A DNA stretch of 64,000 nt, taken from Chloroflexota bacterium (lineage in GTDB: Bacteria > Chloroflexota > Anaerolineae > Anaerolineales > Villigracilaceae). Shown here piece by piece: positions 1-64,000 of this stretch. The position numbers and the translations under genes were made by a program. The notes beneath the pieces are model-generated. The model had not been told where the DNA came from. It made no database searches and saw nothing but the letters and a program-made list of their open reading frames with translations. The first letter of the stretch is position 1. Each line of letters opens with the position of its first letter. Location: assembly GCA_016213105.1 (NCBI GenBank), contig JACRBN010000019.1, positions 186,001 to 250,000 of the forward strand. Direction: 5' to 3'.

Positions 1-1
1 T

Positions 2-631
2 TATAGTGATGATCCAGCCGAGACGGCGAAGCGTTGGATCAATGCTGGCGCGACTTGGCTGCATGTGGTGAATCTCGATGGTGCGTTCGGTGAAAGTGAT
101 CATGCGAATCGTGATGCGCTTGAGTCGATTTTGAAACTCGGTGCGCGTGTACAGTTCGGCGGCGGGATGCGCTCGCTTGAGTCGATTGAGGCGGCGTTGT
201 CGTTGGGTGTGAGCCGCGTAATCCTTGGAACGATTGCAGTTGAGCAGCCTGAGATTGTACGCGATGCATTGACTCGTTTTGGTGCGGAATATATCGCCGT
301 TGGAATCGATGCCCGCGATGGGCTCGTGCGGACTCGCGGTTGGAAAGATAACAGCGGCGTGCCTGCACTTGACCTCGCGCTTCAAATGTCTTCGTTTGGG
401 CTTGCCACCGTTATCTTTACCGATGTCAGCCGCGACGGTTTGGGCAGTGGGTTGAACATCCCCGCGACGCAAGAGCTATCTGAGCAGAGCGGGCTGGATG
501 TGATCGCTTCTGGCGGCGTGCATACCATCGACGATGTGAAGGCGGCGAAGGATGAAGGGCTGGCAGGCTGTATCATCGGACGGGCGTTGTATGACAGGAC
601 GGTTGATTTGGAAGAGGCATTAAATCTTTAA
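2..631 (+). CDS. hisA: HisA, phosphoribosylformimino-AICAR-P isomerase (5' end outside window)
   Basis: This enzyme isomerises ProFAR to PRFAR, the fourth step of cytosolic histidine synthesis. The reading frame is open from the first bases of the window, so the N-terminus is missing. The visible part has the (beta/alpha)8-barrel marks of the family: LHVVNLDGAFG near the start, a first phosphate-binding segment QFGGGMRS, and a second IASGGVHT followed by GCIIGRALYD. The final barrel strand and C-terminus are complete. hisF follows 118 bases downstream on the same strand, then hisI and hisE, which supports a his operon. HisA and HisF are homologous barrels. The GGGMRS and FTDVSRDG segments and the order before a clear hisF favour HisA. 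Confidence 0.93.
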   Translation, partial: YSDDPAETAKRWINAGATWLHVVNLDGAFGESDHANRDALESILKLGARVQFGGGMRSLESIEAALSLGVSRVILGTIAVEQPEIVRDALTRFGAEYIAVGIDARDGLVRTRGWKDNSGVPALDLALQMSSFGLATVIFTDVSRDGLGSGLNIPATQELSEQSGLDVIASGGVHTIDDVKAAKDEGLAGCIIGRALYDRTVDLEEALNL

Positions 632-736
632 ACACGAAGGGCACACGTGTGCCTGTGGCTCAGTGCAGGCAAAGTACACAAAGGGGAAAAGGTCTTAAAG
701 GTTTTCCTTCGTGACCTTCGTGTCCTTTGTGTTTAA
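629..736. repeat. Intergenic palindromic repeat, AAACACgAAGG type
   Basis: The gap between hisA and hisF is bounded by AAACACGAAGG at 630-640 and CCTTTGTGTTT at about 725-735, an imperfect inverted repeat. A related shorter palindrome lies after hisI. It sits directly before the hisF ribosome-binding site. Confidence 0.6.
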
Positions 737-749
737 GAAGGAGTTTGAA

Positions 750-1508
750 ATGTTAGCAAAACGAATTATCCCTTGTTTGGATATCAAAGATGGGCGCGTG
801 GTGAAGGGCGTGAACTTTGTGAACTTGCGCGATGCAGGCGACCCCGTGGAGCAGGCGCGTCTGTACGATGAGCAAGGTGCAGACGAGTTGGTCTTTCTCG
901 ATATATCTGCGACCCATGAAGGACGCAAGACCACCTTGGAGTTGGTCAGCCGCGTGGCAGAGACGGTCTTCATGCCGTTGACCGTCGGCGGCGGAATTCG
1001 CGAGGTGGAAGATATGCGCAATCTGTTGTTGGCTGGCGCGGACAAAGTCAGCGTCAACTCGGCGGCGGTGAAGCGACCTGAGCTGCTTTCCGAAGGCGCG
1101 AGTCGCTTTGGGGCGCAGTGCATTGTGTTGGCAATTGATGCGCGTCGCAATGGGTCAAGTTGGGAAGTGTATGTGGCGGGCGGACGTACTCCCACAGGTA
1201 TGGATGCGGTCGAGTGGGCAGTCCGTGGTGTGGAGTTGGGCGCAGGCGAAATTCTACTCACCAGCATGGACGCCGATGGCACACTCGCGGGGTATGACTT
1301 GGAACTGACGAGTATCATCTCGAACATGGTCTCTGTGCCTGTCATCGCTTCGGGCGGGGCGGGGACTCCCAGTCACTTTGCGGATGTACTCACCAAAGGC
1401 ATGGCGGATGCGGCGCTGGCTGCGTCACTGTTTCATGATGGGAAGTTGAGAATTCCTGAGTTGAAGCGGGAGTTGGCGGGGTGGGGCGTGCCTGTCAGAC
1501 AAGGATGA
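750..1508 (+). CDS. hisF: HisF, imidazole glycerol phosphate synthase cyclase subunit
   Basis: HisF converts PRFAR, with ammonia delivered by HisH, to imidazole glycerol phosphate and AICAR. The protein is 252 residues, normal for the family. It starts [20 protein letters not shown], the standard HisF N-terminus with the catalytic Asp at residue 11. It also has [12 protein letters not shown] and a second phosphate-binding loop IASGGAG. The catalytic Asp in [10 protein letters not shown] is present. The start at 750 was chosen over an upstream GTG because AAGGAG lies at 738-743 and the family begins here. hisI follows after 3 bases. No hisH is visible in the window, so the glutaminase must be encoded upstream or elsewhere. 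Confidence 0.96.
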
Positions 1509-1511
1509 ATT

Positions 1512-1823
1512 ATGAAGGATGAAATTAAGTTCGATGCAAATGGATTGATACCAGCAATCGTTCAGGACTCAGAGACAAAAGAGGTGTTGATGATGGCGTG
1601 GATGAATGCTGAGTCTCTGCGGTTGACTATTGAAAAAGGCGAGACGGTGTTCTGGTCACGCAGCCGCAAGGAGATTTGGCACAAGGGTGCGACATCAGGC
1701 AATGTGCAGAAAGTGGTCGAAGTCCGCGTGGATTGTGATGCCGATACGCTGTTGGTACTGGTCGAGCCTGCGGGTCCGGCCTGCCATACGGGCGAGCGGA
1801 CGTGTTTTTATAGAACCTTCTAA
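1512..1823 (+). CDS. hisI: HisI, phosphoribosyl-AMP cyclohydrolase
   Basis: HisI opens the purine ring of PR-AMP in histidine synthesis. The protein has 103 residues, the usual length for a stand-alone cyclohydrolase. Family motifs are clear: [30 protein letters not shown] (metal-binding Asp and Cys residues) and the C-terminal [11 protein letters not shown]. The gene starts 3 bases after hisF, suggesting tight coupling. HisI and HisE are separate here rather than fused as in enterobacteria. Confidence 0.96.
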
Positions 1824-1848
1824 ACACAAAGGACACCCTTCGTGTTTA
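1821..1848. repeat. Short palindrome overlapping the hisI stop codon
   Basis: AAACACAAAGG at 1822-1832 pairs with CCTTCGTGTTT at 1837-1847 with one mismatch. Its left arm contains the last bases of the hisI stop codon. It has the same arm consensus as the repeat before hisF. Confidence 0.6.
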
Positions 1849-1866
1849 AGAAATTGGAGAATCAAA

Positions 1867-2142
1867 ATGAGCATCCAATGGCTGTTTGACGTCATTCAAG
1901 ATCGAAAGAATCATCCCAGCGAGAAGTCATACACGACGAGTCTTTTCAATGAAGGTTTGCCGAAGATCGCGCAGAAGGTTGGAGAGGAAGGCACGGAGGT
2001 TGTCGTGGCGGCGTTGGCGCAGGATGACCAGCGACTGATCGAAGAAGTTGCGGATTTGACCTATCACACCCTCGTCCTGCTTGCCGCGCGTGGATTGACC
2101 CCGGCGCATATCGAGGCGGAATTGGAGAAGCGCCATCGATGA
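1867..2142 (+). CDS. hisE: HisE, phosphoribosyl-ATP pyrophosphatase
   Basis: HisE hydrolyses PR-ATP to PR-AMP, the second step of histidine synthesis. The 91-residue protein is a single all-alpha MazG-like domain. Its metal-binding pattern KVGEEGTEVVVAA and EEVADLTYHTLVLLA is typical of HisE. The start ATG at 1867 follows TTGGAGA at about 1854-1860. An open frame extends upstream through hisI out of phase and is not used. HisE is the last gene of the his run; no clear terminator follows on the + strand. Confidence 0.94.
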   Translation: MSIQWLFDVIQDRKNHPSEKSYTTSLFNEGLPKIAQKVGEEGTEVVVAALAQDDQRLIEEVADLTYHTLVLLAARGLTPAHIEAELEKRHR

Positions 2143-2294
2143 CGGCATGAGATAAAGAATGTTCATTTGCCTTCCTCCATCAGCGTTCACAGACGCCGAT
2201 CAATCCATCCGTCACGGCGAGGCACAACAGGCAGTCCGATAAAAATCAGGTCATGCATGGGAACCGCCAATCGGAAAAAGGGGCGGGACGCCAG

Positions 2295-2333
2295 GAAAAA
2301 ATAAAAAACCGACCCTGCGTGGGCAGGATCGGT
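2295..2333 (-). terminator. Rho-independent terminator for the glycosyltransferase-like gene
   Basis: On the minus strand an 11-bp stem with one mismatch (2308-2318 with 2323-2333, loop of 4) is followed by a T-rich tract at 2295-2307. It lies about 150 bases past the stop of the gene ending at 2485. Confidence 0.75.
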
Positions 2334-2390
2334 TCGTGTAGTATTACAGTTCAACATTTGCATTGAACGCGCAAATCTTTGCAGGCTCGC

Positions 2391-2421
2391 GCTCCTGGCG
2401 GATTTGCAATCCAGCGGAAGC
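2391..2421. repeat. Dispersed palindromic repeat, GCTCCTGGCG type
   Basis: GCTCCTGGCG...ATCCAGCGGAAGC is an imperfect inverted repeat. A near copy lies at 63889-63919 with substitutions in both the loop and an arm. Confidence 0.6.
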
Positions 2422-2484
2422 ATTTGGTTGCGGCTGGAGGCCGCGCTATGGATGGGGTAGCAGACACCCGGCAGGGCGGCACAG

Positions 2485-4005
2485 TTAGCGGGTGAATTTT
2501 TTGCCCGTCGCGAGTTCGACGCTCTTGTACGCGCCGTCGTAGATGCCGATGCTCTTGTTCTTGACGATCTGGTCGCAGAACAGGGTCAGCAGATCCTGCT
2601 CCTCGGTCATCAGGTCGATGGCCTGGAGCGTCTGCGGGATGGTGCGGGTCTCGACCGTGCTGTCGCCGATCTCCGCGCCGCGGATGGCGCCCCACATCTC
2701 GTGGCCGCCGACGCGGGCGTTGAATATCTTTGGGACGGGATAGAAGGCCAGTTCGCTGGGCTTTGTGATCATCACGTCGATCACGCGCATGAGGTAGTTG
2801 GTGGCATACACGGCATGGAAGGTGTTGTCGTGCAGGAAGACGTGCAGGCCGCTGGCTGAGTTCGCGCGGATGCTGTCGGTGAAGTCGCGGGTATCCTCCC
2901 AGGTGAAGTGGGTGTGGATCATGTCCTTGTGGTGAGCCAGTTCTTCCTGCAGCCAGACCCAGTTGTCCTTGTGGTCGCCAAGGTTGACGAACAGGGTAAT
3001 CTTGCCCTTTTGGATGAGCGGAATGGCGTGTTCGATGATGGCTTTGAACAGTTCGCGCTGCGCGCCCGCCCCGCCCATGGTGACGAGGAAGCGGCGCGGC
3101 TCTTTGGCCTTCATGCGGCTGATGCGGTCGGCGCAGTCCTGTTCGATATTCTCGACCAGTTCGTGGTCGACGTGGTGGCCCGTGTAGTGGATCGCATCCG
3201 CGGGGATGGGCTTGAGCGTGCGGCCCTTGTCGTCGAAGCCGCGCATGACGCGGAAGCCGTAATAGCCCGAGGGGGACTGGACGGCGTGCTTGGCGCCTTC
3301 GGTCAACTGGAAGGCCATCGGCCAGTTGTCGAACATCATGTCGACTACGTTGGTCATGCCGCCTGCGACGGCGCCCATGCAGTTCCACATGTGCGAGGTC
3401 AGGATGGGCATATCCGAGGGCAGCGCGCCGTACAGGTTCCTGAACAACTCGCTCATCTTGTAATCTTTGACTTCGGTCTTCATGAAGCGCCACGGCCAGG
3501 TTACGATCCAGTTGTTGAAGAGGGTGTTCAGCCCGGGCAGGGACGGTTCGCCTGTGGTCAGCGATTCCCACACATATTTATCGAACCAGGAATAGCGCTG
3601 GGAGATGCGCGAGTATTTGCTGTAATTGGTATTGCACCAGTTGATCACGTCGGTGGTGATGCCGGGGACGGAAAGCAGGTCGAGCCAGTGGGGGGTGAAT
3701 CCCATGGCCTTTGCGGCGGAGACGCCCGCCATGGCGATGCGGTAGTGACCGAATCCCATGCGGATGGTGCTGACGACGACGCCGTTTTCCTTGTTGAGCG
3801 GCGCGCCGCTGCCGTCGCGGACGATGTCCTTCAATCCGAATATTCCGCCGCCGTAGGGATGATCCTTGACGCTCAGGTTATATTTTTCGTTGGGATCGTA
3901 GCTGAACTTTTTGGCGAGCATATCCTGCCACTTGTCAGCGGCCCTGCTCTGGGATTCTGTGATGGGGTTGCCATATAATTCATAACGACCGTTTTTCTTT
4001 TGCAT
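2485..4005 (-). CDS. GT-B-like glycosyltransferase of unknown substrate
   Basis: I do not recognise a named family member. The 506-residue protein has features of GT-B glycosyltransferases of the MurG/diacylglycerol glucosyltransferase type. One is a glycine-rich donor/acceptor loop near residues 81-90 (IRMGFGHYRI). Another is a second Rossmann-like half starting around residue 310 with FLVTMGGAGAQRELF. No signal peptide or clear transmembrane helix is visible, so it is probably cytosolic or peripheral on the membrane. The start follows AAGGAGAAA. The gene is monocistronic, with its own promoter and a large palindrome upstream and a terminator downstream. It may glycosylate a lipid or small molecule, but that is inference. 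Family placement is moderate and substrate unknown. Confidence 0.6.
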   Translation of the reverse strand: MQKKNGRYELYGNPITESQSRAADKWQDMLAKKFSYDPNEKYNLSVKDHPYGGGIFGLKDIVRDGSGAPLNKENGVVVSTIRMGFGHYRIAMAGVSAAKAMGFTPHWLDLLSVPGITTDVINWCNTNYSKYSRISQRYSWFDKYVWESLTTGEPSLPGLNTLFNNWIVTWPWRFMKTEVKDYKMSELFRNLYGALPSDMPILTSHMWNCMGAVAGGMTNVVDMMFDNWPMAFQLTEGAKHAVQSPSGYYGFRVMRGFDDKGRTLKPIPADAIHYTGHHVDHELVENIEQDCADRISRMKAKEPRRFLVTMGGAGAQRELFKAIIEHAIPLIQKGKITLFVNLGDHKDNWVWLQEELAHHKDMIHTHFTWEDTRDFTDSIRANSASGLHVFLHDNTFHAVYATNYLMRVIDVMITKPSELAFYPVPKIFNARVGGHEMWGAIRGAEIGDSTVETRTIPQTLQAIDLMTEEQDLLTLFCDQIVKNKSIGIYDGAYKSVELATGKKFTR

Positions 4006-4055
4006 GGTGAACTTTCTCCTTGATTGAAAATAATTGCGGGGTGGTTCTTTTCGAT

Positions 4056-4139
4056 ACCGCCAGCCGTGTTTTGGCTGGCGGTGTTTGATTATAAACTCGG
4101 TTTGTGCAGATGTTGTGCGAAATTAATTTCGCACAACAT
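4056..4139 (-). promoter_or_regulatory. Promoter and 30-bp palindromic operator of the glycosyltransferase-like gene
   Basis: A perfect 30-bp palindrome, half-site ATGTTGTGCGAAATT, occupies 4110-4139. On the minus strand a consensus TATAAT lies at 4093-4088, so the palindrome covers the expected -35 region. A 10-bp hairpin (4056-4065 with 4073-4082, GCCAGCC arms) would fall at the start of the transcript. The arrangement suggests a repressor or activator site. No regulator gene adjoins it and the binding protein is unknown. Confidence 0.6.
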
Positions 4140-4143
4140 TGGA

Positions 4144-4908
4144 TTACTGGGGTTTCAAAATCCCATCCATGAATCGCAGGGTCAGATCGGCGACCGCATC
4201 CAGCTCGCAGTCGAGCGTGATGGCGTGCGAGGAGCGTTCCAGCCAGTGATGTTCCTTGATGGTCGAACGCACGCCTTGCAAGATAACATCGCCTGCCGTG
4301 GGGTGAACCGTCGTGTCCTTGCGTCCCTGGAAGATGATGACGGGCTGGCTGACCTCGCCCAGGCGCTGTCGCATCGCCTTCTGGAATTGCAGCAGTTGAA
4401 TCGCGCCCTTGAGCGGCAGGTTGGGATAGCCCTGCCACTTGTCGGATACGTCCAGCGACTCGCGCCCGACCTCCGCCAGGAAGAGCGACCCTACATATAA
4501 CTTGATCTTGTCCAGCATCGACATGGTCAAGTGGATGGCGGGGGCGTAGAGCAGGATTCCCGCCGCTTCGGGATGCAGGCTGGCGAGATACAGAGCCGCC
4601 ACCCCGCCCATGGATTCCCCGCCGACGAAGACCTTTTCACAGCGAGCCGCAAGCTGCGCGTACATTGTTTCCGCGCTGGTCACCCAGTCGCGCCAGGTGA
4701 CGCGGTTCAAGTCGACGGGCTGGGTGCCGTGTCCCGCCAGCAGGGGAGCGGCAACGGTGTAACCCTTCTCGTGCAATCGTTTGGCTAACGGACGCATTTC
4801 GGCGGTCGTGGCGGTGTAACCGTGCAGGAGTAACACACCCACAGGCCCCGCCTCCCAAAGGAAAGGCCCGCCTTCGAGATGCGGATTATGCAGGGCGGGA
4901 TTGGTCAT
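4144..4908 (-). CDS. Alpha/beta-hydrolase, carboxylesterase / monoacylglycerol lipase type
   Basis: This is a cytosolic serine hydrolase of 254 residues resembling the Est30 carboxylesterase and monoglyceride lipase families. The oxyanion region is LLLHGYTAT at about residues 26-34. The nucleophile elbow GESMGG places Ser at 99, the acid is probably Asp198 in GRKDTT, and the base is His228 in SSHAITLD. The gene starts 2 bases after the end of the upstream permease and is the last gene of the lacI-ABC run. It may remove acyl groups from an imported sugar conjugate, which is inference from position. The natural ester substrate cannot be read from the sequence. Confidence 0.85.
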   Translation of the reverse strand: MTNPALHNPHLEGGPFLWEAGPVGVLLLHGYTATTAEMRPLAKRLHEKGYTVAAPLLAGHGTQPVDLNRVTWRDWVTSAETMYAQLAARCEKVFVGGESMGGVAALYLASLHPEAAGILLYAPAIHLTMSMLDKIKLYVGSLFLAEVGRESLDVSDKWQGYPNLPLKGAIQLLQFQKAMRQRLGEVSQPVIIFQGRKDTTVHPTAGDVILQGVRSTIKEHHWLERSSHAITLDCELDAVADLTLRFMDGILKPQ

Positions 4909-4910
4909 GT

Positions 4911-6131
4911 CTAGCCTTTGACGCCGCTGCTGGCCACGCTCTCCACGAAGAAGCGCTGGCCGAAGATGAAGACGATCAAGGGCGGGACGATGGCGATGGC
5001 TGCGCCCGCCAGGATCAGGTTGGGTGTGTCCGAGGCGCGTCCGCGCAGCACGTTCAGCGCCAGCGTGAGCACGTGGTTCTTCTCGTTGCCCACGTTGATG
5101 ATGACCAGCGGCCAGAAGAAGGAATTCCAGGCGTACAGGAAGGTAAAGGTGGCCTGGGTGGCCAGCGCGGGCACGCTGGCTGGGATGAGGATCTGCCGCA
5201 GAATCTGCAAACGTGATGCGCCGTCGATCAGTGCGGCTTCTTCGATCTCCTTGGGGAAGGTGATGAAGTGCTGGCGCATGAGGAAGGTGCCGTATGCCGA
5301 GAAAATCCAGGGGATGATGAGCGCGGCGAGTCGGTCTGTCCAGCCGATCAGCACCATCAACTGATAGAGCGGCACGATCAGCATGACAAACGGAATCATG
5401 ACCGTGCCGAGGTAGAAGACGAAGACCGTGTCGCGCCCGGGGAATTTCAGGCGGGCAAAAGCGTAGCCGCCAACGACCGAGGTGAGCAGTTGTCCCAGCA
5501 CCACCAGGATGGTCACCAGCGCGGTGTTGGTCAGCGCGCGTGCCATGTTGTTCAACTCGATGACTTCGGTGTAGTTCTCGGGATGCCCGCCGAGGCTTTC
5601 GACAGGTTCACTCAGGCGCACGTTGCGATAGACTTTGGTTTCGGGAGCCTGCGGGTCGACGAACTCGCCGACGGTCGTCTGGCTGATGAGGATCATGGGG
5701 ATGACCTGCCCGTCCACGGTCACGTCGAAGAGTTTTTCCTGCTTGCCGTTCACCTCGACCTTTTGCTGATTCGTGGCTCCGCCCGTGGGCTTGACCTCGG
5801 TCAGGTAGCGCTCCACGGTGGACGTGAGGTCGCTGGCGGGGGCGTAGGTGCCGACCTTGATGTTGCTTTTGGCCAGCGCGTATTGCTTTTGCTGGCCGTC
5901 CACGTCCACGTAGTACAGCGGAAGCGGCTCGTCATAGCCAGCCACCGTGGTGGTCACGGCGTTGCGCGGCATCATGCGCGGCGGGTAACGGAAAGTGTCC
6001 GCCGGGGTCTTGAACGAGGTGGTGAGCATGTACAGGAACGGGAAGATCATCACCAGCGCGAAGAAGGTCAGGATCAGGTAGAGGAAAAAGTTGTTCAAAA
6101 AGCGAACCAGGCGGTAGGATTGGATTTTCAT
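4911..6131 (-). CDS. Sugar ABC transporter permease, MalG/AraQ type, with a large extracytoplasmic insertion
   Basis: This is an inner-membrane permease of the carbohydrate ABC family. The C-terminal two thirds hold five membrane helices and the EAA loop EEAALIDGASRLQ that contacts the ATPase. The protein is 406 residues against about 280 normally. The extra ~120 residues lie between the first helix and the second, from about residue 45 to 165. They are hydrophilic with beta-like stretches, so probably outside the membrane. Part of the insert, LSEPVESL, looks like a translated palindromic repeat. It pairs with the permease gene 13 bases upstream. No ATPase gene lies in this operon, so a shared MsmX-like ATPase elsewhere is likely. 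Confidence 0.88.
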   Translation of the reverse strand: MKIQSYRLVRFLNNFFLYLILTFFALVMIFPFLYMLTTSFKTPADTFRYPPRMMPRNAVTTTVAGYDEPLPLYYVDVDGQQKQYALAKSNIKVGTYAPASDLTSTVERYLTEVKPTGGATNQQKVEVNGKQEKLFDVTVDGQVIPMILISQTTVGEFVDPQAPETKVYRNVRLSEPVESLGGHPENYTEVIELNNMARALTNTALVTILVVLGQLLTSVVGGYAFARLKFPGRDTVFVFYLGTVMIPFVMLIVPLYQLMVLIGWTDRLAALIIPWIFSAYGTFLMRQHFITFPKEIEEAALIDGASRLQILRQILIPASVPALATQATFTFLYAWNSFFWPLVIINVGNEKNHVLTLALNVLRGRASDTPNLILAGAAIAIVPPLIVFIFGQRFFVESVASSGVKG

Positions 6132-6144
6132 GGCTATCCTCCGA

Positions 6145-7815
6145 TCAGCTTTCGTAAATGCTGGATTGGCGCTGGCGCTGGAACTGGATGAGCGTCAACC
6201 CGAAAATGACGATGAACAGCACCCACGCAATTGCGGAGGCGTAGCCCTGCTTGAAGTTTTGGAAGCCGCTGCGGTAGAGATACAAGACCATCGTGATGGT
6301 GGAGTTGTTCGGGCCTTCGGGCGGGTTCATCAAAATGAAGACCTGTTCGAAGACCTGCATGGCCTGGATGGTGGTGGTGGTGACCACGTAAAAAGTGGTG
6401 GGCGCGAGCATGGGCAGGGTGATGCCCCAGAATTTGTCCCACGCGCCGGCGCCGTCCACTGTGGCGGCTTCGTACAGTTCGCCGGGGATGTTCTGCAGGC
6501 CCGCCAGGAACAGCACCGTGTTGAAGCCCATCGTCTGCCAGGCCGCGATCAGGATCACGGCGAACAGGGCCGTCTTTTCATCAGACACCCACTGGATTTT
6601 TGGATCGACCACTGCCAGGTTGAAGAGGTTGTTCCAAAATTCGATGCCGAGCGTGATGAAGTAGTTGATGTAGCCGATGGTCGCGTTGTAGAGCCACTGC
6701 CAGACCAGGGAGATGCCCACCACGGCGGCAATGCTCGGCATGAAATACACGGCGCGGAAGAACTTCATGCCCGTCAGTTTGCTGTTGAGCACGTTCGAAA
6801 GCACCAGGGCGGGCAGCACGCTCAGGGGTACGGCGAACAGGGCAAAGGTCAGGGTGTTGCGCAGCGCCAGCCAGAAGAATTTGTCGGCGGCGGCGAACAG
6901 GATGCCCCAGTTGCCGATTACCAGGCGTCCCACTTCGTCGTAAATTTTGATGTCCACCACATCCCTGGCCAGCTGGGTCGGGGATGTGAGCGTGGCAAAG
7001 CGGATGTTCAGGATCTTGGCGTAGTTGGCGAAGCCGATCCAGTTGGGGGTGTTGAAGGCGTCCGAGTCGGTGAAGGAGAAGTAGAACGAGAGCAGCAGGG
7101 GGCCTGCAAAGAAGATGAGGAAACCCAGCAGGTTGGGGGAGAGGAACAGCCAGCCGTTCAGGATCTGTTCGTGGCTGGTCTTGGCGCGCAGGGCGACCGC
7201 GGTGGGCTGCCGTCCCATGCCCCACAGCGCGGCGCCGAAGATCACCATGCCCGCCACGCTGACCAGTCCCGCGGGTTGGGCAAGTTTGCCCAGGAAATAG
7301 AGCACGCCGCTGACCGTGTCCACCTGCCAGAGGAAGAGGATGAAACCGAAGATCATCACCCAGCGTCCCACCTGTTTCAGGCTTTGCTCGGAGGTGCGCT
7401 TGCGGTTGGAGTATTCATCCAGGGAACTGAGGAAGTACCCGACGATGACGATGCCCAGGTAGGGAAGCCCGCGCCCGAAGGTTTCCCCCAGGGCGTCGAT
7501 GCCGATGAAGACCTCGCCGACGTTCAGGACCATGACGGTGCTGGCCACGAAGGCCAGGTAATCGAGCGCAAGGGAGATGATCCGCCCGCGATGATTCCGC
7601 ACCGCAAGTTGTTGGGCGCTGAATGCGCTGAGAAGCGCCGCAATGGACAGGAACAGGCTGAGCAGCACTTTCTGCCAGGTCGGGGCTTCCGGCAGCCCGC
7701 CGACCCAGGCGGTGATGGCGACCGCTGCGGCCAGCACCGCAAACAGTCCGCGCCATGCCACGGCGATGCGCAGGATGAGGGGGGTCAGAATGTCTGCCTT
7801 TGGATGCTCACTCAT
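6145..7815 (-). CDS. Sugar ABC transporter permease, MalF/UgpA type, with an extra N-terminal membrane domain
   Basis: This is the partner permease of the transporter. The C-terminal ~330 residues form a normal six-helix permease with EAA loop YEAATVDGAGAWDKFW. The protein is 556 residues because the first ~220 form an additional membrane domain. That domain has about six hydrophobic segments with short loops and a charged cytoplasmic stretch near SNRKRTSEQSLKQ. I do not recognise this extra domain. The gene lies between the binding protein and the second permease. Together with the insertion in the partner permease, this is not a standard maltose-type transporter, although the core call is secure. 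Confidence 0.87.
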   Translation of the reverse strand: MSEHPKADILTPLILRIAVAWRGLFAVLAAAVAITAWVGGLPEAPTWQKVLLSLFLSIAALLSAFSAQQLAVRNHRGRIISLALDYLAFVASTVMVLNVGEVFIGIDALGETFGRGLPYLGIVIVGYFLSSLDEYSNRKRTSEQSLKQVGRWVMIFGFILFLWQVDTVSGVLYFLGKLAQPAGLVSVAGMVIFGAALWGMGRQPTAVALRAKTSHEQILNGWLFLSPNLLGFLIFFAGPLLLSFYFSFTDSDAFNTPNWIGFANYAKILNIRFATLTSPTQLARDVVDIKIYDEVGRLVIGNWGILFAAADKFFWLALRNTLTFALFAVPLSVLPALVLSNVLNSKLTGMKFFRAVYFMPSIAAVVGISLVWQWLYNATIGYINYFITLGIEFWNNLFNLAVVDPKIQWVSDEKTALFAVILIAAWQTMGFNTVLFLAGLQNIPGELYEAATVDGAGAWDKFWGITLPMLAPTTFYVVTTTTIQAMQVFEQVFILMNPPEGPNNSTITMVLYLYRSGFQNFKQGYASAIAWVLFIVIFGLTLIQFQRQRQSSIYES

Positions 7816-7956
7816 GGGTTGTCTCCTGGGAGGTGGTTTGCAAAAGTGGAGGGTTTCTCACACCACAAAAATTCAAAACGGGTGTTTTGGGCTTTCGTCG
7901 TGCGGGAAAGGAACAGGGGCAGGTGGAATGCCTGCCCCTGTGTAATTCAAGACGAG

Positions 7957-9360
7957 CTACTTGACAAAGACCTTGTTGGCTTCATCGCAGATGGTCGTGC
8001 CGAAATCTTCCACGGTCATGCCACCGGTCAGAACCGCCTGGATGGCGGGGCCCATGATCTTGTCGAACTCAGGCCAGGAGCCAGCCCACAGCGGACCTTC
8101 AGCGGTCGGCATGGCAGCGTCGGCGATGCCGTTAAGGAAGGCCTGGTTGTTGGCGGGCGGGGTGAAGGTCAGGAAGGAGTCGAGCGCTTCCTGGCTCACG
8201 CGGCTGGGGATGTTGGCGCCGAGGGCGGCAACCTTACCCTGGGTCTGGGCGGTGGTAAGGGCCTGGACGAGTTTCCACGCTTCTTCGGGATGCTCGGTCT
8301 TGGCGTTGATCACATAGGCGCCCCAGAACAGCCAGTTACCGGGCGTGCCATTGGGACCCTTGGGCAGTTCAACCACGTCCCATTCGAAGTCCACGGTGCG
8401 GATGCCGGGGGTGGCCCAGCGGCCGTTCTGGAACATGGCAACCTTGCCGGCGCGGAAAGTGGGTTCGGGATCTTCGCCGTAGGGGGTGGCGACATCAAAG
8501 TCCTGGTACAGGGAGCGCTGGAAGTCGAGGCCAGCCAGGGACTCGGGGGTGTTGAGCGCGCAGGCGGTGCGGTCGGCGGTGAAGAAGCCGCCGCCGGAGG
8601 CATTCAGCCACACGCCGTAGGGGCCCCACCAGGCGCTGGCGCCGTAGCCGTACACATCGGTGCCGAGGGCGCGGGTCTTCTGGGCCACATCGAGGAAGGC
8701 ATCCCAGTCCCATTCGCCGTTGGCGGCCAGTTCACGCGGGTCGGGGGCGCCGGCTTCGTTGATCAGGTCCATGTTCAGGTACAGGGCGAAGGTGGACACG
8801 TCGCGGGGCAGGCCCCAGAGCGCGCCAGACTCCGCGCCGCTGGCAGCGGTCTCGGGATTGTAGGTCAGGTGGTACATCGGGCCAGGATAGAAGGCGTTCG
8901 CGTCGAAGCCTTCGGTGCTGGCGGCCAGGTCCGAGACGTTGAGGATCAGGCCGCGGGTGGCGAAGTCGGCCACGTCGGTTCCCGGGATCCAGAAGACGTC
9001 GGGAGCGGTCCCGGCGGCAACCTCGGAGCGAAGCTGGTCCTGGTAGTTGGCGCCTTCGGTGCCGCCCGGCTCGTAGGTCAGGCTGACGCCGTCGATCTCG
9101 GCATCCAGTTCGGTGCTGATCTTGCTATAGACATCGATTTCTTCCTGGTTGTCGGGGCGGGTGCGCCAGCGCAGGGGCACGTCACTCATGGGAGCTTCCG
9201 TGGCGGCCTCGGTGGGAGCTACGGTGGCAGCCTCGGTGGCGGCTTCTGTTGCAGCTTCGGTGGGGGCGGGGGCTTCAGTGGCGGGGGTGCCGCAGGCGAC
9301 CAAAATAAACGAGGTGACGACGAGCAGGCTGATCACCTTCCAAAACAGGTTGTGTTTCAT
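7957..9360 (-). CDS. Extracellular sugar-binding lipoprotein of an ABC transporter
   Basis: This solute-binding protein (family 1) feeds the two permeases downstream. A signal peptide ends in a lipobox LVAC with the lipidated Cys at residue 23. A low-complexity linker rich in Thr, Ala, Glu and Pro (repeats of EAAT) follows, then the globular domain from about residue 62. APDVFWIPGTDVADFATRG is typical of sugar-binding proteins of the UgpB/MalE type. Length is 467 residues. The ligand is not certain. The divergent alpha-galactosidase-like gene and galT suggest an alpha-galactoside. A lipoprotein anchor fits a cell with a single membrane or exposed lipoproteins. Confidence 0.9.
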   Translation of the reverse strand: MKHNLFWKVISLLVVTSFILVACGTPATEAPAPTEAATEAATEAATVAPTEAATEAPMSDVPLRWRTRPDNQEEIDVYSKISTELDAEIDGVSLTYEPGGTEGANYQDQLRSEVAAGTAPDVFWIPGTDVADFATRGLILNVSDLAASTEGFDANAFYPGPMYHLTYNPETAASGAESGALWGLPRDVSTFALYLNMDLINEAGAPDPRELAANGEWDWDAFLDVAQKTRALGTDVYGYGASAWWGPYGVWLNASGGGFFTADRTACALNTPESLAGLDFQRSLYQDFDVATPYGEDPEPTFRAGKVAMFQNGRWATPGIRTVDFEWDVVELPKGPNGTPGNWLFWGAYVINAKTEHPEEAWKLVQALTTAQTQGKVAALGANIPSRVSQEALDSFLTFTPPANNQAFLNGIADAAMPTAEGPLWAGSWPEFDKIMGPAIQAVLTGGMTVEDFGTTICDEANKVFVK

Positions 9361-9435
9361 CTTTTCTTCTCCAGAAATTAAGTAGTGAATTGTTGAAAAT
9401 GTACTGTGTCGTTTCGTGGGAGCACTAGGCGGAAA

Positions 9436-10449
9436 TCAATCACCTCCTTTATCCAGCGTGGATTGACGAACGACCAGTTGCGCCGGGAGTTTCAACTGGC
9501 GTGGTTCGTTGTTCTTTTTTTGCAGAATGTCGAGCAGCATGCGGGTGGCTTCCTGGCCGATGCGCGGCATGTCCTGGCGCATGGTGGTGAGCGGGGGATC
9601 GAAATAGGAGGCCAGCGGCATGTCGTCGACGCCGATGACGGCCAGTTGGGTGGGGACATCGATGCCCATATCGCGGGCGGCGTGCATGACGCCCATGGCC
9701 ATGCGGTCGTTTTGGGCGAAGATGGCGCTGGGAACACGGCCCTGTTCGGCGAAAGAAAGCAGGGCATCCTGGCCCGAAGTGGCGGACCAATCACCCTCGA
9801 TAATCATGGTTGGGTCGACTTCCAAACCCGCCTCCTGCAGGGCGCGCGCGTAGCCTTCGGCGCGGTCCTGGGAACAGTCCTCTTCCATCGGCCCGGTGAC
9901 CAGGGCGATCTGGGTGTGTCCCATCGAGAGCAGGTGGCGGGTGGCTTCGTAGGCGACCTTTTCGTCATCCAGGGAGACGGAATTGATGCCCTCGTCATGC
10001 GAGCGGGCGCCGACGAAAACCAGGGGGAAATTCCTGGGGATGTATTCATAGCGTTTGTCGGCGTAGGGGTTGATAACGATCAACCCATCCACACGGCTGT
10101 GACCGACCAGTTCGTCCACCAGGGCGCGGAAGGCCTCGGGGTCGGCGGCCGACGACGAGAGCAAAAAATACCCGTGTTGACGGGCTTCGGTCTCGGCGCC
10201 TTCGATGACGCTGGCGAAGGTATAGTCTGTCAGGTTGGGGGAGATGCAGGCCAGGGTGTGGGTCTGTCCGCGGGCCATGGAGCGGGCGATCGCGCTAGGG
10301 CGGTATCCCATTTGCTCAATGGCGGCCTCCACGTGTGCGCGGGTCTCGGGCAATACATCTTCACTGCCATTGATTACACGCGACACAGTTTGGTGCGAAA
10401 CACCAGCCTGGCGGGCGACATCACGGATTGTTGGGCGGGAAGATGACAT
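9436..10449 (-). CDS. LacI-family transcriptional regulator of the sugar locus
   Basis: This 337-residue DNA-binding repressor has the standard LacI layout. The helix-turn-helix is at residues 6-25 (IRDVARQAGVSHQTVSRVIN), the hinge helix around 50-60, and a periplasmic-binding-protein-like effector core follows. The core ends with GVDDMPLASYFDPPLTT, the usual LacI/GalR segment. The gene heads the leftward ABC operon and is divergent from the glycosidase. The 32-bp palindrome in the shared upstream region is the obvious operator. It probably represses both directions and its own gene until a sugar binds. The effector is unknown; a galactoside or galactose is the best guess. Confidence 0.93.
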   Translation of the reverse strand: MSSSRPTIRDVARQAGVSHQTVSRVINGSEDVLPETRAHVEAAIEQMGYRPSAIARSMARGQTHTLACISPNLTDYTFASVIEGAETEARQHGYFLLSSSAADPEAFRALVDELVGHSRVDGLIVINPYADKRYEYIPRNFPLVFVGARSHDEGINSVSLDDEKVAYEATRHLLSMGHTQIALVTGPMEEDCSQDRAEGYARALQEAGLEVDPTMIIEGDWSATSGQDALLSFAEQGRVPSAIFAQNDRMAMGVMHAARDMGIDVPTQLAVIGVDDMPLASYFDPPLTTMRQDMPRIGQEATRMLLDILQKKNNEPRQLKLPAQLVVRQSTLDKGGD

Positions 10450-10528
10450 GTTTTTGCCAATCTTGGTATAATGTTACCGGTCACGTGACCGGTAACATTA
10501 GTTTACAAGAACCAAAGGACGTTGTCAA
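10443..10528. promoter_or_regulatory. Divergent promoters with a 32-bp LacI-type operator
   Basis: A perfect 32-bp palindrome with half-site TAATGTTACCGGTCAC lies at 10469-10500, its centre CG-flanked as in LacI/GalR operators. Rightward promoter: ATGACA (10443-10448), 18-base spacer, TATAAT (10467-10472), which the operator overlaps. Leftward promoter on the minus strand: TTGACA (10528-10523), 17-base spacer, TAAACT (10505-10500), abutting the operator. One bound dimer could block both promoters. Confidence 0.85.
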
Positions 10529-10540
10529 GAGGCAACTTGC

Positions 10541-12763
10541 ATGAATGTCAAAATTCGGGTAACCGGGCAGAAAGTTCAGGCCATCTCCGCGCTTTACACC
10601 TGGGAATGGGATGAAGCCAGCGATCTGTTTTCTCTCGCAGATGCCAGCCAGCGCTTGATCTTGCGCGGCTATCACCAGCCCCTGGTTGTCACCACGGCGG
10701 GCAGGGGGGAGACGCAACTGCGCGCCCGCACGCACACCTTCACGGTGGAGGAGAATCGCCTGACGGTGATCTACTCGGGCCTCAATGGCCGCGCCACGCT
10801 GACGGTGACCTGGGTTTTCGAGGATGATTTCATTCGGCTCGCGCCCCTGCAATACTCCACGCCTGAAGCGTACGATCTGGTGAAGGTGGTCTACTTCGCC
10901 GAGCCGTTGAACGAGACTTACCGTCCCTCGCTGTACAGCCGATACGCGGTTGTGCCGGGACTTTGCATGAGCACCTGCGTCAGTCCCGTGATCGACCTGC
11001 ATGCCCACCTGTCTGTGACCGCCGTGCTTGGATCGGGGGCCATGCGCGGTCCAGGCCTGACCCAGCAATGGGGACTGCCCGCTCATTACTTTTGCATGTT
11101 CAACACATCCGAGCGCTGGAATGCCATCGGGGCCAGAAACCTGCAATCGGATGCCATCTGTTTCGGGCTGGGAGACCTGCCTCAGGGCGATTACCGCCTC
11201 GAGATCCGCGAGAACGCCCTCAGCCCGGTCATCAACCTGCGCGCGGACTTGTGGCCGCATTTTCAAACACCGGGGATGTTTCAACTTGGGCCTGCTTTCT
11301 TTCTCACGTTTGGCGCGCACTATCACGAGGCCATCCGCGCCTACTACACCACCCTGCTGCGTGAGAAGGTCGTGCGAACAAAAGAAGTCTCGCCGCGCAA
11401 GCAGGCGGTCATGCTTGCGCCGCAGTACAACACCTGGGGCGTGGAATCAGCCCTGGCGCTGCGGCCCGAGGACTTGACCGAGCCGCTGGTGCTGGACATC
11501 TTCCAGAAGCTGCTCCAATCTGGGATGCAGGCGCGCTGCTTCGTGATCGATGACAAGTGGGAAGGGCGCTACGGGGAGTTGAAACACGACGAGGCGCGCT
11601 TCCCGAATTTTGAAGCCATGCTGGATTCCATCCGCGCCGAAGGTTTTTACATCGGGCTTTGGGCGGCCTTCCTGCGCTGTCAGGATCCCTCCGCCCTCGG
11701 GCTGGACGAGTCGCACCTGCTGCAAACGTCAGACGGGAAACCGCTCTGGCTGGCGCACCAGACCTCCCGTTATGGGATTTTCGACGTGACCCAGCCCGCC
11801 GTCCAGAAGGTGCTGGCGGAACGCGCGCGGGACTTCATCCGCCGTTATCGGCCCGACCTGATCAAATTTGACTTTGGCTATGAGCTGCCCTCGCTCGATA
11901 TGGCTGCGCCGTCCGATCTGCGTTGGGCGGGGGAGCGTCTGCTCCAAAAGGGACTGGAGGTGGTGGTCGGTGCGATGAAGGCCGAGAATCCCGACCTGGT
12001 CATCATGTACTACGGCTTGTCGCCGCTTTTGCTGGAGCATTACGATTTGCACAGCCCTGATGACCTGGTCTATTGCGGCGGCGATTATGACCTGGAGACC
12101 AACCGCCGCATCTTCTTCAGCAGTTTGTGCGGCGAGCTGGGCATGCCGACCTACGGCTCCTCGGGCTATGACTGGGCCTCGGCGCTGGACATCTGGTTCG
12201 ATTCCGCGCCGTCGGGCACGCTGGGTTCCCTGCACTGTTTCGACGGCGATGAGAACGGCGACCTGCCGAAGCCCGAATGGATCGCCAAATACAACGGCCT
12301 GTCCGCCATCCTGCGCCCCGAGACCACCTTCCGCATCCAGCCCGTCGATGCCAGTGGACAGGGCAGGTTGCGCGCCGCCTTTTCGCCCTCGTGGGAACGT
12401 ATCGAGCAGGGCAGGACGGTGCTGTTGGCGCTGCGCACCCACAAGTTCGATGGCAAGCCTGCCAGTCGGGCTTACAAGGATATTTTGGATACCGAGATTG
12501 GCCTGATCGTCTCCTCGCTGACCGCGGACGGCTTGGCCGAATCGCTGCGCCTGGGCATCGTCCCGTTTGGGGATGGGGCTTGTGTCCTGCGACACGTGTT
12601 GGCTGTTGAATACAAAACAGCCAACATCACAGAGCATTATTTCGGCGGGCGCGCGTGGACGTATCCGCTTGCCTGTCAGCCAGGCCGCATCGAACTTCAA
12701 ATGCAACAAACGCGGGATGATGATATTCTTGAATGGTTGGAAGTGACCTTTGAAACCGTTTAG
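10541..12763 (+). CDS. Alpha-galactosidase-like glycoside hydrolase, clan GH-D (GH36-like)
   Basis: The 740-residue enzyme is predicted to release terminal alpha-linked galactose or a related sugar in the cytosol. It has no signal peptide. An N-terminal beta-rich domain (about 1-270) precedes a TIM barrel. In the barrel, FVIDDKWEGRYGE (about 335-348) and LIKFDFGYE, with the predicted nucleophile Asp444, match the K-x-D pattern of clan GH-D. A C-terminal beta domain follows. The start has AAGAGG upstream. It is divergent from the LacI-ABC operon and 45 bases before galT, which would use the released galactose after phosphorylation. No galactokinase is visible here. Exact substrate and GH family are inferred. 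A palindrome at 12597-12626 lies inside the coding region. Confidence 0.8.
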   Translation: MNVKIRVTGQKVQAISALYTWEWDEASDLFSLADASQRLILRGYHQPLVVTTAGRGETQLRARTHTFTVEENRLTVIYSGLNGRATLTVTWVFEDDFIRLAPLQYSTPEAYDLVKVVYFAEPLNETYRPSLYSRYAVVPGLCMSTCVSPVIDLHAHLSVTAVLGSGAMRGPGLTQQWGLPAHYFCMFNTSERWNAIGARNLQSDAICFGLGDLPQGDYRLEIRENALSPVINLRADLWPHFQTPGMFQLGPAFFLTFGAHYHEAIRAYYTTLLREKVVRTKEVSPRKQAVMLAPQYNTWGVESALALRPEDLTEPLVLDIFQKLLQSGMQARCFVIDDKWEGRYGELKHDEARFPNFEAMLDSIRAEGFYIGLWAAFLRCQDPSALGLDESHLLQTSDGKPLWLAHQTSRYGIFDVTQPAVQKVLAERARDFIRRYRPDLIKFDFGYELPSLDMAAPSDLRWAGERLLQKGLEVVVGAMKAENPDLVIMYYGLSPLLLEHYDLHSPDDLVYCGGDYDLETNRRIFFSSLCGELGMPTYGSSGYDWASALDIWFDSAPSGTLGSLHCFDGDENGDLPKPEWIAKYNGLSAILRPETTFRIQPVDASGQGRLRAAFSPSWERIEQGRTVLLALRTHKFDGKPASRAYKDILDTEIGLIVSSLTADGLAESLRLGIVPFGDGACVLRHVLAVEYKTANITEHYFGGRAWTYPLACQPGRIELQMQQTRDDDILEWLEVTFETV
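12597..12626. repeat. Palindrome inside the glycosidase coding region
   Basis: TGTTGGCTGTT at 12597-12607 and AACAGCCAACA at 12616-12626 form a perfect 11-bp stem with an 8-base loop. It encodes residues LAVEYKTAN in the C-terminal domain. Confidence 0.7.
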
Positions 12764-12808
12764 AATAGCCATCATTCTCTGCAGATCAATTTTTGAAGAG
12801 GAAGTATC

Positions 12809-13846
12809 ATGATCAATTCACCACATCGTCGTTTCAATGCCCTGACGGGCGAATGGGTGCTGAATTCGCCGCACCGCGCCAAACGTCCCTGGCTGGGACA
12901 GGTGGAGAAGACTCCGCCCGAGTCTCTGCCCGCCTACGACCCGACCTGTTACCTCTGTCCGCGCAATGAACGGGCGGGCGGGGTGACCAACCCCGATTAC
13001 AGCGGGACATTTGTCTTTAATAATGATTTCGCCGCCTTGCTGCCCGACCCGTCGGAGGAAGCGGCTTCGACTCACCCCTTGCTGGTTTCCGCTCCCGAGC
13101 GTGGATCCTGTCGGGTGGTTTGCTTCTCGCCCCGCCACGACCTGACCCTGCCCGAGCTGGACCTGCCCGCCATCGAAGCCGTCATCGCCACCTGGACGCG
13201 CGAATCCGCCGACCTGGCCGCGCAGGATTTCATCCGCTATGTGCAGGTCTTCGAGAACAAGGGCGCCATGATGGGCTGCTCCAACCCGCATCCGCACAGC
13301 CAGTTGTGGGCGCAGTCGCAATTGCCCAATGAGATCGTGAAGGAACTTGCCAGGCAGGCAGAATATTATTCCCAGCACGGACGTCCCCTGCTGACGGACT
13401 ACGTTCAGGAGGAACTCAGGCTCCAGGAGCGCATCCTGTTCTCGAACGATCATTTCACGGCCCTGGTTCCGTTTTGGGCGGTCTGGCCGTTCGAGACGAT
13501 GGTCATTGCCCATCGCGCCACGCAGTCGCTTTCGGACTTGTCGGCATCAGAAGTCTCCGCGCTGGCGGAGGCCTTCAAGCAGGTCACGACGCGTTACGAC
13601 AACCTGTTCGAGATCTCCTTCCCGTACTCGATGGGATTCCACCAGGCACCCGCAGATGGGGAGGCGCATCCCGAGTGGGTCTTGCACGCGCACTTTTATC
13701 CACCGCTATTGCGCTCGGCCACGGTGCGCAAGTTCATGGTGGGATACGAGATGCTGGCCATGCCGCAGCGCGACATCACGCCCGAGGTCGCCGCGGACAG
13801 GTTGCGCTCGGTTTCGGCGGTGCATTACAAGCAGCGCGGCATGTAA
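12809..13846 (+). CDS. galT: GalT, galactose-1-phosphate uridylyltransferase
   Basis: GalT exchanges UMP between UDP-glucose and galactose-1-phosphate in the Leloir pathway. The 345-residue protein has both HIT-like halves. The active site [10 protein letters not shown] carries His161 and the nucleophile His163. Zinc-binding candidates are the N-terminal CYLCPRN cysteines. The second half has FHQAPADG and [11 protein letters not shown]. The start ATG follows GAAGAGGAAG. It is downstream of the alpha-galactosidase-like gene in the same direction and ends at a strong terminator, so the two form a short galactoside-use operon. The LacI site upstream would control both. Confidence 0.94.
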
Positions 13847-13861
13847 TGCAAGAGCGGATAA

Positions 13862-13895
13862 AAACAGACTCGCCCACGGGTGAGTCTGTTTGTTT
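13862..13895. terminator. Bidirectional terminator between galT and the response regulator
   Basis: AAACAGACTC (13862-13871) pairs perfectly with GAGTCTGTTT (13882-13891). T-rich tracts follow on both strands, so it can end galT on + and the regulator operon on -. Confidence 0.85.
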
Positions 13896-13945
13896 AACGG
13901 GAGCAGGCCGCAGGTCCGCTTTTGGTTGACTGTCAGGGCGCGCGT

Positions 13946-14998
13946 CTATCCTCCCGTGGCGAAGGCCGTGGCCGCCGAGCGCGTGTGGACTTCCAGTTTT
14001 TCGAAGATGGCCTTCAAATGGCGCTTGACCGTGTTGGCGGTGATGAACAATTTCTCCGCGATCTCCTTGTTGGTCAGACCCAGCGCCAGCAAGTCGAGCA
14101 CTTCGCGTTCGCGCTCAGTGAGCGTGCTTAATTTGCTGAGGTGGGGATGCGAGGCGCGGGCTTCGCCCACCACGCGGCTGAAGACGGCGCGGTCGAAACT
14201 TTGCTTCTCGATGAACGCGGAAATGGAATGCTCGGAGTAGATGCGCTGGATCTCCTCCGCGCTGGCGATGCCGCTGACCACAATGGTCGGGATGCCCGCC
14301 ATGTAACTGCTGGAGAGCAATTGATACCCGTCCGGTTCCGGGGCAGCGGAGTACGCGGCGGCGCGGCTTAGGGACAGGTCGATGACCGCCAGGGAGAATT
14401 TCTCGCGGCGTAAATATCCCATCGCATCGCCAAAGCTCGAACAGGCGCGGACGGTGAAACCCGCGTCGACCAGCAGTTCCTCCAGAATGCTGCGCCAGCC
14501 CGCATCATCTTCCACAACAAGGGCGTGCTCGACCACTTCCTTCTGGGATGCTGCCGCGTTCCTTTCGATGCTCTTCGACGACTCGGAAATCGGAGCCGTC
14601 ATCGGCGGGGCGGAGGCCAGGATGCGCGAGATGATGTCGCGGAATTGCGAACGGTGGAAACTTTCCTTGCGCAGGAATGTGAACGCGCCGTAGTCCGTCA
14701 ACGCGGTGACCGCCAGCTCGACGGTGGCGAAGCCGGTCAGCAGGATGGTCTGGCAGTTGGGGTCGAGGCGGCGGACCGCATCGAGCACGCGCAGGCCGTC
14801 GTAATTGTTGTGGTCGTTCGGCGTGAGTGAGAGGTCCACCACAGCCAGGCGGTGCGGCTGGAGTTTGAGAAGCTGGGCCGCCTCCTCGACGCTGCCGGCT
14901 ACATCCACCTCCAGCCCCGAATCGGAGAGGATTTCGCTCAGGATTTGCTGCCAGGACGAATCGTCCTCGACCACGAGCGCATGCAGGATGGGGGTCAT
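13946..14998 (-). CDS. Response regulator with two receiver domains and a LuxR-type HTH
   Basis: The 350-residue protein contains two tandem receiver domains and a NarL/LuxR-type DNA-binding domain. Receiver 1 spans about residues 4-125 with the acidic pair EDD at 11-13 and predicted phospho-Asp55 in LAVVDLS. Receiver 2 spans about 150-280 with a second VVEDD and LAVIDLS. The C-terminal LTEREREVLDLLALGLTNKE and TANTVKRHLKAIFEKL form the HTH. The start at 14998 was chosen because it gives MTPILHALVVEDD and an ATGA overlap with the kinase stop. Two receivers on one regulator could allow input from two kinases, or one may be a pseudo-receiver, but both keep the Asp. Confidence 0.92.
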   Translation of the reverse strand: MTPILHALVVEDDSSWQQILSEILSDSGLEVDVAGSVEEAAQLLKLQPHRLAVVDLSLTPNDHNNYDGLRVLDAVRRLDPNCQTILLTGFATVELAVTALTDYGAFTFLRKESFHRSQFRDIISRILASAPPMTAPISESSKSIERNAAASQKEVVEHALVVEDDAGWRSILEELLVDAGFTVRACSSFGDAMGYLRREKFSLAVIDLSLSRAAAYSAAPEPDGYQLLSSSYMAGIPTIVVSGIASAEEIQRIYSEHSISAFIEKQSFDRAVFSRVVGEARASHPHLSKLSTLTEREREVLDLLALGLTNKEIAEKLFITANTVKRHLKAIFEKLEVHTRSAATAFATGG

Positions 14999-17280
14999 GC
15001 TCTTTCCCCGGCAATGGGCAATCGGAGCCGAAACGTGGTTCCCTGGCTGCCATCGCTTTCCACGGCCACCGACCCGCCGAGACGGGTCATCAGGGTTTTC
15101 ACCCACCACAGGCCGAAGCCAAGTTTTCCAGGATGGGCATCCGTGCGCCCGGAGAATTCCAACTCGAAGATCTTCTCGTGCAGTTCGGGCGGGATGCCAG
15201 GCCCGCTGTCGCGCACGGCAAGCTCGACCCAGCCCGAAGCGGATGCTCCCTGAATGGCAATCGTCCCCTTTCCTTTCATGGCGTCGATGGCATTCTCGAT
15301 CAGGTTCTTGAAAACGAGCGTCAGGCTTTTTTGGCCGGCCAGCACCCTGGGCAAATGTTCCAGCGCCTCGGTGTGGATGCTGACCTCTGGCGGCACTTGC
15401 GCAGCCAGAATGGCATCTGCCACGCAGGTCGAGACCAGCACCTGTTCCATGCGGATCGGCCGCAGGTGCGAGACGTTTTCCTGCACGATCTGCAGGGCGT
15501 CCATCGCGCTGTGTTCGATCTCGGCCAGTTTCTTCGCCAGGTAGGCGTCGCTTTCGAGCAGGCCGTGATATTTATCCTGGATGGTCTGCACCCGCACCGG
15601 GATGATGCCGATCTTGTTGTTCATGTTGTGCAGCAGGTTGGAGGAAATGTCGCCCACCGCCGCGAAGGTCTCGGCGACCCAATGCTGTTCGCGCGAGGCT
15701 TGCAGGGCCTGCTGGCGCGATTCGTTTTGCAGGGCCAGCACCGCGTAATGCGCCAGGCACATCAGGATCTTTTCGTCCCATTCCGACTCAACGAGGCGGG
15801 CGCCATCGAGGTCGCTGTTGAAGACGCCGAACGCGCCCAGCGCCTGGCCGTCGCCCATTGTCAGCAGGGGGATGACCAGGTAACGGGATGCGCCCCCGGC
15901 GGGGTCGGGGAGGGGCTTGAGGGTGTGCTTGGTCAGGATTGCCTCGCGGGCGAGACGCTCATGCGGCAGCGCGTGCCCATTCGACGCCATCAGCACCAGT
16001 TCCTGGTTCGCCTGCATCCAGATCCCGCTGGACGATGAATTGAGCAGATCGTTGGCTGTGGCTGCCAGGTGGTCGAGCACGCTTTGGGTGGGCTGCGAGA
16101 GCAGTACGCGGGCAATCTCCTGCAAGGCATCGAGGAGACGCACCTCCTGAATGGCGGTGATCGCGTAGGTGGCCAGCGTTTGCAGCATGTGATGGTCATC
16201 TTCGGAAAATGCGCCCGGGGTTGGGCTTTCCAGGTTGAGCACGCCTTCGAGCCGCCCGCTGGCGTTGATGAGTGGCACGGCCAGTTCGCTGCGCATCTCC
16301 AGGCTGGAATCAAGCGGGTAGTAGATCTTCGACCACGGCTCCATGCGCAGATCAGGGATGAGCAGGGATTCGCGCATGCGCGCCACGTAGGCCATGATGC
16401 TGTTCCCATGCACTGGAAGTTTTTCGACGAGCGGCCGCTCGAGGTCCGCGCCTTTGACGGCGCTCGTGACCAGGAATTCCCCGCCCCGATCCAACAGGCG
16501 GAAGATGCCGTAGCGGGCGTTGGTCACTTCCATGGTCAGTTCGAGAATGGCTTCGAGGGTTTCTTCGAATCCCAGGCGGGACGAGATCAGCATCCCGGCG
16601 CGGCGCAGGCGTTTTAACTCGTCCTCCTTGTGCGCCAGATCGCGGCGGACGCTGTTCAGGTGGCGCGTGTGATAGAGAGCCATCGCCGCCTGGTTGACAA
16701 AATTGTCGAGCATCAATTGTTCGAGCGGCGTGAACTCGCGGTCTTCGTGCAGGTAAACGTACAGAACGCCCACCACCTGCCCCGCAACGATCAGCGGATA
16801 GCAGGCCACGGCCTTCACCCCCAGGGAGGCGTGATAGGGATGGATGTCGATATCCGTTTCTTCATAGGACAGGATTTTGCGCCTGCGTTGGATGGCCCGC
16901 ACGCCCATTCCATTGGGGCGCGGGGTGTCGTCTGGCGCAGCGTCCATCGAAGAGGGCAGGCCTTCCGCGCCGACCGAAGCGCGCAATTCATTTTCCAGAT
17001 TGCCGGTGGCATCATCGTAGGCGTAGATCACGGCCGAGGTGCCAGGCACCACGCGCACCGCGCTCTGCACGATCAAGGCCAGGCTTTGGATGTGCTGGCC
17101 CTCGTCGGAGTCGCTGATCTGGTTGATGGCGCAGCTGATCTGGTTCAGGCTGGCCAGCGCCTCGAACAGGCGCGCTTCGATCTCCTCGGGAGGCGTGGTT
17201 TCGGTCTTCTTCATCAGGTGGTACGCCTGGGTTGAGAGCATGACTGGTGGTGTGCGAGCATGAACCTGATTGTAATCCAT
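14995..17280 (-). CDS. GAF-domain sensor histidine kinase
   Basis: This 761-residue kinase is the likely partner of the overlapping response regulator. It has no membrane helix. The N-terminal two thirds contain at least two, probably three, GAF sensor domains (about 60-200, 235-385 and 400-530). The catalytic part begins near 540. NLLHNMNNKIG holds the predicted phospho-His, then the N box LIENAIDAM, G1 DSGPGIPPE and G2 KLGFGLWWVKTL. The dimerisation segment is atypical compared with ordinary HisKA. The true start is uncertain because no good ribosome-binding site is seen. ATGs 13 and 22 codons further in are alternatives. It probably senses a cytosolic small molecule or redox state. Confidence 0.88.
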   Translation of the reverse strand: MDYNQVHARTPPVMLSTQAYHLMKKTETTPPEEIEARLFEALASLNQISCAINQISDSDEGQHIQSLALIVQSAVRVVPGTSAVIYAYDDATGNLENELRASVGAEGLPSSMDAAPDDTPRPNGMGVRAIQRRRKILSYEETDIDIHPYHASLGVKAVACYPLIVAGQVVGVLYVYLHEDREFTPLEQLMLDNFVNQAAMALYHTRHLNSVRRDLAHKEDELKRLRRAGMLISSRLGFEETLEAILELTMEVTNARYGIFRLLDRGGEFLVTSAVKGADLERPLVEKLPVHGNSIMAYVARMRESLLIPDLRMEPWSKIYYPLDSSLEMRSELAVPLINASGRLEGVLNLESPTPGAFSEDDHHMLQTLATYAITAIQEVRLLDALQEIARVLLSQPTQSVLDHLAATANDLLNSSSSGIWMQANQELVLMASNGHALPHERLAREAILTKHTLKPLPDPAGGASRYLVIPLLTMGDGQALGAFGVFNSDLDGARLVESEWDEKILMCLAHYAVLALQNESRQQALQASREQHWVAETFAAVGDISSNLLHNMNNKIGIIPVRVQTIQDKYHGLLESDAYLAKKLAEIEHSAMDALQIVQENVSHLRPIRMEQVLVSTCVADAILAAQVPPEVSIHTEALEHLPRVLAGQKSLTLVFKNLIENAIDAMKGKGTIAIQGASASGWVELAVRDSGPGIPPELHEKIFELEFSGRTDAHPGKLGFGLWWVKTLMTRLGGSVAVESDGSQGTTFRLRLPIAGERA

Positions 17281-17575
17281 ACGGATTACGCCAGGCCCCG
17301 GGTGACTTGCTGCGCCGTTCGACGGGCGAAGGAGGAGAAAGGGTGGGGGATCATGGCGGGTTATTCTCTACCATACATTGGCTGATCGGGACGCTGAAAA
17401 TGCTGATCGGCGCTGATCAAACCAGAAAAAGGTCTGCGTTCTTCAGCGCGCATCTGCATCCCCACGGAATTTGCGCGGTAGAAAGGCGGGTATAAAAACC
17501 GACAGCGGGTCGCAGGGGAGCGGCCCGTTGTCGGCAGACAAAAGGAGCAAAAGAAGTGGTGGATGTTGGAAAGGA
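17281..17575. other. Intergenic region between glnA and the kinase gene
   Basis: This 295-base gap holds the glnA terminator at 17494-17534. It also has a run of GCTGATC-type short repeats around 17380-17420, including CTGATCGGCGCTGATC. I see no gene in it. Confidence 0.5.
17494..17534 (-). terminator. Rho-independent terminator of glnA
   Basis: On the minus strand a long GC-rich hairpin bounded by CCGACA and TGTCGG (17499-17534) with few mismatches is followed by TTTTT at 17498-17494. Confidence 0.85.
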
Positions 17576-18988
17576 TCAGCAGTCGAAGTACAGGGTGAAC
17601 TCGTGCGGTGTCGGGCGCAGGCGGATCGGGTCGAGTTCGAACTTGCGCTTGTATTCGATATAGGCTTCGAGCAGATCCATGGTGAAGACGTCGCCCTGCA
17701 GCAGGAAGTCATGGTCGGCTTCGAGCGCATCCAACACGGCGCCCAGGGAGCCAGGCACCTGTTTGATGAGCTTGGCCTCCTCGGCGGGCAGTTCGTACAG
17801 ATCCTTGTCCTGCGGTTCGCCCGGGTCGATGCGGTTCTGGATGCCGTCCAGGCCTGCCATCAGGATGGCGGCGAAGCACAGGTACGGGTTGCTCGAAGGA
17901 TCGGGGGCGCGGAATTCGACGCGCTTGGCCTTGGAACTCTTGGTCACGGGGATGCGGCAGATCGCGGAGCGGTTGCGCTGCGAGTAGGCCAGGTTGACGG
18001 GGGCCTCGAAGCCGGGCACCAGGCGGCGGAACGAGTTGGTGGTGGGCGAGGTTAGCGCCAGCAGGGCGGGGGCGTGCTTGAGGATGCCGCCGATGTAGTA
18101 CTTGGCCATGTCCGAGAGACCGGCATAGCCGGAGGCATCGTAGAAGACGTTGCTTTCGCCCTTCCACAGGCTGCTGTGGACGTGCATACCGGAGCCGTTG
18201 TCACCGAAGAGCGGCTTGGGCATGAAGGTGACGGTCTTGCCGTTCTTGCGCGCCACGTTCTTGGCGATGTATTTGTACATCAGGAGCTGGTCGGCCATGC
18301 GGGTGAGCGTGTTGAAGCGCATGCCCAACTCGACCTGGCCGGCGGTGGCGACTTCGTGGTGGTGGACTTCCATCGGGACGCCGGCGGCTTCGAGCGCCAG
18401 CACGATCTCGGTGCGGACGTCCTGCAGCGTGTCGGTGGGCGGGACGGGGAAATAGCCGCGCTTGGGGGAAATCTGCCCGCCGAAGTTTTGCTTGTCGGCG
18501 CGCCCGCTGTTCCACCAGCCTTCTTCGCTGTCGATGTGATAGTAGGCTTCGTAGGTGTTGCTGGAGTAACGGATGTTGTCGAAGATGAAGAACTCGGCTT
18601 CGGGGCCCATGAAGATGGTCTCGGCAATGCCGGTCTGCTTGAGGTAGGCTTCGGCCTTGCGCGCCACATAGCGCGGATCGCGCTGGTAGGGCTGGAGCGT
18701 GATCGGGTCGTAGACGTCGCAGGTCACGACCAGGGTGGGGATATTGGCCACGGGGTCCATGAAGGCAGATTCGGGATCGGGCATGAGCAGCATGTCGGAT
18801 TCGTGAATTTCCTGGAACCCACGTATGGACGAGCCGTCGAAAGGCATGCCTTCCGTGAACAACTCTTCCTCCAGGCGGCGGGCAGGCAGGCTCACATGCT
18901 GCCACTGACCAGGCAGGTCGATGAAGCGGAGGTCAATCACCTTCGCGTCTTTGCCGAGGGCAAGGGCATCTGCGATCGTTTTAGCCAT
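17576..18988 (-). CDS. glnA: GlnA, type I glutamine synthetase
   Basis: GlnA makes glutamine from glutamate, ammonia and ATP. The 470-residue protein carries the standard motifs: [10 protein letters not shown], the ATP-site pair EAEFFIFD, the [10 protein letters not shown] loop, and NRSAICRIP with the substrate Arg. The segment [14 protein letters not shown] is the short insertion of the GSI-beta subtype. Tyr398 in [11 protein letters not shown] matches the adenylylated Tyr of enterobacterial enzyme, so covalent regulation is plausible. That fits the divergent neighbour, a GlnE-like adenylyltransferase. The start has GGAGAG upstream and a good promoter. Transcription ends at the terminator at 17494-17534. 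Confidence 0.97.
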
Positions 18989-19042
18989 GAAATATCTCTC
19001 CTATTTCCAAATGTGCGTTGATTTTTTGATTTGAACGCTGGG

Positions 19043-19072
19043 ATTATATGCACCTGGGTGGGTACCCGTCTA
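19043..19072 (-). promoter_or_regulatory. Predicted glnA promoter
   Basis: On the minus strand TAGACG (19072-19067) and TATAAT (19048-19043) are 18 bases apart. The palindrome GGGTACCC lies in the spacer. No known NtrC or TnrA site was recognised. Confidence 0.6.
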
Positions 19073-19099
19073 TTACCCAAATGGAGCATCTTTTTTTTA

Positions 19100-19156
19100 C
19101 GCGGAGTGCAGACTTTAGTCTGCTCGCAAATTGCGGACTGAAGTCCGCACTCCGCG
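19100..19156. repeat. Double-hairpin repeat with GGAGT/ACTCC ends
   Basis: CGCGGAGT and ACTCCGCG bound two hairpins: GCAGACT/AGTCTGC and GCGGACT/AGTCCGC. It lies between the divergent glnA and glnE-like promoters. A near copy occurs at 51242-51302, and three more members with different arm sequences occur in the arginine operon. Confidence 0.8.
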
Positions 19157-19206
19157 TATTCCCGTGAAAATCCCGCAAGCAGGGCTTGCGGAGTCCATAT
19201 CCCCTG

Positions 19207-19212
19207 TATAAT
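19207..19212 (+). promoter_or_regulatory. Predicted -10 box of a leaderless glnE-like transcript
   Basis: TATAAT ends 6 bases before the ATG at 19219, so the first transcribed base should be at or next to the start codon. The -35 match is weak (TTGCGG at 19186-19191). Confidence 0.55.
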
Positions 19213-19218
19213 CGCGTC

Positions 19219-22200
19219 ATGGATATTCAACTCCCAGCGAATCTTGCGGATCCTGCCTCTGCGGCGCGGCGCATTCAACGCTTGCAGAATGCACAGCCGC
19301 GCGACTTCCCCATTGTGTTTCAACACCTGTTCGCCGCGTTGGAAGCGGCTGCCGACGCCGACCGCTCGCTGACCTATTTCGAGCGCTTCACCGAAAACTA
19401 CGGCGCGGAGTTGTTCCACGTGCTGGAGAAGAATCCGCGCGTGATCGAGATCCTGGTCACGCTCTTTTCGGCCAGCCAGTTCCTGACCGAGATCCTGCTG
19501 CGCAACCCGCAGTCGCTGTCGCTGCTGTTGGATCGTCAGACGCTGACCCAGCGCAAGACGGTGGAGCAGTTCCAGGACGAGGCCGAGGCGGCGGGTACGG
19601 GAGCAGGTGACAGGTCAGGGTTCAACCGCTATCAGCACGGGGAGCTGCTGCGCATCGGCGTGTGCGACTTCCTGGCGCTGTATGATTTCCCCACCGTGGT
19701 TTCGCAGCTTTCGCGCATGGCCATCGGCCTGACGCGCGCCTGCCTGCACTACGCCTCGCGCCAGACGGGAATTTCCACCAGCGGCTTCGTCGTGCTGGCG
19801 ATGGGCAAACTGGGCGGGCGCGAGTTGAATTACAGTTCCGACATCGACCTGCTTTTTCTGGCCAGGGATGATTCGGTCGACTACATCCCGCTGGCGCAGA
19901 AGTTGATTGACCTGCTGTCTGCTTCCACTTCGCAGGGATTCCTGTACCGCGTGGACTTGCGCCTGCGCCCGTGGGGCAACGACGGTCTTTTGGTGCCGAC
20001 GGTGGGCGGCTACATGCGCTACATCGAGAAGAACGCGCGGCTGTGGGAAAAACAGGCGCTCTTGAAGATGCGTCCCATTGCGGGCGACCTGTCGCTTGGG
20101 GAGCAGGTGCGCGAGCGGGTGCAGCCGTACATTTTCAGTGCGCCACCCGGGGAGGTGCGCGCGGGCGTGTTCGCGATGAAGCAGCGCACCGAGGAATTCC
20201 TGCAATCAAAGGGACGCGGCTGGGGCGAGGTAAAACTGGGCGTCGGCTCGATCCGCGACGTGGAGTTCGTGGTGCAGTATTTGCAGCTCACCAACATGAG
20301 CCAGTATCCGCAGATCCGCACGCGCGCCACGCTCAAGGGACTGCGCTTCCTGCGCGCGGCAGGGCTGCTGACCTCGGTCGAGGCGCGGATTTTGTCCGAC
20401 GGCTATACCTTCCTGCGCACCATCGAGCATTATTTGCAAATGATGGATTATCGCCAGACGTACACGCTGCCCTCCGACCCGCCCGCGATTGCCTTCCTGG
20501 CGCGGCGGCTGGGATTTGCTTCTGGCGGGAGTTTCGTCGAGCGCTACCAGGAGCATTGCCAGGCCATCCGCGAAATCTACCTGCGTTACGTGGGAAATGA
20601 ATCCACGCCCGCGGAGTTGCCGTCCGTGAGCCGTCACATCGCGCGCATGGATGTGTCCTACACCAAAACCTTCACCCCCGAGGAGATTCACCGTCACGCG
20701 GAACTTGCGCAAAAGTTGAACGAGAAAACCCCCGCCGTGGTCGATGCGATTCCGCTGGCGCAGGACACTTGGCGCGTGTCCATCGTCGGCTACGACTACC
20801 CGGGCGAACTGTCCATCATTTGCGGGTTGTTCTTCGTGTATGGCTTCGATATTCTCGACGGCAGTGTGTTCACGTATGAGCCTGCGCAGGCAAGCCCATC
20901 GGGGACGCGCGCGCGCAAGGGCAAGCCTGTTCAGCCCGCCCCCGACACGCGCCAAAAGATCGTGGACGTGTTCACGGTCAAGTCGGTCTTCTTCGAGCCG
21001 CCCGGCAGCGTCATCTGGGAAACGTACACGCAGGACATGTTCGCGCTGCTGGCCCTTTTCCGCGAGGGCAAACGGCGCGAGGCGCGCGGTCAACTGGCGA
21101 AGCGGGTGGGGGCGGCCTTCCAGTCGGTGCCAGGCAGGGTCGCTCCGCTGCTGCCCATCGACATCGAGATCGACAATGAAACCTCCGACCGCTACAGCGT
21201 GCTGCGCATCGATGCGCCCGACACGGTCGGCTTCCTGTACGAGTTCACCAACGCGCTGGCCTTTACGCGCACGGACATTGTGCGCGTGAATGTGAGTTCC
21301 GAAGGCAATCGCGTGCATGACATTTTGTACGTCACCGACGCGCATGGGATGAAGATCGTCGCGCCCGAGAAGCAGCGCGAACTGCGCGCGGCGGTGGTGC
21401 TGATCAAGCATTTCACGCACCTGCTGCCGAACTCGCCCAACCCCGAATCCGCGCTGCTGCACTTCCGCGAATTCCTGGAGCAGCTCTTCAAACGTCCCAA
21501 CTGGCCCGATGAAATCACGTCGCTCGAAAACACCGAAGTGCTGCGCGCGCTGGCGCGACTGCTGGGTGTCAGCGACTTCCTCTGGGACGACTTTTTGCGG
21601 ATGCAGTATGCGAATCTCTTCCCCGTGGTGCGCGACATGGATGCATTATCCACGGCCAAGCCGCGCGCCCAACTCGAAGCGGAACTGGCTCACGCGCTCG
21701 CCTCGGGCAGCGTCGGCGGGCTGGCCTATCCCGACTGGCGCGCCGCGCTCAACGCCTTCAAGGATCGTGAACTCTTCCGCATCGACATGCGCCACATCCT
21801 CGGGCTGACGGGCGAGTTCTGGGATTTCGCCGCCGAGTTGACCGAACTGGCCGAAGTGGTCATCGCCGCGGCTTTCACGCGCGGAGAATTTCCGCCTGCG
21901 CGGATGGCTGTCCTGGCGCTGGGCAAATGCGGCGGGCGGGAACTGGGATTTGCCTCCGATATTGAGTTGATGTTCGTGTACGACGAGCAGGCCGACGGGG
22001 CGAAATCGGGCGATGCGTACGAAAAATTCGTGCGCGATTTTGTGTCCACCATCCAGGCGCGGCAGGAGGGCATCTTCCAGATCGATTTGCAGCTGCGGCC
22101 GTACGGCAAAGCAGGCAGCCTGGCGGTTTCGCTGGAAAGTTTCCGCCGCTACTACGCGCCGACGGGGCCTGCCTGGGCCTACGAGCGCCAGGCGCTGGTC

Positions 22201-22734
22201 AAGCTGCGGCCCATCGCAGGCGACCTGACCCTCGGCCAGGAGCTCTGCGCCCTGCGCGATGAGTACACCTACGCCGCGGGCGCCTTCGATGTGACCGCCA
22301 TGCGCGCCATGCGTGAGCGCCAGGTGCGGCACCTCGTCACGGGCGGAACCTTCAACGCCAAGTACAGCCCGGGCGGATTGGTGGATGTCGAGTATCTGAT
22401 CCAGGGCTTGCAGATCGATCACGGCGCGGAACGCGCGTCGGTGCGCGCGACCAACTCGCGCGAGGCGATGGCTGCGCTGTACGAGGCGGGCATCCTCTCG
22501 AAGGAAGATTATGACCGCCTGCGCAAGGCGCACACCTTCCTGCACTGGCTGATCGATTCCCTGCGCGTGGTGCGCGGCAACTCGAAGGACATCACCGTTC
22601 CGCGCTACGGCAGCGACGAGTTCGCCTTCCTCGCGCGGCGTCTGCGCTACGAAAGCGATCTCGACCGCCTGCGCGAGGATTTGGCGCGCTATCCGCACGA
22701 TGTGGTGGAGATCAATCAGCGATTGCTGGGGTAG
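19219..22734 (+). CDS. glnE: GlnE-like glutamine synthetase adenylyltransferase with two internal ACT domains
   Basis: This 1171-residue protein has the two-halved GlnE layout, so it is expected to add AMP to, and remove it from, the GS tyrosine. The N-terminal transferase half has GKLGGRELNYSSDIDLLF (about 196-213), DLRLRPWGNDG and SIRDVEFVVQYLQL. The C-terminal half has GKCGGRELGFASDIELMF (about 900-917), DLQLRPYGKAG and LVDVEYLIQGLQ. Between them lie two ACT domains, about 516-600 and 657-735, as at the end of the PII uridylyltransferase GlnD. The second metal Asp of the C-terminal half is Glu (SDIEL). ATG at 19219 follows a TATAAT by 6 bases. It is divergent from glnA. The ACT pair could sense glutamine directly. 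Confidence 0.88.
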   Translation: MDIQLPANLADPASAARRIQRLQNAQPRDFPIVFQHLFAALEAAADADRSLTYFERFTENYGAELFHVLEKNPRVIEILVTLFSASQFLTEILLRNPQSLSLLLDRQTLTQRKTVEQFQDEAEAAGTGAGDRSGFNRYQHGELLRIGVCDFLALYDFPTVVSQLSRMAIGLTRACLHYASRQTGISTSGFVVLAMGKLGGRELNYSSDIDLLFLARDDSVDYIPLAQKLIDLLSASTSQGFLYRVDLRLRPWGNDGLLVPTVGGYMRYIEKNARLWEKQALLKMRPIAGDLSLGEQVRERVQPYIFSAPPGEVRAGVFAMKQRTEEFLQSKGRGWGEVKLGVGSIRDVEFVVQYLQLTNMSQYPQIRTRATLKGLRFLRAAGLLTSVEARILSDGYTFLRTIEHYLQMMDYRQTYTLPSDPPAIAFLARRLGFASGGSFVERYQEHCQAIREIYLRYVGNESTPAELPSVSRHIARMDVSYTKTFTPEEIHRHAELAQKLNEKTPAVVDAIPLAQDTWRVSIVGYDYPGELSIICGLFFVYGFDILDGSVFTYEPAQASPSGTRARKGKPVQPAPDTRQKIVDVFTVKSVFFEPPGSVIWETYTQDMFALLALFREGKRREARGQLAKRVGAAFQSVPGRVAPLLPIDIEIDNETSDRYSVLRIDAPDTVGFLYEFTNALAFTRTDIVRVNVSSEGNRVHDILYVTDAHGMKIVAPEKQRELRAAVVLIKHFTHLLPNSPNPESALLHFREFLEQLFKRPNWPDEITSLENTEVLRALARLLGVSDFLWDDFLRMQYANLFPVVRDMDALSTAKPRAQLEAELAHALASGSVGGLAYPDWRAALNAFKDRELFRIDMRHILGLTGEFWDFAAELTELAEVVIAAAFTRGEFPPARMAVLALGKCGGRELGFASDIELMFVYDEQADGAKSGDAYEKFVRDFVSTIQARQEGIFQIDLQLRPYGKAGSLAVSLESFRRYYAPTGPAWAYERQALVKLRPIAGDLTLGQELCALRDEYTYAAGAFDVTAMRAMRERQVRHLVTGGTFNAKYSPGGLVDVEYLIQGLQIDHGAERASVRATNSREAMAALYEAGILSKEDYDRLRKAHTFLHWLIDSLRVVRGNSKDITVPRYGSDEFAFLARRLRYESDLDRLREDLARYPHDVVEINQRLLG

Positions 22735-22764
22735 GGATACTGCGCGCGAGTTTTCCCAAAACCA

Positions 22765-22792
22765 TTGACACATCTTGCATATCGAGTAGAAT
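22765..22792 (+). promoter_or_regulatory. Promoter of the arginine operon
   Basis: TTGACA (22765-22770) and TAGAAT (22787-22792) are 16 bases apart. The start of transcription is expected at about 22799-22803, at or just before the ATG of the Arg leader peptide. Confidence 0.75.
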
Positions 22793-22802
22793 ACCGCCCA
22801 AC

Positions 22803-22907
22803 ATGTTCAGCCCCTTTGCACTGCCGCGTACCCGTCGTCCGCAGCCCACTTCCCAGAGAAGGTCGGGAGCTTTTCGTTTGGATGACGTGAACGCCAAGGT
22901 GCGTTGA
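22803..22907 (+). CDS. argL: Arginine-rich leader peptide of the arg operon attenuator
   Basis: A 34-codon ORF starts almost at the predicted 5' end of the transcript and precedes a strong terminator before argG. The peptide begins [15 protein letters not shown] and holds seven arginines, including R-T-R-R, Q-R-R and a final V-R before the stop. The codons are CGT five times plus AGA and AGG. The ORF has no recognisable ribosome-binding site, consistent with leaderless initiation. Its control codons CGT-CGT (22833-22838) lie in one arm of a stem that competes with an antiterminator. The reading is direct. The regulatory role follows the classical model of ribosome-mediated attenuation and has not been tested. 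The symbol is by analogy. Confidence 0.75.
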
Positions 22908-22958
22908 CAGATACGCACAGGTCAACCAAAACAGCCCTCCTTCTCGGAGGGCTGTTTT
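22826..22958 (+). promoter_or_regulatory. Transcription attenuator of the arg operon
   Basis: Hand pairing gives three competing structures. Stem 1:2 joins 22826-22829 and 22833-22840 (the tandem Arg codons) to 22891-22894 and 22880-22887. Stem 2:3 joins 22876-22886 and 22865-22871 to 22921-22932 and 22933-22938, with a mismatch and bulges. Stem 3:4 is a perfect 13-bp terminator, 22928-22940 with 22946-22958, followed by TTTTTATTTT. Ribosome stalling at Arg codons would break 1:2, allow 2:3 and prevent termination. A small hairpin GTGCG/CGCAC (22899-22903, 22914-22918) carries the leader stop codon in its loop. Confidence 0.75.
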
Positions 22959-22971
22959 TATTTTCCAATCT

Positions 22972-23021
22972 GGAGTCCCGAAGCTTGCTTCGGGAAATGC
23001 GGGAGCTTGCTCCCGCACTCC
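22972..23021. repeat. Double-hairpin repeat with GGAGT/ACTCC ends
   Basis: GGAGT and ACTCC bound hairpins CCCGAAGC/GCTTCGGG and GCGGGAGC/GCTCCCGC. It lies between the attenuator terminator and argG. Confidence 0.8.
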
Positions 23022-23041
23022 AAAAACTAACAGGAGAAAAA

Positions 23042-24313
23042 ATGAGTTCCAAACCAAAACCGCACGTGAAGAAAGTCGTCCTCGCCTATTCGGGTGGACT
23101 GGATACATCCGTGATCGTCCCGTGGCTGAAAGAGAACTACGGCTGTGAAGTCGTTTGCTTTTGCGCGGACGTGGGTCAGGGTGACGAAGATATGGGGGGA
23201 CTGGAACAGAAAGCCATTAAGAGCGGCGCGAGCCAGTTGATCATGCATGACATGAAGGAAGAATTCGCCAGCGATTATCTCTTCCCGATGCTCAAGATGG
23301 GATCGGTCTATGAGCACAAGTATTTGCTCGGCACGTCTGTTGCCCGTCCGCTGATCGCCAAGCATCTTGTGGACGTGGCGCACGAAGTCGGTGCGGACGC
23401 GATTGCGCATGGCGCGACGGGCAAGGGCAACGATCAGGTGCGCTTCGAACTGACCGTCATGGCGCTCGACCCGCGCTTGAAGATCATTGCTCCGTGGCGC
23501 GAATGGGAAATCCGCTCTCGTGAAGATGCGATTGCCTATGCCGCCAAGCACAACGTGCCCGTGACTGCCACTATCAAGTCCATTTACAGCCGCGACTCGA
23601 ATCTGTGGCATCTCTCGCATGAAGGCGGTCTGCTCGAAGACCCGTGGAACGAGCCTGAAGAGATCATGTATCAAATTTCCACCTCGCCTGAAAATGCGCC
23701 CGATGAAGCCGCTTATGTCGAGATCGAATTCGAGAGCGGCAACCCCGTCGCGGTCAACGGCGAAAAACTTTCGCCCGCGAAGATCGTCGAGACGCTTAAC
23801 GCCATTGGCGGCGCGCATGGCATTGGCCGCGTCGATCTCGTGGAGAATCGTCTCGTCGGTATGAAGTCGCATGGGGTGTACGAGACCCCAGGCGGCACGA
23901 TCCTGCTTTATGCGCATCGCGAACTCGAGTCGCTCGTGCTCGACCGCGAAACCATGCACTTCAAGGAAATGGTCGCGGTGAAATATTCCGAGCTTACCTA
24001 CAACGGCCTGTGGTTCACGCCTCTGCGCGAAGCCATCGACGCCTTCGTCAATTCCACGCAGGGCCCTGTCACGGGCACGGTGCGCCTCAAACTGTACAAG
24101 GGCAACATTATCACCGCGGGTAAAAAATCGCCGTTCAGTTTGTATCGCGAAGACTTCGCCACGTTCGGCCAGGAAGATGTCTACGACCAGAGTCATGCCG
24201 AAGGTTTCATTCGCCTGTTTGGCCTGAGCATGAAAGTCCGCGCCATGAATGGTCTGCCTGTCTCTGGCCTCGATATGCCGAAGCCTGATTATTCGAAGTT
24301 CAAACGTGATTAA
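23042..24313 (+). CDS. argG: ArgG, argininosuccinate synthase
   Basis: ArgG condenses citrulline and aspartate with ATP. The 423-residue protein has the N-type ATP pyrophosphatase loop [10 protein letters not shown] near residues 14-23, followed by the family segments [13 protein letters not shown] and [17 protein letters not shown]. The start ATG at 23042 has AGGAGAAAA just upstream. A longer in-frame opening starting at 22904 is rejected because it runs through the terminator and repeat. It is the first enzyme gene after the Arg attenuator and is followed by argH. Confidence 0.96.
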
Positions 24314-24394
24314 CGTCATTGCGAGGAGCGCAGCGACGAAGCAATCTCGGACTTAACCATGAGATTGCTTCGGGCTGGCGCCCTCGCAATGACG
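24314..24394. repeat. Palindromic repeat, CGTCATTGCGAGG family (copy 1)
   Basis: CGTCATTGCGAGG and CCTCGCAATGACG form the outer arms. GAAGCAATCTC and GAGATTGCTTC form the inner arms. It lies between argG and argH. Confidence 0.85.
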
Positions 24395-24408
24395 GAAACG
24401 GAGACACC

Positions 24409-25788
24409 ATGACCCTCTGGGGCGGCAGATTTACCCAAACCTTAAACTCCCTCGCCTGGGACTTGAATTCGTCCCTGCCTGTTGACCAGCGCATGGCCGT
24501 TCAGGATGTGGATGGTTCCATCGCGTGGGCGGACGCGATCCACGCCGCGGGCATTCTTTCGGATGAAGAACACGCTTCGATCTCCCTCGGGCTTGCCACC
24601 GTCCGAAAAGAATTTTCTTCGGGACAGTTTTCCTTCGTCCCCTCCGACGAAGATATCCACACAGCCGTCGAGCGCCGCCTGACCGAACTGATCGGTGCGA
24701 CCGCTGGCAAGCTCCACACGGGACGCAGTCGCAACGACCAGGTTGCCACCGATTTCCGCTTGTGGATGCTGGGAGCGATTCCCGCGCTGGACGCGGCCTT
24801 GAAGGATTTGCAGTCCGCCTTGGTGGAGCAAGCCGAAAAAGCAGGTGAGACGATCATGCCAGGTTACACCCACCTGCAACGCGCCCAGCCGATCTTGCTG
24901 GCGCACTGGTGGCTGAGTCACTACTGGCCGCTGAAACGCGACCGCTCTCGCCTCACAGATTTAATCCCGCGTGTTTCCATTTTGCCGCTGGGTTCTGGCG
25001 CACTGGCGGGCACACCCATCCCCGTTGACCGCGTTGCACTGGCCGAGTCACTTGGCTTTGCTGAACCTTCACAAAATAGTCTCGACTCCGTCTCTGACCG
25101 CGATTTCGCCGCCGAGTATTTATTCTGTGCCACGCTGACAGGCATTCATCTGAGCAAACTGGCCGAGCAGATCGTTCTGTACACCAGCGCTGAGTTTGGT
25201 TTCTTCGAGCTTTCGGATGCCTTCTCGACAGGTTCAAGTCTCATGCCGCAGAAGAAGAATCCTGATGTGTTTGAGTTGACGCGCGGCAAGGCGGGCACGT
25301 TGATCGGCATGTTGACAGGTCTGCTCGCCACGCTCAAAGGGCTGCCATCGACCTACGATAAAGACTTGCAGGAAGACAAAGCGCCCGTCTTCGCGGCAAC
25401 CGATACGTTGCTCGCGATTCTACCCGTCATCACTGGCGCACTGCGGACGATCAGCGCGAAGCCCGAACGAATGCGCGCCGCGATCGATTCCACGATGATG
25501 GCGACTGACCTGGCGGATTATCTCGTCAACAAGGGAATCCCGTTTCGGGAGACTCACGCGATCGCGGGAAAAGCTGTCCGCTTGGCTGGGGAGAGAAAGG
25601 TCGGGTTGGAGCAAATACCGCTCGAAGCGTATCAGGCTCTCAGTCCCGCGTTTGAAGCGAATGTAGTTCAAGTCTTCGACCCGCTGAAGTCCGTCGAAAA
25701 AAGAAATGCGATTGGCGGCACGAGTCTCCAATCGGTTAAAAATCAGATTGACAGAGTCAAACGACTCCTGTCGTTTGAAAAATCTTAG
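24409..25788 (+). CDS. argH: ArgH, argininosuccinate lyase
   Basis: ArgH splits argininosuccinate to arginine and fumarate. The 459-residue protein starts MTLWGGRF, the family N-terminus, and contains HTGRSRNDQVATD and the fumarase-superfamily signature GSSLMPQKKNPD with the mobile catalytic Ser. The start at 24409 was chosen over an upstream frame that runs through the repeat. The last codons, RVKRLLSFEKS, overlap a double-hairpin repeat, so the natural C-terminus may have been replaced by repeat-encoded residues. Confidence 0.96.
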   Translation: MTLWGGRFTQTLNSLAWDLNSSLPVDQRMAVQDVDGSIAWADAIHAAGILSDEEHASISLGLATVRKEFSSGQFSFVPSDEDIHTAVERRLTELIGATAGKLHTGRSRNDQVATDFRLWMLGAIPALDAALKDLQSALVEQAEKAGETIMPGYTHLQRAQPILLAHWWLSHYWPLKRDRSRLTDLIPRVSILPLGSGALAGTPIPVDRVALAESLGFAEPSQNSLDSVSDRDFAAEYLFCATLTGIHLSKLAEQIVLYTSAEFGFFELSDAFSTGSSLMPQKKNPDVFELTRGKAGTLIGMLTGLLATLKGLPSTYDKDLQEDKAPVFAATDTLLAILPVITGALRTISAKPERMRAAIDSTMMATDLADYLVNKGIPFRETHAIAGKAVRLAGERKVGLEQIPLEAYQALSPAFEANVVQVFDPLKSVEKRNAIGGTSLQSVKNQIDRVKRLLSFEKS

Positions 25789-25814
25789 TCCAAAGTCAGG
25801 AGACTTTGGACTCC
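25753..25814. repeat. Double-hairpin repeat overlapping the end of argH
   Basis: AGAGT and ACTCC bound hairpins CAAACGAC/GTCGTTTG (25758-25777) and CCAAAGTC/GACTTTGG (25790-25809). The first hairpin is coding sequence of argH and the stop codon lies between the hairpins. Confidence 0.75.
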
Positions 25815-25836
25815 AAATACCAAAGGAGAAAAAATT

Positions 25837-26007
25837 ATGTCTACTGTTGTCTGCCCCGAATGTGAAGCCGAAATTACGTTGGACGCTGGTACGGAAGCGG
25901 GTGAGATCATCGTCTGCTCGGATTGCGGCGTGGATCTCGAAGTGACCGCGCTCGACCCCGCCACGATTCAACTCGCGCCGATGGAACAGGAAGATTGGGG
26001 GGAGTAG
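25837..26007 (+). CDS. lysW: LysW-type amino-group carrier protein
   Basis: This 56-residue acidic protein carries pathway intermediates attached to its C-terminal glutamate, protecting the alpha-amino group during lysine or ornithine synthesis. Cys6, Cys9, Cys27 and Cys30 form the zinc ribbon. The C-terminus is EDWGE, the hallmark to which LysX/ArgX ligates the amino acid. AAAGGAG precedes the ATG. It lies between argH and the ATP-grasp ligase gene, in an operon with an Arg leader, so its cargo here is probably the arginine-pathway glutamate. Confidence 0.95.
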
Positions 26008-26038
26008 GCGGGGTTACCCCGCTCTTACGGAGACGATT

Positions 26039-26905
26039 ATGCAAAGACGATTAAAGATTGGCGTTTTGTTTTCGCGCGTGCGCGTCGAGGAGAAATGGAT
26101 CTTCGGGGCGATGGAAAAGCGCGGCATTGACTTTGACCGACTCGATGACCGCGCCATACATTTCGATTTGAATGACCCTGCGCCGTGGCAACAATATGAT
26201 GCGGTGCTGGAGCGCAGTATCAGTTACAACAGCGGACTGTACGCGTTGCGCCTGCTGAACTCGTTTGGCGTGCCGACCGTGAACACCGCCTCGGTGGCGG
26301 AGATTTGCGGCGACAAGTTGATGACCAGCGCCGTGCTCGCACGTGATGGAGTCCCGCAACCGCATAACGCGACCGCCTTCACGCCCGAGGCCGCGCTCGA
26401 AGCGATTGAAGCGTTTGGGTATCCCGTGGTGCTGAAGCCCGTGGTCGGTTCGTGGGGACGGCTGCTGGCGAAAGTCAACGACCGCGACGCGGCCGAGGCA
26501 GTGCTGGAGCACAAGTCCACGCTGGGTTCGGTGCAGCACTCGGTGTTCTACATTCAAGAGTACATCGCTAAGCCTGGACGCGACATCCGCGCCATCGTCA
26601 TTGGTGACCGCGTACTGACGGCGATGTATCGCAAGTCCGAGCATTGGATCACGAACACGGCGCGCGGCGGCGAAGGCGAGTTGTGTCCCATCACGCCTGA
26701 GATCGAAGACCTATGCCTGCGCGCGGCCAAGTCTGTGGGCGGCGGAGTCCTGGCAATCGATCTGGTCGAACATCCCGAAAAGGGACTGATGGTCAACGAG
26801 ATCAATCACACGATGGAATTCCATACGATGCAACCTGTGAGCGGGATCGATATCGCGGGGGAGATCGTGGAATATGTGGTGAGGGTGGCAAGGACAAAAC
26901 GTTGA
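26039..26905 (+). CDS. lysX: LysX/ArgX-type ATP-grasp ligase (LysW ligase)
   Basis: This enzyme attaches glutamate (ArgX) or alpha-aminoadipate (LysX) to the LysW C-terminus with ATP. The 288-residue protein is an ATP-grasp ligase: nucleotide-binding [17 protein letters not shown] at about residues 130-146, [11 protein letters not shown], and metal-site [13 protein letters not shown]. The NHTMEF segment resembles Thermus LysX, whereas the operon context argues for glutamate. A dual-specificity enzyme is possible. It starts 31 bases after lysW. Confidence 0.9.
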
Positions 26906-26938
26906 ACGTTGAACGTTTGTTGAAAGGAGCAGTTATTG

Positions 26939-27973
26939 ATGACTACGGTATCTATCATCGGCGGTTCTGGATATGGCGGCGGGGAGTTGTTGCGGTTGTT
27001 GTTGGGGCATCCCAACGTGGAAGTAAAGCAGGTGACGTCGCGCTCGCATTTGGGCGAGTACGTGTACCAAGTCCACCCGAATCTGCGCAAGCGGACTCAA
27101 CTCAAGTTCAGCGATCCTGCCGCGCTGGAGCCTGTCGATTTGCTGTTCCTGGCTCAACCGCATGGACAGGCACAGCATCATATCGAGGAATATGCCAAAC
27201 TTGCGCCGAAGATCATCGATCTGGCGGCGGATTTCCGTCTGCGCGACGCGGCGTTTTACGAGAAGTGGTACGGTGAAAAACATGCCGCGCCCGAGTGGTT
27301 GAGCAAGTTTGTGTATGGCCTGCCAGAACTTCACCGCGCCGAAATGGCGACGGCGAGTTACGTCAGCGGGGTGGGATGCAATGCCACGGCGAGCAATATC
27401 GCGTTGTTGCCGCTGGTCAAAGCGGATTTGATCGATCTGTCCGCCCCCGTGATTATTGAGATCAAAGTAGGTTCGTCGGAAGGCGGGGCAGAGGGGAATT
27501 CGGGCTCGCTTCATGCGGAACGGGCGAATGTGATTCGGACGTTCTCGGCCTTTGGACATCGTCATACCGCGGAGGTGATTCAGGAAATGGGCGTCAAAGA
27601 TGTCTCGCTCACCATGACCGCCGTGGATTTGGTGCGCGGGGTTTTGGCGACGGCTCATGCGAAAGCCAAACCTGGCGTTGCCACGAAAGATTTGTGGAAA
27701 GCCTATCGCGCTGTTGCGAATGAAAATCCGTTCGTGCGCGTGGTCAGGGAACAGCGCGGGATTTATCGCGTCCCTGAGCCGAAGATTTTGGCGGGTTCAA
27801 ATTATGTCGACCTCGGATTCGAACTGGATGAAAGTAACGGTCACATCGTGTCCATGTGTGCGATAGATAATCTCATGAAGGGCGCGTCTGGCTCAGCGGT
27901 GCAGTGCATGAATTTGATGTTGGGCTGGGATGAGACGCTGGGGTTGGAGTTTGCGGGATTGCACCCGATATAA
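26939..27973 (+). CDS. argC: LysY/ArgC, [LysW]-aminoacyl phosphate reductase
   Basis: This NADPH-dependent reductase turns the LysW-bound acyl phosphate into the semialdehyde. The 344-residue protein has the Rossmann loop IIGGSGYGGGELLRLLL at about residues 6-22 and the catalytic Cys in GVGCNATASN. SSEGGAEGNSGSLHAER belongs to the LysY branch rather than classical ArgC. ATG 26939 was preferred over TTG 26936 because AGGAG at 26925-26929 is 9 bases upstream. The gene follows lysX with a 33-base gap. Confidence 0.93.
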   Translation: MTTVSIIGGSGYGGGELLRLLLGHPNVEVKQVTSRSHLGEYVYQVHPNLRKRTQLKFSDPAALEPVDLLFLAQPHGQAQHHIEEYAKLAPKIIDLAADFRLRDAAFYEKWYGEKHAAPEWLSKFVYGLPELHRAEMATASYVSGVGCNATASNIALLPLVKADLIDLSAPVIIEIKVGSSEGGAEGNSGSLHAERANVIRTFSAFGHRHTAEVIQEMGVKDVSLTMTAVDLVRGVLATAHAKAKPGVATKDLWKAYRAVANENPFVRVVREQRGIYRVPEPKILAGSNYVDLGFELDESNGHIVSMCAIDNLMKGASGSAVQCMNLMLGWDETLGLEFAGLHPI

Positions 27974-27983
27974 GAAATATATT

Positions 27984-28103
27984 CGCCCTGAGCGGAACGA
28001 CGAGCGATAGCGAGGAGTGAAGTCGAAGGGCGCTTGTGCAAGCAAAGGTTATATCAAATGTCCTTCGACTGTGCAGCGCAAAAAAGCGCTGCTCCGCTCA
28101 GGA
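27984..28103. repeat. Paired palindromic repeats, CCCTGAGCGGA / TCGAAGGG type
   Basis: The first element (27984-28032) runs from CGCCCTGAGCGGA to GTCGAAGGGCG. The second (28061-28103) runs from TCCTTCGACTG to CCGCTCAGGA in the opposite orientation. They fill the gap before lysZ. Confidence 0.7.
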
Positions 28104-28119
28104 CGAAGTTGGAGAACTT

Positions 28120-28935
28120 ATGGCTGAATCAATTATCGTTGTCAAACTCGGCGGCACAGAAGGCGTGGATTTTTCCGCGATCTGTCAGGATGCCGTGGAA
28201 TTGTTGAAGCAGGGCAAGCGCCTTGTGTTTGTGCATGGCGGGTCGGCGGAAGCAAATGCGTTGGGCGAAGGTCTCGGTACGCCGCCGAAGATGATCACGT
28301 CGCCTTCGGGATATACGTCACGTTATACAGACCGCAAGACTCTGGAGATCTTTTTAATGGCGGTGAATGGCAAGGTCAATTCGTTGTTGACGGAGCAGTT
28401 GCAAATGCTGGGAGTCAACGCGTTTGGGTTGTGCGGACTGGACGGAAAGTTAATTCAAGCCACACGCAAGGAATCCGTGCAGAGCATTAAGAACGGCAAG
28501 CGCAAGATCATCCGCGATGATTACACGGGGAAGATCGAGGCGGTCAACAGTGAGTTGCTGATGATGTTGCTCAATGCGGGTTATCTGCCAGTCATCGCTC
28601 CTGTGGCAGTCAGCGAAAAAGGCGAGGCGTTGAATGTGGACGCGGATCGCGCCGCGGCGATGGTCGCGTCCGCGCTCAAGGCGGAGACGTTGCTGTTGCT
28701 GACGGCAGTCCCTGGGTTGATGAAGAACTTCCCAGACGAGTCAACGCTCATTCGGCAACTATCGCAGAGTCAACTTGGGGCGGCGGGTGAGGCGGCGCAG
28801 GGTCGCATGAAGAAGAAGGTGCTCGGCGCGGATGAAGCGCTCAAGGGCGGAGTCGGTCGCGTTATCATTGCGGATGGGCGAATCCAAAATCCGATCTCTA
28901 ACGCGCTGACGGGAAACGGAACGGTAATTGCATAA
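28120..28935 (+). CDS. argB: LysZ/ArgB, [LysW]-amino acid kinase
   Basis: This kinase phosphorylates the side-chain carboxylate of the LysW-bound amino acid. The 271-residue protein has the amino-acid kinase fold: VVKLGGTEG near the N-terminus, FVHGGSAEAN, ALNVDADRAAAMVA, and a C-terminal GGVGRVIIADGR. The start ATG at 28120 follows GGAGAA and matches family length. Longer openings run through the repeat upstream. It acts between lysX and lysY. The LysW-type substrate site cannot be told apart from N-acetylglutamate kinase by eye, and context decides. Confidence 0.92.
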   Translation: MAESIIVVKLGGTEGVDFSAICQDAVELLKQGKRLVFVHGGSAEANALGEGLGTPPKMITSPSGYTSRYTDRKTLEIFLMAVNGKVNSLLTEQLQMLGVNAFGLCGLDGKLIQATRKESVQSIKNGKRKIIRDDYTGKIEAVNSELLMMLLNAGYLPVIAPVAVSEKGEALNVDADRAAAMVASALKAETLLLLTAVPGLMKNFPDESTLIRQLSQSQLGAAGEAAQGRMKKKVLGADEALKGGVGRVIIADGRIQNPISNALTGNGTVIA

Positions 28936-28990
28936 CGGAGTCGAAAGTCGGAGACTTTCGATAGCCAACGTCTGGAGACGTTGGACTCCG
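28936..28990. repeat. Double-hairpin repeat with CGGAGT/ACTCCG ends
   Basis: The hairpins are CGAAAGTC/GACTTTCG and CCAACGTC/GACGTTGG. The element begins directly after the lysZ stop codon. Confidence 0.8.
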
Positions 28991-29004
28991 AAAAAAGAGG
29001 AACC

Positions 29005-30171
29005 ATGAATTTTGCTGAAATTGAAAACAAACACACTTCAGGCGTGTATGCCAAGCAGGCGCTGACCATTGTCCGCGGGCAAGGCGCGTCATTGTTCGAT
29101 GTGGACGGCAACGAATATCTGGATTGCTCGTCGGGACATGGCGTCGCCAATCTCGGTCACGCCCACCCGAAAATTGCGGAGGCGCTCTACAAGCAGGCGA
29201 ATACGCTGATTACTTTGTTCGAGTCATTTCCCAACGATCAGCGCGCCATGCTGATGGAAAAGATCACGGCGTTGGTTCCTGGCATGGACAGAGTCTTCTT
29301 CTGCAACTCGGGCACGGAAGCGGTGGAGGCGGCGTTCAAGTTTGCGCGCATTTCCACGGGACGCAAGAACTTCATCGCGGCGATGCGCGCGTTTCATGGA
29401 CGGACGTTCGGTTCGCTCTCGGCCACTTTCAACAAAAAATATCGCGAAGGCTTTGAGCCATTGTTGCCTGGCGTTTCGCATGTGGCGTACAACAATATCG
29501 AAGCATTGGACAAAGCCGTAAATGAAGAAACCGCCGCTGTGATCTTGGAAGTGGTGCAGGGCGAGGGCGGTGTGTATCCCGCAAGTTTGGAGTATGTTCA
29601 CGCGGTGCGGCGGATCTGCGATGAACGCGGTGCGTTGTTGATCGTGGATGAAATCCAAACGGGCTTTGGTCGCACGGGTAGGATGTTTGCGATTCAACAT
29701 TTTGGTGTTACACCCGATCTGCTGACCTGTGCCAAGTCCATCGCAGGCGGTGTGCCGATGGGTGCGGTGTTGATCGGCGCGAACGTGAAGAATTTGACAC
29801 CTGGTGTGCATGGCTCGACTTTTGGTGGAAATCCGCTTTCGTGCGCGGCGGCCAATGCGGCGCTGGACGTGATGGCGGAGGAAGACCTGCCACGCCAGGC
29901 CGAGGTCAAGGGTGCGTATTTGATGGATCGCTTGAAGCGGATTCAGTCGCCGCACATCCGCGAGGTGCGCGGACTTGGACTAATGATCGGCATCGAGATG
30001 AAGCAGAAGGTCGCGCCGTATCTCAAGGCGCTGCAGGAGAGGAAAATCATTGCTTTGAATGCAGGTATGACGGTGATTCGGCTGCTTCCGCCGTTGGTGA
30101 TTACCTACGAACAGATTGACCGTTTGGTGAACGTGTTGACCGATGCTTTGACGCAAGATGCAAATGACTAA
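29005..30171 (+). CDS. argD: LysJ/ArgD, [LysW]-aminotransferase
   Basis: This PLP enzyme aminates the LysW-bound semialdehyde. The 388-residue class-III aminotransferase contains [31 protein letters not shown] and the cofactor site [12 protein letters not shown]. The Schiff-base Lys is in [10 protein letters not shown]. The start has AAGAGG upstream. Its stop lies 14 bases inside the start of lysK, so translation is probably coupled. Acetylornithine aminotransferase (ArgD) is the classical homologue; the neighbouring lysW argues for the LysW-bound substrate. Confidence 0.94.
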
Positions 30172-31264
30172 TCAATTACCAATTACCAATTACCAAACAG
30201 CCGAAACACTTATCGGACTCGTCTCGCAATACAGCCCCTCGGGCCAGGAGCACGGCGCAGTGGAATGGCTGGTGTCGCGGATGAAGGCGTTGGGATATGA
30301 TGATGCGTTCGTGGATGCCGCGGGCAATGCTGTCGGTGTGATGGGGCAGGGGCCGCGGCAGGTGGTGTTGCTGGGACATATCGATACGGTACCTGGGGAA
30401 ATTCCTGCGCAAATTGTAGCGGAGCATGCTCCGCCCCTACTGTACGGCCGCGGCTCCGTTGACGCCAAGGGCCCTCTGGCGTGTTTTGTGGATGCGGTGG
30501 CGCAGGTCGGCGTGAAGGATGGCTGGCAGTTCGTGGTCATTGGAGCGATTGAGGAGGAACGCGATTCGGACGGCGCGCGCTTTGTGGCTGATGAATACAA
30601 GCCTGATTTCGCCATTATCGGCGAGCCGAATCAGTGGGATCGAGTAGCGCTGGGATACAAGGGCAGCGCGTGGGCAAACGTGACAGTCAGGCGTGAACAG
30701 GCGCATACCGCCAGCGGCGAGGAGACGGCGGCCGAGGCGGCGGTGGAGGTGTGGTTGAAGGTCAAGGCGTATGTGGAGGCGTTCAACGCGGACAAGCCCA
30801 AAGCATTTGATAAACTCCTGCTCACCCTGCGCGGCATGGAGTCGGACTCGGATGACTTCGAGCAGTGGGCGCGGCTGAAGGTGGGAGTCCGCCTGCCGGT
30901 GGAGGTTTCGCCTGAGGCTTGGTATGAAACATTAAACGAACCCCTAAAGGTCTCGAAGACCTTTAGGGGTTTGGTGGAACCAACAGGCTTCGCCATCCCT
31001 GCCTGGGCGTGCGAAAAAAACACGAAGCTGGTGCGCGCTTTCTTAAACGGAATCCGCTCACAGGGCGGGGAGCCGCGCTTCGTCTACAAAACGGGGACCG
31101 CCGATTTGAACATCGTCGCGCCCGTTTGGCGGTGTCCATCCGTGGTGTACGGTCCAGGAGATTCCGCTTTGGATCATACGCCGAACGAGCACATCGACCT
31201 GGAGGATTATCGCAGGGCGGTGAAAGTGTTGAGCGCTGTCTTGTCGAAGTTAGCCGATGACTGA
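30158..31264 (+). CDS. lysK: LysK/ArgE, [LysW]-lysine/ornithine hydrolase
   Basis: This M20-family metallopeptidase releases the product from LysW, the last carrier-bound step. The 368-residue protein has metal-site motifs LLGHIDTVPG, SVDAKGPLA and IEEERDSDG. It carries two in-frame palindromes: residues around VAEHAPP (30416-30440) and NEPLKVSKTFRGLVEP (30939-30971). The N-terminal codons also contain a triple AATTACC repeat, so the first ~15 residues may be repeat-derived and a later start is possible. It closes the arginine operon, and no classical terminator follows before the ilv promoter. No ornithine carbamoyltransferase gene is in the window. Confidence 0.9.
   Translation: MQMTNQLPITNYQTAETLIGLVSQYSPSGQEHGAVEWLVSRMKALGYDDAFVDAAGNAVGVMGQGPRQVVLLGHIDTVPGEIPAQIVAEHAPPLLYGRGSVDAKGPLACFVDAVAQVGVKDGWQFVVIGAIEEERDSDGARFVADEYKPDFAIIGEPNQWDRVALGYKGSAWANVTVRREQAHTASGEETAAEAAVEVWLKVKAYVEAFNADKPKAFDKLLLTLRGMESDSDDFEQWARLKVGVRLPVEVSPEAWYETLNEPLKVSKTFRGLVEPTGFAIPAWACEKNTKLVRAFLNGIRSQGGEPRFVYKTGTADLNIVAPVWRCPSVVYGPGDSALDHTPNEHIDLEDYRRAVKVLSAVLSKLADD
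30416..30440. repeat. In-frame palindrome in lysK, GTAG...CTAC type
   Basis: The core CGGAGCATGCTCCG (30420-30433) is a perfect 14-bp palindrome bounded by GTAG and CCCCTAC. Its ends resemble the intergenic GTAGGGGC repeat at 43986-44044. Confidence 0.75.
30939..30971. repeat. In-frame palindrome in lysK, 15-bp perfect stem
   Basis: AACCCCTAAAGGTCT at 30939-30953 and its exact complement at 30957-30971 flank a 3-base loop. The length of 33 bases keeps the frame. Confidence 0.85.
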
Positions 31265-31279
31265 AGGCCTCGACGATTT

Positions 31280-31350
31280 TGTAAACATTAGGTTAATCGT
31301 TTACATTTGCGAAAAATGCCCCTTGACGGATTCTCGAATCGGCCTATAAT
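31280..31350 (+). promoter_or_regulatory. Promoter of the ilv-leu operon with upstream inverted repeat
   Basis: TTGACG (31323-31328) and TATAAT (31345-31350) are 16 bases apart. Transcription should begin near 31357. TGTAAAC (31280-31286) and GTTTACA (31299-31305) form an inverted repeat 12 bases apart that ends 17 bases before the -35 box, a position suited to an activator. The protein that binds it is unknown. Confidence 0.75.
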
Positions 31351-31371
31351 CGGGCGAAATACCTACAGCCC

Positions 31372-31476
31372 ATGAATACTTCCCTGTTCACCCTCGTAGT
31401 TGTCGTCCTTCTTGCGGTCCTTATTATTAAGGATCAATTTTCGGTTAGGATGGCAACGGTGAGAGTGCAAAAGTAA
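31372..31476 (+). CDS. ilvL: Branched-chain leader peptide of the ilv-leu attenuator
   Basis: A 34-codon ORF between the promoter and a strong terminator encodes MNTSLFTLVVVVLLAVLII followed by a hydrophilic tail. Residues 8-19 contain 11 branched-chain amino acids in 12. Overall 15 of 34 residues are Val, Leu or Ile. This is the pattern of enterobacterial ilvL/ivbL leader peptides, and all three regulatory amino acids are products of the enzymes downstream. No clear ribosome-binding site is seen in the ~15-base 5' region. The symbol is by analogy; expression is untested. Confidence 0.8.
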   Translation: MNTSLFTLVVVVLLAVLIIKDQFSVRMATVRVQK

Positions 31477-31528
31477 CACACTCACGCAGGAACAAAGAGC
31501 CGCCCTAACCAGGCGGCTCTTTTTGTTT
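31399..31528 (+). promoter_or_regulatory. Transcription attenuator of the ilv-leu operon
   Basis: Three mutually exclusive structures pair by hand. Stem 1:2 joins 31399-31409 (Val-Val-Val-Leu codons) to 31447-31457, 11 pairs with two G-U. Stem 2:3, the antiterminator, joins 31443-31454 to 31499-31510, 12 positions with one mismatch and one G-U. Stem 3:4, the terminator, joins 31494-31504 to 31512-31522 perfectly and is followed by TTTTTG. A further hairpin, 31459-31467 with 31477-31485, holds the leader stop codon in its loop. Stalling at Val/Leu/Ile codons would favour 2:3 and read-through. Confidence 0.85.
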
Positions 31529-31539
31529 ATCAAAATTCA

Positions 31540-31634
31540 AGACCTGACATGTCTCCGCGAAAGCCTGATCGTTTATGACCTTTGCCTACGCGGAGACACC
31601 GCAAGCAACGGCGCGGATGAGACCTGTCAGGTCT
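31540..31634. repeat. Nested palindromic repeat before ilvD
   Basis: AGACCTGACA (31540-31549) and TGTCAGGTCT (31625-31634) form the outer arms. TCTCCGCG (31552-31559) and CGCGGAGA (31589-31596) form the inner arms. Confidence 0.7.
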
Positions 31635-31651
31635 GAGACCAAAGGAGCCTC

Positions 31652-33319
31652 ATGCGTTCGGATACCGTCAAGAAAGGGTACGACAAAGCACCACATCGCG
31701 CGTTGCTGCGCGCCACGGGGGTTCAGGAAGGTGACTTCGAGAAGCCGTTTGTTGCCATTGTCAATTCTTATGTTGATATTGTGCCAGGCCACGTCCACTT
31801 GCAGGATTTCGGCAGGCTGGTGAAGGACGCCGTGCGCGCGGCGGGCGGGGTTCCGTTCGAGTTCAACACCATCGGCGTGGATGATGGCATCGCGATGGGC
31901 CACATGGGTATGAAATATTCGCTGCCGTCGCGCGAACTGATCGCCGACTGCGTGGAAACCATGATCGAGGCGCACCGCTTCGATGCGATGGTCTGCATCC
32001 CCAACTGCGACAAGATCGTGCCTGGGATGCTGCTGGCCGCCATGCGCGTCAACATCCCGACCATCTTCGTCTCGGGCGGGCCGATGGCTGCGGGCCGCAC
32101 GCCTGACGGCGAGGCCATCGATTTGATTTCCGTGTTCGAAGGCGTGGGGGCATTCTCAGCGGGGAAGATCGATGAGAAGCGTTTGTCCATTTTGGAAAGA
32201 TTTGCCTGTCCGTCCTGCGGCTCGTGTTCGGGGATGTTCACGGCCAACTCGATGAACTGCCTGATGGAAGCCATCGGCCTGGCGCTGCCGTACAACGGCT
32301 CTGCGCTGGCGAAGACGCCCGAACGTGAAGAGCTGGCAAAGCGCGCCGCGGTGCAGGTCATGACCCTGATCGAACGTGACCTCAAGCCGCGCGACATCGT
32401 GACTGCGGATGCCATCGATGATGCCTTCGCCCTGGATATGGCGATGGGCGGCTCGTCGAACACGGTGCTGCACACGCTGGCGCTGGCGAATGAAGCGGGC
32501 GTGGATTATCCGTTGAGTCGCATCAACGCCGTGGCTGACAAGGTGCCGCACATCTGCAAGGTTTCGCCTGCGGGCAAGTGGCACATGGAGGATGTCCACC
32601 GCGCGGGCGGCATCCCCGCGATTTTGAACGAAGTCCAGCGCGAGACGGGCATGTTACACCTCGACCGCATCACGGTCAGCGGCACAACGCTGGGGGAATC
32701 GATCCAGGGGTGTGAGACCAAAGATGACGATGTGATTCGTCGCTACGAAAATGCGCATTCCAAGCGCGGCGGACTGTCGATCCTGTTTGGCAATCTAGCG
32801 CCCAACGGCGCGGTGGTCAAGGTCGGCGGTGTGAGCGCGGCCATGATGAAGTTCAGCGGACCCGCGCGGATTTACGAGTCGCAGGACGCGGCGCTGGCGG
32901 GCATCCTGGCCAACGAAGTCAAGGCGGGGGACGTGGTCGTGGTCCGCTACGAGGGGCCGAAGGGCGGGCCAGGGATGCAGGAGATGCTCTCGCCGACTTC
33001 CGCCATCATGGGCCAGGGTTTGGGCGACAAAGTGGCGTTGATTACCGATGGCCGTTTCAGCGGCGGGACGCGCGGCGCGTGCATCGGCCACGTCTCGCCC
33101 GAGGCGGCGGCGGGCGGCCCGATTGGCGCACTCAAAGCTGGGGACATGATCGACATCGATTTAACGGAACGCAGGCTCGAGGTCCGCTTGAGCGCGGAGG
33201 AGATCCAGAGTCGGCTCGCGGCGCTGCCTCCATTCCAGTCCAACGTGCAGAGCAAGTGGCTGAAACGCTATTCGTATTTCGTGACCAGCGCCGATACGGG
33301 CGCAGTACTACAAAGTTAA
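31652..33319 (+). CDS. ilvD: IlvD, dihydroxy-acid dehydratase
   Basis: IlvD dehydrates the dihydroxy acids in valine and isoleucine synthesis using an iron-sulfur cluster. The 555-residue protein has [11 protein letters not shown] and [16 protein letters not shown], which supply the cluster cysteines, and the C-terminal [14 protein letters not shown]. The ATG follows AAAGGAG. It is the first enzyme gene after the attenuator. ilvB starts about 100 bases downstream after a repeat. Confidence 0.96.
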
Positions 33320-33323
33320 TTGC

Positions 33324-33407
33324 CGTCATTGCGAGTCTGCGAGAAGCAATCCCCAACTTACGAGGAGATTGCTTCGGACGAAGAGCAAGAGCATCCTCGC
33401 AATGACG
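33324..33407. repeat. Palindromic repeat, CGTCATTGCGAG family (copy 2)
   Basis: It has the same outer CGTCATTGCGAG/CTCGCAATGACG and inner GAAGCAATC/GATTGCTTC arms as copy 1. It lies between ilvD and ilvB. Confidence 0.85.
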
Positions 33408-33425
33408 AAGATAAAGGAGCAGAGA

Positions 33426-35111
33426 ATGAAGAAAACTGGTGCAGAAATTATGTGGGAGTGTCTGGTGCGCGAAGGCGTGGAGGTGGTCTTCGGGTACCCT
33501 GGCGGGGCGAACATGCCGATCTACGACGCCATGCTGAACTATCCGATCCATCACGTGCTGGTGCGGCATGAGCAGGGCGGGGCGCACATGGCCGACGGAT
33601 ATGCGCGCGCCTCGGGCAGGGTCGGCGTGGCGATGGGCACCTCAGGCCCTGGCGCGACCAACCTGGTGACGGGCATTGCCACCGCCATGATGGATTCTTC
33701 GCCCGTGGTGTTCATCACGGGACAGGTGGCCGCGCATCTGATCGGCGGCGACGCCTTCCAGGAGATCGACGTGACGGGCATCACCCTGCCCATCACCAAG
33801 CACAACTATCTGGTGACCCGCGCCGACGAGATCGCCGAAGTGGTGCGCGAGGCCTTTTACATCGCCCGCAGCGGACGCCCTGGCCCCGTGCTGATCGACA
33901 TCTGCAAGAACGCGCAGATCGAGCAGACCGAGTTCATCTATCCCGAGGAAGTGAAACTGCTGGGCTACCAGCCGCCTGCGCGCGCGCCGCAAGCCGACCT
34001 GGAAAAGGCTGTCCGTTTGATCGAGAAGGCCAAGCGCCCCGTCATTTTGTGCGGACACGGTGTGATCGTCTCGGGCGCGGAAGAGGCTCTGCTGCATTTC
34101 GCCACCAAGACGCAGACGCCCGTGGCCAGCACCCTGCTGGGACTGGGCGCCTTCCCCGCTTCGCATCCGCTGGCGCTGGGCATGATGGGCATGCACGGCG
34201 AGGCCCACACCAACCTGGCCATCCAGAACTCGGACTTGATCCTGGCCTTTGGCATGCGCTTCGACGACCGCGTGACGGGCAACCTGAAGACCTACGCGCC
34301 CAAAGCCAGGAAAATCCATGTCGAGATCGACCCGTCTGAGGTGCACAAGAACGTGCACGTCGACCTGCCGCTGGTCGGCGACCTGAAGAACGTGGTCAGC
34401 GATCTGGTGCCGATGGTGGACGAGTACGACCACGACGAGTGGCTGAATGAGATCAACGGCTGGAAATACGAAGCCGACGAGCGCTCGATCATGAACTGGC
34501 CCGAGGACGGCAAGCTGTACGTGGCACACCTGATTCATGACCTGTGGAAGGCCACGGGTGGCGGCGCGATCATCACCACCGACGTGGGCCAGCACCAGAT
34601 GTGGACGGCGCAATATTACGCGCTCGAAAAGCCGAACCGCTGGATCACCTCGGGCGGCTCGGGCACGATGGGCTTCGGCCTGCCCTCCGCCATCGGCGCG
34701 TGGTTCGCGAACAAGGATCAGGAGATCTGGGCCATCGCAGGCGACGGCGGCTTCCAGATGACCGCCGCCGAGTTGACCACCGCCGTGCAGGAAGGCGCCA
34801 ACGTCAAGGTCGCCATCATGAACAACAACTTCCTGGGCATGGTGCGCCAGTGGCAGGAATTCTTCTTCGAGAAGCGCTACTCGGCTGTGAACATGGTCTC
34901 GCCTGATTTTGTCAAGCTGGCCGACGCGCACGGAGTCCCCGCCCGCCGCGTGACGACGCGCGAGGAAGTGGACGAGGCCATCCAGTGGGCGCGCAGCATC
35001 GCAGGCCCTGTGGTGCTCGAGTTCCGCGTGGAGAAGGAAGACGCCGTGTACCCGATGGTTCCCGCAGGCGCGTCGCTCGACCAGATGCTGCGCAGGCCCG
35101 TGAAACAGTAA
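33426..35111 (+). CDS. ilvB: IlvB, acetolactate synthase large subunit
   Basis: IlvB is the catalytic TPP-dependent subunit that makes acetolactate or acetohydroxybutyrate. The 561-residue protein has FGYPGGANMPIYDA, VRHEQGGAHMADGYAR with the catalytic Glu, and the TPP-binding GDGGFQMTAAELTTA ending in NNNFLGMV. ATG 33426 has AAAGGAG upstream. The small subunit gene follows 11 bases later. Confidence 0.96.
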   Translation: MKKTGAEIMWECLVREGVEVVFGYPGGANMPIYDAMLNYPIHHVLVRHEQGGAHMADGYARASGRVGVAMGTSGPGATNLVTGIATAMMDSSPVVFITGQVAAHLIGGDAFQEIDVTGITLPITKHNYLVTRADEIAEVVREAFYIARSGRPGPVLIDICKNAQIEQTEFIYPEEVKLLGYQPPARAPQADLEKAVRLIEKAKRPVILCGHGVIVSGAEEALLHFATKTQTPVASTLLGLGAFPASHPLALGMMGMHGEAHTNLAIQNSDLILAFGMRFDDRVTGNLKTYAPKARKIHVEIDPSEVHKNVHVDLPLVGDLKNVVSDLVPMVDEYDHDEWLNEINGWKYEADERSIMNWPEDGKLYVAHLIHDLWKATGGGAIITTDVGQHQMWTAQYYALEKPNRWITSGGSGTMGFGLPSAIGAWFANKDQEIWAIAGDGGFQMTAAELTTAVQEGANVKVAIMNNNFLGMVRQWQEFFFEKRYSAVNMVSPDFVKLADAHGVPARRVTTREEVDEAIQWARSIAGPVVLEFRVEKEDAVYPMVPAGASLDQMLRRPVKQ

Positions 35112-35122
35112 AGGAGAGAAAA

Positions 35123-35683
35123 ATGCAATACACATTTATCGCATTGGTCGAAAACAAACCTGGTGTGTTAAACCGCGTGGCTTCGCTGTTCCGCCGCCGC
35201 AACTTCAACATCGAGTCGCTGGCGGTCGGGCGCACCGAAAAGCCCGAGGTCTCGCGCATGACCATGGTCGTGGATTGTCCCAACGGCGACGTTGACGCGC
35301 ACAAGATCGAGGCCAACCTGTACAAGCTGGTCAACGTGATCGACGTGCAGGATGTCTCGCGTCAGCCGTCCGTGACGCGCGACATGGCGCTGATCAAGGT
35401 CAAGGCCGCGCCCGAGAAACGCGCCGAGGTCAACAGCCTGGCGTCCATCTTCCGCGCCCGCATCGTGGATGTGGCGACTGATTCCGTTATCGTGGAAGTG
35501 ACGGGCACCGAGGAGAAGATCGAAGGCATGGTCGAGTTGCTGCGTCCGCTGGGCATCATGGAAATGGTGCGCACGGGCCAGATCGCCATGACGCGCGGCG
35601 CCAATGCGGGCATCCGCCGCATGCCTGGCATGGAGGACAACGGCTACGAGTACGATCTCGAAGCCGCGGAAATTTTGTCGTAA
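35123..35683 (+). CDS. ilvN: IlvN, acetolactate synthase regulatory subunit
   Basis: IlvN activates IlvB and mediates valine feedback inhibition. The 186-residue protein has an N-terminal ACT domain (ALVENKPGVLNRVASLFRRR) at about residues 6-75 and the C-terminal small-subunit domain from about 85. AAGGAG precedes ATG 35123. An open frame continues upstream inside ilvB but is out of phase with it and is not used. Confidence 0.95.
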   Translation: MQYTFIALVENKPGVLNRVASLFRRRNFNIESLAVGRTEKPEVSRMTMVVDCPNGDVDAHKIEANLYKLVNVIDVQDVSRQPSVTRDMALIKVKAAPEKRAEVNSLASIFRARIVDVATDSVIVEVTGTEEKIEGMVELLRPLGIMEMVRTGQIAMTRGANAGIRRMPGMEDNGYEYDLEAAEILS

Positions 35684-35694
35684 TTGGGTTATGC

Positions 35695-35823
35695 CGTTGG
35701 TTGAGTAGCCCCGCGTTCGTCGGGGCGTATCGAAACCAACGAGTCACTTGAAAACAGAAAGTAACTTGTACATTGGTGGTTTCGATACGGGCTGAGAAAA
35801 GCGCTCAGCCCTACTCAACCACC
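35695..35823. repeat. Paired palindromic repeats, GGTTGAGTAG type, upstream of ilvC
   Basis: Two palindromes lie head to tail: CGTTGG...CCAACG (35695-35741) and GGTGG...CCACC (35775-35823). Each has a GAGTAG or CTACTC segment and a variable GC-rich hairpin. A related pair follows ilvC. Confidence 0.75.
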
Positions 35824-35852
35824 AGAGTAAATCAAAAACAGGAGAACTTATC

Positions 35853-36905
35853 ATGGCAAGGATCAATTTCGGTGGTGTGGAAGAGGAAGTCGTTACGCGC
35901 GGGGAATTCCCGCTGGAGAAGGCGCGCGAGGTGTTGAAGGATGAAGTCGTGGCCGTGCTGGGCTATGGCGTGCAAGGCCCCGCGCAAGCGATGAACATGC
36001 GCGATAACGGCGTCAAGGTCATCGTTGGGCAGCGTGCTGGGACGAAGAACTGGGATCGCGCCGTCGCTGACGGCTGGGTGCCAGGCGAGACGCTTTTCTC
36101 GGTCGAGGAAGCCGCCGAGCGTGGCACCGTCATCCAGTACCTGCTCTCGGACGCTGGCCAGCGCTCGCAGTGGCCCAAGATCGTCGAGTGCCTGAACGAA
36201 GGCGACATGCTGTACTTCTCGCACGGCTTCTCGGTCACCTTCAAGGATGATACGGGCGTGGTTCCGCCTCCGCACGTGGATGTGGCCCTGGTCGCGCCGA
36301 AGGGTTCAGGCACCAGCGTCCGCCGCAACTTCCTGGCGGGCAGCGGCATCAATGCCAGCTACGCTGTCCATCAGGATTTCACGGGCAAGGCCAATGAACG
36401 CGCCATCGCGCTCGGCATCGCCATCGGCGCAGGCTACCTCTTCCCGACCACCTTCAAGAACGAGGTTTACAGCGACCTGACGGGTGAGCGCGGCATTTTG
36501 ATCGGCGCGCTGTCGGGTGTGATGGAAGCGCAATACAACGTGCTGCGCAAGAATGGACATTCCCCGTCCGAGGCCTTCAACGAGACAGTCGAAGAACTGA
36601 CCCAGTCGCTGATCCGCCTGGTGGGCGAGAACGGCATGGACTTCATGTACGCCAACTGCTCGACCACTGCCCAGCGCGGCGCACTCGACTGGCATCCGCG
36701 TTTCCGCGCTGCGGTGGAGCCTGTGTTCGAGGATTTGTACGCCTCCGTGAAGAGCGGCAACGAAGCCCGCATCACGCTCGAAGCCAACAGCCGCGACGAT
36801 TATCGCGAGCAGCTCGAAAAGGAACTTGGCGCTTTTCGTGATTCTGAAATGTGGCGCGCTGGCGCGGCGGTACGTTCCTTACGCCCTGAAAATTGGCAGA
36901 AATAA
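35853..36905 (+). CDS. ilvC: IlvC, ketol-acid reductoisomerase
   Basis: IlvC rearranges and reduces acetolactate. The 350-residue class-I enzyme has the Rossmann loop VLGYGVQGPAQAMNMRDNG at about residues 32-50 and the following cofactor-choice segment VGQRAGTKNW. Metal-binding acids occur in the ERGILIGALSGVMEAQ region. AGGAG precedes the ATG. The gene is flanked on both sides by paired palindromes. Confidence 0.95.
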   Translation: MARINFGGVEEEVVTRGEFPLEKAREVLKDEVVAVLGYGVQGPAQAMNMRDNGVKVIVGQRAGTKNWDRAVADGWVPGETLFSVEEAAERGTVIQYLLSDAGQRSQWPKIVECLNEGDMLYFSHGFSVTFKDDTGVVPPPHVDVALVAPKGSGTSVRRNFLAGSGINASYAVHQDFTGKANERAIALGIAIGAGYLFPTTFKNEVYSDLTGERGILIGALSGVMEAQYNVLRKNGHSPSEAFNETVEELTQSLIRLVGENGMDFMYANCSTTAQRGALDWHPRFRAAVEPVFEDLYASVKSGNEARITLEANSRDDYREQLEKELGAFRDSEMWRAGAAVRSLRPENWQK

Positions 36906-36912
36906 ATATATC

Positions 36913-37039
36913 GGTGGTCGAGTAGGGCGACGTTCGTTGTCGCCCATACCGAGACCACCAGTTTTCAAGAAACTTTTTGTTTACATGTAACCCGTTGGTC
37001 TCGATATGTCCCGACGAGCACGGGGCTACTCAGCCAACG
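36913..37039. repeat. Paired palindromic repeats, GGTGGTCGAGTAG type, downstream of ilvC
   Basis: GGTGGTCGAGTAG...GAGACCACC (36913-36959) and CGTTGGTCTCG...GCCAACG (36993-37039) resemble the pair upstream of ilvC, with the bounding pairs in swapped order. Confidence 0.75.
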
Positions 37040-37055
37040 TTGAAATGGAGTTTTC

Positions 37056-38696
37056 ATGTCAATGAGTAACTACGTCAAAATTTTCGATACAACTTTAAGA
37101 GACGGCGAGCAATCCCCTGGCGCGACGATGACTTCCGCGGAAAAGCTGGAAGTCGCCCGCTCCCTGGCGCGCATGGGCGTGGACATTATCGAGGCGGGCT
37201 TCCCCGCCGCCTCGCCCGATGACCTGGAAGCCGTCAGAAGAATCGCCTTCGAAGTGGGCAACCCGCCCAAGGGCGACCCCGAGGCGAAGGTTCCCGTCAT
37301 CGCGGGGCTGGCGCGCGCCAACAAACCCGACATCGACAAGGCCTGGGAAGCGGTCAAGGGTGCGCAGAATCCGCGCATCCACACCTTTCTGGCCACGTCT
37401 TCCATCCACATGAAACACAAGCTGAAGATGGATCCCGAGGAAGTGGTGCAGCGCGTCTCCGAGATGGTGGCATACGCGCGGACGCTGTGTGCCGACGTGG
37501 AGTTCAGCCCCGAGGATGCGGGCCGCTCCGACCCCGAGTTCCTGTACGTCGTGCTGGGCGAAGCCATCAAGTCGGGTGCGACCACGCTCAACATCCCCGA
37601 CACGGTCGGCTACACCACGCCCGATGAGTTCTACAAACTGATCGACGGCATCGTGAAGCACACGCCTGGAATGCACGATGGCATCACCGTCTCGGTGCAT
37701 TGTCACGATGATCTCGGCCTTGCCACCGCGAACACGCTGGCTGGAATCCAGGCGGGCGCGCGTCAGGCGGAAGTGACCATCAACGGCATCGGCGAACGCG
37801 CAGGCAACACCTCGCTCGAAGAAGTGGTGATGACGCTCAAGACCCGTCACCCGATCTTCGATCTCGAAACGGGAATTGAAACCCAGCAGCTCTCGCGGAT
37901 CAGCAAACTGGTCAGCAACTACACGGGTATCGTGGTGCAGCCGAACAAGGCCATCGTCGGCGCTAACGCGTTCGCGCACGAAGCGGGCATTCACCAGGAC
38001 GGCATGCTCAAGCACCAGACCACCTACGAGATCATGCGTCCCGAAGATGTCGGCGTGAATCAAACTACGCTGGTGATGGGCAAGCATTCGGGACGCGCAG
38101 CTTTGCGTTCGCGCCTCGCCATCATGGGACATGCCCTCGATGAAGCCGAACTCGACAAGGCCTTTGCGCGCTTCAAGGAATTGGCCGACCGCAAGAAGAT
38201 CATCACCGATGCCGATCTCGAGGCGGTTATCGCCGACGAGTTCTATCGTCCGCACGATGTCTATTATCTCGAAGGCTTGCAGGTTTCCTGCGGCACGCTT
38301 GGCATGCCCACCGCCACTGTCCGCCTGCGCGGCCCTGACCGCACGGTCTACAACTTCGCCTCGATGGGCACAGGCCCCGTGGACGCAACCTACACGGCCA
38401 TCGGCGCCATCATCAAAACGCCGTGCAAACTGCTTGAGTTCAACATCCATGCCATCACCGAAGGCATCGACGCGCTTGGCGAAGTGACCGTCCGCATCCA
38501 AGCGGAGAATGGCCTGCACACGATGGACGCGCAAAGTGAAATGACCTATGCCCGCGTCTACGGCGGCCACGGCGCCGATACCGACATCATCGTCGCTTCG
38601 GCCAAGGCCTATATCAACGCCCTCAACAAACTCATCATCGCCAGAACGGAAGGCACGCAGCCTGTCCACAATGATTTTGGCGTGATGCTGGGATAG
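37056..38696 (+). CDS. leuA: LeuA, 2-isopropylmalate synthase
   Basis: LeuA condenses acetyl-CoA with ketoisovalerate in the first committed step of leucine synthesis. The 546-residue protein has the HMGL-like signature [16 protein letters not shown] near the N-terminus, metal-site [19 protein letters not shown], and [14 protein letters not shown]. The C-terminal ~130 residues form the leucine-sensing regulatory domain. GGAG precedes the ATG. Strict DGEQSPG wording separates it from CimA downstream. Confidence 0.95.
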
Positions 38697-38704
38697 TACG
38701 CCAT

Positions 38705-38812
38705 CGTCATTGCGAGGGCGGTGCTTTTCCGCCCGAAGCAATCTCCTGAAATTATGGGATTGCTTCGTCGGGATTTCGACGCTATCGCGTCTCAACCCTC
38801 CTCGCAATGACA
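38705..38812. repeat. Palindromic repeat, CGTCATTGCGAGG family (copy 3)
   Basis: Outer CGTCATTGCGAGG/CCTCGCAATGACA and inner GAAGCAATCTC/GGATTGCTTC arms are present. A longer middle than copy 1 separates the right arms. It lies between leuA and the 50-residue ORF. Confidence 0.85.
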
Positions 38813-38835
38813 TAAATGAAACAGGAGAAACCACA

Positions 38836-38988
38836 ATGACCACTCAGAATGAAGAACGCGACGTTTTCGCCACCCATTGCTTTGACCCGTTCCCCGAGCC
38901 GCAGACCATCCCCTCTGGCTGGGATACTAGCGTATTTTCCGCCCCCGAGCCTGCTTCCGCCATGGAAGAGGATGACTCCGCTGAATAA
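38836..38988 (+). CDS. Small acidic protein of unknown function between leuA and leuC
   Basis: A 50-codon ORF has a good AGGAG at 38823-38827 before its ATG. It starts MTTQNEERDVFATHCFDPFP and ends in EEDDSAE. It is rich in acidic residues and proline, has one Cys and two Trp/Phe-containing segments, no membrane helix and no known motif. It keeps its own ribosome-binding site and is bounded by repeats on both sides. It could be a true small protein of the leu pathway, since isopropylmalate isomerase is next. I cannot assign a function. Confidence 0.55.
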   Translation: MTTQNEERDVFATHCFDPFPEPQTIPSGWDTSVFSAPEPASAMEEDDSAE

Positions 38989-38990
38989 GC

Positions 38991-39067
38991 ATGTCGTTAC
39001 GAGTCTTCGAGAAGCAACCTCCCAATAACATGAGATTGCTTCGTCGCTATCGCTCCTCGCAATGACG
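38991..39067. repeat. Palindromic repeat, CGTCATTGCGAG family (copy 4, diverged left arm)
   Basis: The right arm CTCGCAATGACG is intact. The left arm GTCGTTACGAG and inner GAAGCAACCTC have drifted. It lies just before leuC. Confidence 0.75.
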
Positions 39068-39079
39068 TAGAAAACGATT

Positions 39080-40480
39080 ATGCCAAAAACACTCTTCGAT
39101 AAAATCTGGGACTCGCACGTTGTCGCCGAACAACCCGATTCCCCAGCTGTCCTTTACATTGACCTGCACCTCGTGCATGAGGTCACCTCGCCGCAGGCCT
39201 TCACGGGCCTGCGCCAGCGTGGACTCAAAGTCCGCCGCCCCGACAAGACCCTCGCCACGATGGATCACTCCATCCCGACCACGCCTATCAATATCCCGAT
39301 CACGGACGCGATGGCCGCCGCCCAGATCAAGCAGATGGAGACCAACGCCGCCGAGTTCGGCATCACGCTGCACGGCATGACCAGTCCGCATCGCGGCATT
39401 GTCCACGTCATCGGCCCCGAGCTGGGACGCACCCAGCCAGGCATGACCATCGTCTGCGGTGACAGTCACACCGCCACGCACGGCGCGTTCGGCGCGCTGG
39501 CCTTCGGCATCGGCACCTCCGAGGTCGAGCATGTGCTTGCGACTCAATGCCTGCTGCAAAAAAAGCCCAAGACCTACGAAGTCCGCGTCAACGGGACTTT
39601 GTCCAGGGGCGTTTCCGCCAAGGACATCATCCTGGCGCTGATTGCTCGCATCGGCGTCGGCGGGGGGACGGGGCACGTCTTCGAGTTCACAGGCAAAGCC
39701 ATCCGCGGCTTGACAATGGAACAGCGTATGACCATCTGCAATATGTCCATCGAAGGCGGCGCGCGCGCGGGTATGATCGCCCCCGATGAAGTGACCTTCG
39801 AATATCTCAAAGGCCGCGAAGCCTCCCCCACAGGCGCGGACTGGGACAAGGCTGTCGCAGTTTGGAAGACCCTGCCCAGCGACGAAGGTGCCACCTACGA
39901 CAAATCCATCACACTCGATGCTTCCGAGCTTGAGCCGATGATCACCTACGGCACCAATCCTGGCATGGGCATGAAGATCACCGACCATGTCCCCAGCAGC
40001 GAGTCATTTACCGAACCTTCACAAAAAGCCGCCTTTGAAAAGGCATTGACCTACATGGGTCTCCAGCCTGGTCAATCCCTGCTCGGCCAAAAAGTGGATG
40101 TTGTCTTCATCGGCTCCTGCACCAACTCGCGCATCTCCGACCTGCGCCTGGCGGCGGCAATGTTGAAAGGACGCAAGGTGGCGGACGGCTTGCGTCTCAT
40201 GGTTGTGCCTGGCTCGCAGGATGTCAAGAAGCAGGCCGAACAGGAAGGCCTGGATAAAATTTTCAAGGAAGCAGGCGCAGAATGGCGCGAAGCAGGCTGC
40301 TCGATGTGTATTGCCATGAACGGCGATCAACTCCAATCTGGACAGTATGCTGTCTCGACCAGCAACCGCAACTTCGAAGGCCGTCAGGGCAAGGGCGGAC
40401 GCACCTTCCTGGCCAGCCCGATCACTGCCGCTGCAACCGCCATCGCTGGCAAGGTCGCTGACCCGAGGACGATGTTTTAA
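39080..40480 (+). CDS. leuC: LeuC, isopropylmalate isomerase large subunit
   Basis: With LeuD this aconitase-family enzyme converts 2- to 3-isopropylmalate. The 466-residue protein has [40 protein letters not shown] and [12 protein letters not shown], which supply the three cysteines of the 4Fe-4S cluster. Length matches the bacterial two-subunit type. leuD follows after a palindromic repeat. The start ATG has only a weak ribosome-binding site (AAAACGA). Confidence 0.95.
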
Positions 40481-40481
40481 C

Positions 40482-40555
40482 ATGTCATTGCGAGGGCGAA
40501 GCCCGAAGCAATCTCCAGTGACACGGGGATTGCTTCTCGCAGACTCGCACTGACG
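40482..40555. repeat. Palindromic repeat, CGTCATTGCGAGG family (copy 5)
   Basis: ATGTCATTGCGAGG and the right arm ACTCGCACTGACG form the outer arms. GAAGCAATCTC and GGATTGCTTC form the inner arms. It lies between leuC and leuD. Confidence 0.8.
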
Positions 40556-40574
40556 TAGATTGATTGGAAATCCT

Positions 40575-41156
40575 ATGGCTCAATTCACAACACTTACATC
40601 CCGAGTACTTCCCCTGCCCGTCAACGACATCGACACGGATCAGATCATCCCTGCGCGCTTCCTCAAGGCCACCGACAAAAAAGGCATGGGCGATAATCTC
40701 TTTGCCGACTGGCGTTATAACGTCGACGGCTCCCCCAAAGCGGACTTTGTCCTCAACCAGCCCAACGCGCAGGGTGCGCAGATCCTGTTGGCGGGCGACA
40801 ACTTCGGCTGCGGTTCGAGCCGCGAACACGCTCCCTGGGCGCTGACAGGCTTCGGCTTCAAGGCCGTCATCTCCACCTCCTTCGCCGACATCTTCCGCAA
40901 CAACTCGCTCAAGAACGGACTCATTCCGATCATCGTGGATGATGCCACCCACAAGCTGTTATTCGATCTCGTCGACGAAGTACCCGCCGCCGAACTCACC
41001 GTTGACCTGGCCTCGCAAACGCTCTCCTTTCCGAACGGTTCGGTCACGTTCCCGATTGACCCGTTCAACAAGACCTGTTTGCTCAACGGTGTGGATGAGC
41101 TTGGGTACATCCTTGGGTTCGAGAAGCAAATCGCCGAGTACGAGGCAACTCACTAA
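40575..41156 (+). CDS. leuD: LeuD, isopropylmalate isomerase small subunit
   Basis: This is the small 'swivel' subunit of isopropylmalate isomerase. The 193-residue protein has [30 protein letters not shown] and [12 protein letters not shown], all standard for LeuD. ATG 40575 gives MAQFTTL. It is separated from leuC by a palindromic repeat only. Confidence 0.94.
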
Positions 41157-41157
41157 C

Positions 41158-41280
41158 ATGTCATTGCGAGGGCAAAGCCCGACACTTGCACCGCACTGCG
41201 TTTGGTGCAGTGCAGGTGAGCAATCTCAAGTAACCACCAACCATGAGATTGCTTCGCCGCTCCGCGGCTCGCAATGACAT
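41158..41280. repeat. Palindromic repeat, CGTCATTGCGAGG family (copy 6) with a nested palindrome
   Basis: The outer and inner arms match the family. Between CCCGA and AGCAATCTC a ~36-base insertion (41181-41218) is itself palindromic, with GCACCGCACTGC and GTGCAGTGC arms. Confidence 0.8.
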
Positions 41281-41290
41281 AAGGATAAAT

Positions 41291-42844
41291 ATGAAAATCC
41301 AAATCTACGACACCACCCTCCGCGACGGGACGCAATCCGAAGGCTTCACGCTTTCGGCCAACGACAAGATCCGCGTGGCGCAGCGACTCGATGATTTCGG
41401 CGTGGCCTTCATCGAAGGCGGCTGGCCTGGCTCGAATCCCAAGGATGTCGAATTCTTCGAGCGCGCCCGCGACATGCAGTGGAAGAATGCGTTGATCGCC
41501 GCGTTCGGTTCCACCTGCCGCGTCAAAGGCGGCCCCGAGGACGACGCCAACATCAAGGCCCTGCTCAATTCCCACACACCCGTCTGCACCATCTTCGGTA
41601 AGACCTGGACTCTGCACGTCAGGGAGGTTTTGCAAACCACCAACGAAGACAACCTGCGCATCATTGAGCAGTCCGTCGCATATCTCAAGGCCAACGGCAA
41701 GCGCGTCATCTACGATGCCGAACATTTCTTCGACGGCTACAAAGCGGATTCCGCGTACGCGCTCGAAACGTTGCAGGCTGCGATTCGCGGTGGCGCGGAG
41801 ACGGTCGTGCTGTGCGACACCAACGGCGGGACACTGCCCTGGGAGGTGGAGCAGATCATCCGCAGCCTCAAGCCTGTTCTCGCGCACCCATTCGGAATCC
41901 ACGCCCATAACGATGGCGAGGCCGCCGTGATCAATTCGTTGACCGCAGTGCGCGAGGGCGCGATCCAGGTGCAGGGAACCATCAACGGGGTCGGCGAGCG
42001 CTGTGGAAACGTCAACCTAATCTCGGTCATGGCCAACCTCGAACTCAAGATGGGAGCCTCATGCCTGCCCGAGGGAAAGCTGGCTCATCTGTACGAGCTT
42101 TCGCATTTCGTGGCTGAGGTCGCCAACCTGACGCCCGATGAGCATTTGCCGTTCGTCGGCAAGTCCGCCTTTGCGCACAAGGGCGGCGTACACGTCGCGG
42201 CCATGCGTCGCAGCGCGCAATCCTACCAGCACGTGGATCCTGCTCTCATCGGGAACAAGATGCGCGTGGTCGTGTCCGATCTGTCGGGGCGTGGGAACAT
42301 GCTCAGCAAGGCGGAGGAGCACGGGGTCGAAGTCGAAGGCGAAGAGGTGGTATCCGTCCTCAACGAAGTCAAGGAACTCGAGGCGCGCGGCTTCTCCTTT
42401 GAGGCCGCCGAAGCTTCGGTGACAATGATGTTGAAGCGCCAGGAGTATGGCTACAAAGCGCCCTTCGAATTGGTGGACTTTTTCGTCAACGTCGAGCATC
42501 GCCAGGGACGCGGCATCTTCGCAGAAGCCATGGTCAAGGTACGCGTGCAGGGTGAACTACTGCACACTGCGGCGGAAGGCAACGGCCCCGTCAACGCGCT
42601 GGACAATGCTCTGCGAAAAGCCCTGATGGGATATTATCCGCAAATTGCCAATTTCCACCTGTCCGATTACAAAGTCCGCATTCTGGATTCAGACCACGGC
42701 ACCGAGGCCATCACGCGCGTGTTGATCGACACGCGCAACAGCACCAGCCGCTGGAGCACCGTCGGCGCCAGCGCCAATATCATCGAAGCCTCCTGGCGTG
42801 CCCTGGCGGATTCGGTGGAGTATGGATTGATGGTGGCGCACTAA
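41291..42844 (+). CDS. cimA: CimA, (R)-citramalate synthase
   Basis: CimA condenses acetyl-CoA with pyruvate to citramalate, opening the threonine-independent route to isoleucine. The 517-residue protein starts KIQIYDTTLRDGTQSEGFTL. Its YDAEHFFDGYK segment is diagnostic of CimA versus LeuA, and INGVGERCGNVNL and a C-terminal regulatory domain follow. AAGGA precedes the ATG. LeuC/LeuD and LeuB, adjacent on both sides, can process citramalate-derived intermediates to ketobutyrate. No ilvA is in the window, in keeping with this route. Confidence 0.92.
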   Translation: MKIQIYDTTLRDGTQSEGFTLSANDKIRVAQRLDDFGVAFIEGGWPGSNPKDVEFFERARDMQWKNALIAAFGSTCRVKGGPEDDANIKALLNSHTPVCTIFGKTWTLHVREVLQTTNEDNLRIIEQSVAYLKANGKRVIYDAEHFFDGYKADSAYALETLQAAIRGGAETVVLCDTNGGTLPWEVEQIIRSLKPVLAHPFGIHAHNDGEAAVINSLTAVREGAIQVQGTINGVGERCGNVNLISVMANLELKMGASCLPEGKLAHLYELSHFVAEVANLTPDEHLPFVGKSAFAHKGGVHVAAMRRSAQSYQHVDPALIGNKMRVVVSDLSGRGNMLSKAEEHGVEVEGEEVVSVLNEVKELEARGFSFEAAEASVTMMLKRQEYGYKAPFELVDFFVNVEHRQGRGIFAEAMVKVRVQGELLHTAAEGNGPVNALDNALRKALMGYYPQIANFHLSDYKVRILDSDHGTEAITRVLIDTRNSTSRWSTVGASANIIEASWRALADSVEYGLMVAH

Positions 42845-42853
42845 CAAATTCAC

Positions 42854-42906
42854 CGTCATTGCGAGGGCGGTGTTCTCCCGCCCGAAGCAATCTCCTCGCA
42901 ATGACG
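42854..42906. repeat. Palindromic repeat, CGTCATTGCGAGG family (copy 7, short)
   Basis: Outer arms CGTCATTGCGAGG and CCTCGCAATGACG are intact. The right inner arm is deleted, leaving 53 bases. It lies just before leuB. Confidence 0.85.
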
Positions 42907-42922
42907 GAAACGGAGACTCATT

Positions 42923-43981
42923 TTGAACTTCAAACTCACCCTCCTCCCTGGCGATGGCATCGGCCCCGAGATCGTCGCCGAAGCCGTGCGCGTGCTGGAT
43001 ATCGTCGCCAGCAAGTACGGACATTCATTCAAATTCACAGAACGCTTAATGGGCGGTTGCTCGATTGACCATTACGGTTCCTCGCTCACCGATGAGACCC
43101 TGGCTGATTGCAAATCCGCGGACGCGGTGCTGCTGGGCGCGGTCGGCGGCCCAAAATGGGACGACCCTGCCGCCAAGGATCGCCCCGAGCGCGGACTGCT
43201 GGCCCTACGCAAGGGCCTCGGCGTCTTCGCCAACCTGCGACCCGTCAAGGTACATCCTGCGTTGATCGACTCGTCGCCGCTTAAGCCCGAGAAGCTCAAG
43301 GGCGTGGACATCATGGTCGTGCGCGAGCTGACGGGCGGCCTGTACTTCGGCTGGCCCAAAGGCCGCGACATCAAGGATGGCCGCGAACGCGCCGTGGATA
43401 CGCTTGAATATTATGACTACGAAATCAAGCGCGTCATGGAACTGGCTTTCAGCCTCGCCAAGGGCCGCAGGAAAAAAGTCACCTCGGTGGATAAGGCCAA
43501 CGTGCTGGAATCCTCGCGCCTGTGGCGGCAGATCGCCGTCCAGGTTGGAAAGGCGAATCCCGATGTCGAACTGGAACACACCCTGGTCGACACCGCCTCC
43601 ATGCGCCTGATCACTGGCCCCGCGTGGATGGATGTGGTCGTGACCGAGAACATGTTCGGCGACATCCTGACGGACGAGGCCTCCGTGCTGGCGGGTTCGA
43701 TGGGGATGCTGCCCTCGGCCAGTTTATCGGAATCAGGCCCTGGCTTGTACGAACCGATCCACGGGTCAGCGCCTGACATCGCAGGCAGGGGCATCGCCAA
43801 CCCGATCGGCACCATCCTGTCGACGGCCATGCTGCTGCGTTATTCGCTGAAGCTCGAAGCGGAAGCCGCGTCCATCGAAAACGCCGTGGACGCGACCATC
43901 ACCGCGGGCGCCCGCACCACCGACATCGGCGGCAAGCTGACCTCCCGCCAGATGGCGGACGAGATCATCAAAAATTTGTAA
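42923..43981 (+). CDS. leuB: LeuB, 3-isopropylmalate dehydrogenase
   Basis: LeuB oxidatively decarboxylates 3-isopropylmalate with NAD, and probably the methylmalate homologue in the citramalate route. The 352-residue protein starts [20 protein letters not shown] and has [39 protein letters not shown] and [16 protein letters not shown]. The start codon is TTG (42923), with GGAGA at 42912-42916; no ATG or GTG would give the conserved N-terminus. Confidence 0.95.
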
Positions 43982-43985
43982 ACCC

Positions 43986-44044
43986 GTAGGGGCACGGCGG
44001 AATAATTGCACAATAAGGCCTGCAACCCTCCGCCGTGCCCCTAC
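43986..44044. repeat. Inverted repeat GTAGGGGCACGGCGGA
   Basis: Perfect 16-bp arms (43986-44001 and 44029-44044) enclose 27 bases. It lies between leuB and ilvE. The GTAGGGGC end resembles the truncated repeat inside lysK. Confidence 0.8.
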
Positions 44045-44064
44045 CATTAAAAGGAGAAATTATC

Positions 44065-44985
44065 ATGGGAATGGAATCAAAATTCGTGTGGATGAACGGC
44101 GAGCTGGTGCCGTTCGAAAAAGCGACGATCCACATGCTTACGCCTGCGCTGCATTACGGCGCGGCAGTCTTCGAGGGCATCCGCGCCTACGAAACGCCGA
44201 AGGGCCCCGCCGTCTTCCGCCTGACCGACCACGCCGAGCGCCTGCTCGATTCGGCGCGCGTGTTCGGCTTCCGCGACCTGCCGTGGACGACCGAGGATGT
44301 GGTCAAGGCGATCAAGGACACCGTGCGCGCCAATGGCTTCAAGGATTGCTACATCCGCCCGCTGCTCTACCTGGATGGCGGCGGTTGGAACCTGAACGTG
44401 GACAACGGCAAGCCGTCGCTGGCGATTGCCGCCTGGGAGTGGGGCAACTATCTGGGCGAAGAGGCGCTGGCGAAGGGCATCCGCGCCAACATCTCCTCGT
44501 ACACGCGCCATCATCCGAACGTGTTGATGACCAAGGCCAAGGTCTCGGGCAACTACGCCAACAGCTTCCTGGCCAAGACCGAGTCCGAGCGGCTGGGATT
44601 CCAGGAAGCCATCATGCTCGACCCGCAGGGCTACGTGGCTGAATGCACAGGCGAAAACCTGTTCATGGTGCGGCATGGCAAGATCATCACCCCGTCCACC
44701 GCGCCCGTGCTGGAAGGCGTGACGCGCCACTCGATCCACACCGTGGCCAAAGACATGGGCTATCGCATCCTCGAACAGCCCATCTCCCGCGACCAGCTCT
44801 ACATCGCGGACGAGGTCTTCGTGTGCGGCACCGCCGCCGAGGTCATCGGCCTGAGCGAGATCGACTTCCGCACCATCGGCGACGGCAAGACAGGCCCCGT
44901 GACGCGCAAGATCCAGGGCATCTATCACGATGCCATCCGTGGAAAAATGCCGCGGTACGAGTCGTGGTGCGAGCACGTCGGATAA
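44065..44985 (+). CDS. ilvE: IlvE, branched-chain amino acid aminotransferase
   Basis: IlvE is the final PLP enzyme for Ile, Val and Leu. The 306-residue class-IV aminotransferase has ALHYGAAVFEGIRAYET, the Schiff-base Lys in MTKAKVSGNYANS, EAIMLDPQGYVAECTGENLF, and VFVCGTAAEV. AAGGAG precedes ATG 44065. It is the last gene of the ilv-leu operon and ends just before a strong terminator. Confidence 0.95.
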   Translation: MGMESKFVWMNGELVPFEKATIHMLTPALHYGAAVFEGIRAYETPKGPAVFRLTDHAERLLDSARVFGFRDLPWTTEDVVKAIKDTVRANGFKDCYIRPLLYLDGGGWNLNVDNGKPSLAIAAWEWGNYLGEEALAKGIRANISSYTRHHPNVLMTKAKVSGNYANSFLAKTESERLGFQEAIMLDPQGYVAECTGENLFMVRHGKIITPSTAPVLEGVTRHSIHTVAKDMGYRILEQPISRDQLYIADEVFVCGTAAEVIGLSEIDFRTIGDGKTGPVTRKIQGIYHDAIRGKMPRYESWCEHVG

Positions 44986-44995
44986 AAGATGAAAG

Positions 44996-45033
44996 AAAAA
45001 AGATGAAGGATGAAAAACTCCTTCATCTTTTTT
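44996..45033 (+). terminator. Terminator of the ilv-leu operon
   Basis: A perfect 15-bp stem (44996-45010 with 45019-45033, core GATGAAGGA) with an 8-base loop ends in six T residues, 11 bases past the ilvE stop. Confidence 0.9.
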
Positions 45034-45041
45034 CTCGGCAA

Positions 45042-45071
45042 TTGACAATCAGGTTGGAATAATGCTATTCT
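45042..45071 (+). promoter_or_regulatory. purB promoter, probably leaderless
   Basis: TTGACA (45042-45047) and TATTCT (45066-45071) are 18 bases apart. The -10 box ends 7 bases before the purB ATG, placing the transcription start at or next to it. Confidence 0.65.
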
Positions 45072-45078
45072 GGGGATA

Positions 45079-46443
45079 ATGAACCCTTCCCCGCTCCAAC
45101 TTCTCTCCCCTCTGGATGGCCGCTACGCGGACACGACCGCGCCGCTGCGGGAACATTTCTCCGAGTTCGCCTACCTGCGCGACCGCACCCGCCTAGAACT
45201 GGATTATCTGTTAGCCCTCGCCCGAGTGGGACTGATCCGCCCGTTGACCGATGCGGAGACGGCCCAGCTTGATTCCGTTAAAGCAGATTTTTCCCTGGCT
45301 GACGCCGAATCCATCCGCGCCTTCGAGCGGCAGACGCGCCACGATGTGAAGGCCATCGAATATTTCCTGCGTGGGAAATTGCAGGGCACTTCGCTGGATG
45401 ACCTGCTGCCCTGGCTGCATTTCGGCCTGACCTCGGAGGACGTCAACAACCTGGCGAATGCGCTGGCCCTGCGCGATTCGCGTGACACAGTTTTGCTGCC
45501 CGCGCTGGATGACCTGCTTGCGAAGATTTTGGATTTCGCCAAAACCTATCGCGCCCTGCCCATGCTGGCGCGCACACACGGACAGCCCGCCGTCCCGACC
45601 ACGCTGGGCAAGGAGTTCGCCGTCTACGCCGCGCGGATTCGCGAGGCGCGTGCCGAGATCGCATGTCACCGCTTCGAGGCCAAGCTGACAGGTGCGGTCG
45701 GAAACTTCAACGCCCTGCAGGCCGCCGCCCCGCAAGTGGACTGGGTCGCCTTCAGCGCCAAGTTCATCCAGGGCTACGGCCTTGTGCCCAATCTCGCCAC
45801 CACACAAATCCTGCCCTATGACAACTGGATTCGCTACTTCGATTCTGTGCGGCGGGTCAATGCCATGCTGATCGACTTCGCGCAGAACATCTGGCGCTAC
45901 ATCAGCGACGGCGTTTTTAAGCAGGCCGTTGTGGCGGGGGAGGTGGGTTCCTCGACCATGCCGCAGAAAGTCAACCCGATCGACTTTGAAAATGCCGAGG
46001 GCAACCTGGGCGTGGCGAATGCGCTGTTCACCCACTATGCCCAAAAGCTGGCTGTCTCCCGCCTGCAGCGCGACCTGTCCGACTCGACCGTGCGCCGCAC
46101 TTTTGGCACAGCCTTCGGTCACACGCTTCTGGCCTGGACGAATCTGCGCCAGGGCATGAACCGCATCGCCGCGAACGAGGACAAGCTCAAGGCCGAATTG
46201 AACGCGCATTGGGAAGTTGTCTCCGAAGGCGCGCAGACCATCCTACGCGCTGCGGGCCAGGCGGATGCGTACGAATCGCTCAAGTCCCAGACGCGCGGAC
46301 GAGTGCTGACCGAGGACAGTTATAAGGCTTGGGTAAATAGTCTGAATGTAAATGAAGTAACCCGCCTGCATTTGCTGTCTTTGTCTCCCGAAACCTATCT
46401 CGGTCTGGCCGTGGAGTTGACGGATAAGATCACTTTGTCCTGA
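45079..46443 (+). CDS. purB: PurB, adenylosuccinate lyase
   Basis: PurB acts twice in purine synthesis, on SAICAR and adenylosuccinate. The 454-residue protein is of the Escherichia coli type: LLSPLDGRYADTTAPLREHF at the start, ARTHGQPAVPTT, and the mobile-loop signature GSSTMPQKVNPIDFENAEG. It has its own promoter directly after the ilv-leu terminator and so is separate from that operon. GGGGATA before the ATG is a poor ribosome-binding site, and the mRNA is probably leaderless. It converges on the VWA cluster. Confidence 0.95.
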   Translation: MNPSPLQLLSPLDGRYADTTAPLREHFSEFAYLRDRTRLELDYLLALARVGLIRPLTDAETAQLDSVKADFSLADAESIRAFERQTRHDVKAIEYFLRGKLQGTSLDDLLPWLHFGLTSEDVNNLANALALRDSRDTVLLPALDDLLAKILDFAKTYRALPMLARTHGQPAVPTTLGKEFAVYAARIREARAEIACHRFEAKLTGAVGNFNALQAAAPQVDWVAFSAKFIQGYGLVPNLATTQILPYDNWIRYFDSVRRVNAMLIDFAQNIWRYISDGVFKQAVVAGEVGSSTMPQKVNPIDFENAEGNLGVANALFTHYAQKLAVSRLQRDLSDSTVRRTFGTAFGHTLLAWTNLRQGMNRIAANEDKLKAELNAHWEVVSEGAQTILRAAGQADAYESLKSQTRGRVLTEDSYKAWVNSLNVNEVTRLHLLSLSPETYLGLAVELTDKITLS

Positions 46444-46488
46444 GTAACAAAACTTCGGAAGTCTGTCAGACTTCCGAAGTTTTGTTAC
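46444..46488. terminator. Shared palindromic terminator between purB and the VWA operon
   Basis: Perfect 22-bp arms surround a single central base, with half-sequence GTAACAAAACTTCGGAAGTC. It starts right after the purB stop and contains the stop codon of the convergent gene, so it can end transcription from both sides. Confidence 0.8.
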
Positions 46489-49334
46489 TTCTCATCCTTC
46501 TTCCGTAACGCCTTCTTGCGCGCCAGCAGACTGGCCGTGGTCGAGGCGGATGATGGTTCCGCAGGGGGAGCCTTCTTCGGCGTTTCCACTTTTTCTATTT
46601 TCGGTTTGGGCATCACAGGCGGCGGGACGGGCGCGGGCGGTTCCTGTTGCGCGCGGCGTTTGGCTTGCAACAGCGCATCCATGCGTTCGCTGCGTTCCTC
46701 GGGCTGGGCCTTGACCCGTCTGCGGAAGCCGAGCTTCGCCATGAACCTGACCCAGTCCTGGCGGGTGAGGATCAACCTGCGAGCGGCAATGTCGAATGGG
46801 AACAGGAGCGCGGCCAGAGTCAGCAGCCAGGGCCAGATCGGGCGCGAGGCGCGCGAGGCGCTCAGGTCGTGGGTGAAGGCGTCGGCGGGGTCGGCGGAGG
46901 CCACCGTGCCGCCTGTCAGGTTGGCGAGGCGCAGCAGCAGGTCGGGATTCGACTCGATATCGCGATATTCGGGCGAGTAGGACAGAGTCCAGCCCGCGGT
47001 ATCGGAGAAGGACTGTCCATCCTGGGCCTGGCCCGTCAGGCGGATCAGGTACACGCCTTGCTCGGTGGGCATGAAGGGCGCCTCGTAGCGACCTGGCGCA
47101 ACCTGCTTCAACGTCACCGATTGCACCTCGCCGTTCGGCGCGACCAGGTTGGCGTTGACCTCGTAGCCGTTGAGGAAGTCGCCCGCGCGGCTGTGTGCGT
47201 CCACGCTCAGGCGCGCCTGCTCGCCTTGCTGGGTCACGGTCAATTCGAGTGCGGTGCTGGCCGTGTCGCTCAAAGTCGAGGCGACGGCCTGCGCCCAGAA
47301 GGTGGGGAAGCCCTGCCAGCCGACCCAGTTCTTGGCCCAGCGTCCGCTGGCATCGGAGGTGAAGGCCACGGCGCGGCCCAGCCCGTATTGCCAGATCGCC
47401 AGGATCGGGTCTTTCTTCTCGGATTGCAAAATGACCTGCGCCAGATCCTTGGGACTGGTGGCCACGTAGCCAAGCAGTTGCGGCACCGAGTTGATGCCCG
47501 CCAGGATCGGTGAGGGGTTGACCTGCGCTGGGAAGAACGCGCCTTCTTCGATGTAGGCGCGCGTGGCCAGCATGGTCTCTTCGGTGAAGATGCTCGGGAT
47601 GCTTTCCGCGTTGTTGGTGAAGTGATAACGGCCATTGCCCAGCGCCGCCAGGTCGTCGAGGAAGGGTGCAGCATCGTTGCCGACGCCCACGGTCGAGAGC
47701 GTGATGCCGCTCTCGGCCAGCAGGCGCTGGACGAGTTCGGGGATGCCTGTCGAGTCGGCGCCGCCGTCGGTCAGGAGAATCACATGCTTGACCTTGGCGG
47801 GGTCGTCGGGCAGGACATCCGCCATGGCCCGCATGCCCGCCATGATGTCCGTTCCGCCCCCAGGCTGGATCGAGCCAATCAGGCTCATCACCTCGTCGGG
47901 GTTGGCGAGGTCGGTCATCGGGACGACCCAACTGGCGGTGTCGTCGAAGGCGATCACGCCCACGCGGTCGGTGGGGAAGAGCAGCTCCACCGAGCGGGCC
48001 GCGGCCTCCTTGGCCAGTTCGAGTTTCATCACACCGCCACTGGCGTCGGCCATGCTGCCCGAATGGTCGATGATGAAGACGATGCCCAGCGACGGACGGC
48101 GCTGCTCATCCTTGATCTGCATCTCGACGGGCAGCGCATCTTCGAGCGGGGTGCCGAAGTAGCCGCCGACCCCGTAGCTGGTCGGCCCACCGACAGCGAC
48201 CAGCCCTCCGCCCAGGTCGTGCACGTAGGAGCGCAGGCTTTCCATCTGACGGTTGGTGAGCGTGCGCGCGGGCACGTCGACCAGGGTCACGGCATTGTAT
48301 TGCGCCAGCCCAGGCAGGTTGGACGGCAGGCCGTTGGGCGTGACCAGATCCACGGTGAAGCCTGCGGCTTGTAGCACATTGACCAGTGCAGAGAATTCGT
48401 CGGGGCGGGATTCGCCGCCAGGCAGCGACTCGCCCTCGGCGGGCGCCACCACCAAAATCCGCGGCGGGCCTTCGACCTGCGAGTAGGCGTCAAGGCGGTT
48501 GTTCTGATAGAAGCCGTCTTTCTCGGGCGCGATCTGCACCTGATAGCTGACGAAGCCAGGCTGGCCAGCCGTCAGCGGCAGGCTGAAGGTCTGCGTGCCA
48601 CGGCGCAGATCCTGAGTCTGCTCGTAGACCACTTCGCCCCCCGAAAGCACACGGATGGCCGAGCGCACAGGGTTGGTCGCTTCGATGGACAGGTTCAGGT
48701 TGAAGTTCTGACCTGGGCGCAGACGGGTGGGCACGTCGACTTGCGTGATGAGGGTTTCGTCCGCGGGCTGCGAGAGGAACGGCACGACCACGATCTGCAC
48801 GCCCGAGGCTTTGGCAAACTCGGCGGCGGCCAGCGCGTCGCCGCTGGTCTGTGTGCCATCCGAGAGGACGACCAGCCGCCGCGCCGTGTTGGCGGGGAAG
48901 AGGGCCAGTCCCATGCGGATGGCTTCGGCCAGGTCGGTCTGGTTGGTGACGGGCGCGGAGCTGATCTGGGCCAGCTCATGCGCCACCGACATCGGCCGCT
49001 CGACCAGCGCATCCGCGCCGAACAGCACCACCGCCGATTGGTCGTCTGGCCCCATGCCCTGGATGGCCTCCTGCACATAGGCGATCTCCGAGTCCACGGC
49101 CTGCTGTGGCATCGAGTCCGAGACGTCCACCAAGAAGACCACGGCCAGGTCGCTGCCAGGGCGCACGACTTCCATGCTCGCCAGCCCGAGGATCAGGCTC
49201 AGCACGATCAGCAGGCGCAGGATCAGCGCCAGCATCTCGCGGCAGCGCGACGACCCAGGCGCGGGCCAGCCCATCCACGCGAAGAGCGGCAGGAGCACAA
49301 GCAGGAGCAGGAAAAAGGGCGAAGTGAATCTCAT
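46485..49334 (-). CDS. Large membrane-anchored protein with two VWA-type domains and an amidotransferase-like domain
   Basis: This 949-residue protein has an N-terminal membrane anchor (FFLLLLVLLPLFAW). A first VWA-like domain follows with the metal site DVSDSM (about residues 70-220). A class-I amidotransferase-like segment lies around 290-400. A second VWA domain has DHSGSMADASGG and TDGGADSTG (about 425-600). A C-terminal membrane helix (WPWLLTLAALLFPF) and a basic, proline-rich cytoplasmic tail complete it. ATG 49334 was chosen because it gives the signal-anchor and lies 8 bases after the upstream gene. It is the last gene of the MoxR-VWA operon. VWA partners of MoxR ATPases help assemble or gate protein complexes; the target here is unknown. 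Confidence 0.82.
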   Translation of the reverse strand: MRFTSPFFLLLLVLLPLFAWMGWPAPGSSRCREMLALILRLLIVLSLILGLASMEVVRPGSDLAVVFLVDVSDSMPQQAVDSEIAYVQEAIQGMGPDDQSAVVLFGADALVERPMSVAHELAQISSAPVTNQTDLAEAIRMGLALFPANTARRLVVLSDGTQTSGDALAAAEFAKASGVQIVVVPFLSQPADETLITQVDVPTRLRPGQNFNLNLSIEATNPVRSAIRVLSGGEVVYEQTQDLRRGTQTFSLPLTAGQPGFVSYQVQIAPEKDGFYQNNRLDAYSQVEGPPRILVVAPAEGESLPGGESRPDEFSALVNVLQAAGFTVDLVTPNGLPSNLPGLAQYNAVTLVDVPARTLTNRQMESLRSYVHDLGGGLVAVGGPTSYGVGGYFGTPLEDALPVEMQIKDEQRRPSLGIVFIIDHSGSMADASGGVMKLELAKEAAARSVELLFPTDRVGVIAFDDTASWVVPMTDLANPDEVMSLIGSIQPGGGTDIMAGMRAMADVLPDDPAKVKHVILLTDGGADSTGIPELVQRLLAESGITLSTVGVGNDAAPFLDDLAALGNGRYHFTNNAESIPSIFTEETMLATRAYIEEGAFFPAQVNPSPILAGINSVPQLLGYVATSPKDLAQVILQSEKKDPILAIWQYGLGRAVAFTSDASGRWAKNWVGWQGFPTFWAQAVASTLSDTASTALELTVTQQGEQARLSVDAHSRAGDFLNGYEVNANLVAPNGEVQSVTLKQVAPGRYEAPFMPTEQGVYLIRLTGQAQDGQSFSDTAGWTLSYSPEYRDIESNPDLLLRLANLTGGTVASADPADAFTHDLSASRASRPIWPWLLTLAALLFPFDIAARRLILTRQDWVRFMAKLGFRRRVKAQPEERSERMDALLQAKRRAQQEPPAPVPPPVMPKPKIEKVETPKKAPPAEPSSASTTASLLARKKALRKKDEK

Positions 49335-49342
49335 AACGTAAT

Positions 49343-51232
49343 TCAGGCCTTGGGCCTGACAGTTTCCAGAAGAGTCGATAAGTTGCGGCGGTGGAACATC
49401 TGCCACTCGACCAGCAGGACGATCAGGGCCAGCCCCGCCAGCCAGGGCCAGAACTCGCGCTGACCGACCTTTTCGGCGACGGCGGCGGTCAGCGTGCTTT
49501 GCCCAACCTGGACAGTTTCGCGCGGGCGTAAATCCGACTCGGCCTCGTCGAACAGGTTGACCGCGAAATACTCCACCGAAGTGCCGCTCTTCGAGATGAA
49601 GTTGACGGCGTAGTAACCCAGCTCGTCCGTCTCAGTGAAGGTCAGGTTGGCCTCGGGGCGCAGGGTGAAGGCGTGCTCGAGCGGCGTGGCGACCAGGATC
49701 TGCTCCACGCCTGGGTCGGGCACGATGGACAGCCCGTCGCCTGGTTCGAGCGAGCGGCTGGCGTCGAAGGCGCTGGGCGGCACGAGGTAGTTGATCAGGT
49801 TCGAGAACAGGATCGGGTAGGCGATCTGCAGCGGCAGGTCGCTTTCGCGCAGGTCAAAGCCAACCGCCGCGATGCGCTGTCCGTTCTGCTCGCCGGCGAA
49901 GACCAGCGGCCCCGCATCCGCCTCGATCAGCACGTCGGCCCACTCGGGCGCGATGAGCTTCTTCGCTTGCAGCACGTGGACGTTGCTCCAGTCCACGAAG
50001 CGCGTCAGGATATGTTCGTTGACCTTGACGTTCTTCATATCTGTGAACGGCGAGCCGACCGTGAAGAGCGGATTGGGCGGCGTGTTGACGTACAGCAAAT
50101 TGGCTCCCGCTGGAATCCCAGGCGGGTTCAGGCCGTCCAGCACGTACAAGTCAAAGGGATCGCTGGGGATCTGGATCGTCCCATCGGCGGCGGGCACGGC
50201 GCGGTAAGGCTGCACGCCAGGCAGGGAGGCCAGCAATTGTTCGAGATAGATGTTGCCCTTCGAGACCAGCAGCACGCGCCGCGCCGAGGCGGCCTGATAA
50301 ATGGCGAAAGCCGTATCGTCGAGAGGAAATGAATCCAGGGTCGAATTTTGCGGATCGGAGAGATGCGCCTTATAGATGCCAGGCGCGTTGGGCAGGTCTT
50401 CGAGTGTGATGCTGGCGCTTTTGCCTGCAGGCAGATCGAGCGGACGCGAGGCGAAGAGGGTCTGGCCCAGGTAGAGCGAGAGCGTCACACTACGGGCCGT
50501 GTCGCTGAAGTTGTGGACTTCGGTGAAGAGCTGCAGGCCGCCGCCCGAGGCACGCAGGGCCAGCGCCGAAATGGCTAGGTTATCGCCCGTCACACCGATG
50601 GGCACGTAGCGGACTTCGCCTGCCAGGGCAGGCAGGCCACTCTCGGGCAGGCCGCCGTCCGAGACGATGACGGTGGTGATGTTCTGGTCGTCGCGCGCGG
50701 CTCCGCTGGCTAATGCAAATGCGGATTGCCAGTCTGCGCTGCCTTGGGTGACCTGTGCACCGTCGATGGCCTGTCGCAGCACGGCCTTGTCGCTGGTGGA
50801 GGTGACCAGCGCGCGCGGGGTGTAGCCGACTTCGATGATGGTCACGACAGCGTCGCCCGCCAATTCATCCACCAGCGCGCGGACGGTTTTGCGGGCCGCC
50901 TCGAAGCGCGTGGGCGAAACGTCCGTGGCATTCATCGAAGCGGAGGCATCCAGCAAAACGATGACCGATCCCGAGGCCACGGCGCGTGTCTGCCAGGCAG
51001 GGCGGGCGAGGGCGAAGATCAACGCGGCCAGGATGAGCAGTTGCAGCAGCAGGAGCAAATTCCGCTTGAGCTTCTGCCAGGGCGCGTTGGCCTGTTGCTC
51101 GCGCAAGGCCTGCTGCCAGAGCAGGGTGGATGAGACCTGCACCTGCTTGCGACGCAGCTTGAGCATGTACAGCAATATGATGGGGATGGCCAGCACTGCC
51201 AGCCAGAAGGCGAGGGGGGCGAGAAATTGCAT
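49343..51232 (-). CDS. BatA-like membrane protein with VWA domain
   Basis: This 629-residue protein begins with the aerotolerance-regulator N-terminal segment (FLAPLAFWLAVLAIPIILLY), a basic cytoplasmic loop and a second helix. A VWA domain with LLDASASMNATDVSPTRFEA follows (about 90-250). The rest is an extracytoplasmic region of beta-rich sequence and a C-terminal membrane helix near residue 600. It resembles BatA/BatB proteins encoded with MoxR. It stands between the DUF58 gene and the larger VWA gene. A repeat and a 155-base gap separate it from DUF58. Confidence 0.85.
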   Translation of the reverse strand: MQFLAPLAFWLAVLAIPIILLYMLKLRRKQVQVSSTLLWQQALREQQANAPWQKLKRNLLLLLQLLILAALIFALARPAWQTRAVASGSVIVLLDASASMNATDVSPTRFEAARKTVRALVDELAGDAVVTIIEVGYTPRALVTSTSDKAVLRQAIDGAQVTQGSADWQSAFALASGAARDDQNITTVIVSDGGLPESGLPALAGEVRYVPIGVTGDNLAISALALRASGGGLQLFTEVHNFSDTARSVTLSLYLGQTLFASRPLDLPAGKSASITLEDLPNAPGIYKAHLSDPQNSTLDSFPLDDTAFAIYQAASARRVLLVSKGNIYLEQLLASLPGVQPYRAVPAADGTIQIPSDPFDLYVLDGLNPPGIPAGANLLYVNTPPNPLFTVGSPFTDMKNVKVNEHILTRFVDWSNVHVLQAKKLIAPEWADVLIEADAGPLVFAGEQNGQRIAAVGFDLRESDLPLQIAYPILFSNLINYLVPPSAFDASRSLEPGDGLSIVPDPGVEQILVATPLEHAFTLRPEANLTFTETDELGYYAVNFISKSGTSVEYFAVNLFDEAESDLRPRETVQVGQSTLTAAVAEKVGQREFWPWLAGLALIVLLVEWQMFHRRNLSTLLETVRPKA

Positions 51233-51241
51233 AATTTAATA

Positions 51242-51302
51242 CGGAGTGCAGACTTTAGTCTGCACCTTTCCCATGTTGGCGCGGACTGAAGTCCGCAATC
51301 CG
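51242..51302. repeat. Double-hairpin repeat, near copy of 19100-19156
   Basis: GGAGT, then GCAGACT/AGTCTGC and GCGGACT/AGTCCGC, ending AATCCG instead of ACTCCG. The hairpin arms are identical to the glnA-glnE copy while the spacer differs. Confidence 0.8.
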
Positions 51303-51387
51303 ATGAAAGACACCGAGACACGGAAGCTCTTTAAAGAATCTCTGTGCTCTCCGTGTTCTCCGTGGTGAATCCTTTTGAAACTCTGCT

Positions 51388-52269
51388 TCATTTCACGATC
51401 CCACTTCGGCGCATTTCGAGCAGCAAGGCCTGATCCCAGGGCGTGGAAGTGGCGAGGTCAAGGTAGTGGATGTCGTGCTTGCGGCAGTCGGCCCGCGTGG
51501 TCTGCAGCCATTCCTGGACGTGGGCCTTGTAGCGGCTGCGCAGGCTGCCGTCGAGGGAGACATCCTGTGTCTGGCCTGACTCCACGTCGACCAGTTGCAG
51601 GTCACCTGCCAGCGGCGGATCGAGTTCATTGGGGGCGAGGACATGTACCAGCGCGGCTTCATGTCCGCGGCCTTGTAGATGGCGCAGCCCCGCTTCGTAG
51701 CCTTCGGCGGAGAGCAGATCCGAGACGAGGATGAGCAGTCCAGGGCGGCGCGGTTTGACCGCATAATGCCGCAGCGAGGTGTTCAGGTCGGTGTCACCTT
51801 CGGCTTGCAGTGGTTCGAGGAAGTTGAACAAGCGCGAGAGCGCCGCGCCGCCGCGCGTGGGGCCGAACTCGGCGGACACGCGTCCGTTTTGGAGCAGGCC
51901 CACCGAGAGCAGGTCGCCGTTCGAGATGGCAATCGCTCCCAGTCCAGCGACCAGCTTGCGGGCGTAGTCGAACTTATTTTCGTCCGCTTCGCCCCAGCCC
52001 ATCGAACGGGAACCGTCCAGCAGAACGTAGACCGCCAAGTCTTCCTCTTCCTCAAATAATTTAATGAAGGGGCGCTCCAGGCGCGCGTACAGATTCCAAT
52101 CCAGGCGGCGCAAGTCATCGCCTGGAGTGTAGTTGCGATAGTCGGCAAACTCCACGCTGCTGCCGCGCCGCGAGGAACGGCGCTCGCCCTTGATGGCTCC
52201 TTTGCGAATGCGCGAGGCCACCAGGCTGAGCTGGTTCAACTTGCGGAGCGTTGATTCATCGAAGATCAA
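51388..52269 (-). CDS. DUF58 protein (VWA-like partner of MoxR)
   Basis: The 293-residue cytosolic protein has the DUF58 signature YTPGDDLRRLDWNLYAR near residue 50 and then a VWA-like domain with the metal site LLDGSRSMGW. Its start codon overlaps the MoxR stop by ATGA, so the two are translationally coupled, as is usual for this pair. DUF58 proteins are thought to act as adaptors of MoxR ATPases, but the molecular role remains open. Confidence 0.9.
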   Translation of the reverse strand: MIFDESTLRKLNQLSLVASRIRKGAIKGERRSSRRGSSVEFADYRNYTPGDDLRRLDWNLYARLERPFIKLFEEEEDLAVYVLLDGSRSMGWGEADENKFDYARKLVAGLGAIAISNGDLLSVGLLQNGRVSAEFGPTRGGAALSRLFNFLEPLQAEGDTDLNTSLRHYAVKPRRPGLLILVSDLLSAEGYEAGLRHLQGRGHEAALVHVLAPNELDPPLAGDLQLVDVESGQTQDVSLDGSLRSRYKAHVQEWLQTTRADCRKHDIHYLDLATSTPWDQALLLEMRRSGIVK

Positions 52270-53243
52270 TGCGGCATTTCTTTCAGCAGTTCGGCAATCA
52301 CCGCGTCGGTCGAGACGCCCTCGGCCAGGCCGTCGAAGTTGAGCAGCAGACGATGGCGGAAAGCGGCAGGCGCCACGGAGTGGATGTCCTCGAAGGCCAC
52401 GTTGTAGCGGCCCGCCAGCAGCGCGGTGACCTTGCTGCCGAGCACCAGCGCCTGTCCGCCGCGTGGCGAGGAGCCATAGCGCACATACTTTTTGACTAAC
52501 GGTGTGGCGGTGGAATGTTCGGGATGCGTGGCCAGCACCAGCTTCGCGATATATTCCTTGACGTGCGAGGCCAGCGGCACGGCGCGCGCGAGAGTGCGCA
52601 TCTGCAACAAGTCCGCGCCGCTGATGGCCCGTCCCGCCGCGGGCGTTTCCTTGCCCGTGGTGCGTTCGAGGATCTCGACCATGTCGGCCACCTCGGGCAG
52701 GTTCACGTTGACCTTAAATAGGAAGCGGTCAAGCTGCGCCTCGGGCAGGGGATACGTGCCTTCCATCTCAAGCGGATTCTGCGTGGCCAGCACGAAGAAC
52801 GGCTCTTCAAGATGATGCGTCTGCTGCGCGATGGTGACCGAGCTTTCCTGCATGGCCTCCAGAAGCGCGGACTGGGTCTTGGGCGTGGCGCGGTTGATTT
52901 CGTCGGCCAGCACCAGGTTGGCGAAGAGCGGCCCCTCTCGGAATCGGAACTCGCGGTGCCCGTTCTCGTCGCTGAGGATCTCGGTGCCGAGGATGTCTGA
53001 AGGCATCAGGTCGGGCGTGAACTGGATGCGCGAGAATTTCAAGTCCAGCGCCTGGCCGAGGGTGCGGATGAGCATGGTCTTGCCCAGGCCTGGCACGCCT
53101 TCGAGCAGGACGTGCCCGCCCGAGAGGATTCCCACCAGCACGTGGCGGACGATCTCGTTCTGGCCGACGATCACCTTGCCCACCTCGCTTTCGACGCGGG
53201 CGGCGTATTCGCGGAATTGTTCGACGGAAATGGTTTCGGTCAT
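52266..53243 (-). CDS. MoxR-family AAA+ ATPase
   Basis: This 325-residue ATPase is expected to form hexamers and to act as a chaperone for protein-complex assembly. Walker A GVPGLGKT is at residues 49-56, Walker B LVLADEINRATP near 115, sensor 1 LATQNP near 150, and the MoxR lid domain follows. The start at 53243 follows GGAGACATCC. A longer opening with a hydrophobic head is out of family and has no ribosome-binding site. It heads the DUF58-VWA-VWA half of the cluster. Confidence 0.93.
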   Translation of the reverse strand: MTETISVEQFREYAARVESEVGKVIVGQNEIVRHVLVGILSGGHVLLEGVPGLGKTMLIRTLGQALDLKFSRIQFTPDLMPSDILGTEILSDENGHREFRFREGPLFANLVLADEINRATPKTQSALLEAMQESSVTIAQQTHHLEEPFFVLATQNPLEMEGTYPLPEAQLDRFLFKVNVNLPEVADMVEILERTTGKETPAAGRAISGADLLQMRTLARAVPLASHVKEYIAKLVLATHPEHSTATPLVKKYVRYGSSPRGGQALVLGSKVTALLAGRYNVAFEDIHSVAPAAFRHRLLLNFDGLAEGVSTDAVIAELLKEMPH

Positions 53244-53357
53244 GGATGTCTCCAGAACTGGTTTTGTGGGTTGATTACAGAGTTGGATAAAACAAAAAAA
53301 AAACATCGTACACGGATTACGCGGAGTCACACGGATTTTTTACATTCAATTGCTTGT

Positions 53358-53438
53358 GTCATCCTGAGCGCAGCGAAGGATCTTTCATTCATCATAAAAG
53401 ATCCTTCGGTCGCGAAGAACGCGCTCCCTCAGGATGAC
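53358..53438. repeat. Palindromic repeat, GTCATCCTGAG family
   Basis: GTCATCCTGAG and CTCAGGATGAC are the outer arms. GAAGGATCTTT and AAAGATCCTTC are the inner arms. It lies between the two halves of the VWA cluster and has the same nested layout as the CGTCATTGCGAGG family with different sequence. Confidence 0.85.
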
Positions 53439-53445
53439 ATACATT

Positions 53446-55071
53446 TCACGGCCTGATCAAATTGAAATAACTCTGAATGATGGTGATGAACTGGAACGGG
53501 ATCGAGGTGTTTTGCATGGCCTGCTGGTTGATCTGGTCGTACTGCGAGTAGACCTCGTTATACGGCACAAGGCTTGCGCCAGGGTTACCTGGGGTGGTGG
53601 GGCCCTGACCGATCACGTCACCGCTGTTGTCGCCCGAGCCAGGCAGGTTGACGTTCGGGCCGCCTTGACCGCCCAGCAGGGAGGGCGCGTAGATCGGTTC
53701 GTAAGTAGTCTGGCCGCCGTCGCTGGGAGCATTCTGCGGGATGGGTGAGGTGCCCGCCTCGCCGCCTGGGGAGGCTTGTCCATCTCCCGAGCCAGAACCT
53801 GAGCTACCCTGGCCTTGACCCTGTCCAGGAGTCTGACCCTGTCCTTGTCCCTGACCAGGAGTCTGTCCCTGACCCTGTCCAGGCTGGGTGCCTGCCTGTT
53901 GACTGTTGCCTTGCTGGCTTCCGCCTGCGGCCACGACCTGACTTGCGCCTTGTCCCAGTTGAGCCGCGGCCTGTTGCGCGGTCTGCGAGTAGGCGGCTTG
54001 CTGTCCGCTTTGGGCCAGGGCCTGGGCCGCGTTTTGGAGCGCCTGCTGCGCAGCCGCCTGGTCACCGCTTTGCAAGGCCTGGGCAGCCTGCTGCAATTGC
54101 TGCGATAACTGCGGGTCGCTCGCGCCGAGGGATTGCGCCATCTGGTTGAGCTGGTCGGCCAGTTGTCCCTGCTCGGCCTGACTCAGCTTGCTGACGTCGA
54201 TGTTCTTCAACTCGGATGCCGCGCTGACGATGTCGCCCTGGGCGAGTTGCTGTCCCACCGATTGCAGCGGACTGCCGTTCTGCTCGGCCAGCTTCTGGCC
54301 CGCGTTCTGCAAACCCTGCTGCATCTGCTGGGTCTGCGCGTCGGACAGGGATTGCAGTTTCTCGCCCGAGTTGGTCAGCACAGCCACCGAATTTTCAAGC
54401 GAGGGATTCTGATTCAATTCCTGCACGGCCTGCTGCAACGGCTCGGTCAGGGATTGCTTTTGTTCCTCGGTCAAGGAATTGTTTTGTTCGATCTGCGCGA
54501 TGAGTTCTTCGATGTTCTGTGTTTCTTCTTTTACGGCCTGCTGCACGTTACGCGTCTGCTGGGATGCCGCGAACCATTGCCCGCCGCGGAACCAGGTCAG
54601 TGCAAGGGCGGCCAGCAGGATGAGCGTGACCAGCGTTTCGAGTCGCGGAAGTTTCAGCGGCATCCTCCCACGCGGATTGACATTCTGTGCCATGCGGATA
54701 GCGTCCGCCCGCTGCAACGCGACGAGATTCGCGGGATAGTCTGTTTTGGACTGGCTCAACTCCAGTGCGGTGCTGACGCGTTCGCCCAGGCCGAAGACCC
54801 CGTCAAAGTGGCGGGCGGCCCATGAAACGGAAACAGGCCACAGGGCGGCAGTCAGGGCGGCGATGGATGTTCCGAGCAGCAGCATCCCGCCCGTCAGCAC
54901 CAGGAATTCCGCGCGCAGCAGGCGCGCATTCCACAAAAGGGTTCCCCCCATCAGCAGGGCGAGGCCTGCGCCGAGGGTCAGGCCGCGCAGCCCCCAGGTC
55001 CAGGCGCGGCGCAGCCTCAGCCAGAAAGTCCAGCTTTGGAGCGGCCCCATCAAATCGTTAAGGTTGTTCAT
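53446..55071 (-). CDS. Membrane protein with Gln-rich coiled-coil and low-complexity tail (DUF4175-like)
   Basis: This 541-residue protein has three hydrophobic segments near the N-terminus: residues about 30-50, 60-80 and 148-165. A long Gln/Ala/Ser-rich helical region (about 180-390) is likely to form coiled coils. Then comes a low-complexity stretch of GQGQ and PGQGQG repeats (about 395-440). The closing segment is NIPFQFITIIQSYF-like. The topology recalls DUF4175-type proteins encoded with MoxR/VWA genes, but I am not sure of the family. It starts 17 bases after the ABC permease. Confidence 0.65.
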   Translation of the reverse strand: MNNLNDLMGPLQSWTFWLRLRRAWTWGLRGLTLGAGLALLMGGTLLWNARLLRAEFLVLTGGMLLLGTSIAALTAALWPVSVSWAARHFDGVFGLGERVSTALELSQSKTDYPANLVALQRADAIRMAQNVNPRGRMPLKLPRLETLVTLILLAALALTWFRGGQWFAASQQTRNVQQAVKEETQNIEELIAQIEQNNSLTEEQKQSLTEPLQQAVQELNQNPSLENSVAVLTNSGEKLQSLSDAQTQQMQQGLQNAGQKLAEQNGSPLQSVGQQLAQGDIVSAASELKNIDVSKLSQAEQGQLADQLNQMAQSLGASDPQLSQQLQQAAQALQSGDQAAAQQALQNAAQALAQSGQQAAYSQTAQQAAAQLGQGASQVVAAGGSQQGNSQQAGTQPGQGQGQTPGQGQGQGQTPGQGQGQGSSGSGSGDGQASPGGEAGTSPIPQNAPSDGGQTTYEPIYAPSLLGGQGGPNVNLPGSGDNSGDVIGQGPTTPGNPGASLVPYNEVYSQYDQINQQAMQNTSIPFQFITIIQSYFNLIRP

Positions 55072-55087
55072 GCGATTGCCTTTCGGG

Positions 55088-56071
55088 TCAACGGTCGGGC
55101 CGCTTCACGGCGCGGATGCTCCACCAGATCATGATAAAGGTCAGGAACAGCATGACCAGGGTGTAGATGATCCACGGCGAGGGGACGGTCAAGCCATTCG
55201 TGGAGGAGAAGGGGTCTTTGGTGAAGAATAGTTCCTGCGAATCCACCAGGAGGGTTTCGCTCACAATGGCGGCGATCAACGGGTTGGTCGAGATCAGCAC
55301 CCAGGCGATGACGCTTAGCGTGTCGCGCCAGAAGGGATCGGGACGGGCGGTGTAGCTGTAACCATAGGAATAGCTTTCCAGGATGGTGACCAGGATGTAG
55401 ACCACCACCAGTCCGAGCAGGCCAAGGACGATGCTGCCATACGAGGCGACCGTGGCCGCGATCACGCGTTTCAGGATACTCGAAAAGAACAGGCCCAGCG
55501 TGCAGAAGTAGATGGCGGTCACAACCAGCATGAGGGTCGAGACCAGCAATTCCTCCAGACCCACGCCGCCCAGCATGAAGGCGATGCTTTCCAGCGGCAG
55601 GGCCGCGAAGATGAGCAGCAGCAGGAAGGCGAAGGCCGCGCCCAGTTTGCCCAACACCAGCGAGCGCGCCGAGAGCAGGGTGGTGCGCAGCAGGTCGAGC
55701 GTGCGGTGCTCGCGTTCGGCGGCGATGGCGCCGCTGGTCAGGCCGGGCGCGATAAAGGGGATCATCAGCAGTTCCATCAGGATGACCGTGCCAAAGAGGG
55801 CCTTGCCCAGTTGCTGGCGGAATTCGGGTGTCCAGCGGGTGCTCGAACTGCCGATATCGGCGGTCAGGTAGATGAGCAGGAGCAGGACCGAGATGCACAC
55901 CAGGTAGACGCTGAGGGTGACGAAGGCCTGCCGTCCGCGCATGCGTCCGCGCAGTTCCTTGGCGATGACGGGATTCTCGACCACGCTGTGAAAGACGCGT
56001 TTGAACCACGGCGCGCGGAGCGTGGGGGCGGGTCCCGTTACGGGAGCGGATTCTGGCTGCAACTGCGTCAT
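55088..56071 (-). CDS. ABC-2-type transporter permease
   Basis: The 327-residue integral membrane protein has six or more hydrophobic helices, with a first cytoplasmic segment NPVIAKELRGRMRGRQAF typical of ABC-2/NatB-like permeases. AAEREHRTLDLLRTTLLSAR is the usual cytoplasmic loop that faces the ATPase. It overlaps the ATPase gene by 4 bases. The exported substrate is unknown. Linkage to MoxR/VWA genes suggests a surface or envelope role. Confidence 0.9.
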   Translation of the reverse strand: MTQLQPESAPVTGPAPTLRAPWFKRVFHSVVENPVIAKELRGRMRGRQAFVTLSVYLVCISVLLLLIYLTADIGSSSTRWTPEFRQQLGKALFGTVILMELLMIPFIAPGLTSGAIAAEREHRTLDLLRTTLLSARSLVLGKLGAAFAFLLLLIFAALPLESIAFMLGGVGLEELLVSTLMLVVTAIYFCTLGLFFSSILKRVIAATVASYGSIVLGLLGLVVVYILVTILESYSYGYSYTARPDPFWRDTLSVIAWVLISTNPLIAAIVSETLLVDSQELFFTKDPFSSTNGLTVPSPWIIYTLVMLFLTFIMIWWSIRAVKRPDR

Positions 56072-57027
56072 GACACAATCCCTTTCGTGGCGCGCATGAA
56101 GACCTCCTCCAGATTTTTCATATCCTCGCTAAAGTGGACGACGGGCAGTCCGCGCTGGATCAGGCTCGTCAACAGGGCTTGCATGGCCGCGTCGTCGCCG
56201 TTGAATTCGACTTCGAGCGCCAGCCAGTCGGCGCGCCCGTTTTCCTGCACGCGGACGGCGGTCACGCCGGGCATGTGTACGAGGGCCGCCTGCGCTTCTG
56301 CCAGCGGCGCGGTGTCAAGCAGTTTGATGTGCAGCAGGCGGTGCGGCACCAGGCTCTGGTTGAGTTGGTCGAGCGTGCCGACCGCCACCACCTTGCCCAT
56401 TTCCATGATGCCCACGCGCGAGCACAACTCCGCCACGTCGGCCAGGATGTGACTCGAAAACAGAATGGTTTTGCCCAGGCGCGCGATCTCCATCAGCAGT
56501 TCGCGGATCTCGATGCGGGCACGCGGGTCGAGGCCCGAGGCGGGCTCATCGAGCACCAGCACGCTTGGGTCGTGGATCAGCACGCGGGCGATGCCCAGGC
56601 GCTGTTTGAGGCCGGTCGAAAGCGTATCCACCATGTCGTCGCGGCGGTGGCCGATGTCCACCAGATCGAACAGGTCGCGGATCAGGCCTCCGCGCTGGGC
56701 GCTGGGGATGGCGTAGCAGGCGGCGAAGAAATCGAGATATTCCTGCACGGTCATATCCCCGTACACGCCGAAGGAATCGGGCATGAAGCCGACCAGGCGC
56801 CGCACCTCCTGCGGGTCGTCGTGGACCGAGTGCCCGCCGACGGTGATCTCGCCGTCGTCAGGTTCCAGCAAGGTCACCAGCATGCGGATGGTGGTGGTCT
56901 TGCCTGCGCCGTTGGGGCCGACCAACCCGAATATCTCGCCCTGTTCGATGTCCAGGTTGACGTTGTCCACGGCGGTGCGGCGCTTGAATTTCTTGGTCAG
57001 GTTCTGGATTTCGACGATGGGCGTCAT
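56068..57027 (-). CDS. ABC transporter ATPase
   Basis: The 319-residue ATPase powers the adjacent ABC-2 permease. Walker A GPNGAGKTTT is at about residues 38-47. The signature LSTGLKQRLGIA and Walker B VLVLDEPASGLD follow. The C-terminal ~90 residues form an extra domain seen in drug/Na-type exporters. Its start and stop each overlap the neighbouring gene by ATGA, so expression is tightly coupled to the permease and to the paralogue upstream. Confidence 0.95.
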   Translation of the reverse strand: MTPIVEIQNLTKKFKRRTAVDNVNLDIEQGEIFGLVGPNGAGKTTTIRMLVTLLEPDDGEITVGGHSVHDDPQEVRRLVGFMPDSFGVYGDMTVQEYLDFFAACYAIPSAQRGGLIRDLFDLVDIGHRRDDMVDTLSTGLKQRLGIARVLIHDPSVLVLDEPASGLDPRARIEIRELLMEIARLGKTILFSSHILADVAELCSRVGIMEMGKVVAVGTLDQLNQSLVPHRLLHIKLLDTAPLAEAQAALVHMPGVTAVRVQENGRADWLALEVEFNGDDAAMQALLTSLIQRGLPVVHFSEDMKNLEEVFMRATKGIVS

Positions 57028-59384
57028 GGGTTCACCACCAGGGTAAAGTGGGAGGCGATGACTTCGATGGCGCTGGAGGTGCCATCCACATGGATCAGAA
57101 TTTCACCGTTTGGCCCGACGAAGCGCCCGGCGTTGAGGATGTTGTTGTCGCTTTTTGTCAGCCCCTCGACTTTATGCCATTGGCCATCCGTAAAGTCCCA
57201 GAGCGAACACCGCGGGATGGTATTCATATTTGGGGTATTCAAACTCAGGGCCAGGTTTTTCACGGAGCGGTAATGCAGCGGGATGGCGGGCCTGAAATAC
57301 AGGGCATAGTCGCCAATGGAAAGGTCCATGCGGCCGTAGGGGGAGACCGTGGAACTCGACCCCTCCCAGATGAACATGGCGGGAGTCAATTTCCAGGGTC
57401 CGTTCGAATAGCGCACCGTGGGAGTCATCGAGACCACGTACAGCGTGGTGTCAATGGTCTCTGCCCGCCTGCCGGCCAGTTCGACATCCAGCACGGCTTC
57501 GTCCAGCCAGCCCATCAGGTGGATGCCCCAGTTGGGGTCGCTGGGATTCTGGTAGTAATAGCCGGTTGTCAGGACCGAATTCAGGAAACGCACTCGTCTG
57601 GCGTCATTGCTCTTCTCCGGGTATTCATCGACGCCCAGGATGTTGGAGGCGGTTGTGCCCAGCAGGGCGCCATTCGACCCGTTGACCAGGGTGAGTTTCA
57701 CGTCGACGGACTTGCCCGGCAGGATGTCGCCCAGGGTGCGGCGATAGCCCGGCAGGACGATCCAGGCGCCCTTGAGCGTATGAGGACTGTTATTGGTGAT
57801 CCTGCCGGTTAACATGGGATTCTTGTCGCTGATCTGGATCGTCAGGGTGTGGGTGATGGGCAGGGCGGTTGTGCTGCCTTCGAGCATGAAGGTTTTCATC
57901 CCGCCCGACTCCACGCGGATCTCGGGGACCTGGCTGGTGTTTCCGTTCTGGATGTCCAGCCAGTCTGCTCCCGTGTCGGTGGAATCATCGAAGCTGGCTG
58001 CCAGCAGGTTTTCCATTTGCAGCGTGTAGGTGGCGCGATTGGGGGAATACACCCCCACCAGCGCCTGCACCTGGGCCTGCTCCTGCCCATCCCAGGCCTG
58101 GACCACCGCCATGCGATTCAAGATCGGCCCCGAGCCGCGATAGACTCCGCCCGTCACGTAGGCGATCACGGTGAAGCCGACCGCCAGGACGGGGATGCTG
58201 ACCCAGGCCAGTTGGTTGCGTTTGAGCCGCTTCAGGATGAGGTAGTTGACCGGCCCGATCAGGGCGATATACCCCCCCAGCCAGCACAGCATGTACAAAA
58301 TGGAAGGTGTCTCCACCTCCGAGAGGATCGAGAGCGCCTGTTCCGCCTCGTACACGTCCCAGACGTTGATCCTGCTCCAGCGCGGCTGCGCCAGGCGCGG
58401 ACTGAACAGCATTTTGTAGAGATCATCCATGCGGTCCCACTCGCCCAGCGGTTGCAAGGTGGGATCGGCCGCCAGGTAGAGCACGCGGCCCAACCCGAGC
58501 TGCCCCTCGACGATCAGCGGGGTGCCGTCCTGCGCGAGGAGCACGTTGGCCCCCTCGCGCGCGCTCCCGACCGAGACGGTGGTGCTGCCTTCGAGTGTAT
58601 CCTCTGAGCGCATGTACTTCGCCAGCGCCGACAGTCCCTCGACCTGTTTGGTGGAATTGACCTGGACGGGCAGAAGGTCCGCCAGCCCCGCGCTGACGGC
58701 CTGCCACTTGGGTCCGCCGACGGCCAGCAGTCTGCCGCCACGCGCTACCCATTCGGCCAGCGCCAGGCGCTGCTCCGGGCTGAGCGTGCCCGTGTCCACG
58801 CCCGAGATGACCAATACGTCCAGGGTATCCCAACCTTCCACCCGCTCGGGCAATTCGGCCAGGGTGAGTTCGGCTGTGCGGGTTTGTCCGCCCACCAGAT
58901 CGAGGCCGCCCAGCCCCACGAAGGCGGTGGGCTCGTCCGCGATCACGCCGATGACCTGGCTTCCCTCGCCCATGCAGCTGAGGTTGACGCTGGTGGAGGC
59001 CAGGGTCTTGTTCCTGGAGACCAGGCTGACCGTGACGACCTGCCGAACGGAGTCCGCGGCCCTGGCGTACAGGGTAACCTCCTTGCGCGAGGAGCCGGGC
59101 AGGGCCAGGTCGGCGGCGTAGGCGTTCTCGATGCCGGCATATTTGTACTTGACCAGGATGCGCGCATTGTCGAGGTCGTTTCCCCGATTCTCCACCTGCA
59201 CCTGCACAGGATACCAGCGCTCCGCTTTGCAGAGACCAGCGAAACCCGCGCGGGCGGTCATGGTGATCTCCGACTGTCCCTGGGCGTGGGCGTTCGATCC
59301 CGCCCCGAGGCTGAAGGCGAGCAAAAATGCCACTGCAAGCACGGCAATGGAACGGGTCAATTTTGCGGTCAAACGCTGATTCAA
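57024..59384 (-). CDS. Membrane protein with amidotransferase-like domain (paralogue 1)
   Basis: The ~786-residue protein begins with a signal peptide (SIAVLAVAFLLAFSLGAGSN) ending NAHA. An extracytoplasmic beta domain follows. A GATase1-like segment, LDVLVISGVDTGTLSPEQ and ARGGRLLAVGGP, lies at about residues 180-240. Two membrane helices lie near 380-440 (YMLCWLGGYIALIGPVNYLILK), then a large C-terminal beta-rich region. A TTG start at 59384 is favoured because AGGGAG lies 8 bases upstream. An ATG 26 codons earlier overlaps a probable -10 box. It overlaps the ABC ATPase by 4 bases, suggesting an accessory subunit. Function unknown. Confidence 0.75.
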   Translation of the reverse strand: MNQRLTAKLTRSIAVLAVAFLLAFSLGAGSNAHAQGQSEITMTARAGFAGLCKAERWYPVQVQVENRGNDLDNARILVKYKYAGIENAYAADLALPGSSRKEVTLYARAADSVRQVVTVSLVSRNKTLASTSVNLSCMGEGSQVIGVIADEPTAFVGLGGLDLVGGQTRTAELTLAELPERVEGWDTLDVLVISGVDTGTLSPEQRLALAEWVARGGRLLAVGGPKWQAVSAGLADLLPVQVNSTKQVEGLSALAKYMRSEDTLEGSTTVSVGSAREGANVLLAQDGTPLIVEGQLGLGRVLYLAADPTLQPLGEWDRMDDLYKMLFSPRLAQPRWSRINVWDVYEAEQALSILSEVETPSILYMLCWLGGYIALIGPVNYLILKRLKRNQLAWVSIPVLAVGFTVIAYVTGGVYRGSGPILNRMAVVQAWDGQEQAQVQALVGVYSPNRATYTLQMENLLAASFDDSTDTGADWLDIQNGNTSQVPEIRVESGGMKTFMLEGSTTALPITHTLTIQISDKNPMLTGRITNNSPHTLKGAWIVLPGYRRTLGDILPGKSVDVKLTLVNGSNGALLGTTASNILGVDEYPEKSNDARRVRFLNSVLTTGYYYQNPSDPNWGIHLMGWLDEAVLDVELAGRRAETIDTTLYVVSMTPTVRYSNGPWKLTPAMFIWEGSSSTVSPYGRMDLSIGDYALYFRPAIPLHYRSVKNLALSLNTPNMNTIPRCSLWDFTDGQWHKVEGLTKSDNNILNAGRFVGPNGEILIHVDGTSSAIEVIASHFTLVVNP

Positions 59385-59747
59385 AATGGTCACTCCCTGT
59401 TCTTTTGACGACTGCGGGACAAACCTGACAAAGGTTGGAGTAATTCTAGCACTTTTGGCCATCCAGTGTGTTTAGAATTCGGTAAGTGTCGTTCCGGTGT
59501 ATATCATCGGCCAGCCGGCTTTCAAATCCCCCATCAGACGCAAACGGCGGGGGTTTTGTTTCCCTGGCACACCCCTTGACCGTTGGCGGGGGTAGGGGTG
59601 GCAGTTCGCAGATAAGAACTTTGCCGCGGATGGGCAAAAGGACATTCGCGCGCATCCGCGGATGCAGGACGCGGAGGTCTTCTTCGTGGAGGGTTTGGGC
59701 GAAAGACAACCCAGCCGCAACATCCAACAGAATCGGTGGAAGCCAGG
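59385..59747. other. Gap between the two paralogous genes
   Basis: I see no supported gene in these 363 bases. It contains TAGAAT on the minus strand (59448-59443) as a possible -10 box for paralogue 1. A 14-bp palindrome GCATCCGCGGATGC (59652-59665) is preceded by a third CCGCGGATG (59624-59632). Confidence 0.5.
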
Positions 59748-62126
59748 TCAGGGACTCACCAGCAAAGTAAAGTAGGAAAAAACGATGGCGCCATCCTTTT
59801 TCTGCTTGAGGCGAATCTCTCCGTGGCGGCTGACGAATTGGCTGGGGTTCGGAATGAAATTCCTGCCGGGAACCAGGTTTTTCACCTCCTGCCAGGTTCC
59901 AGTGGAATAATTCCAAAGTTGGACGGAGGCGTCATTTGCAGGTTGCGCATTTCGATGGACATAGAGGTGAAGAATCAGCGCATTGACGGTCTTGAAAGGC
60001 ACCGGGATGGCAGGCCTGAACCAAAGAGTAAACGTTGGCGGATTGAATAGATCATTTCTATAAGGCGAAATGGAAACATCCGAAGATTCCCAGATCATTA
60101 AATTCGTGGTGATTTTCCAGGGGCCTTTTCCAAAATGTACGGACGGGGACAGGGATTGGACATATAGCGTTGTATCCACAGTTTGAGCCTGTTCGCCATC
60201 CAGTTCAATATCCAGCGTAGGGACATCGAGCCAGCCCATCAGGTAGATGCCCCAGTTGGCTTTTGTGGAAGCGGGCAGGAAGTAGCCGGAAGGGGCAGGG
60301 TGCATGGTTGCGTCGAGAAGGAAGGTTTTCCGCAGGGTATCCATATCCAGGGGTTCGGTGGCTTGCAGGAGGCGCGCCGCAGTCGTGTCGGCAAAGTAGC
60401 TTCTGCCAGAGTTGGGGATATGCAAAAAGGATACCGCGATGCTCTTGCCGGGCGCCAGGTTTCCCAAATGACGGTAACTTCCATGCGCAAAAAGGACAAC
60501 ATTGCGGAGTGTGTATGGGCTGTCATTGGTGATTCTGCCGGTCAGGGTCGGGTTCTCCGACCTGACATCGATGCGCAGTGTATGATGGATGGGCAAGGCC
60601 TGCATGTGGCCTTGTGCCGCAAAGGACTTCATTCCGGCGGACTCTACGCGAATGTCTGAGACCTGATGGGTCAGTCCCTCCTGGATAATTGTCCAGTCGC
60701 TGTGCAGACCCAGCCCGAGGCTATTCACTTCGAGGGGTGCAAACAGGAGGTCCTCCGATTGCAAAGTGTATGTGGCCCGGCTGGGGGAATATATGCCCAC
60801 CAGGGCCATGACTTGTGCCTGTTCCTGTCCATCCCAGGCCTGGACCAATGCCAGGCGATTCAGGATGATGTCATTTCCACGATAGGCACTGCCGATCAGG
60901 TATGCGGCGGTGGTGAAGAGACATGCCAGGGCGGGGATGGTGATCCAGGCCATGCTTTGCCGCCGCCGACGTTTGAGCATGAAGTAGTGAATTGGGCCGA
61001 TGACAGCGACGTACACGCCCATCCAAATCAGGAAAGAGAGCAGTGAGGGAGGTTCAAGGCCTGCAATCGATGAAAGCGCCTGGCGTTGATAAAATTCATC
61101 CCACTGATCGTGGCTCACCCAGGGGGGGACGGACGCGCGCGGGCTGAGCAGAAGATCGTACAGTTCATCCATGCCCTCCCAGGTGTTCAGGGGTTGAATG
61201 GACGGGTCGGCGGCAAGGTGGATGACCCTGCCGAAGCCAATCCGCTGTTCCGCCAGGATGGGAATGCCGTCCTGTTGCGCGAGCACGTTTGCCCCTTCCC
61301 GCAGCCTTCCCACCGACAGGGTGGCTTTTCCCTCCAGGGGTTGTCCGGCTTGGATGTAATCGACCAACGCCGAAAGATCGGCCACCTCGGTCGTGCCATC
61401 GATTTCGACCGGCGACAGGTGGCCCAATCCATTGTTCACAGGTTGTCCATGCGGTCCGCCAATGATGAGCATCGTCCCGCCGCGCGCCAGCCATCCTTCG
61501 AGGGCGTCGCGCTGGCTCTGGTTCAACCGGCCTGTATCCACCCCGGAAAAGACCAGCACATTCAGGGTGCCCAAACCTTCCGCCCGTTCCGGCAGGTCTG
61601 CCAGGCCCAGGTTGGGCATGAACACCCGCCCCCTGGCGGGGTGAAGCATTGAGGTGTTATCCAATCCGATGGGATTGTCTGTGACCAGGCCAACAACGAA
61701 ATCGTCATTTTCGAAACAATCCACTGTGATATTTGTGGCGGCCAGGATGGTTCCCCCGCTTACCAACCTGGCGGTCAGGGTATGGAAGCTCTTGGGATAT
61801 ACGTGGAATAACACCTCATTTTGCGAGGCGTGGGGGAGCAATATGCTTTTTCTGTAAGTGGCGGTGCGCCCATTATTGTTGAAGGTGACCTCCACGACGG
61901 CATCGAGGTCGTTTCCCGTGTTTTCGACGTTGACCCAAACGGGCAGCCATTTCCCACCTTCCTTGCAATATCTATTGTATCCCGCGCGGATTGCCAGTTT
62001 GATGTCGCCTTGAGATTGGACAGGGATATCCTCATTTCCCGGCAGATTGAACATCAACAGCGCCATGACGCCCAGCAGCGCGATGGTTATGACAAGAACC
62101 GTTTTTCCTGTTGGTAGTCGCTTCAC
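59748..62126 (-). CDS. Membrane protein with amidotransferase-like domain (paralogue 2)
   Basis: This 792-residue protein is clearly related to paralogue 1 along its length. Shared segments include GRVIHLAADPSIQPL, LNRLALVQAWDGQEQAQV, YSPSRATYTLQ and LMGWLDVPTLDIEL. It has an N-terminal membrane segment (VLVITIALLGVMALLMFNL), a GATase1-like part (LNVLVFSGVDTGRLN, ARGGTMLIIGGP), and two helices near residue 390. The GTG start follows AAAGG. It is the first gene of the leftward cluster and arose by tandem duplication. Why two copies are kept is unknown. Confidence 0.75.
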   Translation of the reverse strand: MKRLPTGKTVLVITIALLGVMALLMFNLPGNEDIPVQSQGDIKLAIRAGYNRYCKEGGKWLPVWVNVENTGNDLDAVVEVTFNNNGRTATYRKSILLPHASQNEVLFHVYPKSFHTLTARLVSGGTILAATNITVDCFENDDFVVGLVTDNPIGLDNTSMLHPARGRVFMPNLGLADLPERAEGLGTLNVLVFSGVDTGRLNQSQRDALEGWLARGGTMLIIGGPHGQPVNNGLGHLSPVEIDGTTEVADLSALVDYIQAGQPLEGKATLSVGRLREGANVLAQQDGIPILAEQRIGFGRVIHLAADPSIQPLNTWEGMDELYDLLLSPRASVPPWVSHDQWDEFYQRQALSSIAGLEPPSLLSFLIWMGVYVAVIGPIHYFMLKRRRRQSMAWITIPALACLFTTAAYLIGSAYRGNDIILNRLALVQAWDGQEQAQVMALVGIYSPSRATYTLQSEDLLFAPLEVNSLGLGLHSDWTIIQEGLTHQVSDIRVESAGMKSFAAQGHMQALPIHHTLRIDVRSENPTLTGRITNDSPYTLRNVVLFAHGSYRHLGNLAPGKSIAVSFLHIPNSGRSYFADTTAARLLQATEPLDMDTLRKTFLLDATMHPAPSGYFLPASTKANWGIYLMGWLDVPTLDIELDGEQAQTVDTTLYVQSLSPSVHFGKGPWKITTNLMIWESSDVSISPYRNDLFNPPTFTLWFRPAIPVPFKTVNALILHLYVHRNAQPANDASVQLWNYSTGTWQEVKNLVPGRNFIPNPSQFVSRHGEIRLKQKKDGAIVFSYFTLLVSP

Positions 62127-62177
62127 GAGGCCTTTCCCTTTGTATCGAAATCCTCTACCTTACAGACTGCTGGATGG

Positions 62178-63212
62178 TTATTGGAATTCCCCCAAAAACG
62201 CCACGACATTATCGCCCAGCGCGTCGTTGTTGTAGCCGCCTTCCATGATGACTGCCGTGGGCAGGCGCAGTTCTGCGATGCGCGCGCCGATCTGGCGGAT
62301 GCCCTCGCGCGTGATGTGGATGCGGCCGAGCGGGTCGTCGGTGTAGATGTCCATGCCGGCCGAGATGACCAGGGCCGTGGGCTGGAACTCGCGGATCAAA
62401 TGCAGCGCATCGTTCAGGGCCGCAAGGTAGGCGTCGTCGCCCGTCCCGGCCGGCAGCGGGAAGTTGTGATGGAAGCCCAGCCCTGCACCCGCGCCGCGCT
62501 CCTCGGCGTAGCCCGCGTAGTAGGGATACTCGAAGGCCGGGTCGGCGTGGAGCGAGATGCTCAACACGTCTGCGCGCTCGTAGAAGATGTCCTGGGTGCC
62601 GTTGCCCGCGTGATAGTCGATGTCGAGTAGGGCTACCTTTCCGTGCGCGCTCAGCCAGTTTGCAGCGATGGCGGCATTGTTGAAGTAGCAATAGCCGCCG
62701 CAGTGTGACCGGCCCGCATGGTGACCGGGTGGGCGGCACAGGGCAAAGGCGGACGAGGCATGGGTGACTTCCTGGGCGGCGGATAGGGCGCAATGGGCGG
62801 AAGCCAGCGCAGCAGCGTAGGTGCCTTCCACGATGGGCGCGCTCAAATCCATCATGTAGTAGCCCGCGCGCCCGAGGATGGATTTCGCGGGATGCGCCTG
62901 TCCGCGCAGGGCGAAGGTGGCGGGCAGCAGCGCGGATTTGTCGTCCGCGCCGGCCACTTCGGGTTCGGCGGCCAGCCAGTCGCCCCAGGCCGCAGCGAGG
63001 AAGTCGACGTAGCCGCGCTCATGCACCGCCAGGATCGGGTCCAGGCCAAAGTCGGCGGGCGGATGCACCTCGGCCCAGTCCGTCTTTTGCAGGGCGGAGA
63101 GAATCCGCGCGGCGCGCTCGGGCGACTCGAAGTTCGGTACGCGCACCCCGCCGTCGAAGACTTCGAAGGCGGGCGCGTGTTGGAAGTGGGTATCGGAGTA
63201 AAATATATTCAT
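62178..63212 (-). CDS. Histone deacetylase superfamily, acetylpolyamine amidohydrolase-like
   Basis: This zinc-dependent deacetylase probably acts on acetylated polyamines or similar small amides in the cytosol. The 344-residue protein has CRPPGHHAGRSHCGGYCYFN with the catalytic histidine pair, LLDIDYHAGNGTQ with zinc ligands, SLHADPAFEYPYYAG typical of acetylpolyamine amidohydrolases, and a second metal-site SAGMDIYTDDPLG. ATG 63212 begins NIFYSDTH. It is the last gene before the divergent nitroreductase, and is not obviously linked to the VWA cluster. Confidence 0.9.
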   Translation of the reverse strand: MNIFYSDTHFQHAPAFEVFDGGVRVPNFESPERAARILSALQKTDWAEVHPPADFGLDPILAVHERGYVDFLAAAWGDWLAAEPEVAGADDKSALLPATFALRGQAHPAKSILGRAGYYMMDLSAPIVEGTYAAALASAHCALSAAQEVTHASSAFALCRPPGHHAGRSHCGGYCYFNNAAIAANWLSAHGKVALLDIDYHAGNGTQDIFYERADVLSISLHADPAFEYPYYAGYAEERGAGAGLGFHHNFPLPAGTGDDAYLAALNDALHLIREFQPTALVISAGMDIYTDDPLGRIHITREGIRQIGARIAELRLPTAVIMEGGYNNDALGDNVVAFLGEFQ

Positions 63213-63257
63213 GGTAAGACCATTTTACCCGCAAGCATCATGGCAATGGAGGATCAC

Positions 63258-63815
63258 ATGGATGTCATTCAAGCCATTCAAGGCAGACACACCGTCAGCA
63301 AGGTCAAGCCCGATGCGCTTCCGCGCGAGATGATCGAGCAGTTACTTCACGCCGCCGCGCAGGCCCCGAACCATCACAAGGTCAGGCCGTGGAGATTCGT
63401 GGTATTGACGGGGGAGGGGCGCGCGCGTTTGGGCGGGGCGATGGCCGCCTCCCAGGGTGAACGTCAGCCCGACCTGCCGCCCGAGGCCCTCGACAAAACC
63501 CGCGCGTTGCCGCTGCGCGCGCCCGTGGTCATCGCCGTGGGTGTGGACAAGCCCACGGAGCCGCGCATCCTCGAGATCGAGAACGTAGCCGCCGCCTCGG
63601 CCGCCTGCCAGAATATGCTGCTGGCCGCGCACGCGCTGGGGTTGGGCGCGATCTGGCGCACGGGCGAGTGGGCGCGCGACCCGCTGGTCAAGCAGTTTCT
63701 GGGCTTCGAGGCCGACCAGCATTTGATCGGCTTCCTCTACGTGGGCTGGCCCGAGTTCGCGGCAGAGTACGCCGAACGGCCAGGTTTCGAGGACCGCACG
63801 GTCTGGATGGAGTGA
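63258..63815 (+). CDS. Small nitroreductase-family oxidoreductase (YdjA-like)
   Basis: This FMN-dependent oxidoreductase of 185 residues has the minimal nitroreductase fold seen in YdjA. It has QGRHTVSKVKPDALPRE, AAAQAPNHHKVRPWRFVVL with the FMN-binding pattern, and AHALGLGAIWRTGEW near the C-terminus. ATG 63258 was chosen over the ATG at 63240 because GGAGG at 63248-63252 precedes it. The natural substrate is unknown. Confidence 0.9.
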   Translation: MDVIQAIQGRHTVSKVKPDALPREMIEQLLHAAAQAPNHHKVRPWRFVVLTGEGRARLGGAMAASQGERQPDLPPEALDKTRALPLRAPVVIAVGVDKPTEPRILEIENVAAASAACQNMLLAAHALGLGAIWRTGEWARDPLVKQFLGFEADQHLIGFLYVGWPEFAAEYAERPGFEDRTVWME

Positions 63816-63821
63816 GATGTT

Positions 63822-63854
63822 GTAGCGCAAGATGCCATCTTGCGCTACTGTTTT
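63822..63854 (+). terminator. Palindromic terminator after the nitroreductase gene
   Basis: GTAGCGCAAGATG and CATCTTGCGCTAC are perfect 13-bp arms around one base, followed by TGTTTT. The GTAG...CTAC ends recall the palindrome inside lysK. Confidence 0.7.
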
Positions 63855-63888
63855 AGGGACATCGCGCTGAGCGAAGCGGGAAATTTTC

Positions 63889-63919
63889 GCTCCTGGCGAA
63901 TCTACGATCCAGCGGGAGC
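63889..63919. repeat. Dispersed palindromic repeat, GCTCCTGGCG type (second copy)
   Basis: It has the same outline as the copy at 2391-2421, with arms GCTCCTGGCG and CCAGCGGGAGC and a changed middle. Confidence 0.6.
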
Positions 63920-63935
63920 GATAATTCAGGGGAAA

Positions 63936-64000
63936 TTATGGTTTCGGTTCGAACACAAATAGCGCGATCTCGCGCCCGGCGCGCAGCCGGTACGCCTCAT
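63936..64000 (-). CDS. C-terminal tail of an unidentified protein (runs off the window)
   Basis: On the minus strand an open frame enters from the right edge and ends at TAA 63938-63936. The visible tail EAYRLRAGREIALFVFEPKP looks protein-like (charged then hydrophobic, ending PKP). Too little is present to identify it. Confidence 0.4.
   Translation of the reverse strand, partial: EAYRLRAGREIALFVFEPKP

Follow-up and report, generated by a model that had tools for sequence, protein, structure and literature searches.

Organization of the argG leader and its operon

All coordinates refer to the window, a 64,000-nt stretch of the genome of a Chloroflexota bacterium (assembly GCA_016213105.1, contig JACRBN010000019.1, positions 186,001 to 250,000 of the forward strand). 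A promoter, a leader ORF, and a terminator lie between the end of a glnE-like gene (22734) and the start of argG (23042), and the genes from argG to a lysK-type deacylase gene form a presumed arginine operon relying on the LysW carrier route. The features, with the leader segments as predicted, are the following:

22765–22792, + strand: sigma-70-type promoter, 11/12 matches (TTGACA at 22765–22770, 16-nt spacer, TAGAAT at 22787–22792)
22803–22907, + strand: leader peptide ORF of 34 codons, seven of them Arg (ATG at 22803, TGA at 22905–22907)
22827–22838, + strand: putative core sensing codons CGT-ACC-CGT-CGT (Arg-Thr-Arg-Arg), from conservation of the core Arg in related leaders
22833–22869, + strand: protector (segment 1), from the minimum-energy fold and pairing in relatives
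22856–22886, + strand: segment 2, 5' strand of the antiterminator (core GAGAAGG at 22856–22862; extension GGG at 22865–22867 plus 22869–22886)
22921–22945, + strand: segment 3, 3' strand of the antiterminator (core CCTTCTC at 22939–22945), overlapping the 5' arm and loop of the terminator
22928–22958, + strand: intrinsic terminator with a perfect 13-bp stem (22928–22940 with 22946–22958), loop TTCTC, and U-rich tail (TATTTT), conserved ahead of argG in relatives
23042–24313, + strand: argG, argininosuccinate synthase, first gene of the operon (Pfam PF00764, PF20979)
24406–25788, + strand: argH, argininosuccinate lyase (Pfam Lyase_1, ASL_C2)
25837–26007, + strand: lysW/argW carrier protein gene (TIGR01206 above cut-off)
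26039–26905, + strand: lysX/argX-type ligase gene (TIGR02144)
26939–27973, + strand: argC-type reductase gene (TIGR01850)
28123–28935, + strand: argB/lysZ-type kinase gene (NF010659)
28999–30171, + strand: argD/lysJ-type aminotransferase gene (TIGR00707)
30158–31264, + strand: lysK-type deacylase gene, end of the presumed operon (NF003367)

A sequence-only reading of this DNA had reported the promoter, the 34-codon ORF with its seven Arg codons, and the 13-bp terminator before argG, and all three were found where it had placed them. Codons 9, 11, and 12 of the leader ORF are CGT, the last two forming a CGT-CGT tandem at 22833–22838.

Two neighboring elements were also recorded. The double hairpin between the putative attenuator and argG (22969–23025) is a REP-like dispersed element, of which six more imperfect copies (77–93% identical over approximately 29–57 nt) occur in the same genome; other inverted repeats often occupy this spot in relatives. 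The upstream glnE-like adenylyltransferase gene (19186–22734) matches GlnE twice and GlnD_UR_UTase twice, and between the halves (residues 660–735) there is a weak match to an ACT-like domain, a part that is unusual for GlnE.

Conservation of the leader across Chloroflexota

Relatives and 80 named Chloroflexota contigs supplied regions upstream of argG, of which 107 were left once exact copies had been removed: 95 with both an ORF and a terminator (the data set used here), one recognized by eye (L037), three near-duplicates, and eight with neither feature. In total, 96 of 104 non-redundant Chloroflexota loci, representing many families, have the promoter, ORF, and terminator ahead of argG (L037 included by eye); inspection by eye of the remaining eight (L129 and L131–L137) showed an acetyltransferase gene immediately upstream of argG. 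The cultured Longilinea arvoryzae KOME-1 (L089) and Anaerolinea thermolimosa IMO-1 (L130) are among the carriers. An Arg-rich ORF and a terminator, whose absence before argG in relatives had been named as evidence against attenuation, are therefore both conserved across many families. Promoters scoring at least 9/12 occur at the equivalent place in 91 of 92 related leaders. In 88 of these 91, the leader ORF starts at the first ATG past the -10 box, which is a test blind to arginine. Such an Arg leader with its terminator is a signature that could serve genome annotation.

Members of other Chloroflexota families likewise carry related Arg-rich ORFs ahead of argG, with peptide motifs such as RFRRR (L181), HRRRFRRQ and HRRHLRRR (L182 and L183), KRRRQRRPQ (L186), and HRRRSNRNEGR (L184). 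A covariance model (R1), whose only structure is the terminator and which is biased toward the family of the window, matched 34 of 298 genomes of the class and 17 of 301 genomes of the phylum; these tallies miss real leaders, as its strict filters pass over some that are recognizable by eye (e.g., G097/L057), and some of its weak matches were other terminators or ilv leaders. No match to the leader was found in plasmids. Very short candidate ORFs upstream of argG in family f113 (L197–L199) carry Gly-Arg-Ala-Arg near or at their end (VLVRMPGRAR in L198); these are possibly minimal Arg leaders, and no clear terminator was seen in these three regions.

The leader ATG lies exactly 10 nt past the -10 box in 61 of 92 leaders, with the transcription start site predicted from promoter spacing, and a Shine-Dalgarno-like motif is found in 1 of 92 leaders, compared with 87 of 95 for argG. 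Transcription would thus begin approximately 3–5 nt ahead of the leader ATG. In the window, the ATG is the first after the -10 box, likewise follows it by approximately 10 nt, and has no Shine-Dalgarno motif, and transcription would start approximately 3–4 nt before it (around 22799–22800). Based on this spacing and the missing Shine-Dalgarno motif, the leader transcript is probably leaderless.

Selection on arginine codons

Among 56 representatives, Arg makes up 31% of the leader sequence up to the core; its in-frame density of 3.59 per 15 codons compares with 1.67 in shuffles and with 0.98 and 0.84 in the two other frames. Leaders were partly picked for Arg pairs, so that Arg counts alone are somewhat biased, whereas the first-ATG criterion is not. 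Tandem Arg codons are present in 90 of 95 leaders (missing in L085, L122, L123, L124, and L138). Among core Arg codons, CGT (133), CGC (36), and CGA (21) predominate over all others (6), such that 190 of 196 are CGU/CGC/CGA, compared with only 47 of 89 Arg codons after the core (Fisher P = 4e-19). CGU, CGC, and CGA are normally decoded by one tRNA, with the anticodon ICG. The Arg-x-Arg-Arg core retains arginine through synonymous changes among these three codons, and this comparison of leaders indicates that the ORF is selected for arginine.

Conservation of the peptide could also reflect nascent-chain arrest, in which free arginine or a related metabolite would cause an R-x-R-R-P-x-P peptide to stall the ribosome from within the tunnel, with the stall acting through the same RNA segments. 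A P-R-x-R-R-P-x-P context is indeed strongly conserved within the window's own family, and the Arg-containing uORF orf34 of Salmonella sits in a leader that is also responsive to ornithine (PMC6386406). However, near-universality at the core is confined to Arg (0.93 and 1.00), with the flanking Pro reaching 0.43 and being replaced elsewhere by K, T, A, or other residues (56 representatives), and since flanking residues are not universal, codon reading is favored over a nascent-chain motif. The position and number of Arg also vary among leaders (RR, RRPRR, RRRRR), which fits codon reading rather than a tunnel-binding sequence, and arrest by free arginine would turn a biosynthetic operon on in the presence of arginine. 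We consider nascent-chain arrest improbable. The peptides themselves resembled no known family: four arginine leader peptides had no Pfam match up to an E value of 10, DUF2618 (PF10940) included.

Antiterminator pairing and covariation

The sequence-only reading had paired 22865–22886 with 22921–22938 as an antiterminator. This pairing is the outer half of a longer predicted helix whose core, GAGAAGG (22856–22862) with CCTTCTC (22939–22945), had been overlooked. Segment 2 (22856–22886) and 22921–22945 together form one interrupted helix, in which segment 2 is complementary to the 5' arm and loop of the terminator and the antiterminator core pairs with the loop, and as the two structures share the strand 22928–22945, they are mutually exclusive.

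Comparison among relatives supports this helix. Segments 2 and 3 of the same leader pair at -16.2 kcal/mol, versus -13.9 kcal/mol with permuted partners, and none of 50,000 permutations matched the energy of the leaders' own pairing (56 representatives, the use of which lowers shared ancestry in permutation tests without removing it). At a terminator-loop position that is unpaired in the terminator, the antiterminator pair was G-C 13 times, A-T 12 times, T-A three times, and G-T three times (alignment A1, fixed register). Examples of covarying pairs include CAGGGAAGG/CCTTCCCTG (L026), GTGGAAGG/CCTTCCAC (L032), and CAAGAAGG/CCTTCTTG (L028). Pairing in the predicted antiterminator is poor in some leaders (L128 and L130). 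Of the stems in which covariation had been suggested as a check, the antiterminator thus covaries, and the protector does so moderately, with a smaller effect than that of the antiterminator (z = -3.9 for its pairing in relatives versus permuted partners).

These results bear on another account, in which the hairpin would be merely the terminator of the upstream glnE, and the ORF a chance reading frame. The glnE-like gene does end just upstream on the same strand (22734), but a promoter sits between it and the ORF. Codons and pairings are conserved to a degree far exceeding that in permutation controls, and leaders of different families retain the promoter, first ATG, and terminator. Of the explanations considered, we rate this the least probable, and extremely so.

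RNA folding with and without a stalled ribosome

Compared with dinucleotide shuffles, the complete leader has a more stable fold (z = -4.2), whereas the leader minus the 3' arm of the terminator does not stand out from them (z = -0.5). This fold signal stems from the terminator alone; hence, single-sequence folding is weak evidence, its significance was rejected as proof, and the case rests on comparison.

In the ribosome-free minimum-energy fold of the window leader, the Arg codons at 22833–22841 pair with 22879–22887 around an inner hairpin (22850–22869) that sequesters part of segment 2. The stem 1:2 previously drawn by hand with the tandem CGT-CGT (CGTCGTCC with GGATGACG) is present in this fold. 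Treating the RNA through the Arg codons and approximately 7–15 nt beyond them as covered by a ribosome makes the antiterminator the fold of lowest energy (-33.6 kcal/mol for RNA extending to the terminator loop).

The same shift was computed across 95 leaders as P(antiterminator), i.e., the probability that the 5' arm and loop of the terminator pair upstream. Its mean was 0.24 for the full leader without a ribosome, peaked at 0.79 when the free RNA started 12–15 nt past the last core Arg codon, and was 0.11 when the free RNA started 30 nt past that codon. The median distance from the last Arg codon is 5.5 nt to the start of segment 1 and 19 nt to that of segment 2, the spacing required for switching by a stalled ribosome. 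In the window sequence, P(antiterminator) was approximately 0.3–0.6 unstalled, varying with the position of RNA polymerase (0.30 in one calculation, 0.56 and above in another), versus 0.88–0.98 with a stalled ribosome; the predicted equilibrium contrast for this sequence alone is modest, and smaller than the average over leaders. When a ribosome is placed on the Arg codons, the folding results yield the proposed three-state logic.

A protein- or metabolite-binding RNA (a riboswitch or T-box-like element) could in principle govern the terminator, with the ORF being incidental, and the conserved RNA segments and the terminator ahead of argG are what such an element would show. All Rfam families, however, scored below the gathering score in the window, and loose thresholds gave nothing relevant, with no T-box among the sub-threshold matches. 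Outside segments 2 and 3, moreover, the conserved part consists of the Arg codons, kept through synonymous CGA/CGC change, while the distal leader varies in length and frame. We regard a binding RNA as very improbable. A T-box leader in particular was rejected: the T-box covariance model gave no match in the window at the gathering score or below it.

Proposed mechanism of attenuation

We consider it very likely that the argG leader senses charged tRNA-Arg, acting as a ribosome-mediated transcription attenuator. The leader has clustered codons for the amino acid made by the operon, an intrinsic terminator between the ORF and the first gene, an antiterminator that excludes the terminator, and a protector placed so that a stalled ribosome could open it. 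Strong comparative evidence thus supports the attenuation logic put forward in the sequence-only reading, by way of a conserved anatomy, conserved Arg codons, covariation in the antiterminator, and a computed switch at the right ribosome position. Translation of the leader ORF is inferred from codon conservation and the position of the first ATG; stalling on Arg codons and read-through are likewise inferred.

According to this model, RNA polymerase would start just before the ATG, and a ribosome would load on the leaderless start and trail the polymerase. When arginine is plentiful, the ribosome would move past the Arg-x-Arg-Arg codons, segment 2 would be covered by the ribosome or re-paired with segment 1, and the terminator would form, ending transcription before argG. 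When arginyl-tRNA is short, the ribosome would stall on the Arg codons, covering segment 1 (approximately 5–6 nt on) but not segment 2 (approximately 19 nt on). Free segment 2 could then pair with the 5' arm and loop of the terminator, such that the terminator would be blocked and the argG-argH-lysW operon transcribed. If initiation on the leader is leaderless, it would offer a clean system for studying the coupling of a 70S-initiated ribosome to RNA polymerase.

Comparison with known systems

Leader-peptide switches are textbook material for tryptophan or histidine, and the classical set comprises the trp, his, leu, ilv, thr, and phe attenuators of Proteobacteria. To our knowledge, arginine is not among the amino acids usually listed as being controlled by leader-peptide attenuation. 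The argG leader shares with classical attenuators a leader ORF enriched in codons for the amino acid that the operon makes, a protector (1:2), an antiterminator (2:3), a terminator (3:4), and the control of biosynthesis, but differs in its amino acid, its probably leaderless ORF start, and its occurrence in Chloroflexota. Arginine would be an unreported specificity within the class of ribosome-mediated attenuators, with what appears from comparison to be a wide range in Chloroflexota. Repression by ArgR/AhrC has the same output (arginine biosynthesis is off when arginine is plentiful), although it acts through a DNA-binding repressor. The fungal arginine attenuator peptide (arg-2/CPA1 uORF) also couples arginine level to an arginine biosynthetic gene through an upstream ORF, but it is eukaryotic and translational, with free arginine sensed via the nascent chain.

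Among bacterial uORFs that sense arginine, the nearest we found is orf34 in the speF leader of Salmonella, which is also an upstream 34-codon ORF with consecutive Arg codons, namely two at positions 12 and 13, where pausing alters downstream RNA structure (PMC6386406). Unlike the argG leader, orf34 controls ornithine decarboxylase rather than arginine synthesis, and works via Rho, RNase G decay, and the speF ribosome-binding site instead of an intrinsic terminator (PMC6386406). Leaderless Cys-rich uORFs have been proposed in mycobacteria (PMC4633059), and cysteine-responsive leaderless short ORFs are described there by Canestrari 2020, as cited in PMC13236596. These share with the argG leader a leaderless uORF rich in one amino acid upstream of the genes for that amino acid, but concern cysteine instead of arginine and another phylum. 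A 2005 survey of Actinobacteria reported arginine operons without a conserved RNA structure upstream, and, for arginine elsewhere, T-boxes only (PMC1262725), while the main text of a 2010 survey of premature terminators mentions neither argG nor Chloroflexi (PMC2965389). Searches of the open-access literature turned up neither an arginine attenuator ahead of arg genes nor any account of attenuation in Chloroflexota.

Regulatory context and related attenuators

Control of the arg operon by ArgR was considered and rejected: ArgR (PF01316) was over cut-off in none of 61 genomes (the window's own and 60 relatives), versus 8 of 14 controls. Conserved arginine attenuation across Chloroflexota families, in genomes without detectable ArgR, would provide a natural test of ArgR replacement. 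We think it slightly better than an even bet that in much of the Chloroflexota a leaderless attenuator sensing arginyl-tRNA has taken the place of ArgR and travels with arginine genes (the argG operon, carA in two genomes, and possibly a lysW operon in one, with ilv attenuators of the same layout alongside), and that 70S-initiated leader-peptide attenuation is general in the phylum.

Arg leaders of a related kind were found by covariance model before carA in two genomes (L170 and L171), to which the carA leader is limited so far. The carA upstream regions of 16 relatives showed no comparable Arg leader, and in several of them carA simply comes after the argB-type gene. No match to carA (PF00988) was obtained in the window's genome or in 44 of 60 relatives, while it was present in 14 of 14 controls. 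Before a separate lysW gene in another genome (L172, G133:C274) lies a degenerate-looking leader, MKAVLVSPRPPEPIHSLSGKAS, with a single Arg and a terminator.

A further candidate attenuator precedes ilvD in the window (31323–31522), comprising a promoter (TTGACG-16-TATAAT), an ORF (31372–31476) encoding MNTSLFTLVVVVLLAVLIIKDQFSVRMATVRVQK, and a terminator (31494–31522). In this leader, CGGTTAGG (from 31442) pairs with CCTAACC in the arm and loop of the terminator, and P(antiterminator) rises from approximately 0.05 to 0.79 once the Val/Leu/Ile codons are covered. Val/Leu-rich leader peptides in the same layout were also found by covariance model before an acetolactate synthase gene in another family of the class, f18 (L152, L156–L160, L163, and L165–L167, around position 1500). 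As ilv leaders of this layout occur both in the window and in f18, attenuation of this layout is not arginine-only in these organisms.
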